32,377 bases of DNA from the NCBI GenBank assembly GCA_027492465.1, contig JAPUET010000039.1:1-32377 (forward strand), in the 5' to 3' direction. The stretch comes from Candidatus Saccharimonadota bacterium (GTDB lineage: Bacteria; Patescibacteriota; Saccharimonadia; Saccharimonadales; Saccharimonadaceae). The position numbers and the translations under genes were made by a program. Shown here piece after piece: positions 1-32,377 of the stretch. The notes beneath the pieces were generated by a model. The model worked only from the letters and a program-made list of their open reading frames with translations, had not been told where the DNA came from and ran no database searches. The first letter of the stretch is position 1; every line of letters starts with the position of its first letter.

Positions 1-306
<306 letters not shown>

Positions 307-555
307 TTTATGTTCTCTTTACCTCTGTTGTTGCTTGCAATAACGCCGGTAAAGAGATAGACTTAACTAGTAATTGGTGTTTACAACGGGGTCCCCGAAA
401 AATGCTTAGCATTTTGTAGGGTACTTCATCACCAATCGTCGATCTTTTTTTCGACATCAATCAAGACCGTGCCCTAGAATCATTCAAGGACATCGAAGAA
501 AGGGATTTGGCCCACCGTGGAGTTTATACGGGACCAAGTGCACAAAATCCCCTTC
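307..555 (+). other. 23S-5S spacer with several hairpins, no tRNA
   Basis: About 250 nt separate 23S from 5S. I see no tRNA. The spacer holds: a hairpin at 314-323/348-357 (TCTCTTTACC with GGTAAAGAGA) with an inner stem GTTGTTG/CAATAAC (327-333/338-344); a small hairpin AAAATGC-TTA-GCATTTT at about 400-416; pairing of ATTGGTG (372-378) with CACCAAT (430-436); and a 14-of-15 bp stem, 494-508 with 545-559, whose right arm runs into the first bases of 5S. These are probably precursor-processing structures. Confidence 0.6.
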
Positions 556-664
556 TTCGGTGCCCATGGCGAAGAGGAAACACCTGTTCTCATTCCGAAC
601 ACAGAAGTTAAGCTCTTCAGCGGCGATTATACTGCCACAAGTGGGAAACTAGCACGGCGCCGAA
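556..664 (+). rRNA. rrf: 5S ribosomal RNA
   Basis: The terminal helix pairs TTCGGTGCC (556-564) with GGCGCCGAA (656-664). Between them is the conserved loop A/B core with CATTCCGAACACAGAAGTTAAGC, followed by the loop E/D region ending in a TGGGA-type segment. The length of about 109 nt is a little short for bacterial 5S but acceptable. It follows 23S in the same direction, so it belongs to the same rRNA operon, and a terminator hairpin follows directly. The ends were chosen from the helix I pairing. Confidence 0.93.
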
Positions 665-666
665 TT

Positions 667-737
667 ATATAGAAGCTCTCCGAATAGGAGGGCTTTTATC
701 TTTTTAAGATAAAAGACGTCCTGGAGAGCTTCTATAT
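667..737 (+). terminator. rRNA operon terminator inside a longer inverted repeat
   Basis: AAGCTCTCC (673-681) pairs with GGAGGGCTT (687-695) around a short GAATA loop and is followed by a T-rich tract (694-705): a standard Rho-independent terminator. The same left arm, extended as ATATAGAAGCTCTCC (667-681), also pairs perfectly with GGAGAGCTTCTATAT (723-737). An inner stem CTTTTATCTT/AAGATAAAAG (693-702/706-715) sits in between. The short and long folds exclude each other. Confidence 0.8.
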
Positions 738-782
738 GACTTGCTGCTTTGATAATTCCACTTCTAGCCATAAGGAGTGCTC

Positions 783-811
783 TTGACAAATTATACTTCT
801 TATGCTAATAT
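783..811 (+). promoter_or_regulatory. Strong sigma70-type promoter
   Basis: A perfect -35 TTGACA (783-788) is followed by a 17-nt spacer and the -10 TAATAT (806-811) with an extended-10 TGC (803-805). It drives the gene starting at 850. The same layout (TTGACA, N17, TGCTAATAT) recurs before the KGG gene and, with small changes, before the Wzz-type gene. Confidence 0.8.
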
Positions 812-849
812 GAGAATATAGTTCAATAAACGAAAAGGATACCTTAACG

Positions 850-1263
850 ATGAGTGAAACACCACAATTCCATCCTGAGATAAAGAGAGCACTAGATACC
901 AGCGGTGATAATATTGGTCGAGTCAAAGACATTGGTCTTGCCGAGGTTGCTGCATACGGTATGCAGGATCACAGACAATTTCAGGAAGAAGAGTTTGGAC
1001 CCGATGGGATTGACGAGGAACGAATAAATCGGAAAGCTGATGACTTTCTAAAGGCTACCATTGCTAAGCGTGCGGTTCAAAGAGGTGCCAAAGGTGACCT
1101 CGATAACCTTGCTATTACGGGTGCGTTCGGTGGACCAAATTTTGGAATTGACACTGAGCGTCTCGTGAAACAAGCATCTCAAGTCGCTGACGATTATGAC
1201 GCATTGCAAGTCCTTGCGTACACCTCTGTAAAAGCGCACGAACACGACACTGACCACCAGTAG
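850..1263 (+). CDS. Small acidic hypothetical protein (137 aa)
   Basis: I do not recognise this gene. It starts with ATG behind an AAGGA Shine-Dalgarno (835-839) and a near-consensus promoter, so it is probably well expressed. The product is acidic and soluble, with no signal peptide or membrane segment. It is predicted helical, with a run QFQEEEFGPDGIDEERI around residues 41-57 and a Gly/Asn-rich stretch GAFGGPNFGI around 91-100. The C-terminus is His/Asp-rich (HEHDTDHQ). The gene stands alone between the rRNA operon and an unassigned stretch. There is no clear terminator after it, only a T-run around 1275-1280. Confidence 0.7.
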   Translation: MSETPQFHPEIKRALDTSGDNIGRVKDIGLAEVAAYGMQDHRQFQEEEFGPDGIDEERINRKADDFLKATIAKRAVQRGAKGDLDNLAITGAFGGPNFGIDTERLVKQASQVADDYDALQVLAYTSVKAHEHDTDHQ

Positions 1264-1283
1264 AATCAATATAGTTTTTTATC

Positions 1284-1404
1284 ATGCCAGAGACCTTAGC
1301 TGCTCATGCAGCGGATGACTGGACTACTTGACTCACCGGATCATGTAGATAAAGAAGCATCTTTTCTCGACCAGATCGTCGCATTGCATCGCCTAGGGGG
1401 TTAG
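1284..1404 (+). pseudogene. Possible frameshifted small ORF
   Basis: Two short reading frames abut. An ATG at 1284 gives MPETLAAHAADDWTT and stops. An ATG at 1315, in another frame, gives MTGLLDSPDHVDKEASFLDQ and nine more residues to TAG at 1402-1404. Joined near DDW they would form one acidic peptide of about 41 residues. Neither start has a good Shine-Dalgarno. It may be a decayed gene, a frameshifted small gene or chance. A small GCTGC-TCAT-GCAGC hairpin lies at 1299-1312, at the junction. Confidence 0.2.
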
Positions 1405-1568
1405 TCGGCCTTTTATAAGCGTGCATAAGGGGTCAGAGTCTAAGCCGGTGCAAGGCGTGGGGGTGAAAAGAATAATTTTTTTATGCAAAATGCTATTGCT
1501 TTTAAGTAGAAATATGGAGTATACTAAGGTTATCAACTTAGTGTGAAACAAAAATGAGGATCCAAAAA
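1405..1568 (+). promoter_or_regulatory. Gene-free stretch with promoter for the peptidase operon
   Basis: Positions 1264-1645 form the longest stretch here without a convincing gene. Apart from the doubtful small ORFs I find no RNA gene; tRNA-like folds were looked for and not found. A candidate promoter has -35 TTGCTT (1496-1501), an 18-nt spacer and -10 TATACT (1520-1525), which would start transcription near 1532, ahead of the 18-residue leader ORF and the M14 peptidase. Confidence 0.5.
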
Positions 1569-1625
1569 ATGAAAATCTCTGTAGAATACATCTTCGACGA
1601 ATCATCTGTCGCCGTTCGATACTAA
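1569..1625 (+). CDS. Possible 18-residue leader peptide
   Basis: ATG at 1569 encodes MKISVEYIFDESSVAVRY and ends at TAA 1623-1625, 20 nt before the peptidase start. It has a good Shine-Dalgarno, GAGG at 1556-1559, about 9 nt upstream, and lies just downstream of the candidate promoter at 1496-1525. An in-frame ATG at 1554 would add five residues but has no ribosome site. It could be a translated leader or a chance ORF; nothing in the peptide suggests a metabolite sensor. Confidence 0.35.
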   Translation: MKISVEYIFDESSVAVRY

Positions 1626-1645
1626 TTAAGTGAGGCCCGTGTCTA

Positions 1646-3544
1646 TTGGCTAACAAGCTCGTACACACAACAAAGCGCTGGGCAAAAGCCCGCGCACCTC
1701 TACTTTGTACTGCAACCGTACTTTTGCTCACGGTTGCTTTATATGTTTTTGTGTTTATCGTACCAAAGAACCTATCGTTTTCTTTTGCATCGGCAAAAAG
1801 CTGTACAACATTCCCGACACTTCTACCAAATGTCCCTCGCAAAGTGACGTCCGGGGATTATGAACTGAGTGTGCAGGGTGGATGGAAGGTAGGAACTGTT
1901 TGGCTGGTAGGAACAAAGCTCTGCGCACAGCCAACAAAAGAACCTACAAGCGGCGGTATGATCGTCGGTTTTGCGCCATTTGGCGGCTGGCTATTTCGGC
2001 AGATGTTACAGATTAATGTTCCGCCCGAGCCAACAGCACGTAGTACGGGGCTTGATCAGCCAATTCCGACCACAAAACCACTCACAGTGCTACTAAGTTC
2101 GCCCGATTACGTATACACCTACACACTGGCAGTTGGCACAAAGACAGCATCATGTAAGCCGGCCGGTAGCGTGGTGGCGGTGGAGTGCGATACTGCAAGC
2201 CTCGAGTTAGAGCAAGGGCATACGTATGCAATGGAGCTACGACGGAGTTTTGGCTCAGAACCCCCAAAGAGTGTGCTGAAAAAGGCGATCAATACCCTTA
2301 CGGCGACGACGATTGCCGATGGCTCGGTGAAGCAGGGCGAGGTAATCTATGGCCGTCCGACAGAATTTACCTTTACGGCGGATAAAAATGTAAAAAAGGC
2401 GAAAGTGGCTATAAAAACGGGTGATACAGCAGTCGAAGTCGCTACCACTACAGAAGAAAACCGTATCATTGCAACTGTACCCAAAGAATTGGATAGAGAT
2501 AAAGACTACACCTTGGTGATAGACGGCGTAGAGGCCGAAGACGGCAGTACACTGGTGGATCCATATACGATTACCTTTCATATGTCTGGTGGACCGAAAG
2601 TTGTGGCCGTTTCCGTTGGGCATTCTGGAGTTTCGCAAAACGCCACTATAACGATTACATTTGATCAGCCGCTCTCGCCGTCGCAAGATATTACACCATT
2701 TGCTTCTTCGAGCGGGGTATCCTCGCGCCTTACAAAGGGTACCAATAGTATTACATTTGCTTTGCAGGGTACACCCCTTTGCGCCGAGTTTACTCTTTCG
2801 GTAAACAAGGGTGTCGAGAGCGGCGCGGGGGTTCCAGCCAGTAATGGCTGGTCGTACGCGTCGCGTATAACGTGTCACACCGTTTCGACGTACGGCTACT
2901 CGGTTAAGGGCAGGGCGCTTCTCGCATATAATTTTGGCACGAGCGGCCCATTAACTATGTACGTAGGCGCGATTCATGGTAACGAGTCGAGTTCGAGCGG
3001 CATTTTGAAGTCATGGATCGATGACCTTGAAGCTAACCCGAGCTTGTACGGTGGTAAGCGTATTGTTGTGGTGCCATCTATCAATCCCGATGGACTTGCC
3101 GCAAATACCCGAACCAATAGCCGAGGCGTTAATTTAAACCGTAATTTCCCGACCGACGGTTGGACAAAAGATATTAATGATACCGATGGGTATCATGCAG
3201 GTGGGGGCGGGTCTGAACCGCTCTCTGAACCCGAGGCAAAGGCATTAGCCGCACTGACGACTAGTCTGCGACCGCGCTTATTGCTGTCATATCACGCAGT
3301 AGGGAGCCTTGTAACGGGGGACCCTGGCGGCTACTCAGCAGGCTATGCGGCAAAATATGCCTCTATGGTAGGGTACCGCGATGCAACTGGTCAAAGTGGC
3401 ACATTTGACTACGATATCTCTGGCGCCTACGAAGATTGGACGTATTCAAAGCAGGGCATACCGAGTATGGTGCTCGAACTTGGAAGTTACACCTACTATG
3501 ACTTCCGGCATCACCAGGCAGCAATGCGTGCCATGCTAAACTAA
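1646..3544 (+). CDS. Membrane-anchored Ig-like / M14-family zinc carboxypeptidase (632 aa)
   Basis: This is a cell-surface zinc peptidase, probably acting on peptides or peptidoglycan stem peptides. The start is TTG 1646, with GAGG (1632-1635) ten nt upstream; an in-frame TGA at 1631 excludes a longer form. After a basic N-terminus comes one membrane segment (about residues 18-40). A region at about 215-410 resembles two bacterial Ig-like (Big_5/SbsA-type) beta domains. The M14 domain at about 420-632 has HxxE zinc ligands H444 and E447 (IHGNES), NPDG at 480-483, NLNRNFP at 496-502, the third zinc ligand H550 (LLSYH) and the catalytic Glu E611 (VLELGS). The catalytic set is complete, so activity is likely; the substrate is unknown. 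Tandem terminators follow. Confidence 0.85.
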   Translation: MANKLVHTTKRWAKARAPLLCTATVLLLTVALYVFVFIVPKNLSFSFASAKSCTTFPTLLPNVPRKVTSGDYELSVQGGWKVGTVWLVGTKLCAQPTKEPTSGGMIVGFAPFGGWLFRQMLQINVPPEPTARSTGLDQPIPTTKPLTVLLSSPDYVYTYTLAVGTKTASCKPAGSVVAVECDTASLELEQGHTYAMELRRSFGSEPPKSVLKKAINTLTATTIADGSVKQGEVIYGRPTEFTFTADKNVKKAKVAIKTGDTAVEVATTTEENRIIATVPKELDRDKDYTLVIDGVEAEDGSTLVDPYTITFHMSGGPKVVAVSVGHSGVSQNATITITFDQPLSPSQDITPFASSSGVSSRLTKGTNSITFALQGTPLCAEFTLSVNKGVESGAGVPASNGWSYASRITCHTVSTYGYSVKGRALLAYNFGTSGPLTMYVGAIHGNESSSSGILKSWIDDLEANPSLYGGKRIVVVPSINPDGLAANTRTNSRGVNLNRNFPTDGWTKDINDTDGYHAGGGGSEPLSEPEAKALAALTTSLRPRLLLSYHAVGSLVTGDPGGYSAGYAAKYASMVGYRDATGQSGTFDYDISGAYEDWTYSKQGIPSMVLELGSYTYYDFRHHQAAMRAMLN

Positions 3545-3559
3545 CTCCTCATAACAAAA

Positions 3560-3623
3560 AACGACCCATCTCGCAGGTGGGTCGTTGATTGTTTGTCGCA
3601 TCTCTCAAGGTGCGACATTTTTT
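3560..3623 (+). terminator. Tandem Rho-independent terminators
   Basis: First hairpin: AACGACCCA (3560-3568) with TGGGTCGTT (3578-3586). Second hairpin: TGTCGCA (3594-3600) with TGCGACA (3611-3617), followed by TTTTTT (3618-3623). They end transcription of the M14 peptidase gene. The first stem is preceded by an A-run and may also work from the other strand. Confidence 0.85.
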
Positions 3624-3731
3624 GTGGTGAACCTTATAATTTCTAAGATTCAAACAGGTGCATATCTATAATATCGCACCAAGAGCATAAGTGCAATACT
3701 TTTTATATCATATAATTTCCAATTGTAACCA

Positions 3732-3760
3732 TTGACATTTTGAATTGTTTGTGCTAATAT
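3732..3760 (+). promoter_or_regulatory. Strong promoter of the KGG stress-protein gene
   Basis: Perfect -35 TTGACA (3732-3737), 17-nt spacer and -10 TAATAT (3755-3760) with extended-10 TGC. It has the same architecture as the promoter at 783-811. Transcription would start near 3767, giving a 5' leader of about 110 nt. The gap 3545-3878 is fully accounted for by two terminators, this promoter and the structured leader. Confidence 0.85.
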
Positions 3761-3793
3761 AGAATCATACACATAGCATATGTGAGGTAAACG

Positions 3794-3838
3794 AGAGGGT
3801 TTCGAACCATTTACAGAGGTAAATAGGCGAAGCCCTTT
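3794..3838 (+). promoter_or_regulatory. Long hairpin in the 5' leader of the KGG gene
   Basis: The arms AGGGTTTCG (3796-3804) and CGAAGCCCT (3828-3836) pair with one G-T, extended outward by two pairs. An inner stem ATTTAC-AGAG-GTAAAT (3809-3824) plus CC/GG completes about 19 bp. TTTTAATATAATTT follows, so the hairpin could act as an attenuator or stabilise the mRNA. No known riboswitch class was recognised. Confidence 0.5.
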
Positions 3839-3878
3839 TAATATAATTTAGCCCTAGGTGGGGCAAGGAGAGCCTAAA

Positions 3879-4076
3879 ATGGCAGGTACTAAAGCTGGCG
3901 GCATGAAAGCTGCACAAAAAAATCTAGCAAAAGATCCAAACTTCTACGCAAAGATTGGTAAAAAAGGTGGACAGAACGGCCGTACTGGTGGTTTTGCTGC
4001 CAACCCTGAGCTTGCACGTATTGCAGGTGCTAAGGGTGGCCGTATCTCACGTCGCACTAAAAAAGCCGACAAATAG
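3879..4076 (+). CDS. KGG-repeat stress-induced small protein (65 aa)
   Basis: This small, very basic, Gly/Lys/Ala-rich protein carries KGG-type repeats (GKKGGQNGRTGGF at about 27-39, GAKGGRISRR at about 50-59). These are the signature of the stress-induced acidophilic repeat / GsiB-like family, which is linked to general and desiccation stress and thought to be hydrophilic and protective. The start is ATG 3879, eight nt after an ideal AAGGAG (3865-3870); a GTG at 3858 lies upstream of that site and is rejected. The strong promoter, long structured leader and perfect terminator suggest a very abundant product. A nucleic-acid-binding role is possible from the charge but not shown. Confidence 0.85.
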   Translation: MAGTKAGGMKAAQKNLAKDPNFYAKIGKKGGQNGRTGGFAANPELARIAGAKGGRISRRTKKADK

Positions 4077-4088
4077 TTAGCTGATCAG

Positions 4089-4127
4089 AATACTAAAATA
4101 CCCCTATAAAAGGGGTATTTTAGTATT
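4089..4127. terminator. Bidirectional terminator between convergent genes
   Basis: A perfect 16-bp stem, AATACTAAAATACCCC (4089-4104) with GGGGTATTTTAGTATT (4112-4127), has A/T-rich outer halves that serve as a U-tract on either strand. It ends the KGG gene from the left and the protease gene from the right. The protease stop codon (4120-4122) lies within the right arm. Confidence 0.85.
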
Positions 4128-4593
4128 TGTAGCGTTTTAGGCCGCAGGTTCTGGCTTCGTTTACGCGCCACGTTGCGCCGCAACTGGCGCACGCATACTT
4201 TAGTTCCGCCGACTGGATGCCGGTTGCGTCGCAAGTTGGGCAAAGCGAGCGACTATGAAGCCAATCGCGGTAGGTATCAAGCGACGACTCTATTAAATCA
4301 TCGCTGATACTGATGCCCAATTCCTTACCAATTATCCGTGCTTCTTCCCATGCATCTCGCTCTATCTTCACTAGCCCAACGTCACTTTTATATCCGCTGT
4401 GGTTCTTAAGCGCGTGGCCAAACTCGTGCAGTAGGTAGCTTTCGGCGCCAGGTATGCTTTTGTTATAGGTAATAGCGCAAGCGGTATGGTCCCAACCAAA
4501 CATCTCACCCTGTATAAGAGTGAGATGTGCTAAGTGTTCATAAGAAGCAGCCTTATTTTTTAGTTTTTTTACTAGCGAGGTAGTCTTTTCCAT
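4120..4593 (-). CDS. HEFGH zinc metallopeptidase with C-terminal zinc ribbon (157 aa)
   Basis: This is a small putative zinc-dependent protease. The catalytic motif HEFGH is at residues 56-60, inside SYLLHEFGHALKNH, with acidic candidates for the third ligand around E78-E84. It is similar in size and layout to ImmA/IrrE-type peptidase domains. The C-terminus has two CxxC pairs (C118, C121, C135, C138), forming a zinc ribbon that could bind nucleic acid or protein. There is no signal peptide, so it is probably cytoplasmic. The reading frame overlaps the 3' end of the ROK kinase gene by 41 nt, and no strong Shine-Dalgarno is seen at ATG 4593, which suggests translational coupling. The substrate is unknown and no antitoxin-like partner is adjacent. 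Confidence 0.75.
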   Translation of the reverse strand: MEKTTSLVKKLKNKAASYEHLAHLTLIQGEMFGWDHTACAITYNKSIPGAESYLLHEFGHALKNHSGYKSDVGLVKIERDAWEEARIIGKELGISISDDLIESSLDTYRDWLHSRSLCPTCDATGIQSAELKYACASCGATWRVNEARTCGLKRYKY

Positions 4594-5380
4594 AATAGTA
4601 ACATCCGTAAATTACTGCTTGTTCGGGGTGCTGTGCTTTGATAATTTTAGGGCAGGGGATGTGCGAGGGTAGGTGCTCTTTTAGTATCGCTTTAAGCATG
4701 TCGCCGTAACGTTCAAAGTAGCTACCGATGCTACCTCCAATAATAATCACATCGGGCTGTGCAATAGGGATAATTGCTAAAAATCCACGCGAGATACGAT
4801 CAGCAATCTGACGCCACGTGCGCTTTGAGGTGATATCTCTCGCAAATTTTTTGTAAACTTTCGCGATTGTTTTGCCTGAAGCAAAGTTTTCCCACGACTG
4901 CACTCTTCCGTCATATTCCACAAGCGCACGTCCTGCCTCGCTAAGCTGTAGTCCGGGGTCAATAGAACCATTAGTGATAAAGCCACTTCCGATGCCGGTG
5001 CTGACAGTAATGTAGAGCGACGATACGGGAATCGGATTGAGCGCGCGAGTTTCGGCGAGGCCGGCAAGATTGGCATCATTTTCTACGAGTAGAGGAGTGC
5101 CGGGTAAAAGATCAGATAGTTCTTTACCAGCATTAAAGTTAGCCCATCCAAGGTTATTGCACCACACGGCCACTCCATCTTTTACAATACCCGGCAAAGC
5201 AAGCACAACCACCTCAACCTCGGCATGTGAGTAGTGAGTGCGCACAGTTTCTTTAAGAAGAGCGACGTATTCTTTTGGGTTTGCAGGGGTAGGAAATTTA
5301 ATCGATGTGCCTATTGTGCCATTTTTGTTAAATGACGAAACAAGCGTTTTTGTCCCACCGGTATCGATTGTTACTATCAT
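4553..5380 (-). CDS. ROK-family sugar kinase-like protein (275 aa)
   Basis: This is a kinase of the hexokinase/Hsp70/actin fold, probably phosphorylating a hexose or amino sugar with ATP. The phosphate-1 motif DTGGTKT is at 6-12, the catalytic-base segment ENDAN at 100-104, the phosphate-2 motif STGIGSG follows it, and the adenosine-type motif IIIGGSIGS is near the C-terminus. The usual ROK zinc motif (CxCGxxGC) is absent; its place is taken by EAGRALVEYDGR. With 275 residues it is slightly shorter than typical ROK kinases. The start is ATG 5380: a TGC-TACTAT -10 (5395-5387, minus strand) lies only 6 nt upstream and no Shine-Dalgarno is present, so the mRNA is probably leaderless. Confidence 0.8.
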   Translation of the reverse strand: MIVTIDTGGTKTLVSSFNKNGTIGTSIKFPTPANPKEYVALLKETVRTHYSHAEVEVVVLALPGIVKDGVAVWCNNLGWANFNAGKELSDLLPGTPLLVENDANLAGLAETRALNPIPVSSLYITVSTGIGSGFITNGSIDPGLQLSEAGRALVEYDGRVQSWENFASGKTIAKVYKKFARDITSKRTWRQIADRISRGFLAIIPIAQPDVIIIGGSIGSYFERYGDMLKAILKEHLPSHIPCPKIIKAQHPEQAVIYGCYYYGKDYLASKKTKK

Positions 5381-5407
5381 GTACTCATAGTAGCATATGG
5401 CCCTTAG

Positions 5408-5436
5408 TTGCGTCTGTGATCTCAATAGGGTATAAT
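5408..5436 (+). promoter_or_regulatory. Promoter of the LPETG protein gene
   Basis: -35 TTGCGT (5408-5413), 17-nt spacer, -10 TATAAT (5431-5436). It lies between divergent genes; the minus-strand -10 for the ROK gene is at 5387-5392. Confidence 0.7.
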
Positions 5437-5463
5437 TACAGAAGTAATTTAGAGGAAGTAAGT

Positions 5464-5871
5464 ATGGCACATCGAAGTGAACAAGGAAATGTACTTGGAT
5501 TCGTGCTGGTGGGGGCATTGCTCGTAGCGCTGCTACTGGGCGGTATTTATGTGGTTCGGCATACAATGTCGGGCAACAGTGGTAGCGAGGTCGTAAATAA
5601 CGATACAAGCAGTCCATCAACAAGTGATGAAAGCGAAAAGTCAGACGACCAGTCGCTTAAAGACGCGCTTAAGCAGCAATCTTCCAGCAATCAGCAAAAT
5701 TCATCGCCATCAACCACTGACTCGCATTCGAATTCGAGTAGTAGCTCGTCGAGTACTCATGCCGATACCTTGCCTGAAACCGGACCAAGTGAAACAACCG
5801 CCGCGATAGTCGGTGCGACACTTCTTGTCGGTGCGGGTGTCTCATATTCACGATCACGCCGCCTCATCTAG
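5464..5871 (+). CDS. LPXTG-type surface protein with N-terminal membrane helix (135 aa)
   Basis: This is a small cell-surface protein. It has an N-terminal hydrophobic helix (about 11-31) after a short polar start, and a long low-complexity Ser/Asn/Gln/Asp spacer (about 36-100) including a Ser-run at 91-97. A C-terminal sorting signal follows: LPETG at 103-107, a hydrophobic stretch (112-127) and the basic tail SRSRR. It would be exported and linked by a sortase to the envelope. No sortase gene lies in the window. The N-terminal helix has no obvious cleavage site, so it could also act as an anchor. The start is ATG 5464 behind GAGGAAG; upstream in-frame codons would overlap the divergent gene and lack a ribosome site. 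Confidence 0.8.
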   Translation: MAHRSEQGNVLGFVLVGALLVALLLGGIYVVRHTMSGNSGSEVVNNDTSSPSTSDESEKSDDQSLKDALKQQSSSNQQNSSPSTTDSHSNSSSSSSSTHADTLPETGPSETTAAIVGATLLVGAGVSYSRSRRLI

Positions 5872-5954
5872 ACTTTATCTGTACTATCAGATATAATAAG
5901 AGTAATCTTTTGTGCACATTATTTTGTTGCGCCCGAGAAATATTAAATTTAATA

Positions 5955-6013
5955 GAGGAGTTTTAGTGACCGTACACTACCCATAGAGGAGTGATGGTTT
6001 CTAATAAACTTAT
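5955..6013 (+). promoter_or_regulatory. rpsA leader with two Shine-Dalgarno sites and mini-ORFs
   Basis: GAGGAG at 5955-5960 precedes a GTG (5966) that opens a six-codon ORF (MTVHYP, stop 5984-5986). A second GAGGAG (5986-5991) overlaps that stop. An ATG at 5994 opens a 12-codon ORF (MVSNKLIWQKPW) that runs out of frame over the rpsA start. The rpsA ATG itself is 22 nt after the second site, too far for normal initiation. Confidence 0.45.
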
Positions 6014-7087
6014 ATGGCAAAAGCCTTGGTAACAATGGATGACCTCTTGGCCGAAGATAGCGTCAAGCAACTTGTCGCAGGCGAGGTAATCAACGGGCAC
6101 GTTTTGAGCGTGCGCAAACACGAAGTATTAATCGATTTAGGTCCACAAGGTGTTGGCCTTGTTCCGCGCCGCGAGGTAGGATTTAGTCGCCAGCTGAACG
6201 AAGGTGATGAAGTAACAGCAAGTGTTGTCGATACCGAACTCGACAATGGTTATAGCCTTCTTAGTCTTCGCAAGGCGGCAAAAGATCGCGGTTGGGAAGA
6301 AGTCCAGGCTAAGATGGATGCAGGTGAAATTATCGAGGTTGCCCCATACGACGCAAACCGCGGTGGTATGCTAGTCGAATACGAAGGTGTTCGTGGCTTC
6401 CTGCCTGTTTCGCAGCTTTCAGCAGAACATTATCCACGTGTTGGTAGCGCCGACAAAGATGAAATCTTGCAGCGCCTTAACGCACTTGTTGGGCAAACCC
6501 TAAAGGTGCGCATTCTTGATTGCGATCGTAAGGCAAACAAGCTAATCTTTAGCGAAAAAGAAGCGATCAAGGACGGACTTGCGGCACGATTCGAAACTCT
6601 AAAGGTTGGCGACACTGTAAGTGGCGTAGTTACCGGTGTAGTAGACTTCGGTGCATTCGTAAATGTTGATGGCATTGAAGGCTTGGTGCATATTTCAGAA
6701 ATCAGCTGGGAGCGTGTAAATAACCCTGCAGATTACGTAAAAGTTGGCCAAACAATCGAAGCCAAGATTATCAGCATCGACAAAGAACGCCTAAGCCTTA
6801 GCATGAAGCAGCTCACTCAAGACCCATGGCTTGATGAAGTCGAGAAATTCAAGAAGGGCGACAAAGTAGAAGGTACCGTGACGCGTATTACACCGTTTGG
6901 TGCATTTGTACAGATTAGCCCGGCTGTCGAAGCCCTTGTTCATATCTCTGAACTTGGCAGCGGTAGCGACGTTGATCCAGAGAAAGTATTTACTCTGAAC
7001 GAGCGCAAAGATTTCATTGTGCTTGAAATCGACAAAGAAAGTCGCAAGATTAGCCTGAGTCTTGCAGACAAGGCAAAAAAGAAATAG
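6014..7087 (+). CDS. rpsA: Small-subunit ribosomal protein S1 (357 aa)
   Basis: bS1 binds mRNA and helps the 30S subunit with initiation. Four S1 (OB-fold) repeats are visible: about 22-90 (weaker), 105-180 (degenerate, GGMLVEYEGVRGFLPVSQL), 195-265 (GDTVSGVVTGVVDFGAFVNVDGIEGLVHISEISW) and 283-353 (GDKVEGTVTRITPFGAFVQISPAVEALVHISEL). The last two have the classic GAFV-GLVHISE signature. Four domains is shorter than the six of Escherichia coli S1 and like many Gram-positive and actinobacterial forms. No Shine-Dalgarno sits at a normal distance from ATG 6014, which recalls the autoregulated rpsA start of Escherichia coli. It lies 58 nt ahead of infB and may be cotranscribed with it. Confidence 0.93.
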   Translation: MAKALVTMDDLLAEDSVKQLVAGEVINGHVLSVRKHEVLIDLGPQGVGLVPRREVGFSRQLNEGDEVTASVVDTELDNGYSLLSLRKAAKDRGWEEVQAKMDAGEIIEVAPYDANRGGMLVEYEGVRGFLPVSQLSAEHYPRVGSADKDEILQRLNALVGQTLKVRILDCDRKANKLIFSEKEAIKDGLAARFETLKVGDTVSGVVTGVVDFGAFVNVDGIEGLVHISEISWERVNNPADYVKVGQTIEAKIISIDKERLSLSMKQLTQDPWLDEVEKFKKGDKVEGTVTRITPFGAFVQISPAVEALVHISELGSGSDVDPEKVFTLNERKDFIVLEIDKESRKISLSLADKAKKK

Positions 7088-7114
7088 CAGCCATGTAATT
7101 CATGGATAATTGAT

Positions 7115-7129
7115 CCGGCAAGCTGCCGG
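7115..7129 (+). promoter_or_regulatory. Small hairpin ahead of the infB ribosome site
   Basis: CCGGCA-AGC-TGCCGG forms a compact 6-bp GC-rich hairpin five bases before the AAGGAGA ribosome site of infB. It has no T-tract. It may protect or insulate the downstream message, or set initiation strength. Confidence 0.4.
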
Positions 7130-7145
7130 CAGAAAGGAGAACCAA

Positions 7146-8924
7146 ATGAGTAGCCAAGAGAAGAAAGTTTTGGTAATCGCCGATTCTATCACCGTAGGCG
7201 AACTCGCGGAGACCCTAAACCTGCCGGTTACGCAGCTTGTCGGGGAATTGTTCAAGAACGGTATCGTAGCCACGATCAATCAGCGGATTGATTTTGAAAC
7301 GGCGCAGATCATCGTAGAAGAACTCGGCCTCGAGGTTGAGCTGAAGCGTAAAGAAGTTGAAAAAGCGGTAGTCCAGCGTCTCCACAAGCCGTCTGATAAC
7401 GCTACTGAACGCGCGCCAATCGTTGCTGTGATGGGGCACGTTGACCACGGTAAAACGACACTGCTTGATACGATTTTAGATAAAAAAACGGTATCGGGCG
7501 AGGCTGGCGGTATTACGCAGCATATTAGTGCTTACCAGACTATCCGTAATGGTAGGGCTATTACACTACTCGACACCCCTGGCCACGAAGCGTTTGCGGC
7601 ACTTCGCCAGCATGGTGCAGCGCTCACCGACGTAGTAATTATTGTGGTAGCCGCCGATGATGGCGTGATGCCGCAAACTATAGAAGCAATTCGCTTTGCT
7701 CGTAGTGCCAATGCGCGCATTGTAGTGGCTATCAACAAGATGGACAAAGAAGGCGCTAACCCAGACATGGTAAAGGCGCAACTTGCGAGCGAACATCAGC
7801 TTAACCCCGAAGAATGGGGCGGCGACACCATTATGGTGCCAATTAGCGCCAAGCAAAACGATGGTATTGATAAACTGCTCGATATGGTATTGCTCGTTGC
7901 CGATCTTGAAGAATTACGCGCAGACACCGATGTGCCTGCCGAAGGCTTGGTTATCGAGGCGCACATGGAAAAGGGCAAGGGTTCGGTGGTAAATCTACTA
8001 GTAGAGCAGGGTATGCTAAAACCTGGTCACTTCTTGGTGGCAGGCAGTGCTTACGGTAAGGTACGTACACTACTTGACTTTGCGGGTAAAACCCTCAAAG
8101 AGGCTGGTCCTTCTACGCCTGTTACTGTAACCGGATTCAAAGAGCTACCACAATTTGGTGATGTGTTTACAATTGTTAAAAGTGAAAAAGAAGCCCGTAT
8201 TTTGGTTGAGCGAGCAAAGCTTGAGGCCGAGCGAAACGCGGCAAGTACCAATGTGACAGGCGCCGATTTGCTTAAACTGATGACACAAAAGCATGACAGC
8301 GAGGAAATGAACGTAATTGTAAAAGCTGACGTTCAGGGTTCGCTTACCTCCGTCATGGATAGCCTGCGACTTGTCGATACCAAGGGGCAGATTACCCTTA
8401 GGATCATTGGCAATGGTGTGGGTAATATTAGCGAAAGCGACGTGCGTCTTGCGGCTAGTTCAAACGCGATTATTTACGGCTTTAATATCGAGCTTCCGCC
8501 AGCAGTGAAGCGCCTTGCAATGCGCGACAAAGTACAAATTCGTATTTTCCGAGTGATTTACGAGTTGCTTGATGACGCCCGTCAGAGCATGGAGCAACTC
8601 CTTGCTCCAGAGGTAGTAGAGACTGAAATCGGCAAACTTACCATCAAGGGTGTGTTCCGTACTACCCGCGACGAGGTAATTTGTGGTGGTGAAGTAACAA
8701 GCGGCAAGGCGATGGCTAATGTTCTTGCGCGCATCAAACAGGGTGACGAGCAGATAGCCGAAGTGGAAGTAACAAACGTTCAGCGTCAGCAGCAAGAGGC
8801 CAAAGAGGTATTCGAGGGTGAGATGTGTGGCCTGAGTCTTAAAACGAACAAAAAAATCCTCGTTGAAGAGGGTTACAAGCTCGAATTCTTCACTCGTGCG
8901 CTCGTAAAACGTACCCTAAAGTAG
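7146..8924 (+). CDS. infB: Translation initiation factor IF-2, short form (592 aa)
   Basis: This GTPase brings fMet-tRNA to the P site and promotes subunit joining. In order: a compact IF2_N domain (about 12-65), then the G domain with GHVDHGKT (97-104), GGITQHI (121-127), DTPGH (143-147), NKMD (197-200) and an SAK motif. Domain II contains [19 protein letters not shown]. Domains III and IV end in [17 protein letters not shown]. The long variable N-terminal region of many IF-2 proteins is missing, as in other small genomes. ATG 7146 follows AAGGAGA (7134-7140); the in-frame ATA-led extension to 7110 precedes the ribosome site and is rejected. Confidence 0.97.
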
Positions 8925-8976
8925 TCGATACAGCGAGAGAGAGGGTAAAGTTTCCATAAAATCTTTTCCATTATGC

Positions 8977-9005
8977 TTGATATTTTGTTGAGAGTGTGGT
9001 TTAAT
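8977..9005 (+). promoter_or_regulatory. Promoter of the giant-protein operon
   Basis: -35 TTGATA (8977-8982), 17-nt spacer, -10 TTTAAT (9000-9005). Transcription would start near 9012, ahead of the genes at 9057 and 9379. No terminator hairpin is evident after infB. Confidence 0.6.
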
Positions 9006-9056
9006 CTACCTTATAAAGATACAAAAGATCAAAAATAATATTGCAAAAAGGAAACT

Positions 9057-9365
9057 ATGGACCTCAATACAATTCTCGACAACTATCTGACAGATTTAGT
9101 TCAAGAAAATTTTGGTAATGATTTAACCCCTGAAGAACTTCCTGACGCCAAAGCGGAGCTTCAATCTGCTTTCATGCAGCTGTTTAATTCGCGACTTGTA
9201 GATTCGTTCTCTGACGAAGATCTTGCAGAGGTAGAGGATCTCATTAAGAGCAATCGTATGGAAGAGGTGCCTGCGCTAGCTCAAGCGAAAGGGATAGATC
9301 TTGCTAATCTGGTCCAAAACGTGATGATTGAGTTCCGTGAACTATATAAGGGCGGTAACTCGTAA
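9057..9365 (+). CDS. Small acidic helical protein, similar to the product of 13454-13900 (102 aa)
   Basis: The function is unknown. The protein is acidic and all-helical by appearance, with no membrane segment. The section LPDAKAELQSAFMQLFNSRL, then FSDEDLAEVEDLIKSNR (about 28-67), aligns with LPDDQKKLFLDHFREQLELRV, then LSDAQLEEFESFIDRKD of the 148-aa protein encoded at 13454-13900. The two are probably homologous and may match a Saccharibacteria-type domain of unknown function (DUF5663 from memory, not checked). It starts at ATG 9057 behind AAAGGAAAC and lies 13 nt upstream of the giant gene, almost certainly in the same operon. Confidence 0.7.
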   Translation: MDLNTILDNYLTDLVQENFGNDLTPEELPDAKAELQSAFMQLFNSRLVDSFSDEDLAEVEDLIKSNRMEEVPALAQAKGIDLANLVQNVMIEFRELYKGGNS

Positions 9366-9378
9366 GAGGCGTTCAATC

Positions 9379-12300
9379 ATGAATGAACTACCACCAAGAG
9401 ATGCGGGTAAAGATCTAGCACGGCGCAACGTTGATCTCGCCGTTCCGGGCGATAAGTCTGTAGATACACTTCCTATTCCACCTTCAGCTGAGGTCTTTGA
9501 TCATGCTCTGCAGCAGCACGAGCTAGAGGGTAATCCTTCGCAGCCTCACGACGAGCTTACGGCCGGTTTGCGTCCTAAAGAATTAGAATCTGGTAGGCCT
9601 TCTGAAGAAGATGATAGAATTCAGCTTGTTGTGAGCGGTGTTACCGGTAAGGCTGAGCGACAGTCTGTTTTGGTGTCTGCTGAAAAAGAGTTCGATCGTG
9701 GCTCTGCCGCGAAAGGTGGCCGGTTTAAGAAGTTTCTGCGCAACATCGTTCGTCACGATTTAGGACGTGAATTTTTGATGTTTCGCGGAAGGAAGAAAGC
9801 TCAAGACACTATCGAAGAGACGCATCGTCTCTACGATATGGGCGAAGAAGAGTGGCAGACACTGAGCGCCGAGAGTATCCAGCGAGTTCTTGACGACAGA
9901 CAGGTCGGCGAAATGATGGATATTAATGCCGGTGAAAGCCAAAAGAAACTGGAAACGAACGAGGGACAAGCAATCCGATCAGTCATCAATGGTCTTGTTG
10001 CTGAATACGTTAACAATTACGACGGTAATTATGATACTGACGAAGGTAAGCAGAGCTTGCAGCAAGAAATGCGCCGACAACTTGCAGAACTTGCGAAAGA
10101 TAATCCAGAAGTACAAGGGTTGCTTGGCGAAGGCGAAGCGTACATGTCCAACATTACCGATATTGCCGAAGCAGTACGGCAGCGTGTTGATCATGAGCAT
10201 GGTGTCGATGAGGTATTGAAGAAAGTCGACCTTATTACTGCACGACTCGACCCAGGAGCGCGCACCGTGCTTCGTGAAACTAAAACCACCAAGGCATTTG
10301 ATGCTATAGCTAAGATGGGTGGACTGAATGGCACCGTTATTGCAAGTGGGGCGGCGATACTATATGGCGCCGCTGTTGTTGGCGGAAAATTTGGCCTAAA
10401 ATGGGGTGCCAAGGCTGGTTTAGGTATACCGATCGCTGGTTCTTTGATGGCTGGTGCAATAAGCGCCTTTCAGGAAAAATCCCGACTTGCACATGAATCT
10501 ACTCAGGTGCAAAGAGAAGAAGAGCTTGGGTATAAGGGTGCTAAAGAGACAAAACGCCGAACCGAGCTCAAAGATCTGCTCAATAACATGACCAATGCGA
10601 CTGTCCTAGCAGAAGCATTGCGCCAACACAAACAAGGCGAAGAAGGCAACGAGCAATATGAAGTCTCTGACGCTAATTTCAACGAGCTACTACTCGCGGC
10701 GGTTGGTGCATCGGCGCGACGAGATTTGTCTAGCGAAAAAGAACGAGCATTTGTTTCGTATAGCGGTGAAACAGAAGCAGAAAACGCAGCCGAGCGCCGG
10801 GCGCTATTCCTAGAAACGGTTCGTGCTCGCTCGGCTCTAAGAAGGCACTATGAAACCGAGGGGTTAGCGGGTAAGAACGGCGGCATTGATTTTGATGAAT
10901 TTTACGAAACAAGGAAGTATTCATTCCAAGAATCATTGCTTCGAGAAGCTGCAAATAAAGACGAGCAATATGCAAGCTACAGCACCAAGCGCGCACTCCT
11001 AAAGGGCGCTATGACTACTGGAGCTGGTCTGCTAATAGGGGCTGGTATTTCAGAGGCAAGCTCCTATGTCTCAGATGAAATCAAGGGTCTAGGAGAGGCA
11101 ATTGGTAATACTAATTTTGGCGCATCTGCCAAAACGGTGCTTGCCGCTACCTATGACACTATAAAGAGTCACTTTAGCGCAATCGGCAACATACCACAGG
11201 TAACCTCACCAACATTTGTCGATCACTCCCTCCCAAGTGGCGGCAATCTTCACATTGATGACAAGCTCAATTTTGTCGATCATGGTTCAACCGTTTCGGT
11301 GGAGGGGCCAAATGGAATACATATCGATGGCCTTGAAAAAGATCCAAACGGCACCTTGACTCATGCTGCACAAGATAAGTTAAAGGCTGCAGGTATCCAG
11401 TATGGTGAATCTACTCGTGAAGTGCCGGTAAAAGGTGGCGGCGTAGAACACCAAAAGGTTAACGCCTACGCACGCGAGCATGGTACAAAGGTAGACCGTA
11501 GCTGGTGGGACAATAATACAGGCCGCACCTATGAAGGTTCTCCATATCTTGAGCAGTCCCTTCAGTTGAGTCAAGATGCCAAGGGTAACTTCGTTTATTC
11601 TATGAAGATAAACGAAGATGCTATCGCATTCCACGGAAAAGAGAATGCTAACCTGAAAAGTGGAACATTTAAGATGGCATTCTCGCTAACGAAGGAAAGT
11701 CAGTCGACACCGGTAATAGTAGATATGGAACGTCATGGCGATACCTTGCGGGCCGTCATCAAGCCTAATAATCCATTACATAGTCTTTTTACTGCACATG
11801 AAAACGGTCATGATGCCGACTTTAAGGGTAAATATGCTGAATTGGTACAAAAAATGGGCGATAGGGATCATGATGGACGACTTGATATTCGTGCTCTCGC
11901 GACAGACACCGGTCCTGGTTCGGTAAAAACGCTCGATGTTCCAGCAGATGGTGAAAAACTGGTTGGCGATATGACAATGTATTTGAAAGACGAGCGCATC
12001 ATGCCGCTGGCAGATCTTAGTGACACTGGTGAGCCAATGACACTGTACATTTACCCACCATACCGCACCGGTCTACGCGAAGCTGATAACGAGGAAAGCC
12101 CTCGCGATGGCGTTAATTCTCCGGCGCCAGTTCCGCCAGCGAACAGTGGCGGACCGTCAACAGAGCTTGAAGTGCGACCGCGTTCTGATGAGGTGCCCCC
12201 TCCAACGCTTCCTGCTCAAGACGGCGGCAACGAGGGTGCGCCTCAGGATGAAACTAACAATGTTCGTAACGTGAATTTCACCGATAAGCCATCCAACTTT

Positions 12301-12966
12301 GAAGAAGGTGCACGCCGTATACGGCAGGAGCAGATGGATGCTGAGCGGGAGCGATGGCGGGCAGAAAATGAGCGTCTCCGACAGGAAGCCGAGGCTCGCG
12401 CCGCAGAGAGCGCTCGTCTACGAAAAGAAGCTGAAGACGCGGCAAAGGATGCACGAGAAAAATTAAAAGCGATGTCTGATCGATTCCGTGAGGCTCATGC
12501 TGATGGAGGAGGAACAAACTCACCCCAGCAGAACGGTAGTCCGCGACAGGCCAGGCAGGGCTCTTCTGGGCCCAAGAATGGCAAGACGGAAACTCCCGAG
12601 CAGAGAAAACGCCGTATTGATCAGGAAGAAGGTATACGTGCGAGAGAGAACGGAGCCCCTATACCCGAGGAGCTACAGCATACTGAGGCATATCGTGACG
12701 CCGCAGACAACTTTAATTATGCGAAGGATTCACTTCAATCTGCTAGACAAGAGATGGCCGCAGCTATACGTAAAGGCTTGTCTATAGAGACATTGCAAGA
12801 AATTCAGAGAAAAATCAATAAAGCCGATAAAGATCGCCTGGAAGCAAAGCGTGATATGGCAGATATAAATAGAGGGAAAAATAAAACCGCCAATGCCCAG
12901 GCACGCGCGGCACGTCGAAGGAAGAATAGTGAGGGGTCGAGTCGAGAAACTAAAGCAGCTGCATAG
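9379..12966 (+). CDS. Giant membrane-associated, coiled-coil protein of unknown function (1195 aa)
   Basis: I do not recognise a family. Regions in order: disordered acidic N-terminus (1-110); charged helical region (110-313); Gly/Ala-rich hydrophobic stretch that could hold two membrane helices (314-364); Lys/Glu-rich helical region (365-538); another hydrophobic helix (539-561). Residues about 563-930 look like a mixed or beta extracytoplasmic region with an EF-hand-like loop DRDHDGRLD (828-836). Then come a Pro-rich linker (about 905-960), a long Arg/Glu coiled coil (about 978-1045), and a basic disordered and helical tail. There is no N-terminal signal peptide. ATG 9379 follows AGAGG (9365-9369) by 9 nt; the in-frame extension to 9328 would overlap the upstream gene and lacks a ribosome site. 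A structural or surface-apparatus role is a guess. Confidence 0.75.
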   Translation: MNELPPRDAGKDLARRNVDLAVPGDKSVDTLPIPPSAEVFDHALQQHELEGNPSQPHDELTAGLRPKELESGRPSEEDDRIQLVVSGVTGKAERQSVLVSAEKEFDRGSAAKGGRFKKFLRNIVRHDLGREFLMFRGRKKAQDTIEETHRLYDMGEEEWQTLSAESIQRVLDDRQVGEMMDINAGESQKKLETNEGQAIRSVINGLVAEYVNNYDGNYDTDEGKQSLQQEMRRQLAELAKDNPEVQGLLGEGEAYMSNITDIAEAVRQRVDHEHGVDEVLKKVDLITARLDPGARTVLRETKTTKAFDAIAKMGGLNGTVIASGAAILYGAAVVGGKFGLKWGAKAGLGIPIAGSLMAGAISAFQEKSRLAHESTQVQREEELGYKGAKETKRRTELKDLLNNMTNATVLAEALRQHKQGEEGNEQYEVSDANFNELLLAAVGASARRDLSSEKERAFVSYSGETEAENAAERRALFLETVRARSALRRHYETEGLAGKNGGIDFDEFYETRKYSFQESLLREAANKDEQYASYSTKRALLKGAMTTGAGLLIGAGISEASSYVSDEIKGLGEAIGNTNFGASAKTVLAATYDTIKSHFSAIGNIPQVTSPTFVDHSLPSGGNLHIDDKLNFVDHGSTVSVEGPNGIHIDGLEKDPNGTLTHAAQDKLKAAGIQYGESTREVPVKGGGVEHQKVNAYAREHGTKVDRSWWDNNTGRTYEGSPYLEQSLQLSQDAKGNFVYSMKINEDAIAFHGKENANLKSGTFKMAFSLTKESQSTPVIVDMERHGDTLRAVIKPNNPLHSLFTAHENGHDADFKGKYAELVQKMGDRDHDGRLDIRALATDTGPGSVKTLDVPADGEKLVGDMTMYLKDERIMPLADLSDTGEPMTLYIYPPYRTGLREADNEESPRDGVNSPAPVPPANSGGPSTELEVRPRSDEVPPPTLPAQDGGNEGAPQDETNNVRNVNFTDKPSNFEEGARRIRQEQMDAERERWRAENERLRQEAEARAAESARLRKEAEDAAKDAREKLKAMSDRFREAHADGGGTNSPQQNGSPRQARQGSSGPKNGKTETPEQRKRRIDQEEGIRARENGAPIPEELQHTEAYRDAADNFNYAKDSLQSARQEMAAAIRKGLSIETLQEIQRKINKADKDRLEAKRDMADINRGKNKTANAQARAARRRKNSEGSSRETKAAA

Positions 12967-12985
12967 GTAGCAGCTGCTTTAGTTT
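12947..12985 (+). terminator. Terminator overlapping the giant gene's stop codon
   Basis: A perfect 16-bp stem, AAACTAAAGCAGCTGC (12947-12962) with GCAGCTGCTTTAGTTT (12970-12985), has the TAG stop (12964-12966) in its 7-nt loop. The 3' arm ends TTTAGTTTT, giving a modest U-tract. The last residues of the protein (ETKAAA) are encoded by the left arm. Confidence 0.75.
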
Positions 12986-13009
12986 TGGTGTCTAAAAAAG
13001 TCAGGCCTA

Positions 13010-13321
13010 CTATACGCTTTTAATTTCTGCGTATTCCACCTCGTCGATAAGTTCTGAGAGGGCACTTGCACGTGAGCTTTGGTCTTCAATCACTAGAGCG
13101 GCTTCAAGAGCGTCTTCTGCGGATTGTGCATTGCCGGAATCGCGCATGGCTGACATATAAATGTCGAATCGTTTTTCAGGACTAAACTCGTTTGCTTGCT
13201 GTACAAGGGGGAGCAAACTTTCTAACGCACGCGCCTTTACTTCAGCAAGGCGTGAAGCATTACTATTATTATCATTATTATTGTCAGCAACTTGTTGGTT
13301 ATTGCTCTGATCGTCGTCCAT
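13010..13321 (-). CDS. Small acidic protein with Asn-rich N-terminus (103 aa)
   Basis: The function is unknown. After MDDDQ comes an Asn/Gln/Asp-rich stretch (about 5-24), then a helical acidic domain (VKARALESLLPLVQQANEFS onward, ending DEVEYAEIKSV) without a membrane segment. The start chosen is ATG 13321, with AAGGAG (13334-13339 on the minus strand) 12 nt upstream; a GTG at 13333 abuts the ribosome site and is too close. A minus-strand promoter with -35 TGGACA (13380-13375) and -10 TATTAT (13356-13351) fits. It converges on the giant gene and diverges from 13454. Confidence 0.65.
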   Translation of the reverse strand: MDDDQSNNQQVADNNNDNNSNASRLAEVKARALESLLPLVQQANEFSPEKRFDIYMSAMRDSGNAQSAEDALEAALVIEDQSSRASALSELIDEVEYAEIKSV

Positions 13322-13350
13322 TATATTTCCCACTCCTTTATCTTATATGT

Positions 13351-13412
13351 ATAATACAGCATAAGCCAGACGGGTGTCCATATTTGATATGTTATCGGAT
13401 GGGACGTATAAT
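13351..13412. promoter_or_regulatory. Back-to-back divergent promoters
   Basis: Plus strand: -35 TTGATA (13384-13389), 17-nt spacer, -10 TATAAT (13407-13412). Minus strand: -35 TGGACA (13380-13375), 18-nt spacer, -10 TATTAT (13356-13351). The two -35 boxes are only 3 bp apart, so the genes at 13010-13321 and 13454-13900 could be co-regulated. Confidence 0.6.
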
Positions 13413-13453
13413 ATACTAGAAGATCAGAATAGTTACACTAAGTAAGGACAGAT

Positions 13454-13900
13454 ATGTTTCAGTTAGATGATAAATTTTTGCAAGATGTGGGCCTGGGCGG
13501 GTTGCCCGACGACCAAAAGAAGCTATTTTTAGACCATTTTAGGGAGCAGCTTGAGCTTCGTGTGGGTACGAAGCTGAGCGAAGGCCTCAGTGATGCGCAA
13601 CTTGAAGAGTTTGAGAGCTTTATCGACCGCAAAGATGACCGAGTTAACGCATGGCTGGCGGCAAACGTGCCAAATTACGAAGAAGATACTATTTACCAGC
13701 AGCTGAAGGCTGGTGCGCCAGAGCAGATTCCGCAAAATGTTGTTCTAGCGGAGTATGCGAGTCTTAAATGGCTTGGCCTAAACCGACCAGATTATAAAGA
13801 TGTCGTAACTACTACAATGAACGAGCTTAAGGCTGAAATTATTGCTAATCGCGACGCGATTCTTGGTGTCGACTCCGGCGCGCAGGCTCCAGCAGCCTAA
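13454..13900 (+). CDS. Acidic helical protein, similar to the product of 9057-9365 (148 aa)
   Basis: The function is unknown. The product is soluble and acidic with no membrane segment. Residues about 17-65 (GLPDDQKKLFLDHFREQLEL, then LSDAQLEEFESFIDRKD) resemble the core of the 102-aa protein at 9057-9365. The C-terminal half (from about residue 75) is an extra helical domain ending in an Ala/Pro-rich tail, GAQAPAA. It possibly belongs to a Saccharibacteria-type DUF (DUF5663 from memory). ATG 13454 follows AAGGA (13443-13447). Its TAA stop (13898-13900) coincides with the target duplication of the palindromic element that follows. Confidence 0.7.
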   Translation: MFQLDDKFLQDVGLGGLPDDQKKLFLDHFREQLELRVGTKLSEGLSDAQLEEFESFIDRKDDRVNAWLAANVPNYEEDTIYQQLKAGAPEQIPQNVVLAEYASLKWLGLNRPDYKDVVTTTMNELKAEIIANRDAILGVDSGAQAPAA

Positions 13901-14063
13901 GAACCTGTTCCAAATCTCCAATATCGCCGAAATTTCCCGATGCCGAGGCAGATTACATTAAGGGCGACAAGAGGTAGCCGTAGCTACATCGCGGAGTCAT
14001 GGATGTAATATGACCGGAATTCGGGTGATTTTTAGGCTGAATTCGGAGATTTGGAACAGGTTC
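13901..14063. mobile_element. MITE-like near-palindromic element with TAA target duplication
   Basis: Perfect 19-bp terminal inverted repeats, GAACCTGTTCCAAATCTCC (13901-13919) and its reverse complement (14045-14063), are flanked on both sides by TAA (13898-13900 and 14064-14066). The interior is an imperfect palindrome too: ATTACAT (13952-13958) pairs with ATGTAAT (14003-14009), and GTAGC-CGTA-GCTAC (13974-13987) forms the apex near 13980.5. It has no ORF. Size, terminal repeats and a 3-bp duplication fit a non-autonomous element mobilised by an IS5-like transposase; that attribution is inference. As RNA it would be a long hairpin and may terminate transcription from both flanking genes. 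Confidence 0.7.
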
Positions 14064-14080
14064 TAAGTAAAGAGTGTAGA

Positions 14081-14986
14081 CTAAAGTGAGTGCCCGCGTA
14101 AGAATTCGGCGGCGCTCATTTTTTTGCCGCTTGGGGCAATAACTTCGTCGATGGCGAGAAAGGCACCATTGGCACACTCAAGATCAAGCGGGGATTCTTT
14201 CGTCATTACTCCGTGGGCTTTTGTGACGATAAGATTATATGGCCCTACGCTAATACGTGAGCGCGGAAAGCCCAGGTAGGCACGCACATGAGCTTCAGCT
14301 TCACCAGGGGTAAGTTGTGTGAGATCAAGGTTGCCCATGTCTTTTGTGAGTAGCGAGCAGTACGTCGCATCAGCCTCACTTTGCGGGGTGGGCTGCAGGC
14401 CTCCCGTGATGATTTCTGGCAATTTTGCTACGAGTAAGTTTGCCCCCAGCGTGAATAGCGTATTGTAAAGCTCTTGCTTGGTTTCGGTATAGTCGAGCGC
14501 ATAGGGGGCTTGTAGGTATATTGGCCCGGCATCCATGGCTTTATCGAGTAGCATAACTGATACGCCAGTTTTATTGTCTCGATGTAAAATAGCCGATTCA
14601 ATTGGGGACGGACCACGATACTGTGGCAGCAGAGAAGGGTGTATATTAATAATACCAGGCGTGAAAAGCTGCAAAACAGCTTCCGGGATAATCTTACCAA
14701 AGCTCACGAGCACACCAACAGGAGAGTCGAGGTTTTGAACAGTCGGAGCGATATCTTTTATCTTTTCTGGCTGCAGCACAGGAATGCCTTGCTCTATACC
14801 ATATGTCTTCACCGCGGGAAAAGTAAGTTTCTTGCCCCGGCCTTTTACCGTATCGGGCTTTGTTATGATCGTGGCGACCTGGAATCCAGCCTCAACGAGT
14901 GCGCGCAGCGCTAATAAGCTATGATCTTCGGTCCCAAAGAAAACAATTGGTCGGTTAGTCCCAGAGGTCGTGGTTGTCTTTGACAT
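14081..14986 (-). CDS. fmt: Methionyl-tRNA formyltransferase (301 aa)
   Basis: Transfers a formyl group from 10-formyl-THF to Met-tRNA(fMet). The N-terminal Rossmann-like domain opens RPIVFFGTEDHSLLALRAL. The catalytic triad is visible: N114 and H116 in IINIHPSLLPQYRGPSPIESAI, and D152 in LLDKAMDAGPI. The C-terminal OB-type domain (about 205-301) is present, and the length is normal. ATG 14986 was chosen; ATG 14995 and TTG 15010 are in-frame alternatives and none has a clear Shine-Dalgarno. The gene overlaps the end of def by 32 nt, giving the usual def-fmt pair downstream of priA. The palindromic element at 13901-14063 lies just beyond its stop. Confidence 0.93.
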   Translation of the reverse strand: MSKTTTTSGTNRPIVFFGTEDHSLLALRALVEAGFQVATIITKPDTVKGRGKKLTFPAVKTYGIEQGIPVLQPEKIKDIAPTVQNLDSPVGVLVSFGKIIPEAVLQLFTPGIINIHPSLLPQYRGPSPIESAILHRDNKTGVSVMLLDKAMDAGPIYLQAPYALDYTETKQELYNTLFTLGANLLVAKLPEIITGGLQPTPQSEADATYCSLLTKDMGNLDLTQLTPGEAEAHVRAYLGFPRSRISVGPYNLIVTKAHGVMTKESPLDLECANGAFLAIDEVIAPSGKKMSAAEFLRGHSL

Positions 14987-15530
14987 AGGTGTCATAGTCG
15001 AGTGGATCAAGCTCGCCTTTATCGTTTAAGCGGTAAAATGCGTCGTGTTGATCGCGAATATGGTCGATAAAAACTACGCCGTTTGTATGATCAATTTCGT
15101 GCTGGAGTACGCGCGCCAAGAAGCCTTCGGCTTTAATACGCACTTCATTGCCGCTAATATCGAGTGCCTTGATACGCACCTTGCTAAAGCGAGGCACTTT
15201 GCCATAAAAGCCGTTTACACTAAGACAACCCTCGTAATCGGTGATCATAGGACCTTCGCCCTTCACGATTTCGGGATTAATAAGCGGGATGAATTCTTGA
15301 ATCGCCTTATCGTCAAAGTCGCTTCGTACAATGACAACACGATCTAGACGATCGATTTGTACGGCTGCAAGGGCTGCGCTGATCTCGTGAGGGCGTGAAT
15401 TTTCCCAGTCGAGGCTGGCATCGGTCATGTCTTTTATAAGCTGCAAGATGTCATCTGTGACGACATGCACGCGGTTAGACCTCTGCCGTAGGTGTGTATT
15501 TGGCAAGGTTATAATATCTTCTTTTTTCAT
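14955..15530 (-). CDS. def: Peptide deformylase (191 aa)
   Basis: Removes the formyl group from nascent proteins, using a metal held by C102, H144 and H148. Motif II, EGCLS, is at 100-104. Motif III, HEIDH, is at 144-148 with catalytic E145. Motif I, normally GxGLAAxQ, reads SAALAAVQ (51-58): both glycines are replaced but the substrate-binding Gln (Q58) is kept. ATG 15530 has no Shine-Dalgarno; a minus-strand -10 TATAAT (15544-15539) sits 8 nt upstream, so a leaderless transcript is likely, independent of read-through from priA. It forms a natural pair with the overlapping fmt. Confidence 0.92.
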   Translation of the reverse strand: MKKEDIITLPNTHLRQRSNRVHVVTDDILQLIKDMTDASLDWENSRPHEISAALAAVQIDRLDRVVIVRSDFDDKAIQEFIPLINPEIVKGEGPMITDYEGCLSVNGFYGKVPRFSKVRIKALDISGNEVRIKAEGFLARVLQHEIDHTNGVVFIDHIRDQHDAFYRLNDKGELDPLDYDTYVKDNHDLWD

Positions 15531-15551
15531 TAGTACTTATTATACCGTAAT

Positions 15552-15565
15552 TGCCTCTAGAGGCA
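15552..15565. promoter_or_regulatory. 14-bp perfect palindrome upstream of def
   Basis: TGCCTCTAGAGGCA is a perfect palindrome lying seven bases upstream of the def -10 box, within the priA-def gap. It could be an operator for a dimeric regulator or a small hairpin at the end of priA mRNA. Confidence 0.35.
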
Positions 15566-15579
15566 CAGAGGTAAACAGT

Positions 15580-17517
15580 CTAAAGTAGGCTGCTAGGATC
15601 AAGATTGTATTGCCAGCCATTTGGGGGCAGGGCATCAACAACTTTGAGCAAGCGCGCTCGTGATGCGGATTTAACAGTGAGTTGCCAGCGGTAGGTATCG
15701 TGCTGGCGTTCGTAAAATGCCGGGGTTGGCCCTAGAACCAGTATGTCATCAAATGTAGCGCGGAGCGATTTTGCTAGTGTCTGTGCATTTCTGATGGCCG
15801 CAGCCTCGGTTTTGTACACGCAGGTGAGTTGAAGAAGATAAGTAAAAGGAGGAAAACTCGCTTGCTTACGAATGGGCAAAGTTTCGTTATAGAAACTAGT
15901 GTAATCTTGAGCGATACCATAGCGCACTGCCGCCGCATCTGATTGATAGCTTTGAATGACTACCGATGTAGGGTGTGAGGAGCGGCCTACGCGACCAATT
16001 ACCTGTGCGAGCAGTTGGAAGGTCCGTTCGCTTGCACTAAAGTCGGGTAGTGATAAGCCGGCATCTGCCTGTACAACACCCACCGCTCGCAGTTTTGGTA
16101 AGTCTAATCCTTTTGCTATCACCTGCGTGCCAACGATGATTTCAATCTCGCCGTTATACAGGGCCTGGTATTGTTTTTCGACCGTATCAGAGTCTTGTGT
16201 ATCGCCATCAAATCGAGCAATTTTTTTGTTCGGAAATAACTTCTGTAGCTCGGCCTCTATAAGTTTCGTGCCAATCCCTTTATGGATGATATCGGTAGAC
16301 TGACATATTGGGCAAGAGGTAGGTACTTTTTCCGCGCTATTACAAATGTGGCAGCGCAGTTGATGGCTATCGGCGTGGAGAGTATAGGGCACAAAGCATC
16401 GTGCGCACATGGCTGACCACCCACACGATTCGCATAGAGTTGTGCTAGCGCTCCCGCGGCGATTGTGAAAAATAAGTGCTTGGCCGCCGTTTTCAAGTGT
16501 TTGAGTGATAGTCTCGAGCAGCTCGTCAGAAAATAGTCGATGTCGCGAGAAGTGACTTTTCTTTGTCATATCGACTAATGTAATTTCTGGCTTAGTAGCA
16601 TCGCTTCGGGCGCGTTCGGGTAGGGCTAAGATTGGGCGATTGTGATGGAGCGCAAGGTAATACTCGCTGATGAGAGGAGTGGCGGTACCCTGCAGGGCAA
16701 GCGCCTCATGAGTCTTCGCAAGCACGCCAGCAACGCGGAGCGCAGAGTACCTTGGCGACTGTTCTTGCTTGAAGCTTGGTTCATGGGCTTCATCAATAAT
16801 AATGGCTCCAAGGTTTTTAAGTGGTAGAAAAAGAGCGGAGCGGGGACCGATCGCCACATGAGGCGTAACGGACGTAAGGGCAGTGAGCCAACTAAGGTGA
16901 CGTTCGGCTTCGGTTTGCTTAGAGTGGGTAAGGATGATATCGGGGAAATAATGGCGAAATTCTGCAATAAGCTGTGAGGTGAGGGCAATCTCTGGTACAA
17001 GAACAATAACTGACTTTCCTTCAGCGATGAGATGCTTTGCGTACTCGATATATACGGCGGTTTTTCCGCTCCCCGTAACACCATGAAGAAGTGCGGTACC
17101 AGGGCTAGTTGTTGCCAATTGATCGACAATGCTGGACTGTTGTTTATTGAGTAAAAAATTTGTTCGTTTACGGTGAATATCTGGGGTTGAGGCTTTTCGG
17201 ACACGACGCTTTTTGGTAAGCCCACGAGGTAAGAGCGTTTGGAGCACTGTTGCCATATGAGTGTGATAATATTCGGCCATCCATAAAGCCGTTTGAACAA
17301 GCTCTGTTGGTAGCGGTGGTAGGTCAAGTTGTGCTGCAATTTCTTTCGTTTCGTAATTTGGCTTTTTTACCTCGGAGGTGACTAATCCGACATGTTCTTG
17401 TTTGCCAATCGTTACGATAACAAGGCTGCCGATAGCAAGAGGCTTCGGACTGGCGTAGGTGTAGGTATTGCTGTTTGCACGAATAACCTTATTTGGCGCT
17501 ACCTCGTAATAATGCAT
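15580..17517 (-). CDS. priA: Primosomal protein N' / replication restart helicase PriA (645 aa)
   Basis: A 3'-to-5' DNA helicase that reloads the replisome at stalled forks. The N-terminal 3'-binding domain (about 1-100) is followed by Walker A GVTGSGKT (146-153), DEAH (242-245) and GTATP (277-281). The zinc-binding insertion has eight cysteines in four CxxC pairs (C362/C365, C371/C374, C389/C392, C402/C405). The helicase C domain carries GTQVIAKGLDLPKL and QVIGRVGR, and a C-terminal domain ends the protein. The length is slightly short for PriA (usually about 730). ATG 17517 was chosen because TATAAT (17530-17525, minus strand) lies 7 nt upstream, making it leaderless; ATG 17526 would overlap the -10. 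Confidence 0.95.
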   Translation of the reverse strand: MHYYEVAPNKVIRANSNTYTYASPKPLAIGSLVIVTIGKQEHVGLVTSEVKKPNYETKEIAAQLDLPPLPTELVQTALWMAEYYHTHMATVLQTLLPRGLTKKRRVRKASTPDIHRKRTNFLLNKQQSSIVDQLATTSPGTALLHGVTGSGKTAVYIEYAKHLIAEGKSVIVLVPEIALTSQLIAEFRHYFPDIILTHSKQTEAERHLSWLTALTSVTPHVAIGPRSALFLPLKNLGAIIIDEAHEPSFKQEQSPRYSALRVAGVLAKTHEALALQGTATPLISEYYLALHHNRPILALPERARSDATKPEITLVDMTKKSHFSRHRLFSDELLETITQTLENGGQALIFHNRRGSASTTLCESCGWSAMCARCFVPYTLHADSHQLRCHICNSAEKVPTSCPICQSTDIIHKGIGTKLIEAELQKLFPNKKIARFDGDTQDSDTVEKQYQALYNGEIEIIVGTQVIAKGLDLPKLRAVGVVQADAGLSLPDFSASERTFQLLAQVIGRVGRSSHPTSVVIQSYQSDAAAVRYGIAQDYTSFYNETLPIRKQASFPPFTYLLQLTCVYKTEAAAIRNAQTLAKSLRATFDDILVLGPTPAFYERQHDTYRWQLTVKSASRARLLKVVDALPPNGWQYNLDPSSLL

Positions 17518-17568
17518 GGTATTCATTATACCTTGCGGCCCGGCTATAAGTATTGGTACTATAAGCAT

Positions 17569-18225
17569 ATGTATTTTGAGAGTCGCGCTCATGCCGGACA
17601 GGTTCTAGCGCGTTTATTACACAAAAGATATCGCTACGAAGACTGCGCGGTGATCGCACTCACAGACGGCGGTGTATTAGTGGGGGAACAAATTGCGGCT
17701 CAACTTCACTGTGCACTTACCATGCTTGTGACTGAGTCGATTGAAGTGCCGGGCGAGAGCGTTAGTATCGGTGCCGTTTCTCAGGGCGGTAATTTTACTT
17801 ACAATAACGAATTTTCAAGTGGCGAGATAGAAGAGTATGTGAGTGAGTTCCATGGCTATTTCGATGATAAAAAGCGCGAGGCTTTCGGTAAAATTAATCG
17901 TTTGATTGGCGACGGTGGCGCAATTGGTAAAGAAATGTTGCGTGATCGAGTGATTATCTTGGTATCGGATGGCTTTAGCGATGGTGCGGTTATTAGTGTC
18001 GCGCTTGACTATCTGAAGCCGATCCGTATTGAGAAGTTAGTCATTGTGGCCCCTGTTGCGACGATTCCGGTAGTAGATAAGCTCCATGTCGTAGCTGACG
18101 AATTGCATATACTTGATGTGAAGGAGAATTTCATTAGCACCAACCACTACTACGACGATAATTCCATCCCGACACACGAAGAATCGGTTGCTAAAATTAA
18201 CCAAATGATCCTCAATTGGCAATAA
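17569..18225 (+). CDS. Predicted phosphoribosyltransferase (218 aa)
   Basis: A type I phosphoribosyltransferase-fold protein resembling the COG1926-type predicted PRTases. LTDGGVLVGEQIA (31-43) matches the N-terminal R/KGG-type loop. VSDGFSDGA (132-140) occupies the PRPP-binding loop, where active PRTases usually read VDDGxxTG; the second acidic residue and the Thr are altered. VAPVATIPVVDKL and the DNHYYDD-like tail are typical of this subgroup. The substrate base is unknown. ATG 17569 has no Shine-Dalgarno; upstream in-frame codons would run into priA. It is divergent from priA across about 50 bp. Confidence 0.75.
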   Translation: MYFESRAHAGQVLARLLHKRYRYEDCAVIALTDGGVLVGEQIAAQLHCALTMLVTESIEVPGESVSIGAVSQGGNFTYNNEFSSGEIEEYVSEFHGYFDDKKREAFGKINRLIGDGGAIGKEMLRDRVIILVSDGFSDGAVISVALDYLKPIRIEKLVIVAPVATIPVVDKLHVVADELHILDVKENFISTNHYYDDNSIPTHEESVAKINQMILNWQ

Positions 18226-18242
18226 ATCGTATCAGTTCGGGG

Positions 18243-18271
18243 TTGCAAAGCCTGCTGGTAAAATGTAGAAT
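18243..18271 (+). promoter_or_regulatory. Promoter of the wHTH-recJ operon
   Basis: -35 TTGCAA (18243-18248), 17-nt spacer, -10 TAGAAT (18266-18271), followed by AAGGA and a GTG start at 18315. Confidence 0.6.
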
Positions 18272-18314
18272 AAAAAGCAACAGTTATTAAGGGAAGTGAG
18301 CTGAAGGAATCATA

Positions 18315-18626
18315 GTGCTAGACGTTTTTATTACATCTCGAGTGCGCCGTAAAATCGTTGTTGTATACGCTAAATATCCTGATTTTCATACGCATGTTCG
18401 TGGTCTTGCTAAACTTATCAAGGAAGACCCGGGTAACATTCAGCGTGAACTAAAACGTCTCGAAAAAGTTGGCTTTTTACTCGGTGAGAAACAGGGCAAC
18501 ACAAAAATTTACTCTACGAATAAACAGTTCCCAATTTTTAAAGAACTCCAAAGTATCGTGATTAAATCGCAGCAGCAAACGAGTGCTGGGCGACCTCGCC
18601 GCACTACTACCGACATTCAGCCGTAA
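18315..18626 (+). CDS. Winged helix-turn-helix protein (103 aa)
   Basis: A small basic DNA-binding protein of the ArsR/MarR-like winged-helix type. HVRGLAKLIKEDPGNIQRELKRLEKVGFLLGEKQGNTKIYSTN (about 27-69) shows helix 2, the recognition helix and the beta-wing. The C-terminus is a basic, disordered tail (GRPRRTTT). No ligand or metal-binding motif is seen. The start is GTG 18315 with AAGGA six nt upstream. The stop overlaps the recJ start by one base (TAATG), so the two are translationally coupled; it may regulate its own operon. Confidence 0.8.
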   Translation: MLDVFITSRVRRKIVVVYAKYPDFHTHVRGLAKLIKEDPGNIQRELKRLEKVGFLLGEKQGNTKIYSTNKQFPIFKELQSIVIKSQQQTSAGRPRRTTTDIQP

Positions 18627-20425
18627 TGACACTCTTTGAACAGATACTAGAAAGCCGCGGGCTTACCGGTGATGCGGCAGAAGTATTTTTACATCCGGAT
18701 TATGCCCTTGGGCACGATCCTTTTTTGTTGCCGGATATGCAGGCAGCCGTTGAACGACTAGTGAGTGCCCGGCAGAAACAAGAGAAGGTGACGATTTATG
18801 GCGACTATGACATTGACGGACTAACCGCCACGACAGTATTAGTCGAGGCTCTCCATGCATTCGGGTTTCGCTTTGTTGAAACCTTCATTCCAAATCGGTT
18901 TATCGAAGGCTATGGCATGACCGAGGCCGCCGTTGAGCGGATTGCTGAAACAGGCGCAACGCTCATTGTTACGGTAGACTGTGGTAGCCTCAGTGAGGGG
19001 CCGATCCGCCGCGCTAGAGAACTTGGTGTCGATGTAATCGTGACCGATCATCATAACGTCGCGCCTGTTCAGCCGCCAGCGGTTGCGGTGATTAATCCTA
19101 AGCGACTGTTGCAGGACTACCCTGATGTGTATGAAAACTATATCTTAAAGCCAGGTTTTGCCTCGGACTTTTCAGATGTGGTGTCTTCATCCGGTCTCAG
19201 CCAAGCATCCTCAAAGTCCAAAGCAAAACCTTTGTCGAACTCGCTAAGTAACTCTTCTAGCATCTATAATCTAGAATCTAAAATCTATCCATTCCTAGAT
19301 CTACCAGGTGTTGGAGTGGCTTTCAAACTTGTGCAGGCGTTGCAGACAAGGCTGGATGGCTTAGCAAATGGGCAAGAAAAGTGGCTACTCGACTTAGTGG
19401 CGCTTGGTACCGTTTGTGATGTTGTGACTCTGGTGGACGAAAACCGTACTCATGTGTACTGGGGGCTAAAAGTTTTGGCTAAAACACGACGACCAGGCCT
19501 GAAGGCGCTTATGGCGGTAAGCGGGGTAGAGCCCGAAAAGGTAAATGCACGAAACTTGGGTTTCGCACTTGGGCCGCGTATGAACGCAGCAGGTCGTCTA
19601 GAAACGGCAAAATATGCCCAGGACATGCTGCTTGCTCGTAGTGGGGAAGCAGCGCTAGAGCTTGCCCAGCAGCTTGACGAGATGAATCTCGCGCGCAGGT
19701 CTGATCAAGATGCAATATATAAAGCTGCGCTCGAACAGGCGATGAAGTACGAGAACGACCCGGTACTCGTACTGAGTCATCCAGATTGGAATCATGGCAT
19801 TGTGGGCATAGTCGCGGCAAAAATACTGGAGAAATATAAAAAGCCGACGTATGTACTACAGGAAATGGGTAAGGAAAGTAAGGGAAGTGCGCGTAGTTAC
19901 GGTGATTTTAGTGCTGCCGACGCGATTCGTGCCAGCGATGACATTATTACCAAAGGCGGTGGCCATAAATTAGCCGCCGGAGTAACGCTGCCGACAGATA
20001 ATATAGAGGCATTCCGCAAGCGAGTAAACGAATACTTTTTGTCGCTCAATCTCTCCCCGCAACTGCCGCATCTTTTGCCAAAAGAGGACGTTGAAATTAC
20101 TGATTTTACCGAAATAACCGAAGCGGTCGTCGAGCAAATCGCTACGCTGGAGCCATTTGGCAACGGCAATCCAGAACCTGTGCTAAAAATAACTAACGTA
20201 CTTGTCGCGAATGTGCGGCGAATGGGCGCTGAGGCGCAGCACCTTAAACTCACCGCGAAAGATGCTAATGACCGTAGCGTAGAGTTGCTTGCATTCTCGG
20301 CGCCGAGTGAATGGTTTGTCGAGCCAGGCACACGCATAAACGTATGGTTTCAGCCAATACTGAATGAATGGCAGGGCCGACGAAGTGTTGAGGGAAGGTT
20401 GCTCCAACTTGAAGTTGCATCTTAA
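18626..20425 (+). CDS. recJ: Single-strand-specific exonuclease RecJ (599 aa)
   Basis: A 5'-to-3' ssDNA exonuclease in recombination and mismatch repair. DHH-domain motifs: YGDYDIDG (D60, D62, D64), VDCGS (117-121) and TDHHN (140-144). A DHHA1 domain has ITKGGGHKLAAG, and a C-terminal OB fold starts around residue 490. A segment of about 55 residues (roughly 168-223), rich in Ser, Lys and Asn, separates NPKRLLQDYP from LPGVGVAFKLV, where most RecJ proteins continue almost directly. Its DNA holds a four-unit heptanucleotide repeat. ATG 18626 overlaps the preceding stop. Confidence 0.93.
   Translation: MTLFEQILESRGLTGDAAEVFLHPDYALGHDPFLLPDMQAAVERLVSARQKQEKVTIYGDYDIDGLTATTVLVEALHAFGFRFVETFIPNRFIEGYGMTEAAVERIAETGATLIVTVDCGSLSEGPIRRARELGVDVIVTDHHNVAPVQPPAVAVINPKRLLQDYPDVYENYILKPGFASDFSDVVSSSGLSQASSKSKAKPLSNSLSNSSSIYNLESKIYPFLDLPGVGVAFKLVQALQTRLDGLANGQEKWLLDLVALGTVCDVVTLVDENRTHVYWGLKVLAKTRRPGLKALMAVSGVEPEKVNARNLGFALGPRMNAAGRLETAKYAQDMLLARSGEAALELAQQLDEMNLARRSDQDAIYKAALEQAMKYENDPVLVLSHPDWNHGIVGIVAAKILEKYKKPTYVLQEMGKESKGSARSYGDFSAADAIRASDDIITKGGGHKLAAGVTLPTDNIEAFRKRVNEYFLSLNLSPQLPHLLPKEDVEITDFTEITEAVVEQIATLEPFGNGNPEPVLKITNVLVANVRRMGAEAQHLKLTAKDANDRSVELLAFSAPSEWFVEPGTRINVWFQPILNEWQGRRSVEGRLLQLEVAS
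19262..19289 (+). repeat. Heptanucleotide tandem repeat inside recJ
   Basis: Four consecutive 7-mers, ATCTATA, ATCTAGA, ATCTAAA and ATCTATC, differ mainly at position 6. They lie in the low-complexity insert of recJ and encode part of SSIYNLESKIYPF. A period of 7 in coding DNA changes frame each unit, so any gain or loss of a unit would disrupt recJ. Confidence 0.7.
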
Positions 20426-20481
20426 CCGATACGTCGATGGACGATTATCTGCGTTGAGCGGCTCAACCCGTCTCTAGATAG

Positions 20482-20510
20482 TTGCAAATCCTTTTCGCAT
20501 CTGTTACAAT
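20482..20510 (+). promoter_or_regulatory. Promoter of rpsU, probably leaderless
   Basis: -35 TTGCAA (20482-20487), 17-nt spacer, -10 TACAAT (20505-20510). The start codon begins at 20520, about where transcription should begin. A 15-nt palindrome GTTGAGC-G-GCTCAAC lies upstream at 20453-20467 with no T-tract. Confidence 0.7.
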
Positions 20511-20519
20511 ACTACCGAT

Positions 20520-20735
20520 ATGGTACAAGTTACACGTAAAGATGAACGAGAGGCGAACGAAAATTTGATTCGTCGCTTCAACCGCAAGGTACTGCAGAGT
20601 GGTGTACTTGCACAAGCTAAGGCTTCGATGCGATTTGAAAAACCACTTTCTAAAACCGAGCGACGCGCAAAGGCAATTATTCGCCGTGAGCGTAAAGCAG
20701 ATAAACTGGCGAAAATGCGCCTAGGGATCCGCTAG
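20520..20735 (+). CDS. rpsU: Small-subunit ribosomal protein S21 (71 aa)
   Basis: A basic bS21: ENLIRRFNRKVLQSGVLAQAK near residues 14-34 and FEKPLSKTERRAKAIIRRERK near 39-59 match the family core, and the length is typical. S21 sits near the anti-Shine-Dalgarno end of 16S rRNA and aids initiation. ATG 20520 lies 9 nt after the -10 box with no Shine-Dalgarno. It heads a compact operon rpsU-yqeY-adk-map. Confidence 0.92.
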   Translation: MVQVTRKDEREANENLIRRFNRKVLQSGVLAQAKASMRFEKPLSKTERRAKAIIRRERKADKLAKMRLGIR

Positions 20736-20741
20736 GAGCTT

Positions 20742-21203
20742 ATGGTGGGAGCGCTCAAACAGCGCATTGCCGATGAAATGAAAGCCGCCCTTCTTGGCGG
20801 CGATCGTTTTGTTGGGGAAACACTTCGTAACCTTAAAGCCGCAATCCTTAACGAAGAGGTGGCAAGTGGCAAGCGTGACGAAGGTCTATCTGATGCAGAA
20901 ATTGAAAAGGTGATTGCCCGTGAGGTCAAAAAGCGTAATGAAAGCGCTAAAATCTATCGAGATAACAATCGTGCCGAGCTTGCCGAACCAGAAGAGCAAG
21001 AAGCCGAGATTCTTAAGCGCTTTTTACCTGAGCAACTTAGCGAAGATGATCTTAGAAAAATTATAAAACAGAAAATAACCGAACTTGATGCAAGCGGCCC
21101 GAGTGCAATGGGGCAGGTGATTGGGGTAGTCAAGGGTACTGTTGGCAATACTGCTGATGGCGCGCTGATTGCAGCGCTGGTTAAAGAAGCACTAAGTAAA
21201 TAG
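20742..21203 (+). CDS. yqeY: GatB/YqeY domain protein (153 aa)
   Basis: A YqeY-family protein related to the tRNA-binding C-terminal domain of the GatB amidotransferase subunit. Typical segments are DEMKAALLGGD, LRNLKAAILNEEV, VIAREVKKRNESAKIY, EEQEAEILKRFLPEQLSEDDL and MGQVIGVVKGT. The full length and domain order are as expected. It is usually found beside rpsU, as here. ATG 20742 follows AGGAG (20732-20736), which overlaps the rpsU stop. The precise function is unsettled in the family. Confidence 0.9.
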   Translation: MVGALKQRIADEMKAALLGGDRFVGETLRNLKAAILNEEVASGKRDEGLSDAEIEKVIAREVKKRNESAKIYRDNNRAELAEPEEQEAEILKRFLPEQLSEDDLRKIIKQKITELDASGPSAMGQVIGVVKGTVGNTADGALIAALVKEALSK

Positions 21204-21218
21204 GGGAATAAATAAAAA

Positions 21219-21770
21219 ATGATTCTGTTGTTTGGTCCGACTGGCGCTGGTAAAAGTATGCAAGGGCAAATGCTTGCCGTACGACAGGGCTGGAAGTGGC
21301 TTTCTACTGGTGAGATGTTGCGTCAAAGCACCGATGAAGAGGTAATTGCCATTCTAAAATCTGGTGAACTCGTGAATGACGAACTTACGTTTCAGGTGTT
21401 TGAAGAAGCCGTGCAAGATGCACGGGATAAGCAGTATGGCAATATCATTATTGATGGGTTTCCTCGCACCAAAGAGCAGGCGGCTTGGCTTGACGATTAC
21501 ATGGCAACAATGGGTGAAAAGATCGATATTGTGGTGGTACTCGAAGTTCCCGAGGCGGAAATTATGGCACGATTAGAGAAGCGCCATCGCATGGAAGACA
21601 CGCCTGAAACGATTGCAAAGCGTATGAATATTTATAGGCAGAAAATGTATCCAGTGCTTGGGATTTTTGCTGAAGCTGGTGTGAAGATTGTTCACTTGGA
21701 CGGTACGGGTACAGCGGGCGAAGTGCACGATCGTATTTTTGAAGAGGTTATGGGAGCGTGGCAGAGCTAA
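21219..21770 (+). CDS. adk: Adenylate kinase (183 aa)
   Basis: Interconverts ATP + AMP and 2 ADP. The P-loop GPTGAGKS is at 6-13, AMP-site residues in STGEMLR at 29-35, DGFPRT at 79-84, and RHRMEDTPETIAKRMNIYRQ follows. The LID is the short form without zinc cysteines, so the enzyme is smaller than the 215-residue type. It lacks the usual Gly pattern (here GPTGAGKSMQGQ rather than GPPGAGKGTQ), a mild deviation, so another nucleoside monophosphate kinase cannot be excluded. It overlaps map by 13 nt. Confidence 0.85.
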   Translation: MILLFGPTGAGKSMQGQMLAVRQGWKWLSTGEMLRQSTDEEVIAILKSGELVNDELTFQVFEEAVQDARDKQYGNIIIDGFPRTKEQAAWLDDYMATMGEKIDIVVVLEVPEAEIMARLEKRHRMEDTPETIAKRMNIYRQKMYPVLGIFAEAGVKIVHLDGTGTAGEVHDRIFEEVMGAWQS

Positions 21771-22522
21771 TTACGGGCACAAAAACGCCTGAACAAATTG
21801 AAGTCATGCGAGAAGGCGGTAAAATTATCGCGCGTATTTTTGATGATATTCGTGGCTTTGTCCGTCCGGGCCAGACCGAGCTCGAGATTGATGGGTTTGT
21901 TGCCGGCAAAATTACAGAGTATGGCGCAGTACCAACATATAAAACGAATGAAGTTAACTTTCCGGGTGTGATTTGTATTAGTACAAACGACGAAATTGTG
22001 CATGGTATACCTTCGGACTATACCCTTCGCCAAGGCGATGTAGTGAGCTTTGACCTCGTTATTACGTACAAAGAAATGAAAACCGACGCTGCTTTTACAA
22101 TGGTAGTTGGTGAAGCGCCAACAGGCGCTATAAAGCATTTACTCACCGCAACTGAGCGCAGTTTATATGCGGGCATTGATGCTATAAAAGGACCTGTTTA
22201 CACTGGGGATATTGGCGCGGCAATAGAGGCCGTTCTGGTAAAAGCAAAGTTAGGAATTATTCGCGAATTAGTGGGTCATGGCGTTGGCCTAAAGATGCAC
22301 ATGCCGCCAGACATTCCAAATTACGGCCGAAAGGGCACTGGTGTATTGCTAAAACCGGGCGAAACGATTGCCATTGAACCAATGGCGACGCTTGGCGGCG
22401 AGGGAATTGTTACCCTTGATGATGAATGGACGATTGCCACCCGAGACGGCAGCTTAGCGGCACATTTTGAGCATACTGTCTTGATTACTGAACGTGGTGC
22501 TGAAATTCTAACTCAGCTGTAA
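21758..22522 (+). CDS. map: Methionine aminopeptidase, type I (254 aa)
   Basis: Removes the N-terminal Met after deformylation, so it works downstream of Def in this window. All five metal ligands are visible: D99 (SFDLV), D110 (KTDAAFT), H174 (LVGHGVG), E207 (AIEPMA) and E238 (HFEHTVL). It has no N-terminal SH3-type extension. The start is GTG 21758, inside the end of adk, giving coupled translation. It ends only 7 nt from the convergent CYTH gene with no clear terminator between them. Confidence 0.94.
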   Translation: MAELITGTKTPEQIEVMREGGKIIARIFDDIRGFVRPGQTELEIDGFVAGKITEYGAVPTYKTNEVNFPGVICISTNDEIVHGIPSDYTLRQGDVVSFDLVITYKEMKTDAAFTMVVGEAPTGAIKHLLTATERSLYAGIDAIKGPVYTGDIGAAIEAVLVKAKLGIIRELVGHGVGLKMHMPPDIPNYGRKGTGVLLKPGETIAIEPMATLGGEGIVTLDDEWTIATRDGSLAAHFEHTVLITERGAEILTQL

Positions 22523-22529
22523 TGCTTTA

Positions 22530-23078
22530 CTATTCATAGTAGTTAGTAATGCCTTCGAGTGGTTTGTAGTCGTATTTTTCGGCTAAATAACTCTCAATGT
22601 CGGTATATGCTTTGCCGCATAACATTCCGCCGGCCAAGAGGCTGTCTTGGGTAATGTCGGCACCGACGAACGAGGGCTTAATAAAATCTGCCATTGCTTG
22701 ATCATTGTTGAATTCGAAATCAATAAGTACCAAGCCCTCGAGGTTGTTAAGGTATACATCTACCTCAGCAGTATATTCGTCAATTTGATAGGCAAACCGA
22801 CGCTTTTTTAGGCGTTTGCCCGGTAATTGATTGAGCGCAGTATACTCTTCAAGTGACAGTTCAATAGTGTGTTCAATCATTCGCGAAGAATCGCCATTAG
22901 TTTCGGGAGATTTTTTGGTAATAACGTAGCTATCACCGTTACGACGAATTCGAAGTTGGGGGTGGTTGCTACTGGCTGGAATAAAATCATCTTCAATGAT
23001 TTTAGACGGAAACTCACCAAGATTGGCGGGTAGCTTAGTCATGAGGAAGGTGTATTCGCGTTCAAGTTCGACAGTCAT
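22530..23078 (-). CDS. CYTH-like domain protein (182 aa)
   Basis: Resembles the CYTH / triphosphate-tunnel fold (class IV adenylate cyclase, thiamine triphosphatase and inorganic triphosphatase relatives). The N-terminus VELEREYTFL matches the ExExK motif with E in place of the terminal K. LRIRRNGDSYVITKK supplies the Arg/Lys strand, and EVDVY...LVLIDFEF gives the paired acidic strands. The substrate is unknown and activity is uncertain because of the altered first motif. The start is ATG 23078; the longer in-frame form would overlap ftsA on the other strand and is rejected. Confidence 0.75.
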   Translation of the reverse strand: MTVELEREYTFLMTKLPANLGEFPSKIIEDDFIPASSNHPQLRIRRNGDSYVITKKSPETNGDSSRMIEHTIELSLEEYTALNQLPGKRLKKRRFAYQIDEYTAEVDVYLNNLEGLVLIDFEFNNDQAMADFIKPSFVGADITQDSLLAGGMLCGKAYTDIESYLAEKYDYKPLEGITNYYE

Positions 23079-23143
23079 ATTGTCATCATAGCATAGTCGG
23101 ATGTGTGAAAGAGGGTAGGTATGTGGCTGTATGGTGTTTATGC

Positions 23144-23149
23144 TACAAT
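23144..23149 (+). promoter_or_regulatory. Extended -10 promoter of ftsA
   Basis: TGC-TACAAT (23141-23149) lies 8 nt before the ftsA ATG at 23158, with no convincing -35 and no Shine-Dalgarno. The mRNA would be leaderless or nearly so. Confidence 0.55.
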
Positions 23150-23157
23150 AAAGATAT

Positions 23158-24402
23158 ATGCAGGAACAATCTCGATATGCAGTCGGTATTGATGTCGGTA
23201 CAACGACTATTCGTTGTGTGGTGGGCCATGTTGATCCGGCGACCGGAACTCCTACGATCGTTGGAGTAGGGCAAGCCCCTAACTCAGGCATGCGTAAGGG
23301 TACGGTAGTAAATTTGAGTGGGCCGGCTCATTCTATCGACCAAGCGCTTGGTGATGCCGAGCGCATGAGCGGGCACGAGGTAAATGTAGCCACACTCAGT
23401 ATAAACGGTGCTCATATTTTAAGCACTAAAGCCGACGGTATGATAGCTGTGGGCATGGGTGATCACGAAATCAATGACGAAGATTTACACCGGCTTGAAG
23501 AAGTTGCCACTACCGGCAAAGTTCCGGCCAATAGAGAGATTTTAGAGGTTGTTCCATTTAGTTATACGCTTGACGGCCAAGGGGGCGTGAAAGATCCGCT
23601 TGGTATGAACGGCACTCGACTAGAGATTAATGCAAATGTTGTGTCTGCAATGGGGCCATACCTTACTAATCTTCAAAAAGCGAGTGAAATGGCAACAGTT
23701 GCTCCAAGTGCGATTGTTCCGGCCGTAATGGCCTCGGCTAAGGCGGTACTTAACGAATCACAGATTGAAAGTGGAGTTGCGGTCGTCGATATTGGCGGCG
23801 CTACCACTGGTGTTACGGTATTTGAGGAGGGCGATCTGCAATATGTAGGTATTATTCCTATGGGTGGCGCAAATATTACCAACGACCTTGCGATCGGCCT
23901 AAAAACTGATCCCGAAATTGCCGAAAAAGTGAAGGTGCAGCATGCTGTGGCGCTACCTCGCAAAGAGAACGAGGGCATTAGTATCAAGCATGACGGCGAA
24001 GTGCTGAATTTTAGTACTACTGAAATTGATGAAATTGTCGAAGCGCGTCTTGAAGAGATTTTTGAACTCGTGAATAAAGAATTAAAGAAGGCTGGTCGCG
24101 CGGGGCAATTGCCAAGCGGTGTCGTGCTTGTTGGTGGTACGGGCAATCTTAAAGCTATAGCAGAGTTTGCTAAAGAACATCTAGGGGTTGCAGCTCGGGT
24201 TGGTAAAGCGGCTGGGTTCGGAGGCGTAGCGGACGATATTGATAAGCCACAGTTTGCTGCAGCCGTCGGCCTTATGCTTATCGATGCCGAATCGGGGGCT
24301 CAGGCTCCAACCGGGAAAAAAGGCAAGCGAGGTACTGCCAGCGACACCTTAAAGGGCGCCGGCGGTTTCCTTAAATCGCTCTTTGGCAAGTTTAACTCCT
24401 AG
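23158..24402 (+). CDS. ftsA: Cell division protein FtsA (414 aa)
   Basis: An actin-like ATPase that tethers FtsZ to the membrane. VGIDVGTTTIRCVVG (phosphate 1) is at 9-23, a 1C subdomain with VPFSYTLDG follows, VVDIGGATTGVTVFEEG (phosphate 2) is near 203-219, and VVLVGGTGNLKAI (adenosine) is near 322-334. The C-terminus GGFLKSLFGKFNS is the amphipathic membrane-targeting helix, so the protein is complete. It is directly upstream of ftsZ, the conserved order. Confidence 0.95.
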   Translation: MQEQSRYAVGIDVGTTTIRCVVGHVDPATGTPTIVGVGQAPNSGMRKGTVVNLSGPAHSIDQALGDAERMSGHEVNVATLSINGAHILSTKADGMIAVGMGDHEINDEDLHRLEEVATTGKVPANREILEVVPFSYTLDGQGGVKDPLGMNGTRLEINANVVSAMGPYLTNLQKASEMATVAPSAIVPAVMASAKAVLNESQIESGVAVVDIGGATTGVTVFEEGDLQYVGIIPMGGANITNDLAIGLKTDPEIAEKVKVQHAVALPRKENEGISIKHDGEVLNFSTTEIDEIVEARLEEIFELVNKELKKAGRAGQLPSGVVLVGGTGNLKAIAEFAKEHLGVAARVGKAAGFGGVADDIDKPQFAAAVGLMLIDAESGAQAPTGKKGKRGTASDTLKGAGGFLKSLFGKFNS

Positions 24403-24411
24403 TGGTATACT
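24383..24411 (+). promoter_or_regulatory. Internal promoter for ftsZ
   Basis: -35 TTGGCA (24383-24388) within the last codons of ftsA, 17-nt spacer, -10 TATACT (24406-24411). It is followed by AGGGGAG and the ftsZ start at 24458. Confidence 0.6.
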
Positions 24412-24457
24412 AGAACAAGAAAGTTATCCAGATTGAGCAAAGGGGAGTAGACAATAC

Positions 24458-25657
24458 ATGCCAGAAGTAAAACCAAGTGAAATCCAAACCTTCGCCAGCA
24501 TAAAGGTTGTTGGTGTTGGTGGTGCGGGCGGTTCAGCGGTCAATCGCATGAAAGATGCGGGACTTGTTGGTGTGCAGTTCATTGCAATGAACACCGATGC
24601 TCAGGCACTTCATAACTCTAAGGCAGATATTAAGATTCACCTTGGCCATAATACAACCAATGGTCTGGGTGCTGGTGCCGACCCTTCAGTGGGCGAAGCT
24701 GCTGCTCGAGAATCAATCGATGAAATCCGCGATGCGCTTGAGGGTGCAGACATGGTATTTGTTACCATTGGTGCGGGTGGCGGTACCGGAAGTGGTGCCG
24801 GGCATGTCGTTGCTGAAATCGCGCGCGACCTTGGTATCTTGTGCGTGGGTGTCGCAACAAAGCCATTTAGTTTCGAAGGCGAAAAGCGCCGCACCAATGC
24901 CGATTGGGCAATTGCCCAGCTTGGCAGGCAAGTCGATACTCTTATTACTATTCCAAACGATCGCCTTCTTCAGACAATTGATCGTCGCACACCGCTTCTT
25001 GAAACCTTCAAAATCGCTGACGATGTGTTGCGTCAGGGTGTACAAGGTATTTCCGAGCTTATTACCGAGCACGGCCTGATTAATCTCGACTTTGCTGACG
25101 TAAAGGCCATTATGAGTAATGCAGGTTCTGCACTGATGGGTATTGGCCGAGCAAGCGGTGACAACCGCGCTGCCGAAGCGGCTCAGCAGGCAATCGAGTC
25201 GCCACTTATTGAGGTATCAATCGACGGAGCGAAGGGCGTTCTGTTCAATGTAACTGGTGGTTACGATATGAGCATGAGCGAGATCCAAGAGGCTGCTGAA
25301 ATCATTACCAGCGCCGTTTCTCCAGATGCGAACATTATCTTTGGTGCTACTCTGAAGCCAGAGCTTGAAGATGAGCTCATTATTACGGTTATCGCAACCG
25401 GATTCGATAGCGCTTATTTCCATCAGCAGGCAGCCGAGCTTGAAAAGCCTGGGAGTTTTGGCGAAGCAACAAGCGCTGACACAATTGATACTGCAGTAAA
25501 TGACATCGATATGGATCTCAACCACACCGACGCAGCTGATCATTTTGCGGCTGAGCCAACCGGCGATATCTGGAACCAGCCAACAGTAGAAGAAGACGAT
25601 GACGATACGCCAGCCTTTCTTCGCCGCCGCAAAAAGAAACAGTCAGACGAATCTTAG
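24458..25657 (+). CDS. ftsZ: Cell division protein FtsZ (399 aa)
   Basis: A tubulin-like GTPase forming the division ring. GVGGAGGSAVNRM is at 19-31, and the tubulin signature GAGGGTGSG at 105-113. The T7 loop residues NLDFADVKAIM are near 208-218. An acidic disordered linker precedes the C-terminal peptide DTPAFLRRRKKK, which fits the DIPAFLRR-type docking motif for FtsA. ATG 24458 follows AGGGGAG by 10 nt. Confidence 0.97.
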   Translation: MPEVKPSEIQTFASIKVVGVGGAGGSAVNRMKDAGLVGVQFIAMNTDAQALHNSKADIKIHLGHNTTNGLGAGADPSVGEAAARESIDEIRDALEGADMVFVTIGAGGGTGSGAGHVVAEIARDLGILCVGVATKPFSFEGEKRRTNADWAIAQLGRQVDTLITIPNDRLLQTIDRRTPLLETFKIADDVLRQGVQGISELITEHGLINLDFADVKAIMSNAGSALMGIGRASGDNRAAEAAQQAIESPLIEVSIDGAKGVLFNVTGGYDMSMSEIQEAAEIITSAVSPDANIIFGATLKPELEDELIITVIATGFDSAYFHQQAAELEKPGSFGEATSADTIDTAVNDIDMDLNHTDAADHFAAEPTGDIWNQPTVEEDDDDTPAFLRRRKKKQSDES

Positions 25658-25676
25658 AAAGGGGTAGTGCGTCCTC

Positions 25677-26126
25677 ATGTCACACAGCTACAAAATTGGC
25701 GATAGTCGCGTCTTGGAATCTCGCGAATCAGCCGATGGTATTACTATTCGTCGTCGTCGCGAAACTATCGACGGCAAACATCGCTTTACTACTTACGAGC
25801 GTATCGAGCATCCGAACCTCGCGGTAATAAAAAAGGATGGTACGCGCGAACTGTTTGATCGTGAAAAACTGGCAAATGCCATACGTCGTTCGGTAGGTAA
25901 GTTTTTTAAGTCTGAGCTAGAGGTAGAAGAAATTATTAACAGTGTCGAAAATCGCCTCTATGAGCTGGGCGAAAGCGAAGTACTGTCATCTGTTATTGGC
26001 GACTATGTACTCGATGAGCTTGCGGCTAAAAATGACGTGGCCTACGTTCGGTTTGCGAGCGTGTTTCATAAATTTAAAACCCTCGATGATTTTGTAAAAA
26101 TCCTCGAACATCGCAGAAAGGGCTAG
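25677..26126 (+). CDS. nrdR: NrdR-like repressor lacking the zinc-ribbon cysteines (149 aa)
   Basis: Similar end to end to NrdR, the nucleotide-sensing repressor of ribonucleotide reductase genes. The ATP-cone (about 48-135; LAVIKKDGTRELFDREKLANAIRRS) and the signature RRRRE...RFTTYERIE are intact. The usual N-terminal ribbon (CPFC, then CxxC) is gone: the start reads MSHSYKIGDSRVLESRE, and RRRRECxxCG reads RRRRETIDGK, so all four Cys are replaced. DNA binding must be zinc-independent, or the role has changed. It is directly downstream of ftsZ and abuts the thioredoxin-like gene. No NrdR-box was identified and no nrd genes are present in the window. Confidence 0.82.
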   Translation: MSHSYKIGDSRVLESRESADGITIRRRRETIDGKHRFTTYERIEHPNLAVIKKDGTRELFDREKLANAIRRSVGKFFKSELEVEEIINSVENRLYELGESEVLSSVIGDYVLDELAAKNDVAYVRFASVFHKFKTLDDFVKILEHRRKG

Positions 26127-26127
26127 T

Positions 26128-26394
26128 ATGCGAGTTGTCATTGTCACAAAAGAAAACACCGATTACGCACGCCAAGTGCAGGAGTTCTTAGGAAACTTTA
26201 CTCGACAGACTGGTCGTAGTCTCGAAGTGATTAACCCCGAATCGCTCGACGGTGATTCGTTTTGTCGCACATACGATATCGTTGAATACCCCACTATCAT
26301 AGCGCTGAGCAACGATGGGCAAGTGCAAAATATGTGGAGTGGCACAACATTGCCAACTATTGGAGAGGTAAGTTACTATGCTGGACAAGATTAA
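26128..26394 (+). CDS. Thioredoxin-like fold protein without CxxC (88 aa)
   Basis: A small protein with a thioredoxin/glutaredoxin-like pattern (VVIVTKENTDYARQVQEFL, then VEYPTIIALSNDGQ with the cis-Pro-type YPT). It carries a single Cys (SFCRTYD) and lacks a CxxC redox pair. There is no signal peptide. The start is ATG 26128, right after the nrdR stop; the 3' end overlaps the VKOR gene by 17 nt. Coupling to VKOR suggests a link to disulfide chemistry, but it cannot act as a normal dithiol thioredoxin. Confidence 0.65.
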   Translation: MRVVIVTKENTDYARQVQEFLGNFTRQTGRSLEVINPESLDGDSFCRTYDIVEYPTIIALSNDGQVQNMWSGTTLPTIGEVSYYAGQD

Positions 26395-27010
26395 AGAATT
26401 TTTTACACATAAAGAACGTAACTTGCGCGACAATCGCTGGATTTTCCTTAGCATGCTTATTGGCGCAATCGGTAGCCTTATTGCGTCATTCGTACTTTCG
26501 GTAGAAGCGGTTGAACTGGCCGCGAATCCTAATGCAGTGTTGTCTTGCAGCATTAATATTGTATTGAACTGCGCAACGGTGGCCGCGCACCCCTCGGCAC
26601 ATTTATTTGGTTTTCCTAATAGTTTCTTAGGGCTAATAGCTGAGCCAATAGTTATTACGGTCGCAATTGCCGGGCTTGCTGGGGTAAAGTTTCCTCGTAG
26701 GTTTATGTTTGCAGCACAAATTATGTACACACTTGGGCTTTTATTCGCATTTTATCTCTTTAGTGTGAGCTACTTTGTTATTGGGGCTCTATGCCCATGG
26801 TGTCTACTTGTTACGGCAACCACGACGTTTGTTTGGTTTGCGATTACTCGCTACAACGTCCGCGAGAATAATCTTTATTTGCCACCAAAGGCGTCTAGAG
26901 TAATGCATCGAATTATTGAAAAAGATTACGATAAAGTAGCCCTTTTTAGCCTAGTAACACTGCTCGTTGTGGTGATTTTGGTTAAGTACGGTCCGTACCT
27001 ATTTAGCTAG
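26378..27010 (+). CDS. Vitamin K epoxide reductase (VKOR) family membrane protein (210 aa)
   Basis: A quinone-linked membrane enzyme that, in bacteria without DsbB, reoxidises the partner that makes disulfides. Membrane helices lie at about 21-43, 80-102, 108-132, 134-152 and 185-206. The catalytic CxxC is C139-P-W-C142, close to a predicted membrane face. A second pair, C57 and C65, sits in the loop after helix 1, as in VKOR homologues. There is no fused thioredoxin domain; the redox partner is presumably a DsbA-like protein elsewhere. It overlaps the preceding gene by 17 nt. Confidence 0.88.
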   Translation: MLDKIKEFFTHKERNLRDNRWIFLSMLIGAIGSLIASFVLSVEAVELAANPNAVLSCSINIVLNCATVAAHPSAHLFGFPNSFLGLIAEPIVITVAIAGLAGVKFPRRFMFAAQIMYTLGLLFAFYLFSVSYFVIGALCPWCLLVTATTTFVWFAITRYNVRENNLYLPPKASRVMHRIIEKDYDKVALFSLVTLLVVVILVKYGPYLFS

Positions 27011-27035
27011 TCTAGTAAAAAACGCAACAGTTTGG

Positions 27036-27041
27036 TATACT
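27036..27041 (+). promoter_or_regulatory. Extended -10 promoter of the leader upstream of ileS
   Basis: TGG-TATACT (27033-27041) is an extended -10 box; no good -35 is seen. A stable hairpin CTAAGGGTG/CGCCCTTAG (27040-27063) overlaps it, so the true start could be further upstream. Confidence 0.45.
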
Positions 27042-27043
27042 AA

Positions 27044-27260
27044 GGGTGTGAAAGCGCCCTTAGTAATATAAGGTACAGTGGTCATCACCCACGAATGCTA
27101 GCTGGAAGATCCGAACTTATCGGGGTAGAACCAGCCGTGAACGCAACGATAAAGCGGAATAACTGAGTGCGAGAAGAGTTATTCAAGAAGAATCTCTTTT
27201 TCGAAACTGGATGGTACCGTCCGCAAAACGCGGATTCCAGTGACGGAAAAGGGATTTTTT
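27044..27260 (+). promoter_or_regulatory. T-box-like tRNA-sensing leader, probably tRNA-Ile
   Basis: The antiterminator core is clear. Helix A1 is ACTGGA/TCCAGT (27206-27211/27236-27241), followed by the 7-nt T-box bulge TGGTACC (27212-27218). Helix A2 is GTCCGC/GCGGAT (27219-27224/27230-27235) with a 5-nt loop. TGGT would pair with the ACCA end of a tRNA with discriminator A, as in tRNA-Ile. Stem III is GAATAACT/AGTTATTC (27157-27164/27177-27184). Candidate Stem I is ATAAG/CTTAT (27068-27072/27116-27120), with GTA facing GAA like a loop-E motif and AUC (Ile) at 27109-27111 as specifier; AUC at 27084-27086 is an alternative. A 13-bp stem, 27191-27203 with 27244-27256, precedes a U-tract (27255-27260). 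The ileS gene is third in the operon. Confidence 0.8.
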
Positions 27261-27273
27261 ATTTGGAGAAAAT

Positions 27274-27819
27274 ATGAACGAGCAGCCAGAACTATCATTT
27301 ACGATTGAAGAATTACGCCCCGATGATGTCGAGGTGATTACGGTGTTGCGCTACGAATCGTATGCAGATGCGTATGTAAATGAGGAGCTTGGTGTGACAC
27401 GTAAGTGGTTAAATGAGCGCAATTCGCGTTACTATTCACCAGAGTATATTCAGTCGTGGCGTGATCGATATGAGGCAGGTAAGGGGAACGGTACGATCAT
27501 GGCGTGGGTTGCGCGAGCCAAAAACGGAAAGATTATCGGCTTTGCTACCCCTTTTATTCAACCGGAAGGAATTCGGCGAGTAGGTTCCCTATATGTTGCA
27601 AAGGCTTGGTATGGAAAGGGCGTGGGTAATGCATTAATGAGTAAAGTAGTCGAATGGCATGGGCCGGTTGAGACAATCGAACTCCACGTAGTTAGCTATA
27701 ACGAGCGCGCCAAAGCCTTTTACCGTAAGTGGGGATTCGAGGAAGTGCCGGGCTCGGAAACATTGTTTGCATATAAAATTCCAGAGGTCATGATGGTTAG
27801 AAAAGGAGCTTTGTCGTGA
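27274..27819 (+). CDS. GNAT-family N-acetyltransferase (181 aa)
   Basis: An acetyl-CoA-dependent acyltransferase. The fold is recognisable from IEELRPDDVEVITVLR (beta1-alpha1), VGSLYVAKAWYGKGVGNALM (beta4 and the acetyl-CoA pyrophosphate loop, YGKGVG) and ELHVVSYNERAKAFYRKWGF (beta5-alpha4). The substrate is unknown; RimI-like or small-molecule acetylation are both possible. ATG 27274 follows GGAG (27264-27267). It is the first gene after the T-box-like leader and overlaps the cupin gene by 4 nt (GTGA), so it should share Ile-tRNA control. Confidence 0.85.
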   Translation: MNEQPELSFTIEELRPDDVEVITVLRYESYADAYVNEELGVTRKWLNERNSRYYSPEYIQSWRDRYEAGKGNGTIMAWVARAKNGKIIGFATPFIQPEGIRRVGSLYVAKAWYGKGVGNALMSKVVEWHGPVETIELHVVSYNERAKAFYRKWGFEEVPGSETLFAYKIPEVMMVRKGALS

Positions 27820-28166
27820 AAAAGTGGTCAGATAGCGATGGTGAAGAGTTTCGCAATAGCGATGTTTGTTTTGGTCGTGAGTACGACCCTGGTTCGGGCA
27901 CGATAGATGTTGCTAAAATATCTATTCGTGGTAAATATCCCGAAACCGGTTGGGGCTACCTGGAAGAAGCGCACGAAATGGCGGTCGTCGTTCGTGGTAG
28001 CGGCTTTATAGAGACAAAGGATGGCGAGCGCGAGGAACTGATTGCCGGTGACGTGATATACGTTCCACCCATGCAGCGCTTCCGCTGGAATGGCGATATG
28101 GATCTTATCGTGCCATGTGGCCCTGCTTTTGACCCTGCCAAGCATAAATACGAGGAGGACTTATGA
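27816..28166 (+). CDS. Cupin-fold protein (116 aa)
   Basis: A small single-domain beta-barrel. GYLEEAHEMAVVVRGSGFIETKDGEREELIAGDVIYVPPMQRFRWNGD carries the cupin motif 1-like and motif 2-like signature (G-D-V-I-Y-V-P-P-M-Q-R-F-R-W). The usual metal-binding His residues are mostly replaced (HE in EEAHEMA, Gln and Arg where motif 2 has His). It may bind a ligand without a metal. The start is GTG 27816, 7 nt after AAGGAG. It overlaps both neighbours by 4 nt (GTGA, ATGA), so translation of GNAT-cupin-IleRS is coupled. Confidence 0.8.
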   Translation: MKKWSDSDGEEFRNSDVCFGREYDPGSGTIDVAKISIRGKYPETGWGYLEEAHEMAVVVRGSGFIETKDGEREELIAGDVIYVPPMQRFRWNGDMDLIVPCGPAFDPAKHKYEEDL

Positions 28167-31102
28167 AATTCAAACACGGAACGCGTAGGCGAGCACTAGA
28201 ATATGAAAAAGACTGGGTAGCGCGCTGGAAGCAAGATAAGACATTTGAAAAGTCGGTCGAAAACCGACCGGCAGACAATGCCTATGTATTTTACGATGGG
28301 CCCCCATTCATTACGGGTGTGCCACATCATGGAACCTTGCTAAGTAGTATTGTTAAAGACGCCGTGCCTCGGTACTGGACTATGAAAGGTAAGCGTGTTG
28401 AGCGCGTGTGGGGATGGGACACACACGGATTGCCGGCAGAAAACTTTGTCGAAAAGCAGCTGAATATTACCGATCGTCGCCAGATCGTTACAACTGCCGA
28501 TGCGCAGGCTCCGTTAGATAAAGATGGCAACGAACTGCCAACGATCAGCCTAGAGCATTACATTACCAAAGCGCGCGAATCAATGGTGGCAAATGCCGAA
28601 ACGTGGGAAGACGTCGTGGATCGGGTGGGTCGCTGGGTCGATTTTAAGGGTGCCTATAAAACCATGGACAAAAACTACATGGAATCTATCTGGTGGGCAT
28701 TTAAAACTCTATACGAGCAGGGCAAGATCTACGAAGGCGAAAAGGTGTTGATGTACGACACCAAGTTTGCGACACCTGTGAGTAAAAACGAAGTGACGAT
28801 GGATAACGATGCATATCAGACGGTGACTGATCCAAGCGTGTATGTGAAATTTAAACTGATCGATGGCGGTACATTGCTTGCTTGGACCACTACGCCATGG
28901 ACGCTGCCAGGCAATACGGCAGTGGCGGTGAATAAAGACCTGGATTATGTAGAAGTAAAAGTGGGAGGCGAGCAGTTTATCCTCACGAAAGCCTTGGTCG
29001 AAAAAGTGTTGGTAGATGAGAAAAAGCAACCACTCCAGTACGAAGTGCTACGCGAATTAAAGGGGAGTGAGCTTGTAGGGTCAGAGTACGAACCGCTGTT
29101 TGCGCATCAGGGCGAAAATGCTCATAAAGTATGGGCGGCAGATTACGTTGAAGCCGAAGCGGGTACGGGCATCGTGCATCTTGCGCCAATCTACGGCGAA
29201 GAAGACTTTGTCTTAGCGCAGGCGAACGATATACCTAGGGCGCATGTACTGGATGATAACGGCTATTATTACCCTGAAGTTGCCGAGCAGCTGTACCCGC
29301 TCATGCCATGGGTAGACAGCTCAAAGCCTCTTGAAGTCTGGGAAAACAACAAAAACATCGCTAAAGGCTTAGAAAAAGCTGGTATCGTCTGGAAAACCGA
29401 GTACATTCGCCACGAATATCCATTTAACCCTCGTTCAAAGCAGCGTATTATGTATCGCGCAATCCCGAGCTGGTTCTTCGACATTCAGGGTTCAAAACTA
29501 CTAATGTTAGAACAAAACGAAAACATTAATTGGTTCCCAGAACACCTCAAGCATGGGCGATTCGCTAAAAACATCGAGCAAGCACCAGATTGGAACCTCA
29601 GCCGTGACCGTTTTTGGGCGACCGCGATGCCGGTATGGAAGGGCGACAAAGGCACGGTTAAGGTTGTCGGCAGCTACTCCGAGCTAAAAGAGCTAAGTGG
29701 CGTGGAGCTCGAGGATTATCACCGTCCATGGGTCGACGACATTACGTTTGATATCGACGGCGAACATTTTACACGTATCGAAAAGGTGCTCGATTGCTGG
29801 TTCGAGAGCGGCAGCATGCCATTCGCACAGTTTCACTATCCGTTTGAAAACAGAGAAAAATTCGAAGCGAATTTCCCAGGTGATTTCATCGTCGAATACG
29901 TTGGTCAGGTGCGCGCATGGTTTTACTATGTGCATGTTGTAAACACGGGACTATTTGGCTCGGAAGGGTTCAAGAACGTTATCACCACTGGTACGCTCGC
30001 TGGCAACGATGGCCGCAAGATGAGCAAGAGCTTGGGTAACTACACCGATCCAAATGAGCTGATGGACAAGTTTAGTGCCGATAGCCTACGGTTTCTATTG
30101 CTTTCGAGCCCGCTCTTAAAGGGCGAAGACTTTAGCTTGCTCGATAAAGATGTTGGCGATATCGCACGCAAACTAAGTATGGTTTGGAATATGTACGATT
30201 TCTTTACTATGTATGCCGAAGTCGACGGCTGGGAATACGACCCGTCAGATTCGCTCACCCTGGCGCCGGCCGATGTGTCTAACTCACTCGATAAATGGAT
30301 TGTTAGTCGTATCCATGAGCTTACTAAGCAGATTACAAAAGATATGGATGCCTATAATCTTCCCGATGCTATGGCTGGTATATTGCCATTCATTGACGAT
30401 GCGAGTAACTGGTTTGTGCGCCGCAGCCGCCGCCGCTTTTGGAAGAGTGATGATGATGGCGACAAGGCCGAGGCGTACCGTACGCTGCACTATGTACTGC
30501 TCAAGCTATCTGTATTATTAGCACCATTTACACCATTCTTGGCTGAAGAGCTGTACCACAATATGGGCGGGGCGAGCGAATCGGTACATCTGCTTGATTG
30601 GCCAACCGAGACAAGTGTCGATCAGCTTGTCCTCGATGAAATGGAGCAAGTACGTACGTATGTAAACGAAGGCTTGAGCCTACGCGCCAAAGCCAGCCTA
30701 AAAGTTCGCCAGCCGCTCGCGAGTGTAACCGTACCAGCATTGGGCGAGGTAGTGGACTACAAAGCCATCTTGCTAGACGAGTTAAACGTGAAGGACGTAA
30801 CCAAGGGCAATGAAGTTGCGATTGACGAAACGATCACACCAGAACTTAAACGTGAAGGTATGATGCGCGAAGTGATTCGGCATGTACAATCAGCGCGCAA
30901 GGCGGCCGGGCTAAATGTCGATGACCGAATTGTCTTAGACTTGCATGCTGATGACGCCACACTTACCGAAGCAATTACCGAACATCAGCAAACAATCTGC
31001 GAAGAAACACTTGCCGAGCAGTTAGTGAGCGTGCAGGATGGGTATCAAACGAACGTTGTCATTGAAGGTAGCCAGCTAGCCATCGGGGTAAAAAAGTTCT
31101 AA
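28163..31102 (+). CDS. ileS: Isoleucyl-tRNA synthetase, eukaryal-like type 2 (979 aa)
   Basis: Charges tRNA-Ile. The catalytic core GPPFITGVPHHGTLLSS has the HIGH signature as HHGT (55-58): its final His is a Thr. KMSKS is at 619-623. The CP1 editing domain includes LLAWTTTPWTLPGNTAVAV. WFVRRSRRRFWKS, and a C-terminal region without the zinc-finger cysteine pattern of the common bacterial enzyme, place it with eukaryal-like, type-2 (mupirocin-tolerant) IleRS by family knowledge. ATG 28163 overlaps the cupin stop and follows GGAGG. A weak hairpin (CGCTCC/GGGGCG, about 31107-31124) follows. Confidence 0.95.
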   Translation: MKFKHGTRRRALEYEKDWVARWKQDKTFEKSVENRPADNAYVFYDGPPFITGVPHHGTLLSSIVKDAVPRYWTMKGKRVERVWGWDTHGLPAENFVEKQLNITDRRQIVTTADAQAPLDKDGNELPTISLEHYITKARESMVANAETWEDVVDRVGRWVDFKGAYKTMDKNYMESIWWAFKTLYEQGKIYEGEKVLMYDTKFATPVSKNEVTMDNDAYQTVTDPSVYVKFKLIDGGTLLAWTTTPWTLPGNTAVAVNKDLDYVEVKVGGEQFILTKALVEKVLVDEKKQPLQYEVLRELKGSELVGSEYEPLFAHQGENAHKVWAADYVEAEAGTGIVHLAPIYGEEDFVLAQANDIPRAHVLDDNGYYYPEVAEQLYPLMPWVDSSKPLEVWENNKNIAKGLEKAGIVWKTEYIRHEYPFNPRSKQRIMYRAIPSWFFDIQGSKLLMLEQNENINWFPEHLKHGRFAKNIEQAPDWNLSRDRFWATAMPVWKGDKGTVKVVGSYSELKELSGVELEDYHRPWVDDITFDIDGEHFTRIEKVLDCWFESGSMPFAQFHYPFENREKFEANFPGDFIVEYVGQVRAWFYYVHVVNTGLFGSEGFKNVITTGTLAGNDGRKMSKSLGNYTDPNELMDKFSADSLRFLLLSSPLLKGEDFSLLDKDVGDIARKLSMVWNMYDFFTMYAEVDGWEYDPSDSLTLAPADVSNSLDKWIVSRIHELTKQITKDMDAYNLPDAMAGILPFIDDASNWFVRRSRRRFWKSDDDGDKAEAYRTLHYVLLKLSVLLAPFTPFLAEELYHNMGGASESVHLLDWPTETSVDQLVLDEMEQVRTYVNEGLSLRAKASLKVRQPLASVTVPALGEVVDYKAILLDELNVKDVTKGNEVAIDETITPELKREGMMREVIRHVQSARKAAGLNVDDRIVLDLHADDATLTEAITEHQQTICEETLAEQLVSVQDGYQTNVVIEGSQLAIGVKKF

Positions 31103-31216
31103 CAAACCGCTCCAAAAACAGGGGCGATATTGCTTAAAGTTAAAAAATGTGTTCAGATAATTATAGCCAAAGAGGCGGAGTGGTATTTTTTACACTTTCT
31201 AACATCTTCATAATGG

Positions 31217-31225
31217 TGCTATACT
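31217..31225 (+). promoter_or_regulatory. Extended -10 promoter of the LysM-like gene
   Basis: TGC-TATACT (31217-31225) with no clear -35. It lies 11 nt before an ATG at 31237 and 65 nt before the preferred GTG at 31291. Confidence 0.5.
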
Positions 31226-31290
31226 ACTCTCTATAAATGGTGTGTTGCCAAAGCGAGTTACGGCAATACGCGAGTAGAGAGAGGGAGCTT

Positions 31291-32097
31291 GTGGAGCTAA
31301 GTAAAAAAACACAGAAACGTATTGCTATTGCGTGCGGTGTAGTACTTGCGGGTATGCTGGTTGCGCTTGCGGTACGCACGGCACAGCCAACAATTGTCGA
31401 TTGGCTAAAAAATACGCAAAATCAACCAGGTAGCACACAGGTAGCAAATGATAAAAACGACAAGGCTGACACTCAGCCAGCGCAGAGCGATACCGCCAAC
31501 ACTGCGCCCACACCACAGCAGGCTCAGCCAAGCACAAATAACTATAGCTACACTGCCGTTGCAGGCGACAGCTATACATTATTGGCGCGCACTGCTATTC
31601 AGCAGTACGCTCAGGAGCATTCGGTAACGGTAAGTGCGGCTCAAGCTCAGCAGGCGGAAATTACGCTTGCGAACCAGGCAGGCCAGCCATTCCTCGAAAT
31701 AGGTCAATCTGTCGAGATTACGCAACAATCTGTTGCCGATGCGCTACAGGTGCCTGCTACGGCGGCTACAACTAGCCCCCAAGCTAGCACGAGTAACTCT
31801 GCTACTAGCAAAAGCAAAGACTACAACTACACTGCAGGTGTGGGCGATAGTTACACTTTGCTTGCACGCATGGCCGTAAAAGCCTATGTTGCCAGCACCA
31901 ACCTTACACTTACTCCCGCACAAAAAATCGCTGCCGAAGCCACCCTTGCATCCCAGGCAGGCCAGCCAATACTAGAAGTAGGGCAGGTAGTCGCGTTTAA
32001 CGCAACCACGCTGGCTGCCGCAATTGATTCAGCCCGTAGCCTTAATGCCGAGCAGCAAGCTGGGTGGGAGCGGTGGGCCACTCTTGCAGCCCTTTAG
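31291..32097 (+). CDS. Membrane-anchored protein with two LysM-like repeats (268 aa)
   Basis: After a short basic N-terminus there is one membrane helix (about 11-28), then a Gln/Thr/Pro/Asp-rich linker (about 40-82). Two homologous repeats of about 68 residues follow: NYSYTAVAGDSYTLLARTAI (from about 85) and DYNYTAGVGDSYTLLARMAV (from about 177), each ending QAGQPxLExGQ. The GDSYTLLAR core resembles LysM (GDSLxxIA), so binding to peptidoglycan or glycan is plausible. GTG 31291 with GGGAG close upstream was chosen; ATG 31237, close to the predicted transcription start, would add 18 residues (MVCCQSEL...). It is followed by a Wzz-type gene. Confidence 0.75.
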   Translation: MELSKKTQKRIAIACGVVLAGMLVALAVRTAQPTIVDWLKNTQNQPGSTQVANDKNDKADTQPAQSDTANTAPTPQQAQPSTNNYSYTAVAGDSYTLLARTAIQQYAQEHSVTVSAAQAQQAEITLANQAGQPFLEIGQSVEITQQSVADALQVPATAATTSPQASTSNSATSKSKDYNYTAGVGDSYTLLARMAVKAYVASTNLTLTPAQKIAAEATLASQAGQPILEVGQVVAFNATTLAAAIDSARSLNAEQQAGWERWATLAAL

Positions 32098-32149
32098 CAC
32101 TATCTTGTCCTCATATGTAACTTATCTATAAAACTATTGCTACAAACAA

Positions 32150-32178
32150 TTGACTTTATATCAAATGTATGCTAAAAT
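32150..32178 (+). promoter_or_regulatory. Promoter of the Wzz-type gene
   Basis: -35 TTGACT (32150-32155), 17-nt spacer, -10 TAAAAT (32173-32178) with extended TGC. The segment GCTAAAATAGAATCA closely resembles GCTAATATAGAATCA of the KGG promoter. Confidence 0.7.
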
Positions 32179-32216
32179 AGAATCAGTTAGACAAGTAAAC
32201 TTTGTGAGGAAGTGAA

Positions 32217-32377
32217 GTGCAAGAAATTAATCTGTATGACCTTTTACGCTACTATGGGCGTAACTGGCTAAATTTACTAAGCGCCCTGTTAGTTGGTGCG
32301 ATTATAGGTGTTGTATATACGGCGTTTATACAAACCCCGCTTTATAAGAGTGACGCCACATTGCTGGTGGTTGGTGC
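32217..32377 (+). CDS. Wzz/polysaccharide co-polymerase-like protein, 5' part only
   Basis: Only the first 53 codons are in the window. The start MQEINLYDLLRYYGRNWLNL is followed by a membrane helix (LLSALLVGAIIGVVYTAF) and then IQTPLYKSDATLLVVG. This is the standard opening of chain-length determinant / capsular polysaccharide co-polymerases (Wzz, CapA, YveK-type), where the post-helix P-x-Y-x-(S/A)-x-A-x-L-x-V motif begins the extracytoplasmic domain. The start is GTG 32217, with GAGGA (32206-32210) six nt upstream. It suggests that a polysaccharide locus begins here. Confidence 0.8.
   Translation, partial: MQEINLYDLLRYYGRNWLNLLSALLVGAIIGVVYTAFIQTPLYKSDATLLVVG

Follow-up and report, generated by a model that had tools for sequence, protein, structure and literature searches.

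Saccharibacteria are tiny parasitic bacteria whose recognition and binding of their host bacteria is only partly understood, with roles suggested for type IV pili, for adhesins and for a type IV secretion system (T4SS). The window analysed here, a 32,377 nt stretch of Saccharibacterial DNA, contains between infB and fmt a gene for a giant protein of 1195 amino acids together with genes for three small proteins. A preliminary description had tentatively regarded these four genes as one clade-specific module, in which a membrane protein is bracketed by two related small partners. The locus raises the question of which of the four products belong together, what kind of protein the giant is, and what such a block could do at this position.

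Gene products and borders of the block

The four coding sequences were re-derived, and their coordinates agreed with the preliminary description. With its borders, the block is composed as follows.

7110–8924, + strand: infB (IF-2), left border of the slot
9057–9365, + strand: small1 (P0001), 102 aa, pI 4.05, DUF5663-related small protein, 13 bp 5′ of the giant gene
9379–12966, + strand: giant (P0002), ATG start, 1195 aa, without a GT2 domain
13010–13321, − strand: small3 (P0003), 103 aa, acidic
13351–13412, no strand: divergent promoter-like sites in the P0003/P0004 intergenic region, consensus match only
13454–13900, + strand: P0004, 148 aa, DUF5663 (PF18908), resident of the infB–fmt slot
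14081–15010, − strand: fmt, right border of the slot

With an alternative TTG start at 9328, the giant would comprise 1212 aa. The small3 product was acidic (pI 4.06) and had an Asn-rich N-terminus, as originally noticed. Of the 11 giant loci examined first, window included, 8 had a member of the small3 family beside the giant, in either orientation. Divergent −35/−10 matches (TTGATA-17-TATAAT on the plus strand, TGGACA-18-TATTAT on the minus strand) were present between P0003 and P0004, where a head-to-head promoter had been proposed, but the region as a whole contained 6 promoter-like sites against 6.4 in shuffled sequences, i.e. no excess.

Between P0004 and fmt, a 171-bp palindrome (13897–14067) was identified, with 23-nt arms that are 96% complementary. 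The whole element folds as RNA at approximately −80 kcal/mol (z −7.4), and its arm has a single occurrence in the genome, which rules out an abundant repeat. It may be a terminator-like structure acting in both directions or the relic of a mobile element. Elsewhere in the window (1646–3544), a 632-aa protein is encoded beside the rRNA genes whose C-terminal domain (residues 412–624) is that of a zinc carboxypeptidase (Peptidase_M14).

P0004 was assigned by Pfam to DUF5663 (61.7 bits against a curated cut-off of 23.7, E 1.1e-16), a family for which no published function was found in the literature searched. P0001 itself returned no Pfam match and stayed below the DUF5663 cut-off, and direct BLASTP of P0001 against P0004 gave nothing significant (E 0.65). 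Several P0001 homologues gave sub-threshold matches to DUF5663 (E 3e-4 to 0.01). When the family alignments of P0001 (A2) and P0004 (A3), built from homologues in relatives, were compared as profiles by hhalign, 72 columns were aligned with 92% probability and an E-value of 5.8e-7, while the P0003 family profile, used as control against the other two small families, gave 0.1–0.3% and thus no relation. The two small proteins are accordingly related, as had been supposed, and the profile similarity between them is clear. Judged from these alignments, P0001 is a diverged cousin of DUF5663, related to but outside the Pfam family. The shared motif from which the relationship was first suspected stood in one half: the FSDxDLxExExxI/LSDxQLxExExxI core (SDxxLxExE) is in register in the profile alignment, but the LPD motif is approximately 5–6 residues out of register and is a coincidence. 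P0001, the giant and P0003 had no relatives of note in Pfam, NCBIfam, PHROGs or PDB.

The small1–giant pair and the occupants of the slot

Among 96 compared giant loci of the family, 85 had small1 as a same-strand gene upstream of the giant; the other 11 had no small1 match on that contig in the compared list, probably owing to contig breaks in several cases. The coding gap was mostly 1–20 bp where measured; it amounts to 13 bp in the window, and two other loci had gaps of 40 and 83 bp. The two genes were also found side by side when 120 relatives were searched with each protein. The genomic contexts of the pair vary widely, so the linkage does not follow from inherited synteny alone. Small1 and the giant are a real, near-obligate pair and not homologues scattered without linkage.

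The giant profile matched in 103 of 394 family genomes, a few of which had free-standing GT-domain proteins only, and small1 was found in 195 of the 394; the surplus of small1 matches may be due to giants too diverged to detect. Giants were present in other families of the order too. Peptide patterns of the giant gave nothing among named genome contigs, and TM7i and five other named genomes returned no giant or small1 match, in a set that had no positive control and so shows little. The block is Saccharibacterial, which agrees with the proposed clade specificity: P0004 relatives are encoded on 53 named contigs, the majority of them under Saccharibacteria or Patescibacteria names. In one genome (G144, L068:542-9010), two small1–giant pairs were found in tandem on one strand.

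The gene order S1-infB-small1-giant-small3-DUF5663-fmt-def-priA was shared by several relatives. Within the window's genus, P0004 orthologues were present in all 13 genomes, and the giant in only two (G000 and G004), so small1, the giant, P0003 and P0004 were rejected as one four-gene module. Ten of the 13 genomes had a different large protein (476–885 aa) at the place of the giant, often with a second adjoining DUF5663 gene, and in G007 the slot had no large protein and kept P0004. What stood of the module is that small1 goes wherever the giant is; P0004, by contrast, stays between infB and fmt with or without it.

A P0004-type gene was resident in the infB–fmt interval at 50 named loci, mostly of Saccharibacteria and TM7i included. 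At 27 of these the slot was empty, at 21 it contained a same-strand protein of at least 300 aa (one being the giant), and at two an opposite-strand gene only. One slot counted among the 27 (L163) has a small1–giant pair on the other side of DUF5663, and in the complete TM7i chromosome the slot is filled by proteins of 616 and 281 aa. At E 1e-4, the slot proteins clustered into three groups, of which the largest (group 1) was heterogeneous, and four singletons; this ruled out that all of them form one family. A common design was seen in many: a charged N-terminal part precedes a hydrophobic stretch that is rich in Gly/Ala and has positive charge on its flanks; another hydrophobic helix often comes next, and the protein ends in a short C-terminal domain. 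P0004 shows no specificity for the giant, which is itself just one of the unrelated large proteins that can fill the slot. The idea of bracketing by two small partners is retained only in that the two are related; they are not equivalent.

The DUF5663 paralogue subfamilies sorted by the class of the adjoining large protein. One was associated with L129/L130/L131, one with L126/L128/L143 and one mostly with basic coiled-coil proteins, while small1 with the giants and the resident P0004 formed further groups. In G007, the genome whose own slot lacks a large protein, an L131-type 721-aa slot-type protein is located elsewhere and is followed by an L131-type DUF5663; this pair has moved together. 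The pI of all small partner proteins was 4.05–4.5. The DUF5663-type small proteins would be cognate partners of the adjoining large proteins. Further DUF5663 copies (L024:4770-5977, L029:9257-10538, L136, L137, L140, L142) adjoin basic coiled-coil-like proteins of 278–438 aa (pI 8.6–10.8) with no convincing Pfam match, and these may be further partner pairs.

Between the window and G004, sequence identity was 91% for S1, 80% for IF-2, 78% for P0004, 75% for def, and 61% for both priA and fmt, in comparison to 28% for the giant, 18% for small1 and 22% for small3. In three between-genus pairs, the giants were 34–45% and small1 37–55% identical, and the window giant was the most divergent member among those analysed. 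The divergence from G004 indicates that the window pair has either evolved exceptionally fast or is a replaced cassette. One fixed locus has a large product that varies even among species of the same genus, next to genes that are 61–97% identical between the window and G004, and such a pattern is expected of contact or conflict genes.

Anatomy of the giant and its variable C-terminus

The AlphaFold model of the window giant (pLDDT 69, pTM 0.49) consists of a helical N-terminal domain (residues 81–300), hairpin helices (318–346 and 351–382, with low confidence at about 314–351), a helical region (385–505), a long helix (505–564), a beta domain (613–862), a disordered Pro-rich acidic linker (863–973), and a basic helical/coiled-coil part (974–1195). 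The hydrophobic hairpin covers approximately residues 316–382, and the third hydrophobic helix approximately residues 536–564. The corresponding features of the window are listed below.

10324–10470, + strand: hydrophobic segments 1 and 2 (Gly/Ala-rich hairpin), residues 316–364
10993–11049, + strand: hydrophobic segment 3, residues 539–557, with positive charge ahead of it and negative charge behind it, a pattern shared by most relatives
11215–11964, + strand: conserved beta domain, residues 613–862, weakly Ig/CBM48-like (Z about 4)
11965–12963, + strand: Pro-rich linker and coiled-coil tail, residues 863–1195, where many relatives have a GT2-fold domain

The three hydrophobic segments (residues 316–334, 346–364 and 539–557) are Gly/Ala-rich and have corresponding places in relatives, which makes the suggested membrane protein plausible. 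They are weakly hydrophobic (mean Kyte-Doolittle 1.2–2.2) and might be buried instead of membrane-spanning. In most relatives, segment 3 is preceded by net positive and followed by mostly negative or neutral charge, and under the positive-inside rule this bias would place the C-terminal part of the giant outside. A fold search with the whole-length giant, in which the domains were taken together and not singly, returned coiled-coil matches and the weak Ig/CBM48-like match only, so that its single domains may yet have a known fold. Pfam and NCBIfam revealed no known adhesin, anchor or signal domain in the giant, and neither sequence search of these, PHROGs and PDB nor comparison with phages and plasmids provided it with a home.

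A C-terminal glycosyltransferase domain of GT-A/GT2 fold was predicted in 15 of the 32 giants examined. The model of this domain from L025 (pLDDT 85.6, pTM 0.86) matched 6p61 (Z 18.6, rmsd 2.7 over 187 residues), WrtF (Z 18.3), and RmlT, TarS and TarP (Z about 17), and by sequence alone the match was weak (best Pfam E 4e-4). D141 and D143 of the DxD motif and D247, the second D of (E/D)D, were invariant in the 15 sequences. The GT profile had no match in the window giant, which is modelled there as disordered linker and coiled coil, and the other GT-less giants had mostly Pro-rich or helical tails. In a tree built from the N-terminal core, two to three changes of the GT state were seen, one of them between L029 (GT) and L075 (no GT), which are sisters with 100% support. 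The window branch was the longest and its exact placement is unsure; its position among GT-bearing rows, together with the presence of the domain in G004 of the same genus, suggests that the domain was lost here. Free-standing homologues of the GT2-fold domain (L083, L084, L085, L086; approximately 410–490 aa), sharing an IPVAAxQ-type start, were found elsewhere in the family. By eye, a recurring short helical unit (AWN/RWN...GDY...L..YGI) was seen after the Pro-rich linkers in the GT-less giants L063-L066, L069, L076, L081 and L082, and it may be a new small domain.

Possible roles and relation to known systems

We tentatively favour, at a chance close to even, that the giant is an exchangeable protein of the envelope, that it has three hydrophobic segments and ends in a variable exoplasmic part, and that small1 is its dedicated acidic partner. 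The infB–fmt slot of Saccharibacteria would be a fixed site holding an exchangeable surface-protein cassette, and the window block one version of it. The alpha-helical N-terminal half would be cytoplasmic, followed by the Gly-rich hairpin, and the third helix would cross the membrane, which puts the beta domain and the variable C-terminal module on the exoplasmic side. Small1, translated just ahead of the giant, would most likely bind its cytoplasmic helical region and serve as a chaperone or subunit, either keeping the hydrophobic helices soluble or aiding assembly. The C-terminal module would be the diversifying part, with a GT2 fold in many lineages and Pro-rich or helical tails in others and the window, presumably selected through its contact with the host bacterium; both this contact and the surface exposure of the giant we infer. 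The small1–giant pair in its variable slot suggests a swappable cell-surface system, undescribed so far. Against the envelope cassette count the failure to find a known adhesin, anchor or signal domain, the weak hydrophobicity of the three segments and the presence of the giant in only 2 of the 13 genus genomes. Moreover, a GT2 domain that looks catalytically intact would be without nucleotide sugar outside the cell, so the C-terminus of the GT-bearing relatives may face the cytoplasm.

The GT domain is better accounted for if the giant serves an envelope glycan as a glycosyltransferase scaffold, tethered to the membrane and facing the cytoplasm, with small1 as a regulatory or structural subunit and the window copy as a derived GT-less pseudo-enzyme kept for scaffolding. 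The invariant DxD and conserved (E/D)D of the relatives, a fold nearest to glycan and teichoic-acid transferases that use cytosolic nucleotide sugars, and the weakly CBM48/Ig-like beta domain are all in its favour. We consider it unlikely, however, since the charge around segment 3 would place the C-terminus outside, many homologues are devoid of the GT domain, and fast divergence and swapping would be odd for a biosynthetic enzyme.

Delivery of the giant as an effector into the host bacterium, with small1 as cognate chaperone and the GT2 and other C-terminal modules as payloads, would explain the gene for a small acidic partner directly upstream, the hydrophobic segments, which would need masking, and the swappable modules, and a T4SS is essential in the related epibiont Southlakia epibionticum (PMC10633639). 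Yet neither secretion nor immunity genes were recognised in the neighbourhoods examined (infB, fmt, ABC transporter, S1, AMP-ligase, FemAB), no known secretion signal came to light, and the window copy has no recognisable catalytic domain, which leaves this role improbable. That small1 and the giant are mere operon neighbours without physical partnership, P0001/DUF5663 being a general regulator, would suit the DUF5663 genes in slots without a large neighbour and the unequal family counts, but is improbable in view of the linkage across unrelated contexts and the partner-specific DUF5663 subfamilies.

Extending the exchangeable envelope protein to the other slot occupants, DUF5663-type proteins could be a family of cognate partners, each for another class of large exchanged envelope protein, with the slot as a hypervariable host-contact determinant and the pair setting host range or contact specificity. 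This wider proposal is doubtful, and it is the putative partnership with large proteins that gives DUF5663 a first testable role. In reference to Pfam, P0004 is a member of PF18908, and P0001, itself without a match, is connected to it through its family profile.

Effector–chaperone pairs, such as those of T6SS Eag and the T7SS small partner proteins, have the small partner encoded just upstream of the large protein. The giant resembles them as a large protein with hydrophobic segments, a variable C-terminus and a small partner just upstream, and differs in that no sequence similarity was found and no secretion genes were recognised nearby. The C-terminal domain of many relatives is in turn like GT2/GT-A glycosyltransferases (6p61, WrtF, TarS/TarP, RmlT, hyaluronan synthase) in its predicted fold and in its DxD and ED motifs, but unlike in these known enzymes it is fused to a three-segment membrane protein, and the window giant has no such domain. 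As a putative envelope protein that is variable and has possible host contact, the giant is comparable to the product of vaa, a polymorphic surface-protein locus of Mycoplasma hominis (PMC524362), and as a very large one to the giant CPR surface proteins of Absconditicoccaceae (PMC13059738), for which host contact is likewise possible. Unlike in both, no known adhesin domains were found here, and the variable protein occupies a fixed slot flanked by housekeeping genes, together with a putatively cognate small acidic partner.
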